In this document: piece by piece, positions 1 through 64,000 of the stretch
Layout: every line of letters begins with the position of its first letter
Position numbering within the stretch: the first letter of the stretch is position 1
NCBI RefSeq assembly: GCF_013201725.1
Contig: NZ_CP053835.1
Coordinates: forward strand, 2,914,001-2,978,000
Reading direction: 5' to 3'
DNA from: Arcobacter defluvii
GTDB taxonomy: Bacteria; Campylobacterota; Campylobacteria; Campylobacterales; Arcobacteraceae
DNA length: 64,000 bases
Notes under the pieces: model-generated
What the model saw: the letters and a program-made list of their open reading frames with translations, nothing else
Told to the model about the DNA's origin: nothing
The model's database searches: none
Program-made: the position numbers and the translations under genes

Positions 1-224
1 CTCCAAATAATAAATAAATCCCTAACAAATATAAGAAGTAAAAAAAGTACTCCTAAAAGAAGAAATACCCTTCTAAGCTAAATATAGTTCATCTAGAACT
101 AAATAAAATCTAAAAAATAATGCATTGTAAAATAAATAAAATGGAAATAAGTATTATGTAATGAGGAAATAAACAAACCAAATAAAAGGATAAAAAGCAA
201 CAAAGGCTGGAAGGATAGAGGGGT
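1..224. other. AT-rich region downstream of the rRNA operon, no gene seen
   Basis: This stretch beyond the rRNA terminator is very AT-rich, with many short stop-interrupted frames on both strands. I see no protein family, tRNA or clear hairpin in it. It may be the far end of an intergenic region whose next gene lies outside the window. Confidence 0.5.
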
Positions 225-280
225 AAAAAAAAAGCTTTTGCTAAGAGGAACTGTAAAGAAGTTCAAATTAGTAAAAGCTT
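225..280 (-). terminator. rho-independent terminator of the rRNA operon
   Basis: Read on the minus strand just after 5S, the arms AAGCTTTT-A-CTAA (280 down to 268) and TTAG-C-AAAAGCTT (244 down to 232) pair with one mismatch. An inner GAACT/AGTTC stem (248-252 with 260-264) extends the hairpin. It runs directly into a T-tract (A-run 225-233 on the plus strand). The position and shape fit the end of the rRNA transcript. Confidence 0.75.
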
Positions 281-299
281 GGTAAATAAAAAACTCAAG

Positions 300-416
300 A
301 GCTGGCAGCGGCCTACGTTTCCACCAGGGGACCCGGCAGTATTATCGGCGATGAAGTGCTTGACTTCCAGGTTCGGAATGGGACTGGGTATTTCCACTTC
401 TCTATAGCCACCAGCA
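300..416 (-). rRNA. rrf: 5S ribosomal RNA
   Basis: The minus strand reads as a typical 5S rRNA, with the conserved CCGAACCTGGAAGTCAAGC stretch and terminal GCTGG/CCAGC arms that pair at 411-415 and 301-305. It lies about 175 bp downstream of 23S in the same orientation, as the last gene of the rRNA operon. The ends are estimated from the terminal stem and may be off by a few bases. Confidence 0.93.
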
Positions 417-506
417 AAGTTGAGTGAAAAAAGTAAGAAGAAACATAAAGAAAGATTCAATATGTAAATACTCTTTACACTCAACTCATAAAGGAGTTAA
501 GAAAAA

Positions 507-579
507 ATAATGTTAAAGTCTTTTCACAATATATATTAAATATAAGAAATATATTTAATAAGATAGTAAACCAAAGAAT
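507..579 (-). other. 3' halves of the pre-23S processing stems
   Basis: Two segments here are complementary to segments upstream of the 23S 5' end. Positions 507-523 pair perfectly (17 bp) with 3677-3693, and 549-579 pair almost perfectly with 3532-3560. Nested helices that bring the 23S ends together are the usual RNase III substrate in bacterial rRNA precursors. The pairing is read directly; the role is inferred from that precedent. Confidence 0.75.
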
Positions 580-589
580 TGTTTAAAAT

Positions 590-3495
<2,906 letters not shown>

Positions 3496-3808
3496 AATAA
3501 ATAGAGTTAAACTCTATCGCTTTTTGATAATATTCTTTGGCTACTATCTTATTAAACATATTATTTAAAATATATCCAATAAAATAATGTTGTGTTCTAT
3601 CTAATTTCTTAGATATGAAATTTTTTTTGTTTTAAATTATTTAACATTTCTGTTATCTAATTCTTACGAAAAAATTAAAGACTTTAACATTATATTTTTA
3701 AATATCATTTTGATTCGAAAATCAAATATAAATTCAATATCCTTTGAACTTATATTTAACTTCTTTATCACTCTATAAATTAATTATTACGCATTTACTC
3801 TTAATAGG
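3496..3808 (-). other. internal transcribed spacer between tRNA-Ala and 23S
   Basis: This spacer of about 313 bp in the rRNA operon is very AT-rich and has no gene. It contains the 5' halves of two pre-23S processing stems: 3532-3560 (pairs with 549-579) and 3677-3693 (pairs with 507-523). Confidence 0.75.
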
Positions 3809-3884
3809 TGGTGGAGAATAGCGGGATCGAACCGCTGACCTCCTGCGTGCAAAGCAGGCGCTCTCCCAGCTGAGCTAATTCCCC
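3809..3884 (-). tRNA. tRNA-Ala (TGC)
   Basis: On the minus strand a 76-nt cloverleaf begins GGGGAATTAGCTC. It has an anticodon arm CCTGC-TTTGCAC-GCAGG with anticodon TGC, a T arm containing GGTTCGATCC, and an encoded CCA end. The acceptor GGGGAAT pairs with ATTCTCC with one G-U pair. It sits in the 16S-23S spacer beside tRNA-Ile. Confidence 0.97.
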
Positions 3885-3914
3885 AACCTAAATTAATCTT
3901 TCTAGATTATTTAA

Positions 3915-3991
3915 TGGTGGGCCTATCAGGACTTGAACCTGAGACCTCACGATTATCAGTCGAGCGCTCTAGCCAGCTGAGCTATAGGCCC
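3915..3991 (-). tRNA. tRNA-Ile (GAT)
   Basis: On the minus strand a 77-nt cloverleaf begins GGGCCTATAGCTC. The anticodon loop gives GAT, the T arm contains GGTTCAAGTCC, and CCA is encoded. The acceptor GGGCCTA pairs perfectly with TAGGCCC. It is the first tRNA of the 16S-Ile-Ala-23S operon. Confidence 0.97.
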
Positions 3992-4010
3992 CTTTTACTA
4001 CCTATTTAAA

Positions 4011-4031
4011 TAATCTTTATAAACCGAATAT
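4011..4031 (-). other. 3' half of the pre-16S processing stem
   Basis: These 21 bases are the exact reverse complement of 5774-5794 on the other side of 16S. Partial pairing continues beyond (ACTCTT-type sequence on both sides). The two arms would close a long helix around the 16S precursor, the usual RNase III site. The pairing is seen directly; the enzyme role is inferred. Confidence 0.75.
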
Positions 4032-4085
4032 AAAAACTCTTTCTTTTTAGTTTTAAGTTAAGAATCGAATCTTAACTTAATTCTC

Positions 4086-5606
<1,521 letters not shown>

Positions 5607-5815
5607 TATAGAGCTTTTGAAACTGACAAATTTTATAACTCTTCAATTACAAAATTATCACTCAAATTTTATAGACAAGCATTTGTTTTACCAAATTCTC
5701 TTGTTTTTATATTTTTATTTAACATTTATTCTTATTTTTAATCTAAACAAACATAGATTTTTATAAGAGTCTCATATTCGGTTTATAAAGATTACTTTAC
5801 AAACGTTTATAATTA

Positions 5816-5828
5816 TTTTTAAAGATCA
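5816..5828 (-). promoter_or_regulatory. boxA-like antitermination site in the rRNA leader
   Basis: The minus strand reads TGATCTTTAAAAA, matching the E. coli rRNA boxA (TGCTCTTTAACAA) at 11 of 13 positions. It lies between promoter and 16S, where the Nus antitermination complex loads in other bacteria. Function is by analogy only. Confidence 0.55.
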
Positions 5829-5896
5829 TTCCCTCTCGATTGAAGCGTATCTCTTCTCACTTTTCGTTTGAAGCGTTCCAGTCAAATTGGACGGGA

Positions 5897-5925
5897 ATTA
5901 TAATAGATTTTTATTAGCTTGTCAA
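5897..5925 (-). promoter_or_regulatory. consensus sigma-70 promoter of the rRNA operon
   Basis: On the minus strand a perfect -35 TTGACA (5925-5920) and a perfect -10 TATAAT (5902-5897) are separated by exactly 17 bp. In Campylobacterota most housekeeping promoters lack a recognisable -35, so a full consensus here fits a very strong rRNA promoter. Confidence 0.85.
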
Positions 5926-5969
5926 TACCTTAACGCTGAAATGTAGCTTAAATTTTTAAATTTATCCTC

Positions 5970-6035
5970 TTTTTATCACTTTTACTTCTTTTTACTATCT
6001 TTTTATCGCTTTTTCTTGGGTTTTTCTTGGGTTTT
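5970..6035. promoter_or_regulatory. phased A-tract array (predicted curved DNA) upstream of the rRNA promoter
   Basis: Seven runs of 4-5 T on the plus strand (A on the minus strand) start at 5970, 5980, 5989, 6000, 6010, 6021 and 6032. The spacing is 9-11 bp, close to one helical turn. A-tracts in helical phase bend DNA. The array begins about 45 bp upstream of the rRNA -35, as an upstream activating region would. It could also act on the rightward gene at 6160. Confidence 0.6.
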
Positions 6036-6159
6036 CATTATTTTATGTTATTTATTAATCATCTATTTACTTTTCTTGTTTAATATATATGCTTAAATAT
6101 AACTATAATATTTCAAACTTATGTTATATTATTAGTAAATTATAAAAAAGGAAAGAAAA

Positions 6160-6861
6160 ATGTATAATAGAGATTATCTATCAAATCAATCATCTCAATA
6201 TGCACAAGAATCATCTCAAGTTCAATTAATGAGCTTTTTAAAAGCAACTTATCAATTATTTGCTGGTTCATTATTAGCAGCAACAGCTGGTGCATATATT
6301 GGATTAGGAATTGTTTCTATATTAATGGGACCAATGAAATGGGTTCTATTTGCAATTGAACTTGGATTAATATTTTTTGTTATTCCAAGAGTAAAACATA
6401 CTCCAGGCGTTAATTTAGCTGTATTATTTGCATTTACATTTATTACAGGATTAACAATTGCTCCATTATTAGCTTCAATTTTTGCAATGCCTAGTGGTGC
6501 ATCTATTGTTGGTCAAGCATTTTTAATGACTTCTGTTGCATTTGGTGGAATTTCAATGTTCGCAATGACAACTAAAAGAGATTTTTCTGCTATGGGGAAA
6601 TTTTTATTTATTGCTTTAATCATTATGATTGTTGCTGGTATCTCAAATATCTTCATTCAATCTTCAATGATGCAATTAGCAATAGCTAGTGTGGGAGCAT
6701 TATTATTCTCAGCATTCATATTATATGATACACAAAACATTATCAAAGGTAATTATGATTCACCTATTGAAGCAGCATTATCTTTATATTTAGATTTCTT
6801 TAATCTATTTATTTCATTATTACAAATTCTTGGAATTATGAATAGTGGAGACAGAGAGTAA
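6160..6861 (+). CDS. Bax inhibitor-1/YccA family membrane protein
   Basis: This is a 233-residue protein with about seven membrane helices filling most of residues 25-228, the size and shape of the BI-1 (TMBIM/YccA) family of pH-sensitive calcium-leak channels. Two conserved acidic positions can be seen near the end: the YDTQ motif (Asp about 190) and LYLDFFN (Asp about 212). They match the aspartate pair that gates the family's characterised member YetJ. The start has a good AAGGAAAG ribosome site. A terminator hairpin overlaps the stop codon, so the gene is probably transcribed alone. The cellular role in this organism is unknown; the family assignment is firm. Confidence 0.88.
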   Translation: MYNRDYLSNQSSQYAQESSQVQLMSFLKATYQLFAGSLLAATAGAYIGLGIVSILMGPMKWVLFAIELGLIFFVIPRVKHTPGVNLAVLFAFTFITGLTIAPLLASIFAMPSGASIVGQAFLMTSVAFGGISMFAMTTKRDFSAMGKFLFIALIIMIVAGISNIFIQSSMMQLAIASVGALLFSAFILYDTQNIIKGNYDSPIEAALSLYLDFFNLFISLLQILGIMNSGDRE

Positions 6862-6886
6862 GACTTTTTGTCTTACTCCATTTTTT
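6856..6886 (+). terminator. terminator overlapping the end of the BI-1 gene
   Basis: GAGTAAGAC (6856-6864) and GTCTTACTC (6870-6878) form a perfect 9-bp stem with a TTTTT loop, followed by CATTTTTT. The hairpin includes the stop codon of the upstream gene, and its T-run ends at the ATG of the next gene (6887). Expression of that gene may then depend on read-through or an internal promoter. Confidence 0.7.
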
Positions 6887-7288
6887 ATGACAAATACTTT
6901 AAGACTTATTGATGCCAATTTAAATAGATTACGAGAAGGTATTCGAGTAGTTGAAGATATCTTTAGATATATGTACAATGATAAAGAAACTGCTTTAAAA
7001 TTAAAATCCCTTAGACATTTAGCAAGATTAGATAACTATATAGAATTACTTGAAACAAGAGATGTAAAAAATGATGTTTTAAGAAGTTCAATAAAAAGTG
7101 AACAAAATCGAACTGATTTATATTCAATATTAATTGCAAATTTTAAAAGAGCTCAAGAAAGTGCTAGAGTTTTAGAAGAATTTACAAAATTAACTTCAAT
7201 AAAAGATAGTGAAAATTTCAAATATATAAGATATGAACTTTATAATTTAGAAATTGTTTTAACAAAAATCACTTCAAATTCTAAATAA
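6887..7288 (+). CDS. thiD2: ThiD2-type HMP-phosphate kinase (stand-alone)
   Basis: This small helical protein (133 residues from ATG 6887) begins with the family signature LRLIDANLNRLREGIRVVED and has a later KSLRHLARLDNYI stretch. It matches the ThiD2 domain, known fused to thiamine-phosphate synthase (ThiE) or free. ThiD2 is reported to be a monofunctional kinase for hydroxymethylpyrimidine phosphate in thiamine synthesis. No ThiE part is attached here. The in-frame start at 6845 would overlap the BI-1 stop and the terminator hairpin, so I prefer 6887, where homology begins. The 3' end overlaps the convergent methyltransferase gene by 49 bp. Confidence 0.7.
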   Translation: MTNTLRLIDANLNRLREGIRVVEDIFRYMYNDKETALKLKSLRHLARLDNYIELLETRDVKNDVLRSSIKSEQNRTDLYSILIANFKRAQESARVLEEFTKLTSIKDSENFKYIRYELYNLEIVLTKITSNSK

Positions 7289-7932
7289 TTATAAGGATAC
7301 TCTTTATATAGTTTTTTTGAATCACTATAAGAAAGAGATTTCTCTCCACTTACACCTGATTTTTTTATATAATCAAATAAACCTTTTTTATTATCAAATT
7401 CTAATTTATATAATATAGTTTCAAATTCACAATTAAAAAATTTTAAGAATGAATTTTTTATAGAATCTTCATCTAATATAGGTGATTTAGTATTTGTAAT
7501 TTCCTGAATTGTTTTAAATGTATTTGATGTAAATAAAACTGCATTAATCTCTTTAGTTATAGATGAAAGCTGTTCTATTATTCTTGATAAATTATTTGAC
7601 CATTGAAGAGCTGAAGATGACAACACAATGTCATAACTGTCATTTTTAATTTCATTGATAAACTCATCAGTATCAAAATTTAGACATTTAACTTCTATAT
7701 TATTTGCTTTTGGATGTAATTCACACATTGAAGATGAAGCATCTATTGCTTTATAAAATTCAACTTCCCATGAAATGTGATTAAAAACCTGACCTGAACC
7801 ACAACCTAATTCTAAAATTCTTTTTGGTTGAAATTTTAATTCACGAACAAGAGATTTTGCAACAATTTGTTGAATGATATTATGATTTTTATACTCGTTT
7901 GCGTATTTTGAGAATTGATTTTTTACTGACAA
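7240..7932 (-). CDS. SAM-dependent methyltransferase, BioC-like
   Basis: This is a 230-residue class I methyltransferase. The SAM-binding motif I is LELGCGSGQV (residues 40-49), and a later SSSALQW segment resembles the motif after strand 4. The N-terminus (FSKYANEYKNHNIIQQIVA) has the layout of BioC, the malonyl-ACP O-methyltransferase that starts pimelate synthesis for biotin. The start is TTG at 7932 with an AAAGAG ribosome site. The 3' end overlaps the thiD2-like gene tail to tail. No other biotin gene is adjacent, so BioC is likely from sequence style only; a methyltransferase of another small molecule is possible. Confidence 0.65.
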   Translation of the reverse strand: MSVKNQFSKYANEYKNHNIIQQIVAKSLVRELKFQPKRILELGCGSGQVFNHISWEVEFYKAIDASSSMCELHPKANNIEVKCLNFDTDEFINEIKNDSYDIVLSSSALQWSNNLSRIIEQLSSITKEINAVLFTSNTFKTIQEITNTKSPILDEDSIKNSFLKFFNCEFETILYKLEFDNKKGLFDYIKKSGVSGEKSLSYSDSKKLYKEYPYNYLEFEVIFVKTISKL

Positions 7933-8039
7933 TTTTACTCTTTATAAAATGACTGAAATCATGTTTTAAAATTCATTTTAACTTAATTTTAATAAGTATT
8001 AGATAAAATGATTACCATTTTTTAAAAAGGAAATAGATA

Positions 8040-8393
8040 ATGACATCTACACTTTTAATCGTTCAGTTTGTTTTAGCAATCTTATTAACTATAATCATTT
8101 TACTTCAAAAAAGCTCAAGCATTGGTCTTGGAGCATATAGTGGAAGTAATGATTCATTATTTGGTGCTAAAGGTCCAGCAAATTTCTTAACAAAAGCTAC
8201 AATGGCTTTAGGATTAGTTTTTGTTATAAATACTGTTGCATTAGGATATTTATATAATCAACAAAGAAATCAAAGTGCTGTTGACACAATAAAAACTGAT
8301 TCTTTAATCCCAACAACACCAACAACTCAAACTGATTCAGCTCCTGCTGCTCCAACAGCAACACCTGTTCCAACAGCTCCTGAAAATAAATAA
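8040..8393 (+). CDS. secG: preprotein translocase subunit SecG
   Basis: This 117-residue protein has two membrane helices (about 4-22 and 53-71) separated by the SecG loop with SSSIGLGAYSGS and FGAKGPANFL. It is the small subunit of the SecYEG channel that aids insertion of SecA. The tail after residue 85 is rich in Pro, Thr and Ala and probably disordered, as in other Campylobacterota SecG. The AAGGAAA ribosome site sits properly before ATG. It is followed closely by the deacetylase, frr and pyrE, an apparent operon. Confidence 0.92.
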   Translation: MTSTLLIVQFVLAILLTIIILLQKSSSIGLGAYSGSNDSLFGAKGPANFLTKATMALGLVFVINTVALGYLYNQQRNQSAVDTIKTDSLIPTTPTTQTDSAPAAPTATPVPTAPENK

Positions 8394-8411
8394 TACAAAG
8401 AATAAAGAAAT

Positions 8412-9353
8412 ATGAAGTATTTCTTACTTCTTTGTTTATCTTATCTTTATTTAAATGCAAATGCTCATGTTTTTGTTTACCATCGATTTGGTGATTCAAA
8501 ACATGAAAGTACAAATACATCTTTACAAGAATTAAAAAAAGAGTTTGAATATTTCAAAACTAATAATTATAAAGTTGTAACTGTTTCAAAAATTGTTGAG
8601 AAACTAAAAAATAAAGAAAAAATACCAGATAATTGGATTGCATTTACAATTGATGACGCGTACAAAAGTTTTTATCAAAATGGTTTAGAATTATTTAAAA
8701 AATATAACTATCCATTTACTCTTTTTGTTTATGTTGAAGCAACTCAAAAAAAATATCCTGATTTTATGACTTGGGATGAAATAAAAGAGGCTTCAAAATA
8801 TGGAGAGATTGAACTTCACTCATATTCACATAAGCAACTTGTAAAATTAACTAATGAAGAAATTAATAAAGATACTAATTTAGCATTAGAAATATTTGAA
8901 AAGAATTTAGGATTTAAACCAAAAGCATACTCTTATCCTTATGGTGAATATGATGAAAGAGTAAAAAAAGAGATAAAAAATTTTGGTTTTGAATATATTA
9001 TGAATCAAAATAATGGTTCAGTAAATGAAAAAAGTGATTTATTCGATTTAAATAGAATAGCACTTGTTGGAAAAATAAATTTAGAAGAGAAGATAAAATA
9101 TAAAACTCTTGAAGCAAACTGGATAGAACCTCAAGTTTATCCAAAAGATGGAATACTAAAACATGTAAAAGTTGAAGTAAATAAAGATATAAAAGATGCA
9201 AAATTGTTTATATCAACTTATGGATGGCAAGATATCAAAGTTAAAAATGGTATAATAGATATCAAATTAGATAAAAAACTAAATCTAAATAGAAATAGAA
9301 TAGCTATAAGTACTGACTATTACACTATTTCAAATAAATTACTAATCAAATAA
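8412..9353 (+). CDS. secreted polysaccharide deacetylase family protein
   Basis: This is a 313-residue protein with a cleavable signal peptide (about 1-18, ending ANA). The NodB-type domain follows. Motif 1 is TIDDAY (DD at 81-82), motif 2 is HSYSH (His136 and His140), and a later YSYPYGEYD matches motif 3. The Asp-His-His metal triad is therefore intact. Family members remove acetyl (or formyl) groups from peptidoglycan or polysaccharide in the periplasm. A C-terminal region of about 90 residues (from about 220) is not part of the catalytic fold. The gene lies 18 bp after secG and 10 bp before frr. The substrate is unknown. Confidence 0.85.
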   Translation: MKYFLLLCLSYLYLNANAHVFVYHRFGDSKHESTNTSLQELKKEFEYFKTNNYKVVTVSKIVEKLKNKEKIPDNWIAFTIDDAYKSFYQNGLELFKKYNYPFTLFVYVEATQKKYPDFMTWDEIKEASKYGEIELHSYSHKQLVKLTNEEINKDTNLALEIFEKNLGFKPKAYSYPYGEYDERVKKEIKNFGFEYIMNQNNGSVNEKSDLFDLNRIALVGKINLEEKIKYKTLEANWIEPQVYPKDGILKHVKVEVNKDIKDAKLFISTYGWQDIKVKNGIIDIKLDKKLNLNRNRIAISTDYYTISNKLLIK

Positions 9354-9363
9354 AGGAGAATAA

Positions 9364-9921
9364 ATGTTAGAAGAAGTATATGCTCAAACTAAAGAACATA
9401 TGGACAAAGCTATCGATGCATTAAAAAGAGATTACAAATCTTTAAGAACGGGAAAAGTTAGCACAAATATTTTAGATGGTATTAAAGTTGATTATTATGG
9501 AACACCTACTGATTTAAGTCAAGTTGGTTCTGTTTTAGCACCAGATGCTACAACTATTACTATTAGCCCATGGGAAAAAAATCTTTTAGGACCAATTGAA
9601 AAAGCTATTCAAACTGCAAATATTGGTGTTAATCCAAATAATGACGGTGTAATTATTAAACTATTCTTCCCACCAATGACTGTTGAACAAAGACAAGAAA
9701 CAGCTAAACAAGCTAAAGGTATGACTGATCATGCAAAAGTTGCAATTAGAAATATCAGACAAAATTCTAATACGAAAATCAAAAATCTGTTAAAAGATAA
9801 AGCTATTACTGAAGATGAAAGTAAAAAAGCTCAAGACGAAATTCAAAAAATCACTGATTCTTATGTTTTAAAAGCTGATGATACATTCAAAGCTAAAGAA
9901 GCTGAAATTTTAAAAGTATAA
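9364..9921 (+). CDS. frr: ribosome recycling factor
   Basis: This 185-residue protein has the full length of bacterial RRF and its hallmarks: [20 protein letters not shown] near the start, the TITISPWEK segment, and the C-terminal helix with [11 protein letters not shown]. It splits post-termination ribosomes together with EF-G in the cytoplasm. A strong AAGGAG ribosome site precedes it. Only 2 bp separate it from pyrE, so the two are co-translated. Confidence 0.97.
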
Positions 9922-9923
9922 TC

Positions 9924-10532
9924 ATGAACGTAGCACAAATATATAAAGACGCTTCTGCCCTACTTGAAGGTCATTTTAAATTAAGTAGTGGAAATCATTC
10001 AAAATTTTATTTACAATCTGCAAAAGTTTTAGAAGATCCTAAAACTGCTAAATTATTAGCTGATGCACTTGCAGAACAGATAAAAAAATCTGGATTAAAA
10101 ATTGATGCTGTTTGTTCTCCTGCACTTGGTGGATTAATAGCTGGATTTGCACTTGCAACTGCACTTGATGTAAGATTTATTTTTGCTGAAAGAGCTGATG
10201 GTGAAATGACTATTAGAAGAGGTTTTGAAGTAAAAGAAGGTGAAACTTATATCGTTTGTGAAGATATTATCACAACTGGTGGAAGTGCACTTGAAGCTGC
10301 ACGTGAAATCGAAAAAGCTGGTGGAATTGTAGTTGCTTATGCTGCTTTAGCAAATAGAGGTTTCTGTGAAAGAGTTGGAAGTTCTATTGAAAGAAAAGAC
10401 AACTGTAAATTACCTTTAGATAAACCACTTTTTGCTTTAGAAGATTTTGCATTTGAAATGTATTCTCCTGAAGAGTGTCCTATGTGTAAAGAAGGAAGTA
10501 TTGCTTACAAACCAGGAAGCAGAGGAAACTAA
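9924..10532 (+). CDS. pyrE: orotate phosphoribosyltransferase
   Basis: This 202-residue enzyme converts orotate and PRPP to orotidine monophosphate in pyrimidine synthesis. The PRPP-binding motif [14 protein letters not shown] is present, as is the substrate segment [14 protein letters not shown]. It has a C-terminal cysteine pair (ECPMCKEGS) typical of the longer epsilonproteobacterial-type PyrE. It follows frr directly, and its stop overlaps the next start in a TAATG junction. Confidence 0.96.
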
Positions 10533-11011
10533 TGTCTAAATGGAGAGATGTAAAACATAATAAAGTTCAAAATAAAACAAATGAACTTAAAACTAAATCA
10601 TTAAAAAGTGATTTAACATCTCTTCCTTCTAGATTTAAAGCATTTTTAACAGATGCTTTTTTGATTACAACTCCAATCACATACATTGTTATGTATCTAA
10701 TTTTAGGTGGAGGCACTGCCTTTGCTGAAAATAGAGTTTTAGGTTGGAGTCTGATTTTAGGTGTTAGTGCATTTATAATTGTCTTTTTTTGGTATGTAAA
10801 ATCTCAAACACCTGGAATGAAAGCTTATGGAATGAAAATAGTTAATTCTTTAACAAAACAAAGAGTTTCATTTTTTCAAGTTTTTATTAGATATTTTGCA
10901 ACTTTATTTGCAATTATCTCTTTCTTCTTACTTTTTGTTCCTTATTTCAACAAAGATAAAAAAACTTTTCAAGATATAATTTCTAACACTACTATAATTA
11001 ACGAAAAATAA
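10532..11011 (+). CDS. RDD family membrane protein
   Basis: This is a 159-residue protein with a charged N-terminus. The RDD domain begins with PSRFKAFLTDAFLI (family signature R..A...D), and three to four membrane helices lie at about 38-60, 66-88 and 118-145. The RDD family has poorly known roles; some members act in ion or osmotic homeostasis. It is linked by TAATG overlaps to pyrE upstream and the MFS gene downstream, so translation is probably coupled across all three. Confidence 0.8.
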   Translation: MSKWRDVKHNKVQNKTNELKTKSLKSDLTSLPSRFKAFLTDAFLITTPITYIVMYLILGGGTAFAENRVLGWSLILGVSAFIIVFFWYVKSQTPGMKAYGMKIVNSLTKQRVSFFQVFIRYFATLFAIISFFLLFVPYFNKDKKTFQDIISNTTIINEK

Positions 11012-12087
11012 TGCTTTTTTTTAATCTTTCAGCATTTTATTTTTTTTATTTTGCTGCTGTTGGTGTTTATATAATATTTTTACCAAAGGTACTTCATGAT
11101 ATTGGATATAGTACTTTTGATATAGGTATTATTTTTGCCCTTGCACCTTTAATGAGATTTATTACACCTTTTTTATTTTTAAAACATATTAAACTTGATC
11201 AAAAGATGTTTAAATCTGCACTTTATATTTCAGTATTTTCATCTGCATGTTTTTATTTAACTATTGAGAACTTTTTTCTTTTTATGATAAACAATGCTAT
11301 TTTAGCTGCTTGTTTATCTTTGATTTTACCTTACCTTGAAGTTACAGCAATTTCTACATTAGGAAAAGAGAAGTATGGAAAATCAAGACTTTATGGTTCT
11401 ATTGGATTTATGATAATTTCTTTAGTTTTAGCAAAATTTTTAACTCAACCATTTATTGCTATTCATTACTATTTAGTTTTAAATGTTTTAACTGTTATAT
11501 TTGCCCTTTTACTTTTAAAATATGATGTACAAAAAGTTGAAAGTGAAAATAAAGAACCTTTTTCTTTTTTAAAATATTGGCCACTTTGGATTAGTCTATT
11601 TTTCATGCAAATGAGTTTTGGAGGTTTTTATAACTTCTTTACTATTTATGAAACGGAACACAATATCTCATTAGAAATGACTTCATATTTATGGTCTTTT
11701 GGAGTAATTTGTGAAATTCTAATGTTATATTTCCAAGCACCTCTACTAAAAAACAATCTTTTAAATCTTATAAAAATTTGTGTTGGAATAACTATAGTTA
11801 GATGGTTTTTATTATATTTATATCCTGATTCATTAACAATTACATTTTTCACTCAATCACTTCATGCCTTTTCATTTGGACTTTATCACAGTACAGTAAT
11901 TATTTATTTATATACACTTTATGAAAATAAAAAATTAGCTCAACAATTTATGTATGGTGTTGCATATGGCTTAGGTGGATTTATTGGTGCATTTGTTGCA
12001 GGTGCAGTTTATGGAGAATTTTTATTTTTATTTAGTGCATTATTTGCTCTTTTATCTTTTATTTCACTATATTTCATAAAAAAATAG
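11011..12087 (+). CDS. MFS transporter, PPP/MFS_1-like family
   Basis: This 358-residue integral membrane protein has ten to eleven hydrophobic helices. The motif GKSRLYGSIGFMI after helix 4 is typical of the MFS_1-like family that includes the HcaT-type phenylpropionate transporters. The length is slightly short for a 12-helix MFS protein, so one or two helices may be missing or unclear. The substrate cannot be told from sequence. It is the last gene of the secG-to-MFS run, and the following gene has its own AAGGA site after 28 bp. Confidence 0.75.
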   Translation: MLFFNLSAFYFFYFAAVGVYIIFLPKVLHDIGYSTFDIGIIFALAPLMRFITPFLFLKHIKLDQKMFKSALYISVFSSACFYLTIENFFLFMINNAILAACLSLILPYLEVTAISTLGKEKYGKSRLYGSIGFMIISLVLAKFLTQPFIAIHYYLVLNVLTVIFALLLLKYDVQKVESENKEPFSFLKYWPLWISLFFMQMSFGGFYNFFTIYETEHNISLEMTSYLWSFGVICEILMLYFQAPLLKNNLLNLIKICVGITIVRWFLLYLYPDSLTITFFTQSLHAFSFGLYHSTVIIYLYTLYENKKLAQQFMYGVAYGLGGFIGAFVAGAVYGEFLFLFSALFALLSFISLYFIKK

Positions 12088-12115
12088 TAAAATTCCATTT
12101 TTTAAAAGGATTATA

Positions 12116-13918
12116 ATGAGAATAGTATTTTTGATTTTATTTTTAATTTCAAATATTTTTGCAATTGCAATAGATAAAAGTTGGTATGAAGGAACTAATG
12201 AAAATTTAGATAAGTTATATCAAGATCAAATAAAAAAAATTGATTCTTTAAAAACAACTGCTTCACAAGAAGAAAAAGAGCAACTTGATTATCAAAATCT
12301 ACTCCTAAAAAAACTCTCAAATTTTATAAAACAAGATAATCAATTTACATTAAAAGATGTGGTTCAAATCGAAAATTTAGATGATTATATAAAAAAAATC
12401 AAAGATTATTTGAAAATTGAATCAGATTTTACAAATAAAAAAGATGAATATGAAGAGACATCTAAGAAAATTGAAATTTTAGAAGAACAAATCAGTAAAT
12501 TAACAGAAAAAGATGCTTATCCCACTATAAATTCTCAACTCTTATATGCCTTTTATATTTTAAAAAATAAACAAAATAAAACTATTATAGAAGAGTATAT
12601 AAAATATCAAAAGAATTTTAAGAAGAAACTATTAGATAGTTTAAATAGTCTAAAAATTGTGACAAATGAAGATTTAGCAATAAAGTTATCAAAAATAGAA
12701 ACTAACTATAATCAAATATTAAAGGAAGAAAAAAGATTATTATTAGCTTTAGATAAAGCTCAAATAAGTGAAAATGAATCAAAAATCAATTCTTTAGAAA
12801 ATGATATTAATCAACTTAAAAATGAAAAATCAAAAGTTATTGACAATATAATTTATACAAAGATTGAAGAGTTATTACCATCTTTAAAAAATAAAAAATC
12901 ACAATATTTTGATTTTAGTAAAAATTTACAGGAATTTATTCAATCTAGTAATGAAGATTACAGCTCTTTAATTGAGTTATTAAAATATTTATCAAGGGAA
13001 CATCTAGGAGTTACAAAAACAACTTTTGCTGATACAAAAGAAAGTTTTATTGATATGATTAAATATACATGGCAAGAGATAAATAATCCTGTTATTCCTA
13101 TTGGAGAAGGTATTTCTATTTTTGCAATTACAAAATTCTTGTTAATTTTTATAATTGGATTTTCAATTGCAACATTTTATAAAAGAAAAATTTCAAATGC
13201 AACTACACACTATTTGAAAACAACTTCTATTGCAACAAGAACAATGCTTGCAAATCTTGGATATTACTTTTTAGTTGCTATTACTTTTATCTTTGGATTA
13301 AATGCAATTGGAATAGATTTATCATCTCTTACTATTTTAGTTGGGGCATTATCAGTTGGTATTGGATTTGGCTTACAAAATATAGTTTCAAATTTTATTT
13401 CTGGAATTATTTTGATATTTGAGAAATCTATTCAAGTTGGTCACATTATAGAGATTGAAGCTGGATTAAGAGGAAAAGTGACACAAATAAATATGAGAAG
13501 TAGTGTTATTACTACTTTTGATAATATTGATATTATCATTCCCAACTCAACCCTTATCCAAAATAATGTAATAAATCTTACATTTTCAGATGATATTAGA
13601 AGATTAAATGTTCCTTTTGGAGTAGCTTATGGCTCGAATATTGAAGAAGTTATAAAAATAATTCTAAAATCTTTACAAAATAGTTCATTAATGTATATAC
13701 GAAGTAGCCCTGAAAAAATGGCAAAAGTTAGAATGACAGGGATGAATGCAAGTTCGATTGATTTTGAGTTACTTGTTTGGATTAGTGAAAATCCTGATGA
13801 GAATGGTGTTGGTTCATCAAATATGTCAGATTTTTTAATATTTATTTATAATACTTTACAAGAACATAAAATAGAAATACCTTTTCCACAAATGGATGTT
13901 CATTTAAGAAGAAATTAG
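12116..13918 (+). CDS. mechanosensitive channel of the MscS family with long periplasmic N-terminus
   Basis: This is a 600-residue protein. A signal-like segment (1-17) precedes about 300 residues rich in Lys, Glu and Leu that are probably coiled coil (roughly 30-250). Three membrane helices follow (about 335-425). The pore helix and beta domain have the MscS hallmark GALSVGIGFGLQNIVSNFISG, then the GKVTQINMRSSVITTFDN beta domain. The architecture resembles MscK/YbdG-type large MscS proteins, which release solutes on hypo-osmotic shock. A hairpin terminator spans its last codons and the end of the convergent ZntB-like gene. Confidence 0.88.
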   Translation: MRIVFLILFLISNIFAIAIDKSWYEGTNENLDKLYQDQIKKIDSLKTTASQEEKEQLDYQNLLLKKLSNFIKQDNQFTLKDVVQIENLDDYIKKIKDYLKIESDFTNKKDEYEETSKKIEILEEQISKLTEKDAYPTINSQLLYAFYILKNKQNKTIIEEYIKYQKNFKKKLLDSLNSLKIVTNEDLAIKLSKIETNYNQILKEEKRLLLALDKAQISENESKINSLENDINQLKNEKSKVIDNIIYTKIEELLPSLKNKKSQYFDFSKNLQEFIQSSNEDYSSLIELLKYLSREHLGVTKTTFADTKESFIDMIKYTWQEINNPVIPIGEGISIFAITKFLLIFIIGFSIATFYKRKISNATTHYLKTTSIATRTMLANLGYYFLVAITFIFGLNAIGIDLSSLTILVGALSVGIGFGLQNIVSNFISGIILIFEKSIQVGHIIEIEAGLRGKVTQINMRSSVITTFDNIDIIIPNSTLIQNNVINLTFSDDIRRLNVPFGVAYGSNIEEVIKIILKSLQNSSLMYIRSSPEKMAKVRMTGMNASSIDFELLVWISENPDENGVGSSNMSDFLIFIYNTLQEHKIEIPFPQMDVHLRRN

Positions 13919-13943
13919 ATTTTTAAATCCATTTCTTCTTTTT
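13906..13943. terminator. bidirectional terminator between mscS-like and corA/zntB-like genes
   Basis: AAGAAGAAAT (13906-13915) pairs with ATTTCTTCTT (13931-13940), and an inner GATT/AATC pair extends the stem. T-runs follow on the plus strand, with A-rich sequence on the other side. The hairpin includes the C-terminal codons of both convergent genes. Confidence 0.6.
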
Positions 13944-14894
13944 AAAAATTATAAATTGAATAGTAACAACGATAATCAATAAAAAAGAGAATATTAAAAA
14001 AGCATTATCATCTTTTGCACCAGGAATTCCACCTATATTTATACCTAAAAGTCCAGTTAAAAATGTAAGTGGTAAAAAAATTGCAGAAATGATAGATAAT
14101 ACATACATCTTTCTGTTCATCTGCTCACTTACACTGTTTGCTAACTCTTCTTGAATCAAAATTACTTTATCGCGAATTGTATCTAACTCTTCAATATGTC
14201 TCATAAGTTGGTCATTTGTCTCTCGTAATTCTATTCTTTGATATTCATCTATCCAAGATATTTTTTCATTATATAATTTGATTAAAGCATCTTTTTGAGG
14301 AGATAAATATCTTTTTAGAATTATTGTTTCTCGTCTTATTGCTAAAATTTCGCTTCTAAATTCTGCGTCAAAATTTTCTATCAAAATCTCTTCTAAAAAA
14401 TCTGTTCGTTCTTGTATTTGATCAATAACATCATCCATTCTATCAGTAACTCTTAGTGTTAATTCAACTAAAAATTCTGAAGAACTTTTAACTCCTGAAC
14501 CTTTTTTTAGATTATCAATTATTTCACCAACAGATAATAAATTTCTTTTTCTTGTACTTATTATTAAATTTGGTGAAATAAATAATCTAATAGAAATCAT
14601 ATCTTCAGGTTTAGAATTTGGATTTAGATTCACACCTCTTAATGCAATCAACAAAGCTTCACCTAAAACTGTTGTTCTAGGTCTTGTTTCTTCTGTTAGA
14701 AGTGCATCAATAGCAACTGAATCTATTCCACTTTTATCTGTTATCCACTCTTTTGCTTCATTGCTTGAATAATCAAAATGTACCCATAATATTTTATTTG
14801 TTGAATCAACATTATTTAATTCTTCATAACTTAATTCTAAAGCACCACCCTCTTTATCTAATAAAAAAGCTTGCATTGGACTATCAAAAATCAT
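13923..14894 (-). CDS. CorA/ZntB family divalent metal transporter
   Basis: This 323-residue protein has a cytoplasmic N-terminal domain and two C-terminal membrane helices (about 265-285 and 298-317). The loop signature is TGLLGINIGGIPG. CorA magnesium channels have GMN at this site, while ZntB zinc transporters have GVN/GIN followed by IGGIPG, so ZntB is the better match. The start has AAGGTG before ATG. The 3' end meets the mscS-like gene with a shared terminator. Transport direction and metal are inferred from the family. Confidence 0.82.
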   Translation of the reverse strand: MIFDSPMQAFLLDKEGGALELSYEELNNVDSTNKILWVHFDYSSNEAKEWITDKSGIDSVAIDALLTEETRPRTTVLGEALLIALRGVNLNPNSKPEDMISIRLFISPNLIISTRKRNLLSVGEIIDNLKKGSGVKSSSEFLVELTLRVTDRMDDVIDQIQERTDFLEEILIENFDAEFRSEILAIRRETIILKRYLSPQKDALIKLYNEKISWIDEYQRIELRETNDQLMRHIEELDTIRDKVILIQEELANSVSEQMNRKMYVLSIISAIFLPLTFLTGLLGINIGGIPGAKDDNAFLIFSFLLIIVVTIQFIIFKKKKWI

Positions 14895-14902
14895 TTTTCA
14901 CC

Positions 14903-15643
14903 TTAAATAATAGAATAAACTATTTCAGTTTTTAATTTCTGTTTTTTTATCTCTTGGATTTTTAAATTTTCTATTTGCATATTCATAAGTTCGTCTATTG
15001 TTTTTATCTCATTTTTTGCAAGAAGTTTTAAAATTATTCCTCGATATGCTTTAGCCCAATGACTTACAACTTTTCCATCTTTTATAAATTTCATTGTTGT
15101 ATATGGTTTATCTATTTTGTAAAATTTTTCGTAAAACCCTGCTCTTAAATCAATAATATCTTCATTTTCTAAATATTCATCTAAAACTTTTGAAAAATTA
15201 TCCATATAGAATTTCTCTATTTTTAAGCTATCAAATGTTTCACCTTGTTTTAATTTATAATCAGGAAGTCCACTATTTCCAGCACTTAAAGGTCCAAAAA
15301 GATTTGAAAAGATTATCACATTTTCATCTATATAACTTTTTTCTTCTTTATTTAATTTTCCATATTCCAAATAATCAAATGCAACACCTTCATATCTTTC
15401 TACTACTTTCATTGTTGGTGTTTCAAAAATATCTTTTTTATATTGTTCAAGTACATCATCTTTTTTTGTTCCAAAAAGTTTTATTAGTTCATCTTTTGTT
15501 GCTTTTTTTATAAAACTATTATAAGCGTTTACTATTTGCATTCTTTTTTCAAAAAGTTCTGGAAAAATAAAAGAATTATTATCAAATTTTGTTGTAATTC
15601 CACCAGAATTTTTTGTTTCACTTGGAGAAAAAAGTATTTTCAT
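14903..15643 (-). CDS. yaaA: YaaA family peroxide stress protein
   Basis: This 246-residue protein begins MKILFSPSETKNSGG, the exact conserved start of the YaaA/DUF328 family. YaaA lowers free iron and protects DNA during peroxide stress in E. coli. Other family blocks are YEGVAFDYLEY, FSNLFGPLSAG and IDLRAGFYEKFYKI. I place the start at ATG 15643 with AAGGA upstream; a longer in-frame start at 15685 would overlap the ychJ-like gene and lacks homology. It is probably co-transcribed with the upstream ychJ-like gene and ends 9 bp before the ZntB-like gene. Confidence 0.88.
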   Translation of the reverse strand: MKILFSPSETKNSGGITTKFDNNSFIFPELFEKRMQIVNAYNSFIKKATKDELIKLFGTKKDDVLEQYKKDIFETPTMKVVERYEGVAFDYLEYGKLNKEEKSYIDENVIIFSNLFGPLSAGNSGLPDYKLKQGETFDSLKIEKFYMDNFSKVLDEYLENEDIIDLRAGFYEKFYKIDKPYTTMKFIKDGKVVSHWAKAYRGIILKLLAKNEIKTIDELMNMQIENLKIQEIKKQKLKTEIVYSII

Positions 15644-15651
15644 ATCTATCC

Positions 15652-16068
15652 TTAGTTTAAAAAATTTCCATCTACATATTTCCAAATACCTTCAACTTTT
15701 AAAAATCTGCTTTTTTCGATAAATGAAATATCTTCTTTACCTTGAATAAGTGTAGCTTTAAAAGTTACAAAACTCTCTATTTCATCATCAATAAACTCTA
15801 AGATTTCTAGCTTTTTAAATTCTGTATTATTTGAAAAATTTAAAATATCTTTACTCCAAGATTTTATCTCTATTGTAAAATCAGGATTATTTTCATGAGT
15901 TGTAAAAATAATATAATCACTATTAGATACAGCAAAAGCAGAAAATCTTGATTTCATAAGTTCAAGTGCAGTTTTTGGAAAAGTTATTTTGTCATGGAAA
16001 AGTTTACAACACTTTTTATATTTTTTTAAACTTCCACAAGGACAAAAATCATTGACAGAGAATTTCAA
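15652..16068 (-). CDS. YchJ family protein with SEC-C zinc motif
   Basis: This 138-residue protein has a SEC-C metal-binding motif at its N-terminus (CPCGSLKKYKKCC, Cys9, 11, 20 and 21), then an NTF2-like YchJ domain (ALELMKSRFSAFA). YchJ proteins in many bacteria carry a second C-terminal SEC-C motif; none is seen here, so this is the short form. The function is not established. It lies 8 bp upstream of the yaaA start on the same strand. Confidence 0.82.
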   Translation of the reverse strand: MKFSVNDFCPCGSLKKYKKCCKLFHDKITFPKTALELMKSRFSAFAVSNSDYIIFTTHENNPDFTIEIKSWSKDILNFSNNTEFKKLEILEFIDDEIESFVTFKATLIQGKEDISFIEKSRFLKVEGIWKYVDGNFLN

Positions 16069-16149
16069 AATTTACCTTTTTATAATTTTTAAAAGATTCT
16101 ATCATAAATGTAGTAAAAAAATTAAAGTAGGTTTCCCTACTCTAACTTT

Positions 16150-16506
16150 CTATTTTTGAAGAGTTTTAATCGCTTTTTCTTCTACTTTTTTATTAAGTTT
16201 TTCTTTACTTTCTTTTAACTCTTTTTTCTTTTCTTTTTTTGTTTCTTCAAATGTTTTTTCAGCTTTATCTTTTACTGTTACATTTTTTTCAACATTTGTA
16301 ACTATACTATCTCCAAAACCTTTGATATTTTTTAAATCTTCAGGAGATTTTATCTTATTTGTTTTTCTATATTCGATTATTTGTTCAGCTTTTTTCTCAC
16401 CAATTCCTTTGATACTCATAAGTTCTTCTTTACTTGCTGTTTGTAAATTTATTGCACCAAACAATAAACTTCCACATAATGCAAATAATGCAACAATTTT
16501 TTTCAT
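16150..16506 (-). CDS. ComEA-like helix-hairpin-helix protein
   Basis: This is a 118-residue secreted protein. The signal peptide is about residues 1-17 (ending FGA). A ComEA-type double helix-hairpin-helix domain follows, with INLQTASKEELMSIKGIGEK and LKNIKGFGDSIV. The tail from about 85 is almost all Lys and Glu. ComEA binds incoming DNA in the periplasm during natural transformation. The Lys/Glu-rich tail is an unusual extension. The ribosome site is AAGGAG. Confidence 0.85.
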   Translation of the reverse strand: MKKIVALFALCGSLLFGAINLQTASKEELMSIKGIGEKKAEQIIEYRKTNKIKSPEDLKNIKGFGDSIVTNVEKNVTVKDKAEKTFEETKKEKKKELKESKEKLNKKVEEKAIKTLQK

Positions 16507-16620
16507 ATTTTCTCCTTGAAATAATTTTTTAAATTATATAATAAAACATTATAATTTCTTATTAAATAAATTCTTATATATAATTATGCTAATCTAAAAA
16601 CAAAATTTAAAAGGTGAAAA

Positions 16621-17016
16621 ATGAATCAAATGCCTCCTGAGATTATCTCAAATATTGTTTCTATTATTCTTGTTGTAATTTTAGTTGTTTCTTATTTAAG
16701 ACATAAAAAAAGAATTGATGTTATAAAAAAACTTGATGAGTTAAAAACAGAAAAAAAATTAACTCAAGAAGATAAAAATTATATAACTCAAAATGAAAAA
16801 GAATACAAAGAAAAAAGTGAAAAAACTGAAATTTTTGCAAAATTCTTAACTCCTGTTTTTATTTTAATTTCTGGAATTTTATTTATATATTTACCTTTGA
16901 CAGAAGCAATGATACATTTCAATGTAATTATAGTTGCAATTATATATGTTCAACTAAATAGAATAAATAAAAAGAATACTTATATATTATTAAAAGAATT
17001 AAAAAAAGATGCATGA
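16621..17016 (+). CDS. small membrane protein of unknown function
   Basis: This 131-residue protein has one N-terminal membrane helix (about 8-26), a charged middle rich in Lys and Glu (about 28-72), and two more hydrophobic segments (about 74-92 and 97-113). It has a good AAGGTG ribosome site before ATG. I do not recognise a family. It stands alone between divergent comEA and the next gene, which has its own promoter. Confidence 0.65.
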   Translation: MNQMPPEIISNIVSIILVVILVVSYLRHKKRIDVIKKLDELKTEKKLTQEDKNYITQNEKEYKEKSEKTEIFAKFLTPVFILISGILFIYLPLTEAMIHFNVIIVAIIYVQLNRINKKNTYILLKELKKDA

Positions 17017-17075
17017 AATTGAAAAATAATAGAACAAATTCAAATATCTCTTTATTCGAGGCAAAATAAATATAA

Positions 17076-17104
17076 TTGACAATTTTTTATTTTTGTTATA
17101 CAAT
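17076..17104 (+). promoter_or_regulatory. putative sigma-70 promoter of the EF-hand-like protein gene
   Basis: TTGACA (17076-17081) and TACAAT (17099-17104) are 17 bp apart. They lie 30 bp upstream of the ATG at 17134. The match is 6/6 and 5/6 to consensus. Confidence 0.6.
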
Positions 17105-17133
17105 TCTTAATATTAGTTTAAAAAGGATTTATT

Positions 17134-18183
17134 ATGATTATAAAAAATTCTCAAATTTTGCTTAGTTCTCAATCACAATATGCTTTTAAACATTCATCAA
17201 GTACAAGTGTACAATTACATTATGGGGAAAAAACTCAAGATGAAAAACAAACAAATCAAGCATTTGTCTTAAATTTCCAACAAGCTTATGCTTCTTCTAT
17301 TCAATATGAACGTGTTGCATATAATTATGAAGATAATATGAGTTTGGAAGATAGAATAAAAAAGTTAATAATTGAAAAACTTCTTGAACGTTTAAATAAT
17401 GAAAAAAAAGTATCTTTATATCCAAATAAAAAGATTGTTTCTAATCTTAAAGAAAATATAACTATGCCTTTAAATCCATATAAAGATAACCAAAAAACCC
17501 TAGAACTCAAAGCTATGGTTTTTCAAACACAAGAAAACTACTATCAAAAACAAAGTGTTGATTTTTCTGCTTCTGTTAAGTTCCAAACACCAAATAATAC
17601 TTATGAAATGAATCTAAATATCTCATTTTCAAAAGAATTATATGAAGCAAGTTCTTCTCAAATAATAATAGGAGATAAAAATTTTGTTGATCCATTGATT
17701 ATAAATTATGGAGAAGATATCAATCCTTTTGAAAATATTAGTTCATTACGATTTGCCTTTGATTTAGATAATAATGGTGAAACAGAGATGATTCCATATC
17801 TAAAAAATGGTGCAGGATTTTTAGCTTTGGATAAGAACGATAATGGAAGTATAGACAATGGAAGTGAACTTTTTGGTCCAAAAACTAATAATGGATTTAA
17901 AGAACTTGCTATGTATGATAGCGACAATAACAATTTCATAGATGAAAATGATATGATTTTTAATAAATTAAAGATCTGGAGTATTGATGAATCTGGAAAT
18001 AGTTCACTTATTTCTCTTTTAGATGCTAATGTTGGAGCTATTTATTTAGGTGATGTACAAAGTGGATTTTCATATCAAAATAGTATTGAATCAAAACAAG
18101 CTGTTCAAAAAAGTAATGGTATTTTTATAAAAGAAGATGGTTCAGGATTGGGAGTTGTAAATTCTATTGATATAGTAGTTTAA
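17134..18183 (+). CDS. EF-hand-like calcium-binding repeat protein
   Basis: This is a 349-residue protein with no clear signal peptide. The first 190 residues are unrecognised. From about residue 200 there is a module with three EF-hand-like acidic loops: DLDNNGETE, DKNDNGSIDNGSELFG and DSDNNNFIDEND. The same FDLDxxG...ALDxNxNGxI..GSELFG...YDsxxNxxID layout occurs in RTX/haemolysin-type proteins and in stand-alone proteins of this group. Calcium binding is therefore likely, but no enzyme activity can be assigned. It is preceded by its own promoter and an AAGGA site. Confidence 0.7.
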   Translation: MIIKNSQILLSSQSQYAFKHSSSTSVQLHYGEKTQDEKQTNQAFVLNFQQAYASSIQYERVAYNYEDNMSLEDRIKKLIIEKLLERLNNEKKVSLYPNKKIVSNLKENITMPLNPYKDNQKTLELKAMVFQTQENYYQKQSVDFSASVKFQTPNNTYEMNLNISFSKELYEASSSQIIIGDKNFVDPLIINYGEDINPFENISSLRFAFDLDNNGETEMIPYLKNGAGFLALDKNDNGSIDNGSELFGPKTNNGFKELAMYDSDNNNFIDENDMIFNKLKIWSIDESGNSSLISLLDANVGAIYLGDVQSGFSYQNSIESKQAVQKSNGIFIKEDGSGLGVVNSIDIVV

Positions 18184-18197
18184 AAAACTACTATATT

Positions 18198-18845
18198 TTA
18201 GTTATTTATATAATTTTTTAATTTTTCATGGTTTAAAATTTTTATGTAACCTTTATCATTTTGAATAATATTATCTTTTTTTAATTTTGCAAGTTTTCTT
18301 GAGAATGTTTCAGGAGTTATATTTAAAATTTGAGCGATTTTTACTTGTTTTAGATTTATCAAAATTGCTTCATTATCATATAAAAATTTTGCAATTTTTT
18401 CTAAACTATTTGAACTGATATTATAGTTTATAAAGCTCTCAAGAGCTTTTATTTTTTTTGTTAAAGATTTAATAAAAAACATTGATATTTCAGGTTTTAA
18501 TAAGAACTCTTTTTTAAATTTATCATAATCAATTAATAATACTTCTGCTTTAGTTTCAAAAGAACAATTTGCAGGAAATTTCAATTCTTCATAATTTACA
18601 ATTTCTGCAATCAAAGATGGTCCCATTAGATTATGGATAATTACTTCATTATCTTTATGATCATAAGTATAAAGTTTGGCTATTCCTTTTAAAAGGAGAT
18701 GAAGATATTTTGCTTCATCTCCTTTATAAAATAAAATTTCATCTTTATTGAAATATTTTTTTATAGAAATTTCTTTTAATCGTAATAAGTCAGTTTCATT
18801 TAGAAAATTAAAGAAAGAAAAATCTTCTAACGTTTTATTTATCAT
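18198..18845 (-). CDS. Crp/Fnr family transcriptional regulator
   Basis: This regulator (215 residues from ATG 18845) has a cyclic-nucleotide-binding-like beta barrel (about 10-120), a long dimer helix, and a winged helix with QVKIAQILNITPETFSRKLAKL (recognition helix about 175-190). The N-terminus has no cysteine cluster, so it is not an oxygen-sensing FNR; haem/NO-sensing Crp/Fnr types (DNR or NssR-like) also lack it. A longer in-frame start at 18872 gives a poor N-terminus. It is divergent from a ygbA-like gene with a 25-bp palindrome between them. An NO-related role is inferred from that neighbour. Confidence 0.85.
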   Translation of the reverse strand: MINKTLEDFSFFNFLNETDLLRLKEISIKKYFNKDEILFYKGDEAKYLHLLLKGIAKLYTYDHKDNEVIIHNLMGPSLIAEIVNYEELKFPANCSFETKAEVLLIDYDKFKKEFLLKPEISMFFIKSLTKKIKALESFINYNISSNSLEKIAKFLYDNEAILINLKQVKIAQILNITPETFSRKLAKLKKDNIIQNDKGYIKILNHEKLKNYINN

Positions 18846-18916
18846 TTGTACTCTTTTCTTGATTATCATCAATGTTTAATTCTGTATTTTATGTAAATAT
18901 TTCAAAAAAGAAAATT

Positions 18917-18941
18917 AATTAAGATAATATCTATCTTAATT
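18917..18941. promoter_or_regulatory. 25-bp palindrome between Crp/Fnr regulator and ygbA-like gene
   Basis: AATTAAGATA (18917-18926) and TATCTTAATT (18932-18941) are perfect inverted repeats around the 5-base centre ATATC. The site is 15 bp before the ygbA-like ATG and about 70 bp before the regulator's start. It is a good candidate operator for the adjacent Crp/Fnr protein. It also contains TAATAT, which could be a -10. Confidence 0.6.
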
Positions 18942-18955
18942 TGAAAAGACATAAA

Positions 18956-19303
18956 ATGACATTTGAAAAATATGAGATAGAAATACAAACACTAAAAAGA
19001 TTTTATGAATTATATTGTAATGACAAACATTTAAATCAAAAATCTTATACTATAAATCTAATATATAAAGAGAAATCTGTTGAATTAAACCTTCATTTAT
19101 GTGAAGAGTGCAAAGAAGCTATAATTTACTCTTTTGAAAGATTAAATAATTGTCCACATGAAATAAAACCTAGATGCAGAATTTGTCCAAATCCTTGCTA
19201 TGAAAAAAAAAGATGGAAAAACATTGCAAAGATTATGAAATATTCTGCAATAAAATTATCCTTAAGTAAAATAAAATCTAAAATTTTCAATCTTTTTGAT
19301 TAA
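18956..19303 (+). CDS. ygbA: YgbA family (nitric-oxide-related) protein
   Basis: This 115-residue protein matches the YgbA family described as nitrous-oxide-stimulated or NO-responsive. It has a cysteine-rich centre: LCEECKEAI, NCPHEIKPRCRICPNPCYEKKRW. In E. coli, ygbA is under the NO-sensing repressor NsrR and supports growth under NO stress. The ATG at 18956 is chosen because homology starts with MTFEKYEIEIQTLKRFY; an upstream TTG (18941) would fall in the palindrome. The cysteines may bind metal. The molecular activity is unknown. Confidence 0.82.
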   Translation: MTFEKYEIEIQTLKRFYELYCNDKHLNQKSYTINLIYKEKSVELNLHLCEECKEAIIYSFERLNNCPHEIKPRCRICPNPCYEKKRWKNIAKIMKYSAIKLSLSKIKSKIFNLFD

Positions 19304-19951
19304 TCACCAAGTTATCTCTTCTTTTCCTAAACTTTTTAGTATTTCATTTGTTTTTGAAAAATGTTTACAACCAAAGAATCCTCTATAAGATGAAAGTGGA
19401 CTTGGATGTGGTGCAGTTAAAATATGATGTTTTTTCTTATCAATTAATTTTGATTTAGAAATAGCTGGACTTCCCCAAAGAATAAAAATTACATTCTCTT
19501 TATTGTCACTAATAAATTTAATTATATTATCTGTAAAAGTTTCCCAACCTAAATTATGATGAGACTTTGCTAAGCTTTCTTGAACTGTTAAGATTGTATT
19601 TAAAAGTAAAACTCCTTGTTTTGCCCAAGGTGTTAAATCTCCATCTTCACAAACAGATTTTTTACCTAAATCATCATTTATCTCTTTTAAAATATTTACC
19701 ATTGAAGGTGGATTTTTTATATTTTTTGGTGTTGAAAAAGCCAAACCTTGTGCCTGACCAAAACCATGATAAGGATCTTGTCCTAATATTACCACTTTTA
19801 AATTATCCAATTTTGTAAGAGAAAAAGCATTAAAAATATTTTTCTTTTCAGGAAATACTCTTGTATTTTCATATCTTTTATCTATTTCATCTTTTAAAAA
19901 TTTATAATATGGTTTTTCTTTTTCTATATTTATTACATTTTCCCAAGTCAT
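19304..19951 (-). CDS. ung: uracil-DNA glycosylase, family 1
   Basis: This 215-residue enzyme removes uracil from DNA in base-excision repair. The water-activating loop GQDPYHG has Asp59. The GLAFS uracil-binding loop, LLNTILTV, and the DNA-intercalation loop HPSPLSSYRGFFG are all present and intact. It is full length for the family. The gene stands alone, converging on ygbA. Confidence 0.97.
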   Translation of the reverse strand: MTWENVINIEKEKPYYKFLKDEIDKRYENTRVFPEKKNIFNAFSLTKLDNLKVVILGQDPYHGFGQAQGLAFSTPKNIKNPPSMVNILKEINDDLGKKSVCEDGDLTPWAKQGVLLLNTILTVQESLAKSHHNLGWETFTDNIIKFISDNKENVIFILWGSPAISKSKLIDKKKHHILTAPHPSPLSSYRGFFGCKHFSKTNEILKSLGKEEITW

Positions 19952-19979
19952 TCTTTATCCCTAATTTTTTTAAATAAAA

Positions 19980-20005
19980 AAAGCTAAGGCTTTCACCTTA
20001 GCTTT
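19980..20005 (-). terminator. terminator after the aldehyde dehydrogenase gene
   Basis: AAAGCTAAGG (19980-19989) pairs perfectly with CCTTAGCTTT (19996-20005) around a 6-base loop. On the minus strand the stem runs into TTTTTT (A-run just before 19980). It ends the acetolactate synthase-aldehyde dehydrogenase transcript. Confidence 0.8.
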
Positions 20006-20026
20006 AAAAGAATCATAAATCAAAAA

Positions 20027-21418
20027 TTATAAAACTGGTGATTTAATAACCATCATTTTTTGATTTTGCATTTCAGCCATAGTATCAGGAATTCCACCTA
20101 ATCCAAGACCTGAAGTTTTTGCTCCACCAAATGGCATCCAATCAACTCTAAATGCTGTATGATCATTTACCATAACAGCTGTTGCATTTAATCTTTTTAC
20201 AGTTTTTAAAGCTGTATCAATATTTTTTGTAAATACTGCTGCTTGGAAAGAAACATCTAGTTGATTTGCTCTTTTAATTGCTTCATCTAAAGTTTTATAT
20301 GGATAAACAACTACAACTGGTCCAAAAATCTCTTTTTGAGAGATAATTGCATCATCACTTGGATTGAAAATAACAGTTGGCTCATAACAAGAATCAGAAA
20401 TTCTTTTCCCACCAGTTAATATTTTTCCACCTTTTGCAACTGCATCATTAACCCACTCTTCAACTCTATTTACTTCGTTGTGATTAATTAATGGTCCAAC
20501 TTCAGTTTTAGGATCTAATTGATTTCCAACTACAAGTTTTGAAGCTTTTTCAGTAATTTTTGATGCAACTGTATTTGCAATTGATTCATGTACAAAAATT
20601 CTTTGAACAGAAACACAAACTTGACCTGCATGGTAGAATCCACCTTTTACAAGATCTGGTATCATTGATTCAATATCAGCATCTGGTTCAACAATAACAG
20701 GCGCAACACCACCATGTTCTAATGCACTTCTTGTTCCTGCACTAGCTTTTGAGTTTAAATACCAACCAACAGGACCTGAACCAATAAATGAAAAGAATGC
20801 TGTTTTAGGACTTGTAACTAAAAGTTCTCCACCTGCTCTATCACAAACTACTGCTTGTGCCCAACCTTCAGGTAATCCAGCTTCTTTTAATAATTCCACT
20901 AATCTTACAGCAGACATTGGAGTTTGAGTTGCTGGTCTAATAATAACTGGACAACCTACTGCAAGTGCTGGAATTACTTGGTGAATTGCTAAATTTAATG
21001 GGTGATTAAACGCTGAAATTGATACAACAACTCCAATTGGTTCTTTCATAGTATAAGCTATTCTATTTGTACTTGTTGGAGTATGTCCCATTGCAATTTC
21101 ATGACCTTCTTGAAGTCCTATTTGTTCGATTGCTATTTTTACACCATTAATAGCTCTTAGTACTTCTACTTTTGAGTCCATATATGGTTTTCCACCTTCA
21201 CTTGCGCAAAGAATTGTTAACTCTTCAACTTGTGAAGACATAATCTTCATCAAGTTTTCTAAGATTTCCACTCTTTTATATTTTGGAATCCAGTTATCAA
21301 CATCTAAATATCTTTCGTATGCAGTGTCGATAGCTTTTTGTACTCCTTCAACTGTTGTGAATGGAACTGTTCCAACTACTTTTCCGTCAAATGGTGATGT
21401 TACTTCTATTGTACTCAT
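20027..21418 (-). CDS. NAD(P)-dependent aldehyde dehydrogenase
   Basis: This 463-residue ALDH superfamily enzyme oxidises an aldehyde to its acid. The catalytic residues are visible: Asn138 (AFNHPLN), Glu234 (LEHGG) and Cys268 (HAGQVCVS). The cofactor segment GSGPVGWYL and C-terminal PFGGAKTSGLG are also present. One oddity is RPATQTP (about 161) where most members have KPA. The closest relatives by style are lactaldehyde/glyceraldehyde-3-phosphate (non-phosphorylating) dehydrogenases. It lies 18 bp after the acetolactate synthase gene on the same strand, so the two probably serve one pathway. The substrate is not certain. Confidence 0.85.
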   Translation of the reverse strand: MSTIEVTSPFDGKVVGTVPFTTVEGVQKAIDTAYERYLDVDNWIPKYKRVEILENLMKIMSSQVEELTILCASEGGKPYMDSKVEVLRAINGVKIAIEQIGLQEGHEIAMGHTPTSTNRIAYTMKEPIGVVVSISAFNHPLNLAIHQVIPALAVGCPVIIRPATQTPMSAVRLVELLKEAGLPEGWAQAVVCDRAGGELLVTSPKTAFFSFIGSGPVGWYLNSKASAGTRSALEHGGVAPVIVEPDADIESMIPDLVKGGFYHAGQVCVSVQRIFVHESIANTVASKITEKASKLVVGNQLDPKTEVGPLINHNEVNRVEEWVNDAVAKGGKILTGGKRISDSCYEPTVIFNPSDDAIISQKEIFGPVVVVYPYKTLDEAIKRANQLDVSFQAAVFTKNIDTALKTVKRLNATAVMVNDHTAFRVDWMPFGGAKTSGLGLGGIPDTMAEMQNQKMMVIKSPVL

Positions 21419-21436
21419 ATTTTTCCTTTCAAATTT

Positions 21437-23083
21437 TCATATTAAACATTGTTTTTTAGCTAATAACTCATTTAAAATTGAGTGATTTAAAGAATAATCA
21501 ACTGCTAAATCTATTAAATGAACACCTTTTCCATTTACACATTTGTCTAGAGTTTCTTCAAATTCTTCAACACTTTGTGGTCTATGTCCAGTTGCTCCAT
21601 ATGCTTCTGCATATTTAACAAAATCAGGATTATCTAAATCTAAACCAAATGTTTCAAATCCCATTCCTGTTTGTTTCCATTTAATCATACCGTATGCATT
21701 ATCATTTAAAATAACAACTGTTAAATCAAGTCCTAATCTTACTGCTGTTTCCATTTCTTGTGAATTCATCATAAATCCACCATCACCACAAACTGCAACA
21801 ACTTTTTTATCAGGATTTACCATTTTTGCAGCCATTCCAGATGGAAGTCCTGCTCCCATAGTTGCAAGTGCATTGTCTAATAATAATGTATTTGGTCTTG
21901 CACATCTATAATTTCTTGCAAACCAGATTTTATAAACTCCATTATCAAGTGTTACAATATCTTCTTCGTCTAAAGTTTTTCTAATAGCTCTTACTGCTCT
22001 TTGTGGTAAAATAGGGAATCTATTATCACCAAAATATTTAGATAATCTTGTTCTAATATCTTCTGCTAATCTTACATAATAATCAAAATCCCAATGCTCT
22101 TGTTTAGAAATAGCTGCTGTCATTTGAGAAACATTTGAAGCAATATCACCAACTACATCTAATTGAGGGAAATAAGTATCATCAACTTCTGATGGGAAGA
22201 AATTTACATGAATAACTTTTGTTGCATTTGGTTTATTTTCCATAAAAAATGGTGGTTTTTCAATAACATCATGTCCAACATTGATGATTAAATCTGCTCT
22301 TTCAATCGCGCAGTGAATAAAATCATCTTTTGAAAGTGCAGCTGTTGACAAGCAAAGTTTATGATTTTCATCAATTACACCTTTACCCATTTGTGTTGAG
22401 AAGAAAGGGATTCCAGTTTCATTAACAAAATCAGTTAAAGCTGTACCGATTCTTGTTCTATTTGCACCAGCACCAATAAGTAATAATGGTCTTTTTGCTT
22501 TTTCAATCATACCAACTGCATCTGCAATTGCTTCTTTTCCTGCTTTTGGATATTTAAAAGGTTTAACTGGATAAATATTAAATTCTACTTCTTCTGCGGC
22601 AATATCCTCAGGTAACTCAATATGAACAGCACCTGGTCTTTCAGTAGTTGCAATTTTAAACGCTTCTCTTACCATTGAAGGAATATTATTTCCATTTACA
22701 ACTTGTTTCGCATATTTTGTCATTGGTTTCATCATACCAACAATATCAACGATTTGGAATCGTCCTTGTTTAGATTTTTTAATTGGTTTTTGCCCTGTGA
22801 TCATCATCATCGGCATTCCACCAAGTTGTGCATAAGCCGCACTTGTAGCAAAATTTGTAGCACCAGGGCCTAAAGTAGAAATACAAACTCCAACTTTTCC
22901 TGTTAGTCTTCCATAAGTTGCTGCCATAAATCCAGCACCTTGTTCATGTCTTGTTAAAATTAGTTTAATATTTGATGTCCTTAGTGCTTCAAGAAAATCA
23001 AGATTTTCTTCACCAGGAATACCAAAGATATACTCAACACCTTCATTTTCCAATGCCTTTACAAATAGTTCTGATGCATTCAT
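21437..23083 (-). CDS. thiamine-diphosphate enzyme, catabolic acetolactate synthase type
   Basis: This is a 548-residue ThDP-dependent enzyme. The N-terminal Glu is in FGIPGEENLDF. The ThDP/Mg motif is GDGGFMMNSQEMETAVRLGL ending at NDNAYG. The sequence around GDGGFMMNSQE closely resembles AlsS, the catabolic, FAD-independent acetolactate synthase that joins two pyruvates. No small regulatory subunit (IlvN) or acetolactate decarboxylase is next to it; the partner is an aldehyde dehydrogenase. A different 2-oxo acid decarboxylase or ligase role is possible. A Fur-box-like sequence lies 35 bp upstream. Confidence 0.78.
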   Translation of the reverse strand: MNASELFVKALENEGVEYIFGIPGEENLDFLEALRTSNIKLILTRHEQGAGFMAATYGRLTGKVGVCISTLGPGATNFATSAAYAQLGGMPMMMITGQKPIKKSKQGRFQIVDIVGMMKPMTKYAKQVVNGNNIPSMVREAFKIATTERPGAVHIELPEDIAAEEVEFNIYPVKPFKYPKAGKEAIADAVGMIEKAKRPLLLIGAGANRTRIGTALTDFVNETGIPFFSTQMGKGVIDENHKLCLSTAALSKDDFIHCAIERADLIINVGHDVIEKPPFFMENKPNATKVIHVNFFPSEVDDTYFPQLDVVGDIASNVSQMTAAISKQEHWDFDYYVRLAEDIRTRLSKYFGDNRFPILPQRAVRAIRKTLDEEDIVTLDNGVYKIWFARNYRCARPNTLLLDNALATMGAGLPSGMAAKMVNPDKKVVAVCGDGGFMMNSQEMETAVRLGLDLTVVILNDNAYGMIKWKQTGMGFETFGLDLDNPDFVKYAEAYGATGHRPQSVEEFEETLDKCVNGKGVHLIDLAVDYSLNHSILNELLAKKQCLI

Positions 23084-23117
23084 TTTATTTCTCCATTATT
23101 TTTTATAAAATATAATT

Positions 23118-23136
23118 GATAATCATATTCAATATC
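23118..23136. promoter_or_regulatory. Fur-box-like sequence upstream of the acetolactate synthase gene
   Basis: GATAATCATATTCAATATC matches the 19-bp Fur consensus at 16 of 19 positions. It is 35 bp upstream of the minus-strand gene's ATG. In such AT-rich DNA chance matches are common, so this is only a candidate. Confidence 0.35.
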
Positions 23137-23318
23137 TATTTAATTTCTCTTAATTTATTAGTTTTATTTCGAATATGAATAATTTTGTTACTGTTATTTT
23201 ACAACTGCGAATTATAGTTGATTAACACTTAACATTATAACCATTTTAAAACTGTAAGTTTAGATAAAATTAATAATATTTTGAATACTATATTTCATAT
23301 TTAACGAAAGGTTACACT

Positions 23319-23912
23319 ATGAAGAAAATTTTATTAATTTTGGCACTTATTATCATCATTCCTTTTACATATTTAATTGTTACAAATTACAACAATATTC
23401 CAAAACTTGACGAAAATGTAAAAGAAAAATGGTCGCAAGTACAAAATCAATACAAAAGAAGAGCAGACTTAATTCCAAATTTAGTTGAAACTGTAAAAGG
23501 TTATGCGGAACATGAAAAAAGTACATTTGTTGAAGTTACAGAAGCAAGAAGCAAAGTTTCTCAAATGAATATAAATGCTGAAACATTAAATAATCCTGCC
23601 CTTTTACAACAATTTGATAGTGCACAAGCTGGATTAAGTAGTGCTTTATCAAAACTAATGGTTGTTGTTGAAAAATATCCTGAATTAAAAGCAAATGAAA
23701 ATTTTATGGCTTTACAATCACAACTTGAAGGAACTGAAAATAGAATCACTGTTGCTAGACGTGATTTTATTGAAGCTGTTAAACTTTATAACTTAGAATT
23801 AAGAACAATGCCTGGGAAACTTGTAGCTGCAATTGTTCATCCAGAAGCTCAAATCAAAGAAACTTTTAGTGCAAATCCAACAGAGCAAGATGCTCCAAAA
23901 GTAAAATTTTAA
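23319..23912 (+). CDS. lemA: LemA family protein
   Basis: This 197-residue protein has one N-terminal membrane helix (about 3-22) and the LemA helical domain: YNNIPKLDENVKEKWSQVQ, then YKRRADLIPNLVETVKGYA, and NRITVARRDFIEAVKLYN near the end. LemA proteins are membrane-anchored helical bundles of unknown function, usually encoded with TPM-domain proteins, as here. A TAATG overlap with the next gene implies coupled translation. Confidence 0.93.
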   Translation: MKKILLILALIIIIPFTYLIVTNYNNIPKLDENVKEKWSQVQNQYKRRADLIPNLVETVKGYAEHEKSTFVEVTEARSKVSQMNINAETLNNPALLQQFDSAQAGLSSALSKLMVVVEKYPELKANENFMALQSQLEGTENRITVARRDFIEAVKLYNLELRTMPGKLVAAIVHPEAQIKETFSANPTEQDAPKVKF

Positions 23913-24529
23913 TGCTTCTAAACGACAAAGAAAAAGAGCTTATTTCAAAAGAGATAGAAAATCTTGAGAAATTAAGTTCTGCTGAATTAGTTGCAGTAAT
24001 TACACAAAAAAGTTCTGATTATAAATATGCCTCTTTAATGATTAGTGTATTTTTTGTTTTTTTAATTTCTTTTCTTCTTTTTTTTATAAAAGACATATCT
24101 ACTTTAGAACTATTACAATATCAACTTTTAATATTTGTAGGAATAAATCTTTTCTTTGAAAAATTTGATAATTTGATTTTAAAAATAGTTCCTCTAAGTT
24201 ATAAACATCAAAAAGCCTCTTCAAATGCTAAAGAACAATTTAACAATTTAGGATTAAATAGAACAAAAACTAGACAGGCAATTATGTTTTTTGTTAGTTT
24301 CGATGAAAGGTATGTTGAAATTATAACAGATAGTGAAATATCTAAAAAAATCCCAGATGAATTTTGGCAACAATTAGTTTATGAATTTACATTAGATGTA
24401 AAAAAAGAAGATTTTTTAAATGGTTATTTAAAAGCTATAAAAACTTCAAAAGCTATTTTGATAAAACATTTTCCAATCCAAGAGAATGATGAAAATGAAC
24501 TATCAAATGAAGTAATCGAGTTAAAATGA
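23912..24529 (+). CDS. TPM domain membrane protein
   Basis: This 205-residue protein has a short N-terminal helical part (KEKELISKEIENLEKLSSAE), two membrane helices (about 40-85), and the second half of a TPM-like domain (RQAIMFFVSFDERYVEIITD, then a helix with KAIKTSKAIL). It resembles the small TPM/DUF3137-type partner often found between lemA and ygcG. It starts in a TAATG overlap with lemA and ends in an ATGA overlap with the next gene. The biochemical role is unknown. Confidence 0.75.
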   Translation: MLLNDKEKELISKEIENLEKLSSAELVAVITQKSSDYKYASLMISVFFVFLISFLLFFIKDISTLELLQYQLLIFVGINLFFEKFDNLILKIVPLSYKHQKASSNAKEQFNNLGLNRTKTRQAIMFFVSFDERYVEIITDSEISKKIPDEFWQQLVYEFTLDVKKEDFLNGYLKAIKTSKAILIKHFPIQENDENELSNEVIELK

Positions 24530-25440
24530 AAAAAATTATAATTTTCTTACTTTTTGCTTTTTCTTTATTAAATGCAGATATTACGCAATATTTTCCAAAA
24601 TTAGACGGAAGAGTTATTGATCAAGCGAATCTACTTTCACCAGCTGTGAAAAAAGATATAGATTTAATATTACAAACAGAAGAAGAAAAGACATCAAATC
24701 AAATAGTTGTTGTTATTCTAAATTCTTTAAATGGTTACACAATAGAAGAATACTCTTATCAACTTGGTCGTTTTTGGGGAATAGGACAAAAAGATAAAAA
24801 TAATGGTGTTTTACTTGTTGTTTCGATGGAAGAGAGAAAAATACGAATAGAAGTTGGTTATGGACTTGAAGGAGTATTAACAGATAAAATTGCCCATGAA
24901 ATCATAAACTACACAATAAAACCCAACTTTAAAGCAAATCAATATGAACTTGGAATATTAAAAGCCGTAAATGAAATAATTGCTTCTATAAAAGGTGAAT
25001 ATGTTGCAAAAGCTAAAAACAATGATTTTAATGGAGCTATTAATGCCCTTGTACCTTTAGGATTTTTTGCTTTGATATTTTTATCAATGATAGCAAATAC
25101 TATTTCAAGAAAAGTAAAAAGTCAATTTTTATATAAAGTTACAAAATCCTCAATATCTTCGTCATTTTTTGCTTTTTTCACGTTTATTATGTCTCAAATA
25201 TTTACCACATATAACTTGTTTGCTGCATTAATTATGTTTATAGTAATATTTGTTTTCAATTTTATCACTTCAAAAAATGTAGATTTTGACAAACTATCAA
25301 AAATTAGTTATTCAAATAGCTCAAGAAATTCAGGTGGATTTGGTGGTTTTGGCTCATCTTCATCTTCAAGTGGTGGATTTGGTGGATTCTCTGGTGGCGG
25401 AGGAAGTTTTGGAGGAGGAGGCGCAAGTGGCGGCTGGTAA
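24526..25440 (+). CDS. TPM domain protein, YgcG type, with Gly/Ser-rich tail
   Basis: This is a 304-residue protein. It has a signal peptide (1-18), then a TPM domain (about 30-150) with LDGRVIDQANLLSP, GIGQKDKNNGVLLVVS and EVGYGLEGVLTD. Two or three membrane helices follow (about 180-255), then a C-terminal tail of about 45 residues made almost only of Gly, Ser and Phe. This is the usual YgcG layout. Some TPM domains have phosphatase-like activity or act in membrane-protein quality control. The Gly codons at the end also form the ribosome site of the next gene. Confidence 0.85.
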   Translation: MKKIIIFLLFAFSLLNADITQYFPKLDGRVIDQANLLSPAVKKDIDLILQTEEEKTSNQIVVVILNSLNGYTIEEYSYQLGRFWGIGQKDKNNGVLLVVSMEERKIRIEVGYGLEGVLTDKIAHEIINYTIKPNFKANQYELGILKAVNEIIASIKGEYVAKAKNNDFNGAINALVPLGFFALIFLSMIANTISRKVKSQFLYKVTKSSISSSFFAFFTFIMSQIFTTYNLFAALIMFIVIFVFNFITSKNVDFDKLSKISYSNSSRNSGGFGGFGSSSSSSGGFGGFSGGGGSFGGGGASGGW

Positions 25441-26083
25441 AAAAACAATTATATTTGATTTAGATGGAACACTTTTAGATTCAATTGAAGATATTGCTAT
25501 ATCTATGAATAAAGTTTTAAAAGAATTAAATCTTCCTATTCATAAAATAGAAGATTATAAATATTTCGTAGGAAGTGGTGTTGATGTTTTAGTGGAGAAT
25601 GCTTTAAAAGAGTCTTCACAAGATATGAAAAAAGAAGTATCTACAAGATTTAAAAAAGAGTATGACCAAAAACTTCATGAAAATACAAAACCTTATGAAG
25701 GCATTTATGAGTTATTAGATGAACTTAAAAAACTTGATTATAATCTTGCTGTTTTATCAAATAAACCTCATGATTTTACAGTGCAATATGTAGATTATCT
25801 ATTTAAAGATTATGGCTTCAAAGAGGTTCATGGACAAAAAGTTGAAGTTCCAAGAAAACCTGATCCAATTGGTGCAATTAATATTGCTAAAGCATTAAAT
25901 ATTCCTTGTGAAGAGATATTTTTTGTGGGAGATACCTTGGTTGATATGAAAACTGCAAAAAGTGCAGGAATGAAAGCAATTGGTGTTTTATGGGGATTTA
26001 GAGATGAAAAAGAGCTAAATGAAAATGGGGCAGATTTCATAGTAAAACATCCTTTGGATATTTTAGAGATTGTAAAGAAGTAA
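25427..26083 (+). CDS. gph: phosphoglycolate phosphatase-like HAD hydrolase
   Basis: This HAD-family phosphatase (218 residues from GTG 25427) has motif 1 IIFDLDGTLLDS, motif 2 AVLSNK, a Lys in PRKPDP (motif 3), and motif 4 GDTLVDMKTAK. It most resembles Gph, which detoxifies 2-phosphoglycolate from DNA repair. I place the start at GTG 25427 because a strong SD (GGAGGAGG) lies just before it and homology begins there. Sequence further upstream in this frame is out-of-frame reading of the Gly-rich tail of the upstream gene. The two genes thus overlap by 14 bp. Confidence 0.85.
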   Translation: MAAGKKTIIFDLDGTLLDSIEDIAISMNKVLKELNLPIHKIEDYKYFVGSGVDVLVENALKESSQDMKKEVSTRFKKEYDQKLHENTKPYEGIYELLDELKKLDYNLAVLSNKPHDFTVQYVDYLFKDYGFKEVHGQKVEVPRKPDPIGAINIAKALNIPCEEIFFVGDTLVDMKTAKSAGMKAIGVLWGFRDEKELNENGADFIVKHPLDILEIVKK

Positions 26084-26091
26084 AAACTTCT

Positions 26092-26901
26092 TTACTCTTT
26101 TTGATAACCTAATTTAGTTAAAATATCCATTACACTCATATCATATTGTTCTGCAATATTTTTAAACTTATCATCTTTTTTTGCTTCAATTCCTAACTCT
26201 TTTAATTTTAAAATAAACTCATCAACTGAAATATTTAAAGTTGAAGCAACTTCTTCAATAGATTTTTTGCCTAATCCTGTCAATGGAATAGTTTGATTAC
26301 TATTTTTTAAATTTTTCTTTAATAATTCATAAATAAAACTAGGACTTGTATCATTTTGTTTTGCAATTTGTGATAAACTATTTTCTTCTTCAAATATTAT
26401 GTTATTTTTTTGTAATATAATTTTTGATTCTTCCAAATCAAAACCTATTTTTTTTGTGAAACTTTTCAAAGAAGATAATTCTGCATGGGCATATGGTGCC
26501 GTTCCTGCTTGTTTTTCCCAAGAATTTTTTACTTTATCTCCAAAATCTAAAAAAGTTGAAAAAGGAAAAAATCCAAAAGCTGTTCCACATATAAAAAGAA
26601 CAAAAACAATCAAAGAAACTATCATCTCTTTTGTAAAAAAGACAAATTCTCTTAAACTATTTTTCATATAACTAAGCATTGGTTTTATATTATAAAAAAT
26701 ATGTAAAATCGTTGCAACTATAAATAACACCATAAAAGTAGTATGAAAATTGGCTATTAAATCTTTTGTTAATCCTAAAATTTCCCAATTTGACCAATTT
26801 GCAACTCTTCCAGGAGGTGTAATAAAAAGTAAAATTCCTGTAAATGTCATCACTAACATTGATAAAAGCATTGTTAATGAAGTGATTTTTTTCAAACTCA
26901 T
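26092..26901 (-). CDS. DUF4405 membrane protein with three helix-turn-helix-like repeats
   Basis: This is a 269-residue protein. The N-terminal half has a four-helix DUF4405 domain, related to cytochrome b-type membrane proteins. His residues in FHTTFM and TILHIFYN could bind haem, with further helices at about 85-115. The C-terminal half has three copies of a motif with pattern IA....S...L (NSLSQIAKQNDTSPSFIYELL, then KSIEEVASTLNISVDEF, then KFKNIAEQYDMSVMDIL). A small redox-linked membrane role is likely. The substrate is unknown. Confidence 0.7.
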   Translation of the reverse strand: MSLKKITSLTMLLSMLVMTFTGILLFITPPGRVANWSNWEILGLTKDLIANFHTTFMVLFIVATILHIFYNIKPMLSYMKNSLREFVFFTKEMIVSLIVFVLFICGTAFGFFPFSTFLDFGDKVKNSWEKQAGTAPYAHAELSSLKSFTKKIGFDLEESKIILQKNNIIFEEENSLSQIAKQNDTSPSFIYELLKKNLKNSNQTIPLTGLGKKSIEEVASTLNISVDEFILKLKELGIEAKKDDKFKNIAEQYDMSVMDILTKLGYQKE

Positions 26902-26989
26902 AAAAACTCCTTATCCAATAATTATAACATTTATTTATAAATTAAATAACTAATTTATTTCAGCTATAATCTTCAAAAAAAGGATTTAA

Positions 26990-27214
26990 ATGAGTGATAA
27001 ATATATTCCTATAAATTGCCATCTTTATGACCAACTTGAAGAATTTGCAGTAAAAAAATCAAAAGTACAAATAACTTATCTTGATAATTATGAAGAAAAA
27101 GTTATTGAAGATATGATTATTGATTTTAGAACAAAAAATAAAGAAGAGTATTTGATTCTTTCAAATAAACAAGAAATTAGATTAGATAAAGTTTTAAAAA
27201 TTCATACTATTTAA
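26990..27214 (+). CDS. rof: Rof-like Rho-binding antiterminator
   Basis: This 74-residue protein begins MSDKYIPINCHLYDQLE, the conserved start of the Rof (YaeO) family, and ends with EIRLDKVLKI like E. coli Rof. Rof binds Rho and blocks its RNA site, reducing Rho termination. The protein is about 10 residues shorter than the E. coli one. It has a good AAGGA site and stands alone before the marR operon. Confidence 0.75.
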   Translation: MSDKYIPINCHLYDQLEEFAVKKSKVQITYLDNYEEKVIEDMIIDFRTKNKEEYLILSNKQEIRLDKVLKIHTI

Positions 27215-27233
27215 ATTTAAGTATTACAAAAGG

Positions 27234-27260
27234 TTGTATATGCAACTATTGCGTATACAA
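27234..27260. promoter_or_regulatory. 27-bp palindrome, likely MarR operator
   Basis: TTGTATA-T-GCAA (27234-27245) mirrors TTGC-G-TATACAA (27249-27260). Apart from the central base only two symmetric position pairs do not match. It ends 13 bp before the marR ATG, overlapping the expected ribosome/promoter area. MarR proteins typically repress their own operon from such sites. Confidence 0.7.
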
Positions 27261-27273
27261 TTAAAGGATTAAA

Positions 27274-27699
27274 ATGTCTTATGAATTAGAAAAATCTATT
27301 GGCTTCAAAATAAACCAAACTGCAAATAAAATCAATAATAAATATATTCAATTACTTCAAACTTTTAATATAGCTCCAGAACAAAGAGCAACATTAGAAA
27401 TTATAAAATACCAAGAAAATGTCAATCAAACAAAAATTGCAAATATTTTAGGTAAAGATAAAACAACTATAAGTAGAACTTTATCAACTTTAGAAAAAAA
27501 AGGTTTTATTCAAAAAAAACAATTAGATAAAAGAACAAATCTTATTAAACTCACAGATCTTGGTGATGAAATTTTAAATAAAAGTTCTAATCTTGTGAAA
27601 GAGTTTCGTGATTCTTTATTTAATAATTTAGAAAAAAATGAAATAACTTTATTACTAAACTTACTTGAAAAAGTAGCATTAAATGTACAAGAACAATAA
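27274..27699 (+). CDS. MarR family transcriptional regulator
   Basis: This 141-residue winged-helix regulator has the MarR DNA-binding core NQTKIANILGKDKTTISRTLSTLEKKGFIQKK followed by the wing (DKRTNLIKLTDLG). These dimeric repressors usually sense phenolic or other small compounds. It overlaps the start of the Bcr/CflA-type efflux gene (TAATG) and has a 27-bp palindrome just upstream. The likely role is control of that drug transporter. Confidence 0.9.
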   Translation: MSYELEKSIGFKINQTANKINNKYIQLLQTFNIAPEQRATLEIIKYQENVNQTKIANILGKDKTTISRTLSTLEKKGFIQKKQLDKRTNLIKLTDLGDEILNKSSNLVKEFRDSLFNNLEKNEITLLLNLLEKVALNVQEQ

Positions 27700-28850
27700 T
27701 GAAAAAACCTATTAATCACATTTATTTAATAGTTTTACTATCTGTTTTATCATCTGCTGCACCAATGGGAACAGATACATATCTTCCTTCAATTCCAGAA
27801 ATTGCAAAATCATTTGGTGTTAGCATTGATAAAATTGAGTTATCTTTATCAATATTTTTGATTGGATTTTCTGTTGGGCAAATTTTCGGAGGACCAATTT
27901 CTGATAGATATGGAAGAAGAGTGAGTTCAATATTTGGACTTTTAGGTTTTGCTCTATTTAGTTTCATCATTATTTTTATAACAAATATCTATGAATTATG
28001 GATTTTTAGATTTTTAGAAGCATTTTTTGGTGGAATTGTTGTAGTAAATGCAGCAGCAGCTGTAAGAGATAGATTTCATGGAGCAGAAGCGGCTAAAGTA
28101 TTTTCCTTGATTGGAATAGTAAGAAGTTTAGCTCCTCTCTTAGCACCAGCAATTGGTGCAGCAATTATTCATTTTTTTAATTGGGAAGCTGTTTTTATAT
28201 TTTTAACACTTTATGCTTTGATTGTTACATTTTTTGTTTATAAGGATTTACCAGAAAGTTATACATATATAAAACAAAATATTTTTGAATCATATAAAAT
28301 CGTTTTATCCCATAAAACAGCGATGAAAGCTATGTTAACACTTGGATTTAGTTTTGGTGGATTTTTTATAATTATTGCAAAGACTTCATTTATATATATT
28401 GAACATTTTGGAATTTCAACTGATTATTTCCCTTTTTTCTTTGGAATTAATTTCATATTTTTAATTATTATGATTAAAGTAAATATAAATCTACTGAAAA
28501 AATATGAAGATTTGCTTTTAGTAAAAACTGCCATTTTAGTTCAAATTATAGTTGGTTTAATTTTTATACTCCTTCAAAAAGATATACATCTGGTTACTAT
28601 TATGATTTTAATTGCTTCTTATATGTGTATGATGCCATTTATCTTTGGAAATTGTATGGCATTGGCATTGGAGTTTTTCCCAAAAAATGCTGGAGTTGCA
28701 TCTGGTGTAATTGGCGTTTTACAATTTGGTTTAGGTGCAATTATCTCTTCAGTTGCACTAAGTTTTCATAATAATACTTTTTTACCAATTGCACTAAGTA
28801 TTACAATTATTTCAATAATCTCATTTTTGATTATTAGAACTTACAAATAA
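27699..28850 (+). CDS. MFS drug efflux transporter, Bcr/CflA family
   Basis: This 383-residue membrane protein has twelve predicted helices. The family markers are MGTDTYLPSIPEIAKSFGVS in helix 1, the MFS motif A GGPISDRYGRR (about 65-75), and motif C-like GIVRSLAPLLAPAIGAAI. Bcr/CflA proteins export drugs such as bicyclomycin or chloramphenicol using the proton gradient. Its start overlaps the marR stop. The substrate is not known. Confidence 0.9.
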   Translation: MKKPINHIYLIVLLSVLSSAAPMGTDTYLPSIPEIAKSFGVSIDKIELSLSIFLIGFSVGQIFGGPISDRYGRRVSSIFGLLGFALFSFIIIFITNIYELWIFRFLEAFFGGIVVVNAAAAVRDRFHGAEAAKVFSLIGIVRSLAPLLAPAIGAAIIHFFNWEAVFIFLTLYALIVTFFVYKDLPESYTYIKQNIFESYKIVLSHKTAMKAMLTLGFSFGGFFIIIAKTSFIYIEHFGISTDYFPFFFGINFIFLIIMIKVNINLLKKYEDLLLVKTAILVQIIVGLIFILLQKDIHLVTIMILIASYMCMMPFIFGNCMALALEFFPKNAGVASGVIGVLQFGLGAIISSVALSFHNNTFLPIALSITIISIISFLIIRTYK

Positions 28851-28861
28851 AAAGGATTTTG

Positions 28862-29089
28862 ATGTTAATAAAAAGAAAATATGAAAGAATTGTTTTTGCT
28901 TTTGTTATGAGCTTTATTATGAGTTTCATAATGAGCTTTGTGATTACTTTTATAAATCTTGGTTTCATAGATGGATTTATATTAATTTGGCTTGAAGCAT
29001 GGATAAAAGCATTTTTTGTAGCCTTCCCAGTAATCACTATCATCTCACCCTTAGTAAAATATTTAGTTCATAAGCTATTAAAAGATTAG
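28862..29089 (+). CDS. DUF2798 small membrane protein
   Basis: This protein (75 residues from ATG 28862; a TTG sits directly before) has two membrane helices and the DUF2798 layout: RIVFAFVMSFIMS in the first, then a loop with DGFILIWLEAWI, then AFFVAFPVI. The first helix contains a short repeat MSFIMSFIMSF. It is 11 bp after the efflux gene with an AAGGA site and is probably in the same operon. The function is unknown. Confidence 0.72.
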   Translation: MLIKRKYERIVFAFVMSFIMSFIMSFVITFINLGFIDGFILIWLEAWIKAFFVAFPVITIISPLVKYLVHKLLKD

Positions 29090-29106
29090 GATTTATCCTA
29101 ATCTTT
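29081..29106 (+). terminator. hairpin terminator after the marR operon
   Basis: AAAGATTAGGA (29081-29091) pairs perfectly with TCCTAATCTTT (29096-29106) around TTTA. The stop codon of the upstream gene is inside the stem. The U-tract is weak (ATTCT), so efficiency is uncertain. Confidence 0.55.
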
Positions 29107-29234
29107 ATTCTATCCTACTTAATAATTTAATACAAATTAATATTTTTCTTGAATAAAAAGTGTCATTTTTTATATATTATTTTAGATTATAATTTATCCA
29201 TTTAATCCCCTTAATTTACTAAAGGTTGATCTTT

Positions 29235-31781
29235 TTGTATAGATATTTTTTATATTTGATTTTCCTACCAATACTTTTAATTGCAAATGAGCATTTAGAA
29301 AAAATTTCTCTACAACTATCTTGGTTTAATCAATTTCAATTTGCTGGTTACTACATTGCCAAAGAAAAAGGTTTTTATAAAGATTATGGATTGGATGTTG
29401 ATATTAAATATTTTAATTTTAATATAGATGTTGTAAAAGATGTAAATGAAAACAAAAGTGATTTTGGAATTGCAAGAGAGACATTAATTCCTGAAAGAAT
29501 CAATAATTATAATAATCTAGTTGCATTATATGCCCTATTTCAAATTTCACCTTTAGTGCTTATTTCAAAGAAAGATTCAAATATAAATGAAATAAAAGAA
29601 TTTTATAATAAAAGAATTATGCTTACTGATAATGATTATATTCAAGCTTCAATAAAGGCCTTGCTTATTGCAAATAAAGTTGATTTAGATTCAATAAAAT
29701 TCTTAAAGCATACTCATAATGTAAATGATTTAGTAAATAACAACACAGATATTATAAGTGCATATATTTCAAAAACACCATATTTTTTGGAAAAAAACCA
29801 TATTCCTTTTAATATTTTTTCACCAAAAGATTTAGGTTTTGACTTTTATAGTGATTTTTTATTTACTAATAAAACTCTTATAAAAAAAGATGAAGACAAA
29901 GTAATTGCTTTTAAAAAAGCTTCTTTATTAGGTTGGCAATATGCCTTTAACAATATAGAAGAGAGTGTTGATATAATTTTAAAAAAATACAACTCTCAAA
30001 ATCTTACAAAAGATGAATTAATTTATGAAGCTAATGCTCTAAAAAAATTATCTTACTATAAAAACAATCCTCTTGGAGATATAGATGAAAATAAATTAAA
30101 AAGAATTTATGATATCTATTATTTAATGGGTTATATCAAAAATTCTACCTATCCTTCTGATTTGGTATTTGATGAATATAAACCAATTTTTAGTGAATAT
30201 GAGAAAGAATTTTTAAAAGATAAAGATACTTTTAAAATGTGTGTTAGAAAGAATTTTTTACCATATGAAGCGATTATAGATGGGAATATTATTGGAATAA
30301 ATTCTGAATATTTAAGAATATTTGAGAAGAAGATTGGTAAAAGTATAACATTAGTTCCTGTGAATACTTTAAAAGAATCTATATCTAAACTAAAAAATTA
30401 TGAATGTGATTTTTTCTCTTTCTTTGATGAAAGTAATATAGAAGATAAAGATATATTATTTACAAAATCTTATATGGAATTGCCTTTTGTTTTAGTAACC
30501 ACAGGAAAAGACTCATTTATTACAAACTTTGAACAACTAAAAAACAAAAAAATATTTGTTGAAAATAATATTAATTTATTCCAAACTTTAAAAAGAAACT
30601 ATCCTTATATTCACTTATATACTACATATAATCCATCTTATGCTTTCAAGAAAATTTCAGAAAATAACTCAGATGGCTACCTTGGGAATATTGCAAATGT
30701 CGTTTATAACTTGCAAAAGGAGTATAATACTGATGTGAATATTACAGGAAATTTTGATTATAAAACGAATATTCTTTTAGCAATAAATAGCAAAAATTTT
30801 TTATTGCAAAATATTTTAAATAAGGTAATTAGTAATATCTCAAAAGAAGAAAAAGAGTTAATTTTAAATAATTACACCTTATTAAAGTATAAGGAAGTTA
30901 AGAATTATAAAACTTTATTTATTGTTTTAATAAGCTCTTTTTTGGTTATAAGTTTACTTACTATTGTTTATGTAAGAGAAAGTATATTAAAAAATAAAAT
31001 ACAAAAATTAAATGAAAACTTAGAAAAAAGAGTTTTAGAAGAAAGTTTGAAAAATAGAAAAAAAGATGAAATGCTATTTAAACAAACAAAATTAGCTGCA
31101 ATGGGAGAGATGATAAATAATATAGCTCATCAATGGAGACAACCATTAAATAGAATTAACTTATCTGTTCAAATAATTGAAAATATTTTGAAAGAAAATA
31201 AAAATTTATTGGAACAACAAGATTTAAATATCATTGATAAAAAAATTTTACACGTAAATAAAAATATAATTTATATGTCAAATACAATTGAAGATTTTAT
31301 GAACTTTTTTCACCCTAATAAAGAAAAAAATCTTTTTAACTTATCAAAATTAATCATGAAAGCAATCATTTTAATTCAAAGTAAGGATTCAGATATATAT
31401 TTTGAAATCAATGTTGATAAAAAAATTAATATTTTCAACTTTGAAAATGAATTATTACAAGTTATTTTAGTCATTTTAGAAAATGCTATTGATAATTTTG
31501 AATTAAACTCTTCAAAAAATAAATATCTTGGTATTTTTGCAAAAAAAGAGAAAAAGAAAATTACTTTAACAATAAGAGATAATTCAGGAGGCATTCCCTC
31601 ATCTATTATTGATAAAATATTTGAACCTTATTTCACAACAAAATTTAAAAAAGAAGGCTCAGGGATTGGTTTATACATGGCTAAAATTCTAATAGAACAA
31701 AGCATTGGAGGGAAACTTGATGTTAACTCTGATAATTCTTTTACAAACTTTATAATAACCCTACAAAAGGAAAATAAATGA
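29235..31781 (+). CDS. sensor histidine kinase with NMT1-like and SBP-type periplasmic domains
   Basis: This sensor kinase has about 848 residues. After a signal segment it has an NMT1/THI5-like substrate-binding domain (about 20-250: LSWFNQFQFAGYYIAKEKGF), then a second SBP (type 3) domain (about 340-560), a membrane helix near 570, a HisKA domain with phospho-acceptor His in NIAHQWRQPLNR (about 631), and an ATPase domain with DNSGG and GSGIGLYMAK. It probably senses a periplasmic amine, amino acid or nutrient analogue. Of two possible TTG starts, 29235 is best spaced from AAAGG (29221-29225); 29226 is too close. The stop overlaps the response-regulator ATG (ATGA), but that partner gene is interrupted. 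Confidence 0.85.
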   Translation: MYRYFLYLIFLPILLIANEHLEKISLQLSWFNQFQFAGYYIAKEKGFYKDYGLDVDIKYFNFNIDVVKDVNENKSDFGIARETLIPERINNYNNLVALYALFQISPLVLISKKDSNINEIKEFYNKRIMLTDNDYIQASIKALLIANKVDLDSIKFLKHTHNVNDLVNNNTDIISAYISKTPYFLEKNHIPFNIFSPKDLGFDFYSDFLFTNKTLIKKDEDKVIAFKKASLLGWQYAFNNIEESVDIILKKYNSQNLTKDELIYEANALKKLSYYKNNPLGDIDENKLKRIYDIYYLMGYIKNSTYPSDLVFDEYKPIFSEYEKEFLKDKDTFKMCVRKNFLPYEAIIDGNIIGINSEYLRIFEKKIGKSITLVPVNTLKESISKLKNYECDFFSFFDESNIEDKDILFTKSYMELPFVLVTTGKDSFITNFEQLKNKKIFVENNINLFQTLKRNYPYIHLYTTYNPSYAFKKISENNSDGYLGNIANVVYNLQKEYNTDVNITGNFDYKTNILLAINSKNFLLQNILNKVISNISKEEKELILNNYTLLKYKEVKNYKTLFIVLISSFLVISLLTIVYVRESILKNKIQKLNENLEKRVLEESLKNRKKDEMLFKQTKLAAMGEMINNIAHQWRQPLNRINLSVQIIENILKENKNLLEQQDLNIIDKKILHVNKNIIYMSNTIEDFMNFFHPNKEKNLFNLSKLIMKAIILIQSKDSDIYFEINVDKKINIFNFENELLQVILVILENAIDNFELNSSKNKYLGIFAKKEKKKITLTIRDNSGGIPSSIIDKIFEPYFTTKFKKEGSGIGLYMAKILIEQSIGGKLDVNSDNSFTNFIITLQKENK

Positions 31782-31953
31782 ATAGATTGAATTTATTATA
31801 TGTTGAAGATGATGAAGAAACAGTAGAAAGTATAGATTTCTTTTTAAAAAGACACTTTAATGAAATATATATTGCACAAGATGGTGAACAAGCTTTGTCT
31901 TTTTTTGAAGAAAAAGATCCAGATATTATTATTTTAGATATAAATATTCCTAA
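31778..31953 (+). pseudogene. response regulator gene, 5' part (interrupted)
   Basis: This is the first 58 codons of an OmpR-type response regulator: LLYVEDDEETVES with the acidic pocket and IIILDINIP holding the phospho-acceptor Asp. The reading frame then enters the inserted element and stops after eight foreign codons. The last 8 bases (31946-31953, ATTCCTAA) are the target duplication. The missing remainder is at 39418-39928. Joining the two gives 687 bp, an exact multiple of three. The gene overlapped the sensor kinase stop codon, so the two formed a pair. Confidence 0.88.
31946..31953. repeat. 8-bp target-site duplication, left copy
   Basis: ATTCCTAA directly precedes the left terminal repeat. 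The same 8 bases follow the right terminal repeat at 39410-39417. It encodes the Ile-Pro-Lys of the response regulator receiver domain. Confidence 0.88.
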
Positions 31954-31954
31954 C

Positions 31955-33073
31955 TCAACTTTCGCACATAAAACCTAACTGTTTTTTGGTGTAAACCCTT
32001 AGCATATGGATAATCTGTTCTAAATCTTTATTTCTCTTGACAATTTGAGCTGATTGTATCAATTGTTCTAATATTTTTAGGAATATTTCCATTGATATAG
32101 CTAAAGTTTCAAGTTGGCACTCCAAATCTCTAAAAAGATTACCAAGAGTTTGTGGTTCATTATTGATTCGGTTAATGTAGCTTGTTAGATTATAAGCAAG
32201 GAATGATAGAGTTATTCTAGCTATTAAAGCTTCATAAATTCGATTCTCCTCTTTACCAAATTGAAAATATTCTCTCAAATCTTTATATCCTTGTTCTATA
32301 TTCCATCGTTTTTTGTATGTATTGATAATTTCTATATCTGATAAAATTATATTTGTAGAAATTATTGGTATAAGATTATCTTTTGTTTTTATAAAAACTA
32401 TTTTGATTTTTCCAAGTGTTTTATGAGTAACAATAGCAGAAACATAGCTATATTTGATAGAATTATAGTTACCTAGTTTTGAACATTTATGATGTTTAGC
32501 TTGATTATAAAGTGATTCAAGGGTTTTTGAATTCCCTATAAATTGCCAAATTTTGTTTGATTTTGAAACTCTTGCAATCACATCAAGACCATTTTGTTTG
32601 ACTTCATTGATAAAATTTGGTTTTGCATACCAACTATCTACAAGAAGATAATCAGCATATATTCCTGCATTCAAAGCTCTATTTATCATATTGATAGCTT
32701 GTAAGTTTTTACCATTAATCCCTTCAATCCTTCGTTTGTAAGCATTACTTGAATGATGAATTGTTGTATCTGTAAAATCTACAATCTGATTTTTATTATA
32801 ATTTAGTGAAAAATCTAGCATTAAATCAGTATATGAATCACTGTAATTGATTGACACAATATTCAACCCCTTAACAACTCTTTTTTCTTTATTGCTCCAA
32901 AGATTTTTACAACTACCCTCTATATACTTACCTCGTTTGATTTCAACTGTATCATCGATAATAAGAACTTTTGTATCTGTAGAATTTTGAAAATATACAA
33001 GTTTAGATAAGAGTTTTACAGATGTTAAAAGTAATAGTTTTCTCCAATTATAACGACCGTCTATAATAGACAT
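31955..33073 (-). pseudogene. IS4-type DDE transposase, catalytic part
   Basis: This frame of about 372 codons holds the catalytic core: first Asp in VLIIDDTVEIKRGK, second Asp in YLLVDSWYAKPNF, and Glu in TYKKRWNIEQGYKDLREYF (the Y-R-E-K type signature of IS4-like enzymes). The N-terminal DNA-binding part is in another frame (33048-33302). The frame change is in the direction that would need a +1 shift. Residues usually found between the YYR and RYNWR segments are missing, so a small deletion is more likely than programmed frameshifting. The transposase is therefore probably inactive. Confidence 0.75.
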
Positions 33074-33302
33074 CTTTTTTATAACTATCGCTACTGTATT
33101 TCATAAAAGTTGATATTTTTTTATTGATAATGAACATATATAAAAATTGTAAAATTATCATATATGGTTTTACACCTATATCACGCTTTTTAAAATTACT
33201 TTGCTTAAGAATACTACTAAAATTTATATCCCTTAAAACTTCAACTATTGGATTTTTTAATACTTTATTCATAGCTGTTTCGATAAAATTGTCAAGTCCC
33301 AT
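33048..33302 (-). pseudogene. IS4-type transposase, N-terminal part
   Basis: This is an 84-codon frame beginning MGLDNFIETAMNKVLKNPIV and ending shortly after DSYKKDVYYRR. It is the N-terminal part of the transposase, overlapping the catalytic frame by 26 bp in a different frame. The first 62 codons are repeated identically in the right-end IS remnant (39101-39288). Confidence 0.75.
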
Positions 33303-33423
33303 AAAAAAGCCCTATGTAATGGTGTTTTGGTCAATGTTATTATAGCTAAAAGTGCCTATTTATGGGATTTAAGGAAGCTTTTTTATATAGGAAATTTATG
33401 ATTTTCTATGTGCGAAAGTTGAG

Positions 33424-33607
33424 TTAAAATATATAAAAATAAAAAAATATAGTAATTATGTTTATAATTACTATAAAAATTAAATTAATAGCAACCTATA
33501 ATAAACTATTATTTATTATTAAGATGTTAAAATCAAAAAAATAATAACTGAAATAAATATAAATCTTTATTCAAACAATTTGTCAAGTATGCTAATATGG
33601 GGAAGCT
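33424..33607. other. cargo-side spacer with a perfect palindrome
   Basis: This 184-bp AT-rich spacer lies between the IS and the hybrid kinase gene. It contains a perfect 12-bp inverted repeat, TATAGTAATTAT (33448-33459) with ATAATTACTATA (33464-33475), around GTTT. On the minus strand the hairpin is followed by seven T, so it could stop transcription toward the IS. It could instead be an operator for the kinase gene. Confidence 0.45.
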
Positions 33608-36600
33608 ATGAATTTTTTTAAGATAAACTTAAATATAAAGAATTTTACTTATGGTTGGTTTATCTTCTCCATACTGTTTATAATCTTACTAGCATCCCTA
33701 CAAGCTTATTTTGAGTATAAAAGAGCGATTGAGAATACTAAAATTTCTACTAGTAATTTAACAATGCTTTTAACTAAAAAGCTTGAAAATGATTTTGAAC
33801 AATCAGAAAATATACTTAAATTAGCAGAATATGTTATTTTGACTCTTCCAAAAGAGAATAACAATTTTTATTCATTTAGTTTTGACCAAAAAAAGAAAAT
33901 AGTAAATGATAAATTTAGATTTTTACTTAGTAACTTTAGCAATGTAAGTGTTATAAATTTTGCAAATAAAGAAGGTGATATTTTATACTCATCAAATAGT
34001 TTAAATTCTCTTGTTAATATTTCAAGTAGAGAGCATTTTCAGATGCTGAAAAATAACAAAGACTTAAATACAACATTTTCGGATGTTCTTTTTTCTTTTA
34101 CTTCTAGTTCCTACTCTATTATCCAAGCTAGAGCAATTCGAGATGAGAATAAAGATTTAGTAGGTGTATTAACAGCACTAATAGATATTTCAACAATAAA
34201 CAATACTTTAGCTTCTATAAATACTGGAAAAGAGGGAGTTGTTCTTATTAGAAATAGTGATACAAGTAGTTTAATTGCCAGATATCCAGAAGTTGAAAAT
34301 GTTAATGTAAATAGCAAATTACCCAATTCAAATGCAACTATTTTAAAGATTAAAAATGGTGAAAAAAGTGGAAGTTTTGAATATATAGCATCAACAGATA
34401 GTGAGAAAAGAATAGGTAGTTTTTTAGTAATGGATAAATACCCTTTTTATATTCAAACTGCAATTTCAGAAAAAAATTATTTATATCTATGGAAAAGAAA
34501 CCTTATAATCTCAACTATTTTAATCGTACTTTTTATAATAGCTTCTTTTTTATTATTTAGAACTATGAGAGCAAATTATTTTAAAGAGTTAAAACTTTCA
34601 AAAGAGATTAAAATAGTTAAAAATAGATTTGAAAATATGTTTAAAGTTCACTCAGCAATAATGCTTCTAATAGATGTTAAAACTGGAAATATTATTGATG
34701 CAAACATTAGTGCTTGTAAATTTTATGGCTATACACTAGATGAGTTTAAAAAATTAAATATCTCAAATATAAATGTTTTATCAAAAAAAGAGATTCAAGA
34801 TAAAATTGAAGAGGCTAAAAATCTTAATAATAATACTTTTATATTTCCTCATATATTAAAAAGTGGTGAAATAAAAACTATTGAATCAAATACTTCACCA
34901 ATAGAGACAGAAAAAGGAAAAATTCTTTTTTCAATAATAAAAGATATAAGTAAACATCTAGAGTTAGAAAAAGAGATTGAGGAAGAAAAAGAGAGATATA
35001 AAAATCTTACTAACTACTCATCGGATGCTATTTTTATTGTAAATATAGAAGATGGGAAATTAGTTGAGTTTAGTAAAAGAGCAAAAGATTTACTTGGATA
35101 TGATAATAATGAGATGAAAAATCTCTCAATTTTTGATTGGGATACTAATATTAATAGTTTTGAAGAGTATCAAGATGTTGTTTCAAAGATTAATCAAACA
35201 CCTATTTATATTGAAAGAGTTCATAAAAGAAAAGATGGTAGTGAATATCAAGCTGGTATTACCTCTGTAAAGATAAAATTAGGAGGGAAAGAGTATTTTT
35301 ATGCTTCTGCTAGAGATATTACTGAGCAAAAAGAGATTGAAGCAAAAATTCTTGATACAACTTTAAAACTAGAGTTAGCAACTACAGCTTCAAAACAAGG
35401 TATTTGGAGATTAAACTTTGCAACAAATAGTTTAGAGTTAGATGACAATATGTATAAAATCTATGGAATAACTCCACAAAAAGATATAAATAATTATGAA
35501 CTTTTTAGAAATAGAATTCTTAAAGAAGATTTACCTATTGTAGAAGAAAAAATAAATATTGCCAAAGATACAAATGGTACTTTTGATACTATATTTAGAA
35601 TAAAAAGATTTGATAATAATGAAATAAGATATATTAAAGTATCAGCAATTTGTCAATTTGATGAAAATGGAGATAAAGTTGCTATGGTTGGTTCAAGCAT
35701 TGATGTAACCGAATTAGAAATTGCTAAAATAAATGCTTTAAAAGCAAATGAGGCAAAATCTAAATTCTTAGCTAATATGTCTCATGAGATTAGAACTCCT
35801 CTTAATGGAACAATTGGACTTATAAATTTAGTTTTAGATACTCCTTTAAATCCTTTACAAAATGATTATTTAAATAAAGCTATTCAAACTTCAAACTCTC
35901 TTTTAAATATTATTAATGATATTTTAGACTATTCAAAAATAGAGATAGGAAAATTAGATATTTTAAAAGAGCCATTTTATTTAAACCAACTTTTGGAAAA
36001 TATATCTAATATTTTTGGTTACAAAATTTATGAAAAAGGTTTAGAATTTAGCTTTACTGTTGATCCTAAAATAAATAATAGTCTAATTGGGGATAGTTTA
36101 AGATTAACTCAAATATTAAATAACTTTATTGGAAATGCTATTAAGTTTACTCAAAAAGGTAATGTTCATGTGGATATAAATCTTATTAGAAAAAATGAAA
36201 ATAAACTTCTTTTAGATTTTAGTGTAAAAGATACAGGAATTGGAATAGCTTTAGAAAATCAAAGTAAACTTTTCAAAGCATTTAATCAAGAAGATAGTTC
36301 AACAACAAAAAAATTTGGTGGAACGGGGCTTGGTCTTGTAATAGCAAAACAACTTGTAGAATTAATGGATGGAGAGGTATATTTTAACAGTATAAAAGAT
36401 AAAGGAAGTACTTTTGGTTTTAAAATTGAGCTTGAATATATAAAAGATACTATGTTTATAAAAGAGAATTTAAAAACTTATATTAATTCTAATTTCTTAA
36501 TAATAGATGATAGTGAGATAGATAGAGAATATTTGAAAAAAATATTATCATCATGGGAAATAGACTCTTTGAGTGCATCTAATGGTTTAGAAGCTTATGA

Positions 36601-37852
36601 AATAATAACTCGTGAAAAAATAGATTACATAATAGTAGATTGGCATATGCCAGAACTAAATGGCTTAGAACTTCTAAAAAAACTTCAAGATAATAATATC
36701 AATATACCTAACATTTTAATGATAACTGCTCATAATAAACAAGAGCTTCTTAATGAGGCACAAAATAGTAATATTTATATTGAAAAAATTATTGAAAAAC
36801 CTTTTACTCCATCTTCTTTATATAATACAATTTTTGATAAAAAAATAGAGAGTAAAAAAGTAGAAAGTGAAAAAATGAAATTAACCTCTTTAAAAAAAGC
36901 TTTAGTTGTTGAAGATAATGAGATTAATCAAATTGTCTCAAGTAAAATGCTAGAAAGTATTGGTTTTGATATAGATATTGCAAATGATGGTCTTGAAGCT
37001 GTAGATATGGTAAATAAATCTCATTATGATATTGTTTTTATGGATTTACAAATGCCAAATATGGATGGTTTTGAAGCGACTAAAAGAATTAGAGAGTTTA
37101 ATAAAAACACTCCTATTGTAGCACTTAGTGCTGCTGTTATGGATAAAGATAAAGAGCTAACTTCATTAGCAGGTATGAATAACCATCTTGCAAAACCTTT
37201 AATTCGAAGTGAGCTTGAATCAATATTAAAACAATATTTTGAGATGGAATCAATAGATAATGAGTTAAATAAATCTAGTGCTATTTTTATAAAAGGTATA
37301 AATATCTCATCTGTAATTGAAAACTACAATACAGATATAAATGATATTTACAGAATGTATGAAAAATTTTATAAAGAGTATAAAGATATAGATAAAGATT
37401 TAGAATCTTTGAAAAATAGTGAAAAAGAGTACTTTGAATATCTTCATAAATTAAAAGGAGTTAGTGGTAACCTTCATATTCAAGAAGTTTTTGAGACTTC
37501 TAAAAAGATTTATGACAATAAAGAACTCTCATTTTCTAATCATCTTATTGAAATTACTAAAAATATTTGTGAGAATATAGAGAACTCTATTCTTCCAATA
37601 TTAAAAAGTAGTCAAAAAGATATAAAATCTTTAGATTTAAAAGAGTTAAAAAATGGTATTGAAAAATTAATTGTAGATTTAAAAGATTATGAATATATAT
37701 CTAGTGATAAGATTGGTTTACTTTTAGATAATTTAAAAACTCTTTTACCAAAAAAAGATATTGATTTATTAAATAAATCATTTGAAAAGAGTGATAATGA
37801 AACAGTTATCTCTTTATTAGAAAATATTTTAAAGGATTTTGATGCAAAATAA
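33608..37852 (+). CDS. hybrid sensor histidine kinase (dCache-PAS-HisKA-REC-REC-Hpt), transposon cargo
   Basis: This is a 1,414-residue sensor. Two membrane helices (about 17-34 and 298-318) flank a Cache-type periplasmic domain. Three PAS domains (about 335-455, 460-580 and 580-710) follow, then HisKA with His726 in FLANMSHEIRTPLNG and an ATPase with TGIGIA and GTGLGLVIAKQL. Next come two receiver domains (about 958-1075, Asp in IIVDWHMPELNG; about 1096-1210, Asp in VFMDLQMPNMDG) and an Hpt domain with His1280 in YLHKLKGVSGNLH. All phosphorelay residues are intact. The gene sits inside the composite insertion and is followed directly by a diguanylate cyclase, its likely output partner. Confidence 0.87.
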   Translation: MNFFKINLNIKNFTYGWFIFSILFIILLASLQAYFEYKRAIENTKISTSNLTMLLTKKLENDFEQSENILKLAEYVILTLPKENNNFYSFSFDQKKKIVNDKFRFLLSNFSNVSVINFANKEGDILYSSNSLNSLVNISSREHFQMLKNNKDLNTTFSDVLFSFTSSSYSIIQARAIRDENKDLVGVLTALIDISTINNTLASINTGKEGVVLIRNSDTSSLIARYPEVENVNVNSKLPNSNATILKIKNGEKSGSFEYIASTDSEKRIGSFLVMDKYPFYIQTAISEKNYLYLWKRNLIISTILIVLFIIASFLLFRTMRANYFKELKLSKEIKIVKNRFENMFKVHSAIMLLIDVKTGNIIDANISACKFYGYTLDEFKKLNISNINVLSKKEIQDKIEEAKNLNNNTFIFPHILKSGEIKTIESNTSPIETEKGKILFSIIKDISKHLELEKEIEEEKERYKNLTNYSSDAIFIVNIEDGKLVEFSKRAKDLLGYDNNEMKNLSIFDWDTNINSFEEYQDVVSKINQTPIYIERVHKRKDGSEYQAGITSVKIKLGGKEYFYASARDITEQKEIEAKILDTTLKLELATTASKQGIWRLNFATNSLELDDNMYKIYGITPQKDINNYELFRNRILKEDLPIVEEKINIAKDTNGTFDTIFRIKRFDNNEIRYIKVSAICQFDENGDKVAMVGSSIDVTELEIAKINALKANEAKSKFLANMSHEIRTPLNGTIGLINLVLDTPLNPLQNDYLNKAIQTSNSLLNIINDILDYSKIEIGKLDILKEPFYLNQLLENISNIFGYKIYEKGLEFSFTVDPKINNSLIGDSLRLTQILNNFIGNAIKFTQKGNVHVDINLIRKNENKLLLDFSVKDTGIGIALENQSKLFKAFNQEDSSTTKKFGGTGLGLVIAKQLVELMDGEVYFNSIKDKGSTFGFKIELEYIKDTMFIKENLKTYINSNFLIIDDSEIDREYLKKILSSWEIDSLSASNGLEAYEIITREKIDYIIVDWHMPELNGLELLKKLQDNNINIPNILMITAHNKQELLNEAQNSNIYIEKIIEKPFTPSSLYNTIFDKKIESKKVESEKMKLTSLKKALVVEDNEINQIVSSKMLESIGFDIDIANDGLEAVDMVNKSHYDIVFMDLQMPNMDGFEATKRIREFNKNTPIVALSAAVMDKDKELTSLAGMNNHLAKPLIRSELESILKQYFEMESIDNELNKSSAIFIKGINISSVIENYNTDINDIYRMYEKFYKEYKDIDKDLESLKNSEKEYFEYLHKLKGVSGNLHIQEVFETSKKIYDNKELSFSNHLIEITKNICENIENSILPILKSSQKDIKSLDLKELKNGIEKLIVDLKDYEYISSDKIGLLLDNLKTLLPKKDIDLLNKSFEKSDNETVISLLENILKDFDAK

Positions 37853-39101
37853 AAATACTATTTTAGTTGTTGATGATCAATCTATTAATATTGATTTTAT
37901 TGTTACTAATTTTAAAGATAAATATAATATCAAAGTAGCATCAAATGGCGAAATGGCTTTGAAGGTTTTGGATAAATTTGAGATAGATTTAGTTTTATTG
38001 GATATTCAAATGCCAATCATGGATGGTTATGAAACTATTAAAGAGATTAAGAAACAAGATAGATTCAAAGATTTACCTGTTATTTTTTTAACAGCAAAAA
38101 CAGATAGTGACTCTTTAATAAAAGGGTTTGAATTAGGAGCAAGAGATTATATAAGAAAACCTTTTAATACTAAAGAGTTGAATGTAAGAGTAAACAATCA
38201 TTTAGAGACATATAAATTAATTAAAAGATTAGAACTATCTTATAAAAACCTAGAAAAACTATTAGATACTCAAGCTAATATTGTGATTTTAACAAATGGT
38301 GAAGAGTTGAAGTTTGCTAATCGTAAATTTTTTGAGTTTTTAAATTTTGAGAATTTGGAAAAATTTAAAGAAAAACATAAATGTATTTGTGAATTTTTTA
38401 TAGAAGATAACAATTTTTTTCATCTAAAAAAGATTAAAGAAGGTTCAAACTGGTTACATGAAATAAACTTACTAGAAGATTCACAAAGAGTAGTGTTAAT
38501 TAAAAATGAGACAAAAGAGTTGGCTTTCTCTGTATCAATAAATCAATATGATATAGATACAATGATTGTAAATTTTACGGATATATCTGAAACTTTTAAC
38601 CAAAAAATGAAATTAGAGAAAAAAATTCTTCATGATAAACTAACAAATGCTTACAATAGAGAGTTTTTTGATCAAAATTATAAAAAGTTTATATCAGAAT
38701 ATAGTAGTTCAAACTCAAAACTAGCAATAGCTATGTTAGATATAGACCACTTTAAATTAGTAAATGATAATTATGGTCATGATATTGGAGATCAAGTATT
38801 AATTCAATTTGTAGATACTCTTAATAAAAACACTAGAAAAAATGATATTTTAGTTCGTTGGGGTGGAGAAGAGTTTATAATGATTTTAAAAATAGATGAA
38901 GCCTCTAATCTTCAAAAAATATTAGAATCTTTAAGAAAATCTATAGAGTCTTTTGATTTTAATATAGTTGGACATAAAACTTGCTCTATAGGTGGAACTA
39001 TTTACTTAGAAAATGAAGATATATTAAAAACCATAAAAAGAGCAGATGAGGCAGTTTATAAAGCAAAAGAGTTAGGAAGAAATAAAGTTGTAATTGTTTA
39101 A
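37842..39101 (+). CDS. response regulator diguanylate cyclase (REC-GGDEF), transposon cargo
   Basis: This protein has 419 residues from ATG 37842, which overlaps the kinase stop by 11 bp and has AAAGGA upstream. The receiver domain (1-120) has LVVDDQS and the phospho-acceptor in LVLLDIQMPIMDG. A middle segment (about 135-250) of PAS-like size is followed by a GGDEF domain with active site RWGGEEF. An RKND motif five residues before it is a canonical inhibitory I-site. It should make cyclic di-GMP when phosphorylated, probably by the hybrid kinase. The TAA stop codon shares its last base with the start of the IS remnant. Confidence 0.88.
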   Translation: MQNKNTILVVDDQSINIDFIVTNFKDKYNIKVASNGEMALKVLDKFEIDLVLLDIQMPIMDGYETIKEIKKQDRFKDLPVIFLTAKTDSDSLIKGFELGARDYIRKPFNTKELNVRVNNHLETYKLIKRLELSYKNLEKLLDTQANIVILTNGEELKFANRKFFEFLNFENLEKFKEKHKCICEFFIEDNNFFHLKKIKEGSNWLHEINLLEDSQRVVLIKNETKELAFSVSINQYDIDTMIVNFTDISETFNQKMKLEKKILHDKLTNAYNREFFDQNYKKFISEYSSSNSKLAIAMLDIDHFKLVNDNYGHDIGDQVLIQFVDTLNKNTRKNDILVRWGGEEFIMILKIDEASNLQKILESLRKSIESFDFNIVGHKTCSIGGTIYLENEDILKTIKRADEAVYKAKELGRNKVVIV

Positions 39102-39409
39102 TTTTTTTATTGATAATGAACATATATAAAAATTGTAAAATTATCATATATGGTTTTACACCTATATCACGCTTTTTAAAATTACTTTGCTTAAGAATAC
39201 TACTAAAATTTATATCCCTTAAAACTTCAACTATTGGATTTTTTAATACTTTATTCATAGCTGTTTCGATAAAATTGTCAAGTCCCATAAAAAAGCCCTA
39301 TGTAATGGTGTTTTGGTCAATGTTATTATAGCTAAAAGTGCCTATTTATGGGATTTAAGGAAGCTTTTTTATATAGGAAATTTATGATTTTCTATGTGCG
39401 AAAGTTGAG
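39101..39409 (-). mobile_element. truncated right-end copy of the IS (309 bp)
   Basis: This segment looks identical, base for base by eye, to 33115-33423, the right end of the full IS. It includes the first 62 transposase codons (ATG at 39288) and the terminal repeat. The catalytic part is absent; the junction is exactly at the stop codon of the diguanylate cyclase. The identity implies recent duplication. Confidence 0.87.
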
Positions 39410-39417
39410 ATTCCTAA
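39410..39417. repeat. 8-bp target-site duplication, right copy
   Basis: ATTCCTAA directly follows the right terminal repeat and equals 31946-31953. The response-regulator frame resumes in register from here. Confidence 0.88.
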
Positions 39418-39928
39418 ATTAAATGGAATTAAATTAGCAACAAAAATAAGAGAAAAAAATAAAAAAGTACCTATTATCTTTTTAACAGCATATAGTGATA
39501 AAGATAACCTCTTGCAAGCAATACATCTTCATGCTTTCTCATATTTAATCAAGCCATTTAAAATAAATGAATTAATAGAAACTATTGACAAATGTAAAAA
39601 AGAATTTTTCTGTGAATATTCAAATCCAAATCTAAAGAAATTGAGTCAGAATCTCATTTGGAATAAATTAAAAAAAGAGTTATATTTTAATAAAGAAAAA
39701 ATCTCATTAACTAAAAATGAATTATCTCTTATAAATCTTTTTGTGGAAAATGATTTTAAATTTTTTACACCTGAAGAAATAAATGAATATATCTTCTTAA
39801 ATCATGACCTAAAAAATAATTCAATAATTCAACTTATTTCACGATTAAAGAAAAAAATTACTGAAATAACAAGTGATTCTGAATTTTTTATCGAAAATAT
39901 TTACAATAAAGGCTATAGACTGAAATAA
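39410..39928 (+). pseudogene. response regulator gene, 3' part (interrupted)
   Basis: This is the remainder of the gene starting at 31778. It encodes the second half of the receiver domain (PIIFLTAYSDKD, then SYLIKPFK with the conserved Lys) and a winged-helix OmpR/PhoB-type DNA-binding domain (KISLTKNELSLINLF near its start, IYNKGYRLK at the end). An internal ATG at 39512 lacks a good ribosome site and would make only a fragment. The combined 228-residue protein would have been a normal-size regulator. Confidence 0.85.
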
Positions 39929-40055
39929 TTTGCTTCTAAAAGTAACAAAATAATTTTTTGCTAAATTTAGCTTAACATGAATTAATTATTTGTCATTTTT
40001 CTACTACAAAGTTGTACTATACTCCTTTATAAAAAAGGGAAGCAAAGGATGTGAA

Positions 40056-42008
40056 ATGTTAAGTAGTCTCAACACGAAAAAGAAATTATTTTTATTTCCT
40101 ATTCTATTTATTTTAATAGTAATAGGTTCGGCATTAGTGTATCAACACTATAATAATTTATCAACAGCAAGAAATAATGCTGCTATTTCAACAGAAATAT
40201 TTATCCAAAAAAATCTAAAGGGTAGAATTTCAGTTTATCAATTTCTATCAGAACCAACAGAAATAAAAGATAATAAAGTTCGAAGTGATTTTAAAGAATT
40301 AGTAGAAAGTGTTACTCAAGCTAAATTATCTTTTTCTTTAAAAAGAAATAGAGAATTATGTGATGAAATAATAAATTCAATAGAAAACTATTTAGATTTA
40401 TTTGGCTCTCTTGCAAAAGAAAAAATAAAAAGTTCTACTACAGGTGTAGAATCTCCTGATATAAAAACTATTTCATCAAAAATGGCAGAAATTGGACTAA
40501 AAGTTGAAGATAAAATTCAAGAAATAAATAAAAATGCAATTGATTTAAGAGATGAAGCATTTAATTCATTAAATACTGCATTAATTATTCTTGCTGTTGT
40601 TGCAATTTTAATCTTTATTTTAATATCTATATTTATCTCAAATGTTATTGTAAATTCATTGACATCATTTAAAAATGGTTTATTAATATTTTTCTCTTAT
40701 TTAAATAGAGAATCAAGTGAAGTTTCACTTCTAGATGACACTGCAAAAGATGAATTTGGAGAAATGTCAAAAGTTGTAAATGAGAATATAGCAAAAACTA
40801 AAAAAGGTATTGAAGAAGATAGAAAACTAATTGATGAAACAATTACTGTTTTAGGAGAATTTGAACAAGGTGATTTGTGTCAGAGATTAAATATCAATGT
40901 TTCTAATCCTGCTTTAATGCAATTAAAAGATGTTGTAAATAATATGGCAAATAATCTTGAATCAAACATAGACAATGTTCTTCATATTTTAGAAGAGTAT
41001 TCTTCTTATACTTATTTAAATAAAATTTCAACAAATAATTTAAAAGAGCATTTATTAAAACTTGCAAATGGAGTTAATACTCTTGGAGATTCTATTACTG
41101 AAATGTTGATAGAAAACAAATCAAATGGATTAACGCTTGATCAAAGTTCAAATATTTTACTTACTAATGTTGATAAACTAAATATAAGCTCAAACGAAGC
41201 AGCTTCATCTTTAGAAGAAACAGCTGCGGCTATTGAAGAGATTACAAGTAATATAAGACATAATACTGAAAGTATTGCAAAAATGGCAAATTTCTCAGAA
41301 AATGTAACTGCCTCTGCAACACATGGTGAAAAATTAGCAAATCAAACAAATGTTTCAATGGATGAAATAAACGCTCAAGTTACAGCAATCAATGAAGCAA
41401 TTACGGTAATTGATCAAATTGCATTCCAAACAAATATTTTATCATTAAATGCAGCTGTTGAAGCAGCAACTGCTGGAGAAGCTGGAAAAGGTTTTGCAGT
41501 TGTAGCTCAAGAAGTTAGAAATCTTGCTAGTAGAAGTGCTGAAGCAGCTAAAGAGATAAAAGAATTAGTTCAAAATGCTACGCAAAAAGCAAACCAAGGT
41601 AAAGAAATAGCTGGAAATATGATAGAAGGATATATTCAATTAAATGAAAATATTTCTCAAACTATCAACCTAATTTCAGATATTCAAAATGCTTCAAAAG
41701 AGCAACTTTTAGGAATTGAGCAAATAAATGATGCTGTTAATCAACTTGACCAACAAACACAACAAAATGCAATGGTAGCAAGTCAAACGCATGATGTTGC
41801 TATTCTAACAGATGAAATTGCTAAATTAGTTGTAAGTAGTGCAGATGAAAAAGAATTTGCAGGGAAAAATGATGTAAAAGCTAGAAATATAGATAAAGCT
41901 ACTCACCATAAACCAACAACAAAATCTACTACAAAAAGTACAGCAAAAAAAGAAGATACTAAAATAGTATCTAAAAAAATTAATGATGAAGAGTGGGAAA
42001 GTTTTTAA
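40056..42008 (+). CDS. methyl-accepting chemotaxis protein
   Basis: This chemoreceptor has 650 residues from ATG 40056 (AAAGGA seven bases upstream; an earlier TTG in frame at 39990 lacks one). A membrane helix (about 11-30), a periplasmic four-helix-type sensor domain (30-175) and a second helix (about 175-200) precede a long cytoplasmic coiled coil. The signalling tip is [21 protein letters not shown]. The C-terminus ends EEWESF, which fits the W-x-x-F tether recognised by methylation enzymes such as CheR. The tail before it is Lys/Thr-rich and flexible. The ligand is unknown. Confidence 0.9.
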
Positions 42009-42018
42009 TCCCACTTTT
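41992..42018 (+). terminator. terminator at the end of the chemoreceptor gene
   Basis: AGTGGGA (41992-41998) pairs with TCCCACT (42009-42015), followed by TTT. The stem overlaps the last codons and stop codon of the gene. Confidence 0.6.
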
Positions 42019-42088
42019 AAATTATTAAAAACAAATAACTAAATCTTGTACATTATAAATAGTGTCAAGAAAAAGAGGTTAAGTAAGT

Positions 42089-44698
42089 ATGTATATTTTG
42101 AATTATCATTACAAAAATAAAATTCATTTAAAGAATTTTTTACAAAAAAACCATATTAAAAATTCAAATAAACTTTTTATTCAAATTTTACATACTGGAA
42201 AAGATTTAAAAAAAGTTTTAAAAATAAAAGATTTTTTAGAAAGAATCTTTTCAAAAGCCTCTATTTTAGGAACTGTAAGTTCAGGAATAATTTCAAATGA
42301 AGAGATAATAGATGATGATATTATCATCTCTTTTTCTATTTTTAAAGCCTCTAAAACTTTATCTAAAGGATATAAAAATATAGATTTAGAAGATATCTTA
42401 AATGATTTATCTCAAAATATTATAAAATCAAATACTAAACTTCTTATTGCTTTTACAAATGTTTTTGCTTTTGATTCTTCAAATTTCTTAATGAAACTTA
42501 ATGAAAAATTTCCAAATCTTGTTATTGCAGGGGGAAATACGGGGAATTATTATGAACAAATAAATCCAAATATTTTTACAAAAGATATTTTGGATTGTGA
42601 TTTAGTAGTTACAACCATAAATTCTGACGTTTTAGAAGTTAAAACAGATTATCTATTTAACTGGGAAACTATAGGTGAAGAGATGATTATCACAAAATCA
42701 GATAAAGCCACAGTTTATACAATAGATAACAAAAAAGCAATTAATGTTTACAAAGAGTATCTTGGTGATGAAATTACATCAAATTTACTTGAAAATGCTG
42801 GACAATTTCCTTTAATTTATACAGATTCAAATGTGGAGATTGCAAGGGGAATTATAGATTATGATAATGAAAACGGATCTATTACTTTTGCAGGGGAGAT
42901 TCCTCAAAAGAAAAAAGTAAAATTTGGGTTTGCAAATATTGACTCTATTAAACTACACAATAAACAAAAACTTTTATCTTTATATAAAAATAAACAAGAA
43001 GGTGTCTTTATCTATTCTTGTGCAGCAAGACGTGAAATGCTTGGTACATATTTTGAAAAAGAGATGAAAATCTTAAATTGTTTAGGACCTAGTAGTGGTT
43101 TAGTTCTTTTTGGCGAATTTTTCCATAATAAAACGTGTAATTGTAATAATTTATTAAATATCACTTCAACCTTTGTAACATTAAATGAGAAAGAATTAGA
43201 AGAAGAAATATCATTTAAAGATATAAAAATCAAAACATCAAAAAAAGATATAAAGCTAAACGCACTTACAAATCTTATAAAAAAAACAAGTGAAAAACTT
43301 GATGAAAACAACTATTATCTAAAACAATTTAAAGAATTAGTTGAAGAATCTTCTATTTATTCAACAACAAATGAAATGGGTGAAATTACTTATGTAAATG
43401 AAAACTTTGAAAAATCAAGTGGTTTTAGTAGAAAAGAACTTATCGGACAAAATCATAATCTTGTTAGACACCCTGAAAATAAAAGTTCACAATTTATCAA
43501 TTTATGGGAAACTATAAGTAAAGGTAAAACTTGGCATGGGCTTATAAAAAATAAAAGAAAAGATGGAAGTTCATATCATGTTTTATCAGATATTGCACCA
43601 ATTTATTATAAAAATGGTGATTTTAGAGAATATCTTGGAATTAGACATGATGTTACTGAACTTGAAGAATATAAAATACTTTTAAAATATGAACTTGATA
43701 ATACAAGTAAAACTTTAGCTGATAATCTTAATTATACAAAACAATATGAAAATGCTGTTAATACTTCTGTTGCAATTATAAAAATTGATAAAAATCTTAT
43801 AATCACCTATACAAATGATAAATTTTTGGAATTAACTCAATATAAAGAAGATGAGTTATTAGGTCTTTCTTGGGATAAATTACTTGATATAAAACATAAA
43901 AACAATGGTGATTTCGAGAATATTTCTAAAAGATTAAATGAAGGGGAAGTTGTAAATTATATTTTAAATAAAGTAGGAAAAAATGGAGAAACTTTTATCA
44001 CAAGATCTAACTTTTATCCTATTACAAATTTAAAAAATGAAACTATTGAATATATAAATGTTTTAACTGATGTAACTGATATATTCAATTTAAATGAAGA
44101 GATAACAAACACACAAAAAGAAGTTGTATTTACAATGGGTGCCATTGGAGAAACAAGATCTCAAGAAACAGGACTTCACGTAAAAAGAGTTGCTGAATAC
44201 TCTTATTTACTTGCTATTTTATCTGGATTAAGTGAAGAAGATGCAAATTTATTAAGACAAGCAAGTCCTATGCATGATATAGGAAAAGTTGGTATTCCTG
44301 ATAATATCCTAAATAAACCAGGCGTTTTAACTCCTGAAGAATTTGAGATTATGAAAACTCATGCTCAATTAGGTTATGAAATGCTAAAACACTCAAAAAG
44401 AGAGATTCTAAAAGCATCAGCTATAGTTGCAAGAGAACATCATGAAAAATGGGATGGAAGTGGTTATCCAAGAGGGTTAAAAGGCGAGAACATCCATATT
44501 TATGGAAGAATAACTGCAATAGCTGATGTTTTCGATGCCTTAGGTCATGATAGAATTTATAAAAAAGCTTGGCCTTTAGAAGATATTTATAAACTATTAA
44601 AAGAAGAAAAAGGCAAACATTTTGACCCAAATTTAATAGATGTATTTTTTAATAATTTAGATAAATTTTTAGAAATCAAAGAACTTTTAGATGATTAA
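42089..44698 (+). CDS. FIST-PAS-PAS-HD-GYP signalling protein
   Basis: This is an 869-residue cytoplasmic protein. The first 370 residues form a FIST sensory domain (N and C parts; FIYSCAARREMLG near 305-320 is the FIST_C hallmark). Two PAS domains follow (about 415-530 and 550-665; NLVRHPE and WHGLIKNKRKDGS are typical of Aer-like PAS), then an HD-GYP domain with HDIGKVGIPD (about 730) and HHEKWDGSGYP (about 790). All metal-binding His and Asp are present, so it should hydrolyse cyclic di-GMP. The sensed cue may be a small molecule such as an amino acid (FIST) or redox state (PAS). It is next to a chemoreceptor but probably transcribed separately. Confidence 0.85.
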   Translation: MYILNYHYKNKIHLKNFLQKNHIKNSNKLFIQILHTGKDLKKVLKIKDFLERIFSKASILGTVSSGIISNEEIIDDDIIISFSIFKASKTLSKGYKNIDLEDILNDLSQNIIKSNTKLLIAFTNVFAFDSSNFLMKLNEKFPNLVIAGGNTGNYYEQINPNIFTKDILDCDLVVTTINSDVLEVKTDYLFNWETIGEEMIITKSDKATVYTIDNKKAINVYKEYLGDEITSNLLENAGQFPLIYTDSNVEIARGIIDYDNENGSITFAGEIPQKKKVKFGFANIDSIKLHNKQKLLSLYKNKQEGVFIYSCAARREMLGTYFEKEMKILNCLGPSSGLVLFGEFFHNKTCNCNNLLNITSTFVTLNEKELEEEISFKDIKIKTSKKDIKLNALTNLIKKTSEKLDENNYYLKQFKELVEESSIYSTTNEMGEITYVNENFEKSSGFSRKELIGQNHNLVRHPENKSSQFINLWETISKGKTWHGLIKNKRKDGSSYHVLSDIAPIYYKNGDFREYLGIRHDVTELEEYKILLKYELDNTSKTLADNLNYTKQYENAVNTSVAIIKIDKNLIITYTNDKFLELTQYKEDELLGLSWDKLLDIKHKNNGDFENISKRLNEGEVVNYILNKVGKNGETFITRSNFYPITNLKNETIEYINVLTDVTDIFNLNEEITNTQKEVVFTMGAIGETRSQETGLHVKRVAEYSYLLAILSGLSEEDANLLRQASPMHDIGKVGIPDNILNKPGVLTPEEFEIMKTHAQLGYEMLKHSKREILKASAIVAREHHEKWDGSGYPRGLKGENIHIYGRITAIADVFDALGHDRIYKKAWPLEDIYKLLKEEKGKHFDPNLIDVFFNNLDKFLEIKELLDD

Positions 44699-44726
44699 AG
44701 TATAAAAGAATTTATCTTTTATACTT
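44698..44726. terminator. hairpin between convergent genes
   Basis: AAGTATAAAAGA (44698-44709) pairs perfectly with TCTTTTATACTT (44715-44726) around ATTTA. It spans the ends of the HD-GYP gene and the convergent hypothetical gene and may terminate both. T-runs are weak on both sides. Confidence 0.5.
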
Positions 44727-45102
44727 CTAATTCAAAAAATGATTCATCAACTTTTTCATATTTTGCAACTGAACAAGTGATTTTTACTGCATTTTCATAA
44801 TCTTTAAACTCTTCAACAAATAATTTTTGTAATTTTTCTATTTCTACAGCTCTAAATATAAAATATCCTAAAACTTCAGTTCCTCTTGAGCCTGTTTTTT
44901 CTATTCCAAAGCTGTCAAATTTCCAATCAATACCTCTTGTAAAAAAGAAAACTTCTGTAATTCTACTTTCTAACTCTTCTCTTACTTTATTATCATATGC
45001 TTTTAAATGTACATAAAAAGCTACATTTGTATTAAATTTAGATTGAACTAACTTTTCTTGCTCAATTGTTGTTGGTTTTTCTATTATGTTTATATTGCTC
45101 AT
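44719..45102 (-). CDS. conserved-looking hypothetical protein
   Basis: This 127-residue soluble protein is rich in charged residues, with an alternating strand/helix look (NVAFYVHLKAYDNKVREELE, then TEVLGYFIFRAVEIEKLQKL). It has no signal peptide or membrane helix. I do not recognise a family. It is flanked by the HD-GYP gene (convergent) and the hemerythrin gene (divergent). The start ATG at 45102 has only a weak ribosome site. Its composition is like that of other genes in the window, so it is probably real. Confidence 0.6.
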   Translation of the reverse strand: MSNINIIEKPTTIEQEKLVQSKFNTNVAFYVHLKAYDNKVREELESRITEVFFFTRGIDWKFDSFGIEKTGSRGTEVLGYFIFRAVEIEKLQKLFVEEFKDYENAVKITCSVAKYEKVDESFFELEV

Positions 45103-45281
45103 TTTTAAATGCTTCCTAGTTTTTTGCGTATTATAGTAAAGTTTTTTGAAATAAAACTTGTAAAATCTACTTAAACAAATTATTTTTAGCTATTTTTCAA
45201 GTTAATAAAAATAATAAAATTCTTTTTACTCTTATTTTTATTATTTTATTATATAATTTTTTTTTATAACAAAGGTATCTT

Positions 45282-46121
45282 ATGAATTATATATTAAATA
45301 GTAATACTTCAATTATTTGGAAGTCTGAATATAACATCAATAATTTAAAAATTGATAGAGAACATCAACATTTATTTGCAATTGCAAGAGAAGCACTAAA
45401 TATCTCAAAATTTAAAAAAAATAATGAACAAATTGATAAATTAAAAAAAATAATAACAAAACTTTTTGATTATGTTGGAACACATTTTAGTAATGAGCAA
45501 AAATATATGGAAAAAATAAAATATCCTGATTTAGAAAAACACAAACTTCTTCATAAAAATATGTTAAATATGCTTACAAAACTTGTTTCAGAACTAAATA
45601 ATATGGAAATAGAAGAAATTCAAAAGTCACTATATGATTTTATTGAAGAGTATTTTATAAGACATATTATATTAGAAGATAAAAAAATTCAACTTTGGAA
45701 TACAAATCTTGAAGACTTAAAAAAGAATTTTGGATGGAAAGAGATTTATAGTGTTAATAATACCAAAATTGATGCAGAACATAAACGACTTTTTGATATT
45801 GCCCAAGAGGCTTTTATTGAAGTTGATGAGGAATTAAAAGCTTCAAAAATTAAAACTATTTTGACTAAATTGTATGACTATATGAAAACTCATTTTAAAC
45901 ATGAAGAACACTATATGCAAGAGATAAATTATCCTTACATAAAAGAGCATAAAAAACTACATGCAGAAATAATTTTGACAATAAATAATTTTGTAAAAAA
46001 ACTTCCAGATTTAAATGATACTCTTTTTGAAAAAGAGTTAGCAAAGATAATAGATATTGCATTAGTTCATCATATAATTCAAGAAGATAGAAAAATTATC
46101 AATTGGGCAAGGAATAATTAG
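45282..46121 (+). CDS. tandem bacteriohemerythrin
   Basis: This is a 279-residue protein made of two hemerythrin domains (about 10-140 and 150-278). Each keeps the di-iron ligand pattern: DREHQHLF, THFSNEQKYM, EKHKLLHKN, RHIILEDKK in the first, and DAEHKRLF, THFKHEEHYM, KEHKKLHAE, HHIIQEDRK in the second. Hemerythrins bind oxygen (or NO) reversibly. Single-domain forms are common in microaerophiles, and this one probably arose by internal duplication. No membrane or signalling domain is fused. AAAGG precedes the ATG. Confidence 0.9.
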   Translation: MNYILNSNTSIIWKSEYNINNLKIDREHQHLFAIAREALNISKFKKNNEQIDKLKKIITKLFDYVGTHFSNEQKYMEKIKYPDLEKHKLLHKNMLNMLTKLVSELNNMEIEEIQKSLYDFIEEYFIRHIILEDKKIQLWNTNLEDLKKNFGWKEIYSVNNTKIDAEHKRLFDIAQEAFIEVDEELKASKIKTILTKLYDYMKTHFKHEEHYMQEINYPYIKEHKKLHAEIILTINNFVKKLPDLNDTLFEKELAKIIDIALVHHIIQEDRKIINWARNN

Positions 46122-46243
46122 AAATTATCTTATTTTTTACTTAACAAAGGCTAAAAGATAAATTTTATTATCAACATTTTTATGTTATTATTCTTTCTAT
46201 TTTATTTTTAATAATTCACTCTTTTAATATAGGCAAAATAATC

Positions 46244-47992
46244 ATGAATAAATATTTTATTAATCTTTTAAAAAAGAAAAAAGAAGTATCTTTAAAAAGT
46301 ACTGTTTTATCTATTTTTTCTTTGGTAACCATAATCTTGATTATTGTACTTGGTTCTCAACTTTTTTATTTTAGTAAAAAATTATCTCTTGAAAGTATAG
46401 ATTTACAGCTTAATGGTTTAGTTCAAGATATAAGAACATCTATTAAAAGCAATGAAACTCTTAATTTTAATATGATTGAAATGTTAAGCCTTATGAAAGA
46501 TAAAAATAATTTTGAATTATATATAAATATATTAGCAACTTATCCCTCTTTATACGCAATTTATACAGGTTATGAAGATGGTAGTTTTTATGAAATTATC
46601 AATTTAAATAGCAATAAAAGCCTACCTCAAATTTATAATGCAGAATCCACAGATAAATGGTTACTTATAAAAATTTCAGGGCAAGATATAAATAAAAGAG
46701 AAATTTATTTATATAATTCTGATTTAAAATTAACAAGTTCAAGAATAAGCGATAATAACTATAACCCAACAACTAGACCTTGGTATAAAATGGCTATTAG
46801 TAGTAACTCTTCTATAAAAACTCCACCTTATAAATTTTCTCATATTGATTCAACTGGAATTACTTATGCAAAACAGATATCTAATAGTAAAAATATTATT
46901 GCCATTGATGTATTAATAAATGATTTTAGAAGTATTTACAAAAATCATATAAATAGTGATTATATAGATGTTTATTTATTTAAAAAAGATAATACTATTA
47001 TCTCATCTTTATCGGATAATACAAATTTGTTTAAAGAATTTTTCAAAGAAAATATAATTATAACAGATTTTACAAAACCAAAAATCATCAAATTAAATAA
47101 GAAACAATATGTGGTTCAAATAGTACCTCTTAATGAACAAAACAATGAAGAAAATATCATATTATTAGCAGAATATGATAAGATTATTGAACCTTATCAA
47201 GTACAAATATTAAATTTATTATTAACTTTTATTATCACTGTACTTTTAATGATTCCTATTATTATATATTTTTCAGGGATTATTGTAAAACCTATTTATG
47301 AATTGGTAAAACAAAGTATTAAAGTAAAAAAAAGAAAATATAACACTATTACAAAGGTAGAAACTTCAATACTTGAAGTTGCTTTACTCTCTTCTTCTTT
47401 AGAAAGTATGTCTGAATCAATTTATAACTATCAACACTCACTAGAAGAAAAAGTAAAACAAAGAACAAAAGAATTATCTTTAAAAAATGAAGAGTTACTT
47501 AAATTATCTATTAATGATAAATTAACTTCACTTTACAATAGGGAAAAACTCGATAAAACACTTCAACATGAAATGAACAGAAGTTTACGTTATGGTGTTG
47601 TTTTTTCTGTTATTATAATTGATATAGATTTTTTTAAAAAAGTTAATGATGAATTTGGGCATCAAGTAGGTGATGAAGTTTTAGTTGAGAGTGCTAATAT
47701 TCTTAGAAATTCAATTAGAAATGTAGATGTTTTAGGAAGATGGGGAGGTGAAGAATTTTTAATTGTTTGCCCACAAACTGATTTAGAAGGTGCTCAAAAA
47801 CTTGCAAAAAATATAAACAATGCAATAAAAAATCATATTTTCTCAACTTATCCAAAAACTATAACTATGAGTTTAGGTGTTGCTTCTTATAATGAAAATA
47901 TTTTTAAAGCTGAAGAGATAGTTTCAAATGCAGATAAAGCACTATATAAAGCCAAAGAAAATGGAAGAGATCAAGTTGTAATTTTTAGATAA
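46244..47992 (+). CDS. membrane diguanylate cyclase with Cache-type sensor domain
   Basis: This 582-residue protein has membrane helices (about 22-44 and 325-350) around a Cache-like periplasmic sensor (RPWYKMAISSNSS is typical of dCache). A short HAMP-like linker and coiled coil (about 395-420) and a GGDEF domain (420-582) follow, with active site RWGGEEF and RNVD as the I-site. It should make cyclic di-GMP under product inhibition. It has the same domain plan as many Campylobacterota cyclases. The ligand is unknown. Confidence 0.9.
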   Translation: MNKYFINLLKKKKEVSLKSTVLSIFSLVTIILIIVLGSQLFYFSKKLSLESIDLQLNGLVQDIRTSIKSNETLNFNMIEMLSLMKDKNNFELYINILATYPSLYAIYTGYEDGSFYEIINLNSNKSLPQIYNAESTDKWLLIKISGQDINKREIYLYNSDLKLTSSRISDNNYNPTTRPWYKMAISSNSSIKTPPYKFSHIDSTGITYAKQISNSKNIIAIDVLINDFRSIYKNHINSDYIDVYLFKKDNTIISSLSDNTNLFKEFFKENIIITDFTKPKIIKLNKKQYVVQIVPLNEQNNEENIILLAEYDKIIEPYQVQILNLLLTFIITVLLMIPIIIYFSGIIVKPIYELVKQSIKVKKRKYNTITKVETSILEVALLSSSLESMSESIYNYQHSLEEKVKQRTKELSLKNEELLKLSINDKLTSLYNREKLDKTLQHEMNRSLRYGVVFSVIIIDIDFFKKVNDEFGHQVGDEVLVESANILRNSIRNVDVLGRWGGEEFLIVCPQTDLEGAQKLAKNINNAIKNHIFSTYPKTITMSLGVASYNENIFKAEEIVSNADKALYKAKENGRDQVVIFR

Positions 47993-48076
47993 GAATCTGC
48001 ATTTTTTGGTATTTTTATTAATATAACATTAATATTAATTGAATAAAATTTAACAATTTTTAGTTAAGGATCTATT

Positions 48077-49222
48077 TTGATAAAAATATCTAAACTCTCT
48101 TTTTTTATTTTAACTATTCTTTTTATTTTATCAGGTTGTGAAGAAAAAAATTCACAATCAGCTCAAACAAAACAATCAATAGAAGTTGGTACAATAACTA
48201 TAAAAGAACAACCTATTGCTTTGCAACAGGAATTATCAGGAAGAGTAAAAGCAAAATTAGTTTCTGAAGTAAGACCACAAATCAATGGAATAATAGAAAA
48301 GCAACTTTTTATAGAAGGTAGTAAAGTAACTCAAGGTGATATACTTTATCAAATAGATTCTTCAAGTTATGAAGCAATTTATAATCAAGAAAAAGCTGCT
48401 TTACAAAGTGCAAAAGCAACTTTACAAAGTGCAAAATTAAAAAGTCAAAGATATGATGAATTACTAAAAGTTGATGGTATTTCAAAACAAGAAACAGATG
48501 ATGCAAAAGCTTCTTATTTAGAAGCTCTTGCTTTAGTTGAAGAAAAAAAAGCAGCACTTGAAAGTGCAAAAATTAACCTTGAAAGAACAAAAATAAAAGC
48601 TCCTATTTCTGGATATATTGGTATTTCAACTATCACTCAAGGTGCCTTAGTATCTGCAAATCAAACAACAGCTCTTACAACAATAAGAGATACAAATACC
48701 GTTTATGTTGATTTAAACCAATCTCAAACTCAACTTTTAGCACTAAAAAAACTTTTAACAAAAAAGAATATAAAAGAAGGCAATACTAATGTAAGCCTAA
48801 TTTTAAGTGATGAAACACTTTATTCACATAAAGGAACTTTACAACTTCAAGAAGTTTCAGTTGATGAAAATACAGGTTCTGTTACTTTAAGAGCAATTTT
48901 TCCAAATGATGAAAACATCTTGCTTCCAGGTATGTTTGTAAAAGCAACTATCGAAGGAGCAATTGATACAAAAGCATTTTTATTACCTCAGCAAGCTGTA
49001 TCAAGAGATGAAAAAGCAAATCCTATTATTACTGTTGTTCAAGATGATAACAGTATAAAAAGACGACAAATTACAATAGAAAGAGCAATAGGTAATAAGT
49101 GGGTTGTTACAAGTGGAATCAACAATAATGATAAAATTATTATTGAAGGTTTAAATAAAATCAATATGAAAAGTAAAGTAAATCCTATTGATGTTACAAA
49201 TAAATATATTCAAGAGGATTAA
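48077..49222 (+). CDS. RND efflux periplasmic adaptor lipoprotein
   Basis: This 381-residue AcrA/MexA-type adaptor starts at TTG 48077 with AAGGA upstream. The lipobox is LFILSGCEE (Cys about 21). Next come the lipoyl/hairpin region (GRVKAKLVSEVRPQINGIIEKQ, two long helices rich in Ala and Lys, then KINLERTKIKAPISGYIG) and the beta barrel and membrane-proximal domains. It links the inner-membrane pump to the outer-membrane channel. It is the first gene of a three-gene operon, 6 bp before the pump gene. Confidence 0.93.
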   Translation: MIKISKLSFFILTILFILSGCEEKNSQSAQTKQSIEVGTITIKEQPIALQQELSGRVKAKLVSEVRPQINGIIEKQLFIEGSKVTQGDILYQIDSSSYEAIYNQEKAALQSAKATLQSAKLKSQRYDELLKVDGISKQETDDAKASYLEALALVEEKKAALESAKINLERTKIKAPISGYIGISTITQGALVSANQTTALTTIRDTNTVYVDLNQSQTQLLALKKLLTKKNIKEGNTNVSLILSDETLYSHKGTLQLQEVSVDENTGSVTLRAIFPNDENILLPGMFVKATIEGAIDTKAFLLPQQAVSRDEKANPIITVVQDDNSIKRRQITIERAIGNKWVVTSGINNNDKIIIEGLNKINMKSKVNPIDVTNKYIQED

Positions 49223-49228
49223 AAAAAT

Positions 49229-52200
49229 ATGCTAGCTCGTTTTTTTGTTAATCGTCCAATTTTTGCATGGGTTATCTCTTTAGTTATTATGATTGCAGGA
49301 ACTGTATCTTTATATACTCTTCCTGTTGAACAATATCCAGATATTGCTCCTCCACAAGTTAATATTTCTACAACATATACAGGAGCATCTGCCCAAACTG
49401 TTGAAAATAGTGTAACTCAAATTATTGAGCAACAACTAACGGGTCTTGATGGAATGATATATTTTTCTTCAAGTAGTAGTTCATCTGGTAGTTCAAGAAT
49501 TACAGTAACTTTTGAACAAGGAACTGATCCTGATATTGCTCAAGTTCAAGTTCAAAATAAAGTAGAACAAATTCTTTCAAGACTTCCTGATGATGTTCAA
49601 AGACAAGGAGTAAGAGTTGTAAAATCTCAAAGTGACTTTTTACTTTTAGCCTCTTTATATGATTCAACAGGAAAAGCAGAAAAAATTGATATTGCAGATT
49701 ATATGGTAAGTAATTTACAAGATAGTATCGCAAGAATTGATGGAGTTGGAGAAGTTAGAGTATTTGGTGGTCAGTATGCTATGAGAATATGGCTTGACCC
49801 TACAAAGCTTGATGCTTATAAACTTATGCCATCTGATATAAATTCTGCTATTGAGGCTCAAAACTCTCAGGCTTCAGCAGGAAGACTTGGAGGAATGCCT
49901 GTTATTGATAATCAACAATTAGCAGTTACTGTTACAGCTCGTTCAAAATTTCAAACAGTAAAAGAGTTTGAAGATATAGTTGTAAAAAGTAATAGTGATG
50001 GTTCGCTTATCAAACTAAAAGATGTTGCAAGAGTTGAGTTAGGTTCACAATCATATAACAATATAACAAATCTAAATGGCTACCCTTCATCAGGGATTGC
50101 AATTCAACTAGCTTCAGGAGCAAATGCTATAAAAACTGCAAATGCTATAAAAGAGTTTTTAAACAAATATGAACCAAATCTACCAGAAGGTTATAAGATA
50201 GATTATCCAAGAGATTCAACTTTATTTATTAAAGCTTCGATATATGAAGTTATAAAGACTCTTTTGGAAGCTATTTTATTGGTAGTTTTAGTTATGTATC
50301 TTTTCTTGAAAAATTGGAAAGCTACTTTAATCCCTGCTATTGCTGTTCCTGTTGTTCTTCTTGGAACTTTTGGGATTTTAAATATCTTAGGTTATTCAAT
50401 AAATACTTTAACTATGTTTGGTATGGTCTTATCAATAGGTTTATTAGTTGATGATGCTATTGTTGTAGTAGAAAATGTTGAAAGAAATATGAGAGAACAA
50501 AATCTTGCACCTAAAGAAGCAACTATTCTTTCAATGCAAGAAATCACAAGTGCTTTAGTTGGAGTTGCAACTGTTTTATCAGTTGTATTTTTACCTATGG
50601 CATTTTTTAGTGGTTCAACTGGAGTTATATATAGACAATTTTCTATAACTATTGTCTCTTCAATGATTCTTTCAGTTGTTGTTGCACTAACCTTAACACC
50701 AGCTTTATGTGCAACTATTTTAAATCCAATAAAACAAGAAGAACAAAAGAAAAATGGTTTTATTAATTGGTTTGGAGAGATGTTTAATTCTCTTTCTTTA
50801 AAATATAAAGCTACATTAAATAAGATTTTACTAACTCCAAAACGTTGGATGTTTATCTATGTATTAATTATTGGTTTATTAGGTTTTGTATTTATAAAAC
50901 TTCCTACAAGTTTCCTTCCAAAAGAGGATCAAGGTACAATTATGATTCAATATACTCTACCTGAAGGAGCTATAACCTCAAGAACAGTAGAAGTTGCAGA
51001 GAAAATCAAAGATTATTTCTTGGTTGAAGAAAAAGAAAATATGGATTCTATTTTTACTATTTCAGGATATAGTAGTAGAAGTAGTGGTCAAAATGTAGGA
51101 ACAGCTTTTGTCTCTTTAAAAAGTTGGGATTTAAGAAAAGGTGTAAATAATCGTTCTGATATGATAGGACAAAGAGCTTCAAAAGCTTTTGCAAATTCAA
51201 AATCACCTTATTTTATCAGAGATGCAAGAGTAATTGCAATGAATCCACCAGTAATTCAAGGTTTAGGTCAAAGTGATGGATTTGAATTTCAACTTCAAGC
51301 AGATGCTGGAACAACAAGAACTAAACTAGCAGAAGTAAAAGATAAAATCTTAGAAGAGGCATCATCAAATACTAATATAGATTCCGTAAGAGCAGATGGT
51401 ACAGATAGTACACCTCAATTAAAAGTCAATTATGACATAAATAAAGCTTTGGCTTTAGGACTTAGTTTAAATAATATTGATTATACACTTAGTGCTGCTT
51501 GGGGTGGAATTTATGTAAATGATTTTATTGATAGATCAAGAGTAAAAAGAGTTTATATTCAAGGTGATGCTCCTTTTAGATCAAAACCTGAAGATTTATA
51601 TAGTTGGAAAGTTCGTAATTCTGCTGGAGAAATGACTTCATTTTCAGAATTTGCAACTACAAAGTGGGAATTTGGACCAGAAGAACTTACTCGTTATAAT
51701 GGATTTGCTTCATTTGAGATACAAGGTTCAGCATCAAATGGTGTAAGTTCTGGTGTAGCTATGGATGAAATGGATAAAATCGCCAATAAATATTCATCAG
51801 GAACTATGCATGAATGGAGTGGATTATCTTATCAAGAAAAAATATCAACTGGTCAATCTGGATTATTATATACAGTATCAATCTTAGTTATATTTTTATG
51901 TTTAGCTGCTTTATATGAAAGTTGGTCTGTACCTTTTTCTATTTTGATGGTGGTACCTTTAGGAATTATCGGAGCTGTTTTAGCTGTATATTTTAGAGGA
52001 TTAGACAATGATGTATATTTTCAAGTAGCTCTTCTTACAACTATTGGTTTAGTTTCAAAAAATGCTATTTTAATTGTAGAATTTGTTGACACATCGTATA
52101 AAGAAGGAAAACCTCTAATCCAAGCAGCTGTTGAAGGTGCAACTTTGAGATTAAGACCTATAATTATGACTTCTTTAGCTTTTATTGCAGGTATTACACC

Positions 52201-52369
52201 TCTAGCTTTATCTACAGGAGCTGGAGCAAATAGTAGAATTTCTATTGGTACAGGAATTATAGGTGGAACTTTAACTGCAACCGTTCTTGTTATTTTCTTT
52301 GTTCCACTATTTTTTGTTTTGATTAAAAAAATTACATCAAATAAAAACTTAACAAATGAGGCAAACTAA
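49229..52369 (+). CDS. RND efflux pump permease, HAE1 (AcrB/MexB) family
   Basis: This 1,046-residue pump has the twelve-helix RND layout with two large periplasmic loops. The start motif FFVNRPIFAWVISL and the pump hallmark GLLVDDAIVVVENVERNM, which holds the two proton-relay Asp residues of helix 4, are present. The length and sequence are typical of hydrophobe/amphiphile exporters that act on drugs, dyes and detergents. It is in an operon with the adaptor and a TolC-like protein. Confidence 0.95.
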   Translation: MLARFFVNRPIFAWVISLVIMIAGTVSLYTLPVEQYPDIAPPQVNISTTYTGASAQTVENSVTQIIEQQLTGLDGMIYFSSSSSSSGSSRITVTFEQGTDPDIAQVQVQNKVEQILSRLPDDVQRQGVRVVKSQSDFLLLASLYDSTGKAEKIDIADYMVSNLQDSIARIDGVGEVRVFGGQYAMRIWLDPTKLDAYKLMPSDINSAIEAQNSQASAGRLGGMPVIDNQQLAVTVTARSKFQTVKEFEDIVVKSNSDGSLIKLKDVARVELGSQSYNNITNLNGYPSSGIAIQLASGANAIKTANAIKEFLNKYEPNLPEGYKIDYPRDSTLFIKASIYEVIKTLLEAILLVVLVMYLFLKNWKATLIPAIAVPVVLLGTFGILNILGYSINTLTMFGMVLSIGLLVDDAIVVVENVERNMREQNLAPKEATILSMQEITSALVGVATVLSVVFLPMAFFSGSTGVIYRQFSITIVSSMILSVVVALTLTPALCATILNPIKQEEQKKNGFINWFGEMFNSLSLKYKATLNKILLTPKRWMFIYVLIIGLLGFVFIKLPTSFLPKEDQGTIMIQYTLPEGAITSRTVEVAEKIKDYFLVEEKENMDSIFTISGYSSRSSGQNVGTAFVSLKSWDLRKGVNNRSDMIGQRASKAFANSKSPYFIRDARVIAMNPPVIQGLGQSDGFEFQLQADAGTTRTKLAEVKDKILEEASSNTNIDSVRADGTDSTPQLKVNYDINKALALGLSLNNIDYTLSAAWGGIYVNDFIDRSRVKRVYIQGDAPFRSKPEDLYSWKVRNSAGEMTSFSEFATTKWEFGPEELTRYNGFASFEIQGSASNGVSSGVAMDEMDKIANKYSSGTMHEWSGLSYQEKISTGQSGLLYTVSILVIFLCLAALYESWSVPFSILMVVPLGIIGAVLAVYFRGLDNDVYFQVALLTTIGLVSKNAILIVEFVDTSYKEGKPLIQAAVEGATLRLRPIIMTSLAFIAGITPLALSTGAGANSRISIGTGIIGGTLTATVLVIFFVPLFFVLIKKITSNKNLTNEAN

Positions 52370-52370
52370 A

Positions 52371-53771
52371 ATGATTAAAACAAATATATCAATATTTTTA
52401 TTAATAGTTATTTTTAGTGGTTGTGTCTCTTTAGAGCCAAAACTTGAGCCTTTAGATTCAAAAGTTATACCAAAAGAGTGGAAAACAAATATTGAAAATA
52501 ATAGTAATGATTTAGCTTTAATAAAACCATCTTGGGAAGATTTTGTAAAAGATGAAACACTAAAAAAAGTTGTATCAAAAGCAATTGAAAATAACAAAGA
52601 TTTAAAAATTGCACTTTTAAATATTGAAGCAGCAAGGGCAACTTATCGAATTTCAAGAGCTGACCTTTTCCCTAATATAACTGGAAATATGGATATATCT
52701 CACTCAAAAAGTTTAAATTCATCAAATAACTCAACAATTTCTCATAATTACAATGCAAATATAGCAGCATCTTATGAATTGGACCTTTTTGGAAAAATAA
52801 AAAGTTTAAATGAAAATGCACTAAACAGCTATTTATCAACTCAATTTGCAACAAATGCAACAAAAATTTCTCTTATTAGTGAAACTATAAATGCTTGGAT
52901 TATTTTAGCATCAAATATGGAGCAACTAGAACTCGCAAAACAAACAGCAACAAATCTTCAAAAAGTTTATGAACTTACCCAAAAAAGATTTACAGCTGGT
53001 GTAGTTTCAAAAAATGATGTTTACGATGCAAATGCTTCACTAAAAGAGAGTGAATTAAATGTAATTTCATATTCAAAAAAAGTTGAAGAAAATAAAAATG
53101 CACTTGAGTTACTAATAGCAGAACCTTTAAAAGAAGATTTTTTACCAAAAGATTTTGAAAGTTATAAAAATAGTTTAATGATAGTAAAATCAGGAGTTTC
53201 TTCAAATATTTTACTTTCAAGACCTGATATTATGGAAGCAGAATATAATCTAAAAGCTAAAAATGCAAATATTGGAGCAGCAAGAGCTGCTTTTTTTCCA
53301 TCTATTTCACTAACTGCAAGTTCTGGATTAGCAAGTAGGTCTTTATCTTCGTTATTTGATGGTGGAGCAAAAAGTATTTGGTCTTTTTCTCCAAATATTT
53401 CTATTCCAATTTTTAATGCAGGAGAAAATCAAGCAAATCTTGATTACTCTTATGCTCAAAAAGATATTGCATTGTTAGAATATGAAAAAAGTATTCAAAC
53501 TGCATTTAAAGAAGTATCTGATACTTTAATCACAAGAGCTACAATAAAAGAGCAAATCCAAAAACAAAAAGAGTTAGTTGATTCTGTTTCTAAAAGTTAT
53601 GATATATCTTTAAACTCTTACAAAATTGGTGTTGGTTCATATTTAAATGTTCTTATTGCTCAAAGAACTTTGATAAGTTCACAACAAGCCTTAATAAATA
53701 CATATTTAGAAGATTTGACAAATAGAGTTTCCTTATATAGTGTTTTTGGTGGAAATGAGAAAGTTGAATAA
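52371..53771 (+). CDS. RND efflux outer-membrane lipoprotein (NodT/OprM type)
   Basis: This is a 466-residue protein from ATG 52371. It has a lipoprotein signal (LLIVIFSGCVS, Cys about 16) and two TolC-type OEP repeats (about 60-250 and 265-460). These hold the family segments AARATYRISRADLFPNI and RPDIMEAEYNLKAKNANIGA. An earlier in-frame ATG (52356) would place five polar residues before the signal, so I prefer 52371. It completes the tripartite efflux system; the start follows the permease stop by 1 bp. Confidence 0.93.
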   Translation: MIKTNISIFLLIVIFSGCVSLEPKLEPLDSKVIPKEWKTNIENNSNDLALIKPSWEDFVKDETLKKVVSKAIENNKDLKIALLNIEAARATYRISRADLFPNITGNMDISHSKSLNSSNNSTISHNYNANIAASYELDLFGKIKSLNENALNSYLSTQFATNATKISLISETINAWIILASNMEQLELAKQTATNLQKVYELTQKRFTAGVVSKNDVYDANASLKESELNVISYSKKVEENKNALELLIAEPLKEDFLPKDFESYKNSLMIVKSGVSSNILLSRPDIMEAEYNLKAKNANIGAARAAFFPSISLTASSGLASRSLSSLFDGGAKSIWSFSPNISIPIFNAGENQANLDYSYAQKDIALLEYEKSIQTAFKEVSDTLITRATIKEQIQKQKELVDSVSKSYDISLNSYKIGVGSYLNVLIAQRTLISSQQALINTYLEDLTNRVSLYSVFGGNEKVE

Positions 53772-53841
53772 TTTAATCTCTTAAAAAGTTTTTTAAAGAA
53801 AGAACGGATACAATTCGCAACTTTATTTTAAGGATTAATAT

Positions 53842-54195
53842 ATGAAAAAAATCATTTTAGCAACAGCTTTATCAATTTCAGCACTTTTAGCTTTTGATAT
53901 TGGTGGGGCATTAAAAAATGCTGGTACAGCTACTGGAACTGCTGCATTAAATGGAGATACTGATGTAAAATCTCTTTCAAAAACAGCTGCTGAATCAGCT
54001 GGATTAACATCAGAAGCTTTAGGTGAAAAACTAGCAACTGCTGTAAAATCAAATAATACTGCTGTTTCTTCTATGGATAAAGCAAAAGAGTTATGTTCTC
54101 AAGCTTCACAAATTCAATCTTTTGCAAATATTAGCAGTGATATTGTTAAAAAAGCTATCACTGTTTGTACAGAAAAAGTTTTAGAAACTAAATAA
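53842..54195 (+). CDS. secreted protein of unknown function
   Basis: This 117-residue protein has a signal peptide (1-17, cleaved near LLA-FDIG). The mature part is rich in Ala, Ser, Thr and Lys with two Cys (ELCSQAS and VCTEK) that could form a disulfide. I do not recognise a family. It has AAGGA before the ATG and its own terminator. It is separate from the efflux operon by 70 bp but could be transcribed from it. Confidence 0.6.
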   Translation: MKKIILATALSISALLAFDIGGALKNAGTATGTAALNGDTDVKSLSKTAAESAGLTSEALGEKLATAVKSNNTAVSSMDKAKELCSQASQIQSFANISSDIVKKAITVCTEKVLETK

Positions 54196-54198
54196 TTA

Positions 54199-54240
54199 TT
54201 TATAAAAAGAGGAAAGATTTATATTTTCTCTTTTTATAAA
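54199..54240 (+). terminator. strong hairpin after the secreted-protein gene
   Basis: TTTATAAAAAGAG (54199-54211) pairs perfectly with CTCTTTTTATAAA (54228-54240), with further pairing inside. No long U-tract follows, but the stem is among the longest in the region. It also lies just upstream of the next small gene. Confidence 0.6.
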
Positions 54241-54257
54241 AATCTCAAATACTTCAC

Positions 54258-54449
54258 ATGAATATCGAATATAAATTTCTACAAAAAGCAATCAATGATA
54301 AAAATTATATTAGTTTTAGTTATGAAAATAAAAGTTATAAAAATATCAAACCTCTAAAACTAGATAATGAGAATAGACTTTATAGTGATAAAGGTGTTTT
54401 TGAGTTTGAAAAGATTAAAAAGTTGGTGGTTTTGAGGGAGAAGTTTTAA
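54258..54449 (+). CDS. small protein resembling a minimal WYL-like domain
   Basis: This is a 63-residue frame starting at ATG 54258. Its sequence has the strand pattern of a WYL domain: KNYISFSYENKSYKNIKPLK, then RLYSDKGVFEFEKIKKL. WYL domains bind nucleic acid or nucleotide ligands in regulators, usually as part of much longer proteins. The ribosome site is weak. It may be real but is too short to be sure. Confidence 0.4.
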   Translation: MNIEYKFLQKAINDKNYISFSYENKSYKNIKPLKLDNENRLYSDKGVFEFEKIKKLVVLREKF

Positions 54450-54508
54450 AAAGTTATTTTAAATTATTTATTATATACTTTTACACAAATATGAATGAGG
54501 TAAGAAAT

Positions 54509-55231
54509 ATGATAAACAAAGAAGAGATACTTCAAAATGCCAAATTATGGTTTAAAGAATCAATTGCAAAGCAACATATCAAGAATACTAAAAAACTTTC
54601 AAATATAAAAAAATTCCAAATTAACCCTTTTTTAATCACTTATCTTTCAAATTTCTTAGAAGGTAATAACGAACCTATTAGTATCGCAAAAGCTTTAATT
54701 CTTCCAAAAGTTTTAGGAACATCAATAAATACATCTTTTGGTACTCAAATACAAAAATTTACATCAAATGTTCTTTCATCTTTTGCAAGTACAACAAGTG
54801 GAATTGATATAGAATTTATTGATCAAATTGATGGTGAAAAAAAATATTGCCAACTAAAATCTGGTCCAAATACAATAAATAAAGATGATGTTGAAACTAT
54901 TGCAGGGCATTTTAAGAATATTATAAATTTAGGAAAAACAAATAATCTAAAACTTGGTTTTCATAACTTGATTGTAGGTGTAATCTATGGTGAGAAAGAA
55001 GAATTAAGTTCCCACTATAAAAGAATTTCTAAAGATTACAATTATGAAGTAATAGTTGGTGAAGATTTTTGGCATAGATTAACAGGAGATAAAGATTTTT
55101 ATTCTGATTTGATTAAATCAATTGCTGAAGTAGCTGTTGAAGCAAATTTTAAAAATGAACTTAATGAGATTATAATTGAGCTATCAAAATCTGATTATAT
55201 TCAAGAACTATCTAAAGAATTAAATTCATAA
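54509..55231 (+). CDS. type II restriction endonuclease, Eco47II-like
   Basis: This protein has 240 residues from ATG 54509 (preceded by GAGGT), or 246 from ATG 54491. It resembles the Eco47II/Sau96I-type endonucleases that cut GGNCC. A PD-(D/E)XK-like core is visible as SGIDIEFIDQIDGEKKYCQLKSG (Asp, Gln/Lys with strand between). The gene is followed by a cytosine methyltransferase on the same strand. The exact site specificity is inferred from family resemblance only. Confidence 0.75.
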   Translation: MINKEEILQNAKLWFKESIAKQHIKNTKKLSNIKKFQINPFLITYLSNFLEGNNEPISIAKALILPKVLGTSINTSFGTQIQKFTSNVLSSFASTTSGIDIEFIDQIDGEKKYCQLKSGPNTINKDDVETIAGHFKNIINLGKTNNLKLGFHNLIVGVIYGEKEELSSHYKRISKDYNYEVIVGEDFWHRLTGDKDFYSDLIKSIAEVAVEANFKNELNEIIIELSKSDYIQELSKELNS

Positions 55232-55253
55232 AATATTGCAATATGCAATATTT
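55231..55253. promoter_or_regulatory. 23-bp perfect palindrome between restriction and methyltransferase genes
   Basis: AAATATTGCA (55231-55240) and TGCAATATTT (55244-55253) flank the centre ATA. It begins at the last base of the endonuclease stop codon. It could be an operator for the HTH domain of the methyltransferase, or a terminator, since TTTCTT follows. Confidence 0.55.
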
Positions 55254-55336
55254 CTTATGTTTTATCAAAATATATTCTATAATTTAAAATACATTTTAGT
55301 ATAATAACCATGTTTAATGTTGTATAAGGTGGGTAT

Positions 55337-56572
55337 ATGAATCAACGCATTTTTTCACTTAGTGAAACTGCTGAAATTTTAAATGTAGATAAAGAAACGC
55401 TAAGAAGATGGGATAATCTAGGGAAATTAAAAAGTATTAGAAATCCAATAAATAATTATAGAGAATATAGAAAAGAGGATATTGTACTTTTTGAAAAAGG
55501 AAAGATATATTTTAATGAAAAACCTTCTTCTATTATCAATACAAAAAAGATTTATAAAAGTATAGAATTATTTGCAGGTGCTGGTGGTTTAGCTCTAGGA
55601 CTTGAAAAAGCGGGTATAGAACACATACTTTTAAATGAAATAGATAAATATGCTGTACAAACTTTAAAACGAAATAGACCTCATTGGAAAATTGAACATA
55701 GTGATGTTTCAAAAATAGATTTTACTCCTTATAAAAATAAAATAGATTTATTAACAGGTGGTTTTCCTTGTCAAGCTTTTAGTTATGCTGGAAAGAAATT
55801 AGGATTTGAAGATACAAGAGGAACACTATTCTTTGAATTTGCTAGAGCTTTAAAAGAGACAAATGCACCTGTATTTTTAGCAGAAAATGTTAGAGGATTA
55901 TTAAGCCATGAAAAAGGTAAAACGCTTGAGATCATGATTAATGTTTTAAATGAACTTGGTTATCACGTATTTAAACCACAAGTTCTAAAAGCCATCTATT
56001 ACAAAGTCCCTCAAAAAAGAGAAAGATTAATCATTGTAGGCATAAAAAAAGAATTTATGGGAAAAATAAATTATTCATATCCTGAACCAAATGAAAAAAT
56101 ATATACTCTAAAAGATGCCCTAAAAAAAGGAGAACTTTTTGATAAAGATGTTCCAAAATCATCAGGTCAAAAGTACCCAAAAAGAAAAAAGGAAATTTTA
56201 TCTTTAGTACCTGCTGGTGAATATTGGAGAAGTCTTCCTCTTGAAATACAAAAAGAATATATGCAAAAAAGTTTTTATTTAGGAGGAGGAAAAACTGGAA
56301 TGGCTAGAAGAATAAGTTGGGATGAACCATGTTTAACACTAACTTGCTCTCCAGCTCAAAAACAAACTGAAAGATGCCATCCAGAGGAAACAAGACCTTT
56401 TGAAATTAGAGAATACGCAAGAATACAGACTTTTCCTGATGATTGGATATTTGAGGGTTCTCAAAGTCAACAATATAAACAAATAGGAAATGCTGTTCCT
56501 GTTAATCTTGCGGAAGCGATTGGTTACTCTATCATAAATTTATTAAATGATATAAATTTAATTAAAAAATAA
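55337..56572 (+). CDS. DNA cytosine-5 methyltransferase with N-terminal MerR-like HTH domain
   Basis: This is a 411-residue protein. Residues 1-53 form a MerR-type helix-turn-helix (FSLSETAEILNVDKETLRRW, then NNYREYRKEDI). The m5C methyltransferase follows: motif I LFAGAGGLALGLEKAG (79-94), motif IV GGFPCQAFS with catalytic Cys145, motif VI ENVRG, motif VIII QKRERLIIVG, and motif X QIGNAVPVNLAEAIGYS. It should protect the same site cut by the preceding endonuclease (predicted GGNCC). The HTH could autoregulate the system, as in other HTH-fused cytosine methyltransferases. The ribosome site is AAGGTGGG. Confidence 0.88.
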   Translation: MNQRIFSLSETAEILNVDKETLRRWDNLGKLKSIRNPINNYREYRKEDIVLFEKGKIYFNEKPSSIINTKKIYKSIELFAGAGGLALGLEKAGIEHILLNEIDKYAVQTLKRNRPHWKIEHSDVSKIDFTPYKNKIDLLTGGFPCQAFSYAGKKLGFEDTRGTLFFEFARALKETNAPVFLAENVRGLLSHEKGKTLEIMINVLNELGYHVFKPQVLKAIYYKVPQKRERLIIVGIKKEFMGKINYSYPEPNEKIYTLKDALKKGELFDKDVPKSSGQKYPKRKKEILSLVPAGEYWRSLPLEIQKEYMQKSFYLGGGKTGMARRISWDEPCLTLTCSPAQKQTERCHPEETRPFEIREYARIQTFPDDWIFEGSQSQQYKQIGNAVPVNLAEAIGYSIINLLNDINLIKK

Positions 56573-56579
56573 TTAAAAG

Positions 56580-57818
56580 TTATTGGAAATTTATTTTTCC
56601 AAAACTCTTCCCAACCAAATACCCACTCGCCCAAGCAAAATGAAGATTAAAACCTCCCCTATTCCCAACTATATCTAAAACCTCTCCAGCAAAATAGAGA
56701 TTTTTCACTAACTTACTCTCATAAGTTTTGTTATCAACTTCGATAGTTCTCACTCCTCCACCACTTGCTTCTGCATGACCAAAACCTTGAGTATCTATGA
56801 TTTTCATTTTCCAAGAATTTAGTTGATAGGCTATTGCTTTTATCTGTTTTGCATTTATTTCATTTGCTTTTGTATCAAGACTGATTTTACAAATATCAAG
56901 TAACACAGGAGCTATTTTATTTGAAACCATTCCAGTTAAGATATCTACAACTTTTTGAGTTGGTACAGTTTTTAACAAACTTTGTATTTGGTCGGCTAAG
57001 TCATTTTTATTGATTTTTGGGAAGAAGTTTATTGCTATTTTCACATCTTGATATGAGCTTAGATTTAAAACAGCAAGTTGTGAGATATCAAGTATTGCAA
57101 AACCTGAAACTCCATAACTTGTAAAAAGTACATCTCCAAATATCTCTTGCTCTAAATTATTGTTTACAAATAGACTTACTAAACACTCTTTTTTTACCCC
57201 TTGAAGTTTTCCATTGTAGTTATTATCAGTTTGAAGTCCCACAAGTGAAGGATAAGTTGGATTATATGTGTGTCCAAATTTTGAAGCAAAGTCCAAACCA
57301 CTTTCATTAGCGTTTAGTTGGGGAGCTGCACCTAAACCATTTGAGATTAGAACTTTGTCATAGTTTTTATATTCAAATTCAGCTGTTTTTACTACAAATT
57401 TATCTTCAATTTTTTCTATATCTTTTATGAAATGTTCTAAATATAGTTTTATATCCAACTCTTTTAAAGCAAGCTCCAAAAGATTTGTTACAGATTTTGC
57501 TTCATTTGAAAGAGGATAAACTTTTCCACTCTCTTTAATATCTAGTAAAAGTCCGATACTTTTACAAAACTTTTCAAAAGCTTTGAAATCAAACTCTTTT
57601 AAAGCAAAATTTACAAACTCGGGATTTTCTCCAATATAGTTTTTTGAAGTTATCTTGCTATTTGAGATATTGCATCTTCCATTTCCTGAAGCTAAGATTT
57701 TTTTTCCAATACCTTTATTTGCATCAAACATATCTATTTGTAAATTTTTATTTAATCTTTTAGCTGTAATTGCAGCCATAATTCCAGCTGCTCCACAGCC
57801 AATAATCGCTATTTTCAA
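56580..57818 (-). CDS. NAD(P)/FAD-dependent oxidoreductase, HI0933/YhiN family
   Basis: This 412-residue flavoprotein has the dinucleotide-binding motif IIGCGAAGIMAAITA at the N-terminus, the family signature GIGKKILASGNGRCNISN (about 41-58), and a C-terminal LYFAGEVLDIVGNRGGFNLHFAWASG. The family (HI0933-like) is widely conserved, but its reaction is not well established. The gene converges on the methyltransferase with only 7 bp between. Confidence 0.88.
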   Translation of the reverse strand: MKIAIIGCGAAGIMAAITAKRLNKNLQIDMFDANKGIGKKILASGNGRCNISNSKITSKNYIGENPEFVNFALKEFDFKAFEKFCKSIGLLLDIKESGKVYPLSNEAKSVTNLLELALKELDIKLYLEHFIKDIEKIEDKFVVKTAEFEYKNYDKVLISNGLGAAPQLNANESGLDFASKFGHTYNPTYPSLVGLQTDNNYNGKLQGVKKECLVSLFVNNNLEQEIFGDVLFTSYGVSGFAILDISQLAVLNLSSYQDVKIAINFFPKINKNDLADQIQSLLKTVPTQKVVDILTGMVSNKIAPVLLDICKISLDTKANEINAKQIKAIAYQLNSWKMKIIDTQGFGHAEASGGGVRTIEVDNKTYESKLVKNLYFAGEVLDIVGNRGGFNLHFAWASGYLVGKSFGKINFQ

Positions 57819-57928
57819 TACTATTTCCTAAATCATTTTTTTGATTATAGCCAATGAACTCTTTTAGACTCTTTCAAAATATGAGGAACGTTATTTGCAT
57901 TACTTCTCCCATAAATAAAGGATAGTTT

Positions 57929-58930
57929 ATGAATCCACAAAAAATAAAACGTTCAGTTGAACACTTATGTGAGCGAAAAGTACCTATATTTTTATGGGGA
58001 CCTCCAGGTATTGGAAAATCATCAATAATCTCTCAAATAGCACGTGAAAAAGGCATAGCTTGTATAGATTTAAGACTTTCTTTACTTGACCCAACAGACT
58101 TAAGGGGTATTCCATTTTTTGACTCTTCTAATCAAACAGCTATTTGGGCTCCTGCTTCATTTTTACCTGATGGTAGTATCAAAGAGGGAATTTTATTTTT
58201 AGATGAGCTTAATACTGCTGCTCCTATGGTTCAAGCTTCTGCTTATCAACTTATCTTAGATAGAAAAATTGGAGAATACAAACTTCCAGACGGTTGGGCG
58301 ATAGTTGCTGCTGGAAATAGAGAAAGTGACAAAGGTGTAGTTTTTAGAATGGCTGCACCACTTGCAAATAGATTTATTCACCTTGATATGGAAGTAAATG
58401 TTGATGATTGGAAAAGTTGGGCAAGAGTCGCAAATATAGATTTATCAATAATCTCATTTATCTCATATAGACCTGATGCACTATTTACTTTCAACACTAA
58501 TAGTGATTCAAAAGCCTTTGCGACTCCCCGAACTTGGGCTTATGTAAATGAGATTTTACTATCAACACCTGAAGATGACCTACTTATGCCACTTATTAGT
58601 GGAGCAATTGGTGAAGAGTTAGCTGCTTCATTTTTAGGCTTTAAATCTGTAGTTAAAGATTTACCAGATATGAACGCAATTTTTGAAGGAACTACAACTG
58701 AAACTCCAACTGATACTTCTGCTTTACATATTTTATGTACTGCTTTAACTTTAAAAGTAAATGATGAAACAAGAACAAAAGAGTTAGACAATCTTGTAAC
58801 TTACTCTTTAAATCTTCCAGGAGAGTTTGCAGTTATGATTATCCAAGATTTAAGACAAAGAAATATTGAACTAGATTATCTAAAATCTTGGCCTTTATGG
58901 ATGAAAAAATTTAACTCTTTGCTTAGATAA
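57929..58930 (+). CDS. MoxR-like AAA+ ATPase
   Basis: This 333-residue AAA+ protein has Walker A GPPGIGKSS (about 24-32), Walker B FLDELN (about 95-100), and the sensor 1-like AAGNRES. MoxR-type ATPases act with VWA-domain proteins in complex assembly or stress. The next gene, 3 bp on, encodes such a VWA-like partner, which supports the pairing. The client is unknown. Confidence 0.85.
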   Translation: MNPQKIKRSVEHLCERKVPIFLWGPPGIGKSSIISQIAREKGIACIDLRLSLLDPTDLRGIPFFDSSNQTAIWAPASFLPDGSIKEGILFLDELNTAAPMVQASAYQLILDRKIGEYKLPDGWAIVAAGNRESDKGVVFRMAAPLANRFIHLDMEVNVDDWKSWARVANIDLSIISFISYRPDALFTFNTNSDSKAFATPRTWAYVNEILLSTPEDDLLMPLISGAIGEELAASFLGFKSVVKDLPDMNAIFEGTTTETPTDTSALHILCTALTLKVNDETRTKELDNLVTYSLNLPGEFAVMIIQDLRQRNIELDYLKSWPLWMKKFNSLLR

Positions 58931-58933
58931 ATT

Positions 58934-60064
58934 ATGAGCGCAGATATTTTACTAATAAAAGCAAAAAGCCAACTAACTACCAAACATCCATATTTTGGTA
59001 TGTTAGCTTCAAGACTAAAACACGAAGAAAATGAAAGCATAAAAGCATATGCAAGTAATGGAAAACGATTTTTATATAATCCTTCTTTTGTGGAGAGTTG
59101 TAGTATTGAAGAGTTGTCTTTTGTTTTAACTAACTGCGTTATGCATCATATTTTATCTCACCAACAAAGAAAACTAAAAAGAAAAGGTTTTCTTTGGCAA
59201 CTTGCAACTGATTTTGCAATCAATAATCTCCTTTTTAAAAATGGAGTAAAAATCCCAAAAGGTGCAAATTTTGATAAAAAATACAAAAATATGTACGCTG
59301 AAGAGATTTATGAAGAGCTAAAAAAAGAGAGAATTGAAGCTGGACTTGATGCTTATGAAGAAGATCTCAATGAAAAAGAGCAAGAACAAAATGATGAAAA
59401 TAAATTTACTAAAGTAAAAAACATAGAAGAAAATCTTGATGAACGAGATGAAGAACAGTGGGAATATGCTTCAACTTTGGCAAAAGAGGTAGCTATACGA
59501 AAATCTCTTATGCCTTTGGGATTTGAAAGATTAGCAAAAAAAGTTGAAGCAAAAAATATCGATTGGAAATTTGAACTATACAATGCTATCAATCGGCATA
59601 TGAGAAATAATTACGCTTTTATGCCACCAAATAAAAAACATCTATATCGAGGTTTTGCTTTGCCATCACTAACAAGTGATACTTTAAGTCTTATAGTTGC
59701 TATTGATACATCTGGTTCAATTCAAGAGGAGATTTTAGCAGCTTTTGTTGAAGAGTTTAAAACTATCATGCAAAACTTTCCAGCAGTAAATATAGAACTT
59801 CTAATAGCTGATGCAAAAATACAAGGTCACTATAGTTTTAAAAATGCTCAAGATATTGATTTTGTTCTAAAAGGTGGTGGAGGAACTGACTATCGTCCAG
59901 TATTTGACTACATAGATGCAAATTTTCCAATGAGTAGTATGCTTTTATATTTTACTGATGGAGATGGAATTTTTCCAAGAATTCCACCCTCATATGAAGT
60001 GCTTTGGGCACTTTCAAATAGAAAAGATAGAATTCCTTTTGGAAGGTCAATTGTGATTTTTTAG
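58934..60064 (+). CDS. VWA-like/DUF2201 putative metallopeptidase-type protein
   Basis: This 376-residue protein has an N-terminal DUF2201-type domain (about 1-120, with NCVMHHILSHQQRK) and a C-terminal VWA-like domain with the MIDAS-type motif AIDTSGSI (about 257-264) and FTDGDG near 335. The first domain resembles zincin metallopeptidases, but HExxH is not intact: the local sequence is HHILSH with no Glu at the expected place, so peptidase activity is doubtful. The middle (about 135-190) is very acidic. It forms a pair with the MoxR-like gene. Confidence 0.8.
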   Translation: MSADILLIKAKSQLTTKHPYFGMLASRLKHEENESIKAYASNGKRFLYNPSFVESCSIEELSFVLTNCVMHHILSHQQRKLKRKGFLWQLATDFAINNLLFKNGVKIPKGANFDKKYKNMYAEEIYEELKKERIEAGLDAYEEDLNEKEQEQNDENKFTKVKNIEENLDERDEEQWEYASTLAKEVAIRKSLMPLGFERLAKKVEAKNIDWKFELYNAINRHMRNNYAFMPPNKKHLYRGFALPSLTSDTLSLIVAIDTSGSIQEEILAAFVEEFKTIMQNFPAVNIELLIADAKIQGHYSFKNAQDIDFVLKGGGGTDYRPVFDYIDANFPMSSMLLYFTDGDGIFPRIPPSYEVLWALSNRKDRIPFGRSIVIF

Positions 60065-60071
60065 TTAGAAA

Positions 60072-60752
60072 CTAATCTTCTATATTTTCTTGAATAATTA
60101 TTTTCATACTTGGAAACTCAAAAGCACACAACCTTGGATTTGGCATTTTATCTTTTGCATAACAGCCTAAATCAATATTTGCATTATACTCATTTAGATA
60201 AACTTCATCTAAAATCGTGTGTCCATAAACATTGAAAATTTCACTATTGTTACAATGTCTATTTCTACTCCATAGAACTTGGGTTTCAAACTGCTCTTTA
60301 TCTTCTTCATTTATTGAATCTTTCAAATTCCAGGCTTTTCCAACACTTGAGTGACTAATCACCAAATATCTTCCATTTTCATCTTGGATATTTTTGTACT
60401 CAATATATAAAGGTAGTGTTTTTAAAAAATTTACATCTTCAATCATATCTTCTTTGTTTTGATAATTTTTGATAGTGCTCATTGCACCACCTTTTTCAAT
60501 CCATCTTCTTAATATTGAATTTTCATTATTTGTATTTATATGTTCAAATGAATCTATCATCATTTTTTCATGATTTCCCAAAATACAATCGTAATGATTA
60601 TTTCTTATAAACTCTATAACATCTCTAGAATTTTTTCCTCTATCAATCAAATCTCCAACAAAAGCGATTTTAGCATTTTTATTTGGTAATTTATCAATCA
60701 ATGCCAATAAAGTTTTATAACAACCATGAACATCACCAATAATATAAATCAA
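60072..60752 (-). CDS. metallophosphatase of the serine/threonine phosphatase type
   Basis: This 226-residue calcineurin-like phosphoesterase has motif GDVHGC, GDLIDRG and GNHEK (the three metal-binding motifs of PrpA/PrpB and diadenosine tetraphosphatase-like enzymes). I place the start at TTG 60752, where AAGGA lies 7 bp upstream and homology (IYIIGDVHG) begins. An in-frame ATG at 60788 would overlap the cupin gene by 22 bp. The likely substrate class is phosphoprotein or nucleotide. Confidence 0.85.
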   Translation of the reverse strand: MIYIIGDVHGCYKTLLALIDKLPNKNAKIAFVGDLIDRGKNSRDVIEFIRNNHYDCILGNHEKMMIDSFEHINTNNENSILRRWIEKGGAMSTIKNYQNKEDMIEDVNFLKTLPLYIEYKNIQDENGRYLVISHSSVGKAWNLKDSINEEDKEQFETQVLWSRNRHCNNSEIFNVYGHTILDEVYLNEYNANIDLGCYAKDKMPNPRLCAFEFPSMKIIIQENIED

Positions 60753-60766
60753 TTTTTCTTCCTTTT

Positions 60767-61081
60767 TTAATAAAAAACTGTAAACCAAATAGTTGGCTCT
60801 GTTTGGCTTGTAAATTTTACTCTATGTTTTTGCATAGCTTTTATATTTAAACAATCACCTTTTTTTAACTCAACTTCAAAATCACCAAATTCAAGTATAG
60901 CAAAACCCTCAAGAAGTAAAATATATTCACTTTGTTCTTGCTCATACCAAAAATTTTCAGGTGAATTTTGACCATTTGAAACAATCTTTTCTATTTTTAT
61001 CTTCTCATTTTTAAAAATTTCAAAAAATTTTTCTTCACTTTTATCTATTGGAATTTCATCAAAGATATTATATTTTTTCAT
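60767..61081 (-). CDS. cupin domain protein
   Basis: This 104-residue single-domain cupin has first motif WYEQEQSEYILLLEG and second GDCLNIKAMQKHRVKF. In the first motif the usual metal-binding HxH is replaced by non-His residues (only the Glu remains), while the last His is kept, so metal binding may be weak or lost. It lies just upstream of the phosphatase gene on the same strand. The function is unknown. Confidence 0.78.
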   Translation of the reverse strand: MKKYNIFDEIPIDKSEEKFFEIFKNEKIKIEKIVSNGQNSPENFWYEQEQSEYILLLEGFAILEFGDFEVELKKGDCLNIKAMQKHRVKFTSQTEPTIWFTVFY

Positions 61082-61154
61082 ATTTATTTTGACCTAAAAT
61101 ATTGATTTTTTGGTATTTTACCCAAATTCATATTATGATGTGATATAATCTTGA

Positions 61155-61275
61155 TTGATTTAATCAAGTTATATAAACACACCTTATTTAAAGGTAATTA
61201 TATTAAATTTGATTAAACTACTTGACTTTATAAAAAAAATTGTCTATAATTTCAACATATTTAAAGTTGATTAAA
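61155..61275. promoter_or_regulatory. three TTGATT-AA motifs around the metY promoter
   Basis: TTGATTTAATCAA (61155-61167, a perfect palindrome), TTGATTAAA (61209-61217) and TTGATTAAA (61267-61275) lie upstream of, just before and just after the metY promoter. They are candidate binding sites for the Rrf2-type regulator encoded in the same operon. Confidence 0.55.
61222..61250 (+). promoter_or_regulatory. sigma-70 promoter of the metY-cysK operon
   Basis: TTGACT (61222-61227) and a perfect TATAAT (61245-61250) are 17 bp apart. They lie 45 bp upstream of the metY ATG. Putative regulator motifs flank them. Confidence 0.7.
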
Positions 61276-61294
61276 TTAAAAAGGATTAACATAC

Positions 61295-62563
61295 ATGGAA
61301 AAAGAAACAATTGCAATACATGCAGGATATAATAAAAAACAAGGAAATGGAGAAATGGCAGTTCCAATTTCTCAAACGACAGCTTATGCGTTTAGAGATA
61401 GCGAACACGCTGCAAACTTATTTGCTTTAAAAGAACTTGGACCAATTTATACAAGATTAACAAATCCAACAACTGATATTTTAGAGCAAAGATTTGCACA
61501 ACTTGAAGGTGGAGCAGCAGCTATTTGTACATCATCAGGACAAGCAGCATCATTTTTTGCAGTAGCAAATGTAGCAGAAGCTGGAGATAACATCATCATC
61601 TCTGATAAATTATATGGTGGTTCAGTTTCACTTTTTACATATACTTGTAAAAGATTTGGAATTGAAACAAAAATATTTAATAGTGATGATGCATCAAATT
61701 TAGAAGAGTTAATTGATGATAAAACAAAAGCTATCTATTTTGAATCATTATCAAATCCACAAATTGCTATTCCAGCTCTTGAAAAGATTGTTGAAATTGC
61801 AAAAAAACATGGTGTTTTAACTATTTGTGATAACACTGTTGCAAGTGCTGCATTATTCAACCCTATTTCATGGGGAGTTGATGTTGTAGTTCACTCAACA
61901 AGTAAATACACAAGTGGACAAGGAACAGCTTTAGGAGGAATCATAGTTGAAAGAGATGGTTTAGCAGAGTTTTTTAAAGCAAATTCTAATAGATATTCTC
62001 ATTTCACAACTCCTGATGAATCATATCATGGATTAGTTTATACAGATGTTCCTCTTCCAAACTTTTGTTTAAGAATTAGATTATCACTATTGAGAGATAT
62101 TGGTGCAACACCTGCTCCATTTAACTCTTGGCTTTTAATTCAAACATTAGAAACTTTAGGATTAAGAGTTGATAAACATTCTGATAATGCTTTAGAAGTT
62201 GCAAAATTTTTAGAATCACATCCAAAAGTAAAAGCAGTAAATTATCCAGGGTTAAAATCAAATAAATATTATGATAGAGCACAAAAATATTTTAAAAATG
62301 GAAAAGCTTCTGGATTAATTTCTTTTGATGTAGAATCATTTGAAGATGCAAAAAAAGTAATTGATAGCGTTAAATTATTTAGCGTTGTTGTAAATATCGG
62401 TGATAGCAAATCACTTATCACTCACCCAGCTTCAACAACTCACTCTCAAATGACGGAAGAAGAGTTATTAAAAGCTGGCGTAAATCCGGTAACTGTTCGA
62501 TTATCTATTGGTTTAGAAAATCCTATTGATCTTATTGAAGATCTAACTCAAGCATTAAACTAA
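61295..62563 (+). CDS. metY: O-acetylhomoserine aminocarboxypropyltransferase
   Basis: This is a 422-residue PLP enzyme of the Cys/Met-metabolism family. The PLP Lys is K204 in VVHSTSKYTSGQG; the family blocks YTRLTNPTTDILEQR and FESLSNPQI are also present. MetY makes homocysteine from O-acetylhomoserine and sulfide, and may also act with O-acetylserine. It is the first gene of an operon with an Rrf2-type regulator (3 bp on) and cysK, which fits control of sulfide assimilation. Confidence 0.93.
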   Translation: MEKETIAIHAGYNKKQGNGEMAVPISQTTAYAFRDSEHAANLFALKELGPIYTRLTNPTTDILEQRFAQLEGGAAAICTSSGQAASFFAVANVAEAGDNIIISDKLYGGSVSLFTYTCKRFGIETKIFNSDDASNLEELIDDKTKAIYFESLSNPQIAIPALEKIVEIAKKHGVLTICDNTVASAALFNPISWGVDVVVHSTSKYTSGQGTALGGIIVERDGLAEFFKANSNRYSHFTTPDESYHGLVYTDVPLPNFCLRIRLSLLRDIGATPAPFNSWLLIQTLETLGLRVDKHSDNALEVAKFLESHPKVKAVNYPGLKSNKYYDRAQKYFKNGKASGLISFDVESFEDAKKVIDSVKLFSVVVNIGDSKSLITHPASTTHSQMTEEELLKAGVNPVTVRLSIGLENPIDLIEDLTQALN

Positions 62564-62565
62564 AA

Positions 62566-62979
62566 ATGCCTTTAATATCAACAAAAGGTGTATATGGATT
62601 AACTGCCATGTACGAGTTAAGTAAGCATCAAGAAGATAGTCCCATGCAAATTAAGGAAATATCTGCAAATGCAAACATACCTCAAAATTACTTGGAACAG
62701 CTTTTAAGCAAACTAAGACGAGCTGAGCTTGTAAAAAGTATAAGAGGAGCAAGAGGTGGATATATTCTTGCAAAAAGTCCTGATGAAATCAAAGTAGTTG
62801 ATATTTTGATTGCATTAGAAGATGACATAAAAATAACAGATACAAAAGCGGATAATCCAATTTTGAATATCTTTTTTGATGAGTCAAAGAATAGTATGAA
62901 AAAAATTTTTGATATAAAATTATCTAAACTAGATGAATATCAAGAAAAATATAATGAATTTTTACATTACAACATATAA
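62566..62979 (+). CDS. Rrf2 family transcriptional regulator, CymR-like
   Basis: This 137-residue Rrf2-type winged-helix protein starts STKGVYGLTAMYELSKH. The recognition segment is IPQNYLEQLLSKLRRAELVKSIRGARGGYILAK. The three cysteines that hold an Fe-S cluster in IscR/NsrR are missing, as in CymR, the cysteine-synthesis repressor that works in a complex with CysK. The position between metY and cysK supports a CymR-like role. The ATG is 2 bp after the metY stop, with no strong ribosome site, so translation is probably coupled. Confidence 0.85.
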   Translation: MPLISTKGVYGLTAMYELSKHQEDSPMQIKEISANANIPQNYLEQLLSKLRRAELVKSIRGARGGYILAKSPDEIKVVDILIALEDDIKITDTKADNPILNIFFDESKNSMKKIFDIKLSKLDEYQEKYNEFLHYNI

Positions 62980-62989
62980 AGGATAAAAG

Positions 62990-63922
62990 ATGAAATATGC
63001 AAATAATATAACAGAATTAATTGGTAACACACCTTTAGTAAAATTGCAAGGTGCAAGTGAAGCAAGTGGAGCAACAGTTTTAGGGAAATGTGAATTTATG
63101 AATCCTTCACATTCAGTAAAAGATAGAATTGGTACAAATATGATAAACACTGCTTTAAAAGCAGGATTAATCAATAAAGATACAACAGTAATTGAACCAA
63201 CAAGTGGAAATACAGGAATTGCACTTGCTTCAGTTTGTGCAGCACTTGGAATAAAACTAATTCTTACAATGCCAGCATCAATGAGTATTGAAAGAAGAAG
63301 ATTATTAAAAGCATTAGGAGCTGAACTTGTGTTAACTCCACCAGAAAAAGGAATGAAAGGAGCTATTGAAAAAGCTGATGAGATAAAAGAGAATACACCA
63401 AACTCTTTTATTCCTCAACAATTTGCAAATGCAGCAAACCCAGAAATTCATAGACTTACAACTGCAAAAGAGATTTTAGCTGACACTGATGGAAAAGTTG
63501 ATATTTTCATTGCAGCAGTTGGAACAGGTGGAACATTAACTGGAACTGGAGAAGTTTTAAAAGCTCATAATCCAAATGTACAAATTATTGCCGTTGAACC
63601 TGAAGCAAGTCCAGTATTAAGTGGTGGAAAACCAGGACCTCATAAAATTCAAGGAATTGGAGCAGGATTTGTACCAGATGTATTAAATACAACAATTTAT
63701 GATGAAGTAATTCAAGTAGCAAATGATGATGCAATTGAAAGTTCAAGAAAATTAGCACAAAATGAAGGACTACTTGTAGGAATCAGTGCAGGTGCTAACG
63801 CTCATGTAGCAGCATTAGTTGCAGCAAGACCAGAAAACAAAGGTAAAACTATAGTTACAATTTTATGTGACACAGGTGAAAGATACTTAAGTTCTGGTTT
63901 ATACAATTATGATGAAGAGTAA
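62990..63922 (+). CDS. cysK: cysteine synthase A
   Basis: This 310-residue PLP enzyme makes cysteine from O-acetylserine and sulfide. The PLP Lys is K44 in [19 protein letters not shown] and GTGGTLTG (phosphate loop) and the final SGLYNYDEE are also seen. It is 10 bp after the regulator with AAAGGA upstream. In Gram-positives CysK forms the repressor complex with CymR; that could occur here but is inference. Confidence 0.95.
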
Positions 63923-63934
63923 GAACTCTTTATC
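63911..63934 (+). terminator. weak hairpin at the end of cysK
   Basis: GATGAAGAGT (63911-63920) pairs with ACTCTTTATC (63925-63934) with one G-U pair and an AAGA loop. No U-tract follows, so it may act only as an RNA stabiliser. Confidence 0.35.
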
Positions 63935-63963
63935 ATAAGGTTCAATTAAAATAGGGAAATTAC

Positions 63964-64000
63964 ATGCACGAAAAACCTTATAGGTCAGTTGTAAAGGCAA
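63964..64000 (+). CDS. start of a gene cut by the window edge (possibly DUF2061 protein)
   Basis: Only 12 codons are present: MHEKPYRSVVKA. A ribosome site (AGGGA) lies 8 bp upstream. The sequence resembles the start of DUF2061 membrane proteins, often found near sulfur genes. Too little is present for certainty. Confidence 0.4.
   Translation, partial: MHEKPYRSVVKA

Follow-up and report, generated by a model that had tools for sequence, protein, structure and literature searches.

How a hybrid histidine kinase gene and a diguanylate cyclase gene, framed by pieces of an insertion sequence (IS), came to lie within a response-regulator gene of Arcobacter defluvii is the question raised by the locus described here. 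It is located in a window of 64,000 nucleotides (positions 2,914,001-2,978,000 of the single-contig 3.02-Mb genome; NZ_CP053835.1, GCF_013201725.1), and coordinates are window positions unless another locus is named. From our point of view, the locus is explained most simply by composite transposition with a p133-like plasmid as donor, and this account is probably the correct one; the kind of element is known, and what is new is this instance and the completeness of the record that it left behind.

Results

Ends of the unit and target-site duplication

The IS-bounded unit spans positions 31954-39409 (~7.46 kb) and consists, in this order, of a 1,470-bp IS4-family element (31954-33423), 5.7 kb of cargo and a 309-bp copy of the right end of the IS (39101-39409). 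The cargo is hence flanked by one full-length IS copy and one 309-bp end, which are 100% identical where they overlap. At the outermost ends, the 17-bp terminal inverted repeats, beginning at 31954 and 39409, are intact, and the window sequence shows an exact 8-bp duplication ATTCCTAA on both sides of the unit, with the left copy at 31946-31953 and the right copy at 39410-39417. An earlier reading of this DNA from its letters alone (hereafter the sequence-only reading) had already described matching inverted repeats and this 8-bp duplication at the outer ends, and we find both at the same coordinates. It had further stated that the inner IS end carries no such duplication, and there the IS indeed adjoins TTAAAATA and not ATTCCTAA, so that the IS by itself is without a duplication. 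The duplication is thus present only outside the unit and not around each IS copy, which is the arrangement that characterizes a composite transposon.

The interrupted regulator locus

The gene directly upstream of the interrupted one encodes an NMT1/SBP-type sensor histidine kinase (29226-31781, + strand; Pfam NMT1, SBP_bac_3 and HATPase_c), which, with its gene order kept in relatives, is the likely partner of the interrupted regulator. In the joined reading frame, the 5' part of the response-regulator gene (31778-31953, + strand) ends right behind the receiver domain's conserved ILD motif, and the 3' part (39418-39928, + strand) contributes the Trans_reg_C DNA-binding domain recognized by Pfam. 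Excising the unit together with one copy of the duplication yields a single complete response-regulator ORF. The uninterrupted regulator gene that the sequence-only reading had proposed to look for was found in four species of the genus (L043-L046), in which the kinase-regulator-MCP locus is continuous at ~74-77% DNA identity and the 8 bp are present once at the empty site, as ATTCCAAA. Since excision restores the ORF and the same gene order is uninterrupted in these four species, a chance origin of the duplication is excluded.

The left IS4-family element

The left element (31954-33423, - strand), which we assign to the IS4 family, is complete in length and ends in 17-bp terminal inverted repeats CTCAACTTTCGCACATA, and homologues align with it from end to end in several genomes. 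Its transposase gene (31955-33302, - strand) has lost its reading frame through an 11-bp deletion at 33058/33059, which leaves an open portion at 31955-33073, while six of the seven aligned homologues are open across 452 aa. As the homologues reveal a deletion, a programmed frameshift was rejected. The former description as a full IS4-type element consequently holds for the length of the element but not for its transposase. An open homologue with 85% DNA identity to the window IS scores 279.1 against the NCBIfam IS4 family cut-off of 250, and the broken window transposase scores 238.3 against the same cut-off. The signature of the IS4 family is Y-(2)-R-(3)-E-(6)-K; as read from the sequence, the window transposase motif YKKRWNIEQGYKDLR has Y, R and E at the expected places and R where K is expected. 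The IS group also displays the features of the family in its terminal inverted repeats of ~16-17 bp and in duplications of near-fixed size (7-8 bp), both found with several copies.

Within the whole 3.02-Mb genome, only this one IS and the one further IS end are present and no other copy of this kind was found, and the unit therefore looks imported. Because no other IS copy exists in the genome and the transposase is broken by the 11-bp deletion, the unit is probably stranded and immobile now unless a transposase is supplied from elsewhere.

The IS group in the genus

Several single copies of the IS group are accompanied by 7-8-bp duplications, in which T is favoured at -7 and at -3 and A at -1, a preference that ATTCCTAA fits. 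Due to this preference, matches of at least 7 bp occur in ~4% of end pairs and matches of 8 bp in only ~0.4%, true pairs included.

In three other genomes of the genus (G010, G014 and G027), IS pairs form units that resemble the one in the window in their terminal repeat CTCAACTTTCGCACAT and in having matching 7-bp flanks outside only, with inner flanks that differ. They are unlike it in that both IS copies have both ends, the cargo is another one and, in G014 and G027, the copies are inverted. The G010 unit (L182 1065-10955, 9,891 bp) carries TetR, TolC-like, membrane-fusion and RND pump genes, as named from the sequence, and lies in a gene: once its flanks are fused, an ORF of 390 aa runs across the junction, and the duplication is TAAAAAA. 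This restored ORF is good evidence that the G010 unit is a composite unit. The G014 unit (L183 1316-5352, 4,037 bp; inverted IS pair, one-gene cargo) and the G027 unit (L184 1242-9127, 7,886 bp; inverted IS pair, phosphate-type ABC transport genes, again named from the sequence), in which the left IS copy is split by an IS3-type element, have as their outer matches 7-mers that are frequent anyway, and are no more than suggestive of composite units. Taken together, this suggests that the IS4-type element builds composite transposons with ordinary cellular cargo (signalling, efflux, phosphate transport) in several species of the Arcobacter group.

The kinase-cyclase cargo and its other copies

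The kinase gene is preceded by an upstream region (33487-33607, + strand) that sequence comparison shows to be common to p133 and Arcobacter vandammei. It encodes a hybrid histidine kinase (33608-37852, + strand) with Cache, PAS, HisKA and HATPase_c domains and two receiver domains according to Pfam; a Hpt-like HKLKG motif near the C-terminus was read from the sequence, with no Pfam match for Hpt. The following gene (37842-39101, + strand) encodes a REC-GGDEF diguanylate cyclase, with the domains assigned by Pfam and the GGEEF active-site motif read from the sequence. Pfam hence agrees with the earlier naming of the two signalling genes.

Among 104 genomes of the family, a kinase with at least 94% identity is found only in the window genome, in G008 and in G028 (A. 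vandammei; contig NZ_JADKPZ010000004.1, 149,801 bp), and the next-best matches reach 40-51% over part of the protein. The pair is further carried by the near-identical plasmids p133_LEO_107 and p133_DSM_115972 (95.8% DNA identity), so that copies of the cargo with ~96% identity are present, in all, on two p133 plasmids and in two chromosomes. As had been suggested as a check, the pair is thus found elsewhere, and the G008, G028 and p133 copies lie at three unrelated sites without the window IS. The finding that had been named as one that would speak against the unit, namely the cargo at the same locus without any IS, did not turn up among the 104 genomes, in which the kinase copies of G008 and G028 are at other loci.

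For the conserved housekeeping gene aspS, the window genome and G008 share 85% identity, and G008 and G028 share 90%. Since the cargo is 96% identical, the comparison indicates that it has been exchanged recently. Its genes are open in all four copies compared, and a dN/dS of 0.16-0.35 is consistent with selection for function. The cargo had no match in phage records, and viral contigs gave matches of 29-38% only. At the A. vandammei site, only the aquaporin side could be aligned and no full empty site was found; IS630-end-like sequences (TTACTCC..) are located near both sides of the cargo there (L053 ~6700-6730 and 12428-12450).

A plasmid footprint beside the IS

Between the left IS and the cargo lie 63 bp (33424-33486, + strand) that match p133_LEO_107 and plasmid-like contigs and represent p133-type plasmid backbone, more precisely the 3' end of a plasmid gene. 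The run 33424-33521 (98 nt) is identical to p133_LEO_107, and when the sequence preceding the kinase gene was used as a query, 33424-33486 came out as a separate block with 92-97% matches in three contigs (G007:C2, G011:C2 and G028:C15). These contigs align over several kilobases with the p133 sequence to the left and to the right of the cargo, and the cargo itself is absent from that place; given their size and their resemblance to p133, the contigs of G007 and G011 are probably plasmids. On p133 itself, the block is next to the cargo, and the kinase upstream region that follows is split by an IS630-type element. As the 63 bp are p133-type backbone and the same site is empty in three plasmid-like contigs, these matches identify the donor as a p133-like plasmid. 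The first 63 bp of what the sequence-only reading had called cargo are, accordingly, plasmid backbone.

The rest of the p133 backbone (9.4 kb tested) was not found in the window genome, save two diverged short matches, and no IS of the window kind is present on p133. In p133_LEO_107, the cargo and the IS630 element are placed between imperfect ~33-bp direct repeats of backbone (L137 10792-10854 and 17597-17630), a repeat that is single in related plasmids. A paper on p133 plasmids was not found in the literature search.

Two other interpretations of the flanks were discarded. A Xer/difH site at a palindrome of the plasmid backbone was rejected, as the palindrome lies in coding sequence and has no match to published Arcobacter difH. 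The likeness of the left flank in the window to the right flank on p133 had prompted the idea of a head-to-tail (circle) joint of the cargo, which was given up once both flanks proved to represent one and the same site of the plasmid backbone.

The right IS end and its joint with the cargo

The right end of the second IS copy (39101-39409, - strand) is in direct orientation with its outer inverted repeat intact, and no mismatch separates it from 33115-33423. Where the 3' flank of the cyclase gene meets the IS interior (39101-39111), comparison with p133 and A. vandammei reveals 11 nt of microhomology, ATTTTTTTATT: in both of these, the cyclase gene is directly followed by the same 11 nt, which are also present inside the full IS at 33115-33125. 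Thus, the IS end had been described correctly as a directly oriented 309-bp copy, which is 100% identical, but only 298 bp belong to the IS alone and the first 11 nt occur both in the IS and in the sequence that naturally follows the cyclase gene. Because the 11 nt are found both behind the cyclase gene and in the IS interior, we infer a short-repeat deletion at this joint that took most of the right-hand IS.

Solo right ends of the IS group (~345-365 bp) were also observed in two other genomes (L188 1441-2005 in G009:C25; L035 1501-1844 in G016:C187), and truncated right ends therefore recur in the genus.

Discussion

The course of events that we propose would have started on a p133-like plasmid, where an IS4-family element may have inserted just left of the kinase-cyclase pair, at a site whose flank TTAAAATA fits the target preference, and where a second copy in the same orientation would have been present right of the cargo. 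The transposase would then have acted on the outermost end at each side and transferred the entire segment, including 63 bp of plasmid backbone, into the chromosomal response-regulator gene with an 8-bp duplication. Either before or after this move, a deletion between the 11-nt repeats ATTTTTTTATT, of which one follows the cyclase gene and the other lies within the right IS, could have removed most of that IS while keeping its outer end, and at some time the 11-bp deletion would have broken the transposase. As an outcome, one two-component regulator was presumably lost and an intact phosphorelay with a putatively active, c-di-GMP-forming output gained.

The composite-transposon interpretation of the sequence-only reading gains support from the empty regulator gene in relatives, from the occurrence of the pair elsewhere without the IS and from the lack, among the 104 genomes, of cargo at this locus without an IS. 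Against it count that the right IS is an end only, with two full copies postulated, that the transposase is now broken and that the immediate donor is not in hand, since p133 carries no such IS and its cargo differs by ~4%. The same final structure would also be expected if a single IS had entered the regulator gene first, with the duplication, and plasmid DNA or a circle of cargo and IS end had then recombined with this resident IS. That one copy cannot separate the two routes had been noted before and we agree, though the footprint and the similar units favour transposition. Identical 309-bp copies are what such recombination would leave, as would recent copies, and plasmids of the p133 type are present in the genus. 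Yet this route needs a prior IS at the site and a second event with an IS-bearing cargo molecule, whereas the genome has no other IS copy and the IS alone was not found at this regulator site in any of the four relatives sharing the locus. In addition, other units of the IS group share the outer-duplication pattern, two of them with inverted copies, for which recombination between the copies cannot match the outer flanks. We hence regard recombination with a resident IS as less likely than composite transposition and, on the whole, as unlikely.

An error of assembly or sequencing that joined two loci via the repeated 309 bp could draw on the exact repeat that is present at each joint, and the transposase might likewise owe its 11-bp deletion to an error; as the genome is a single contig, the repeat occurs nowhere else in it, leaving no third copy to mis-join, and the duplication and the reading frame are exact, we consider such an artefact very improbable. 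Still more remote is the notion that the cargo is native to this chromosomal region and the IS inserted beside it. While the target locus likewise encodes a sensor kinase and signalling proteins, four species of the genus have no cargo there, a reading frame is split by the cargo and the cargo's flank is plasmid backbone. The similarity of the cargo to copies on plasmids and at distant loci is moreover far above vertical descent (~96%, against 85% for aspS and ~75% for the target locus in sister species).

Transfer as a composite transposon, with a p133-like plasmid as donor, remains our preferred account of the chromosomal insertion. One could speculate, with little confidence, that the kinase-cyclase pair is itself a mobile module, able to reach plasmids and chromosomes without the IS4-type element, with the composite transposon being only its latest carrier. 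This idea is based on the several unrelated contexts with similar boundaries, which in p133 and A. vandammei lie ~120 bp upstream of the kinase start and ~15 nt past the cyclase stop, and on the imperfect ~33-bp direct backbone repeat that flanks the p133 cargo. In A. vandammei, an IS630-type element might have moved the cargo into its site.

Tn10 (IS10) and Tn5 (IS50) are the classical composite (compound) transposons of IS4-family elements. Like the unit in the window, they hold cargo between two IS4-family copies of which one is degenerate, use the outer ends and show a short, outer-only duplication. They differ in their inverted copies, their resistance genes and a 9-bp duplication, whereas the window unit has direct copies, the second cut to 309 bp, signalling genes and an 8-bp duplication. 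Non-resistance cargo between two IS copies is also known from the composite transposons for chlorate and perchlorate reduction, in which metabolic genes lie between near-identical insertion sequences (PMC4623255 and its reference 38). In these cases the IS, the cargo and the bacteria are others, and the unit described here differs further in that the type of its donor plasmid can be identified from the backbone footprint.

According to the titles and abstracts of PMC10672970 and PMC4542580, genomic islands and ICEs can carry diguanylate cyclases, and the abstract of the former speaks of increasing numbers of them on mobile elements. The earlier view that signalling genes are rare cargo is weakened by this statement. 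The cyclases described in these accounts share with the window cargo that c-di-GMP-forming enzymes reside on mobile DNA; they are on integrative elements, whereas here a kinase-cyclase pair lies in a small IS-bounded unit. Judged by titles, abstracts and, for one paper, passages of the text, the literature that mentions both Arcobacter and composite transposons does not appear to describe this unit, and titles and abstracts on such signalling cargo contain nothing alike.

The event itself is of a well-known type, but the donor plasmid type, the target in its empty state and the traces left by the jump are all visible here, and the pair is carried by plasmids of related food-borne Arcobacter. 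Most stages of one transfer are thereby documented from sequence: the plasmid site empty and occupied, the composite transposon with its backbone fossil, and the chromosomal insertion with an empty target in relatives. The jump would have swapped one two-component output for a c-di-GMP phosphorelay and as such represents a simple, one-event rewiring of regulation.

Solo right ends of the IS group (~273 bp, 77-78% identity) were additionally observed on small cryptic plasmids, namely A. butzleri plasmid AB-1166-LD (L139 2977-3249), NC_025123, NC_025125 and NC_025126. GGDEF genes are listed on two such A. butzleri cryptic plasmids (PMC3896396), and AB-1166-LD also has a GGDEF gene.
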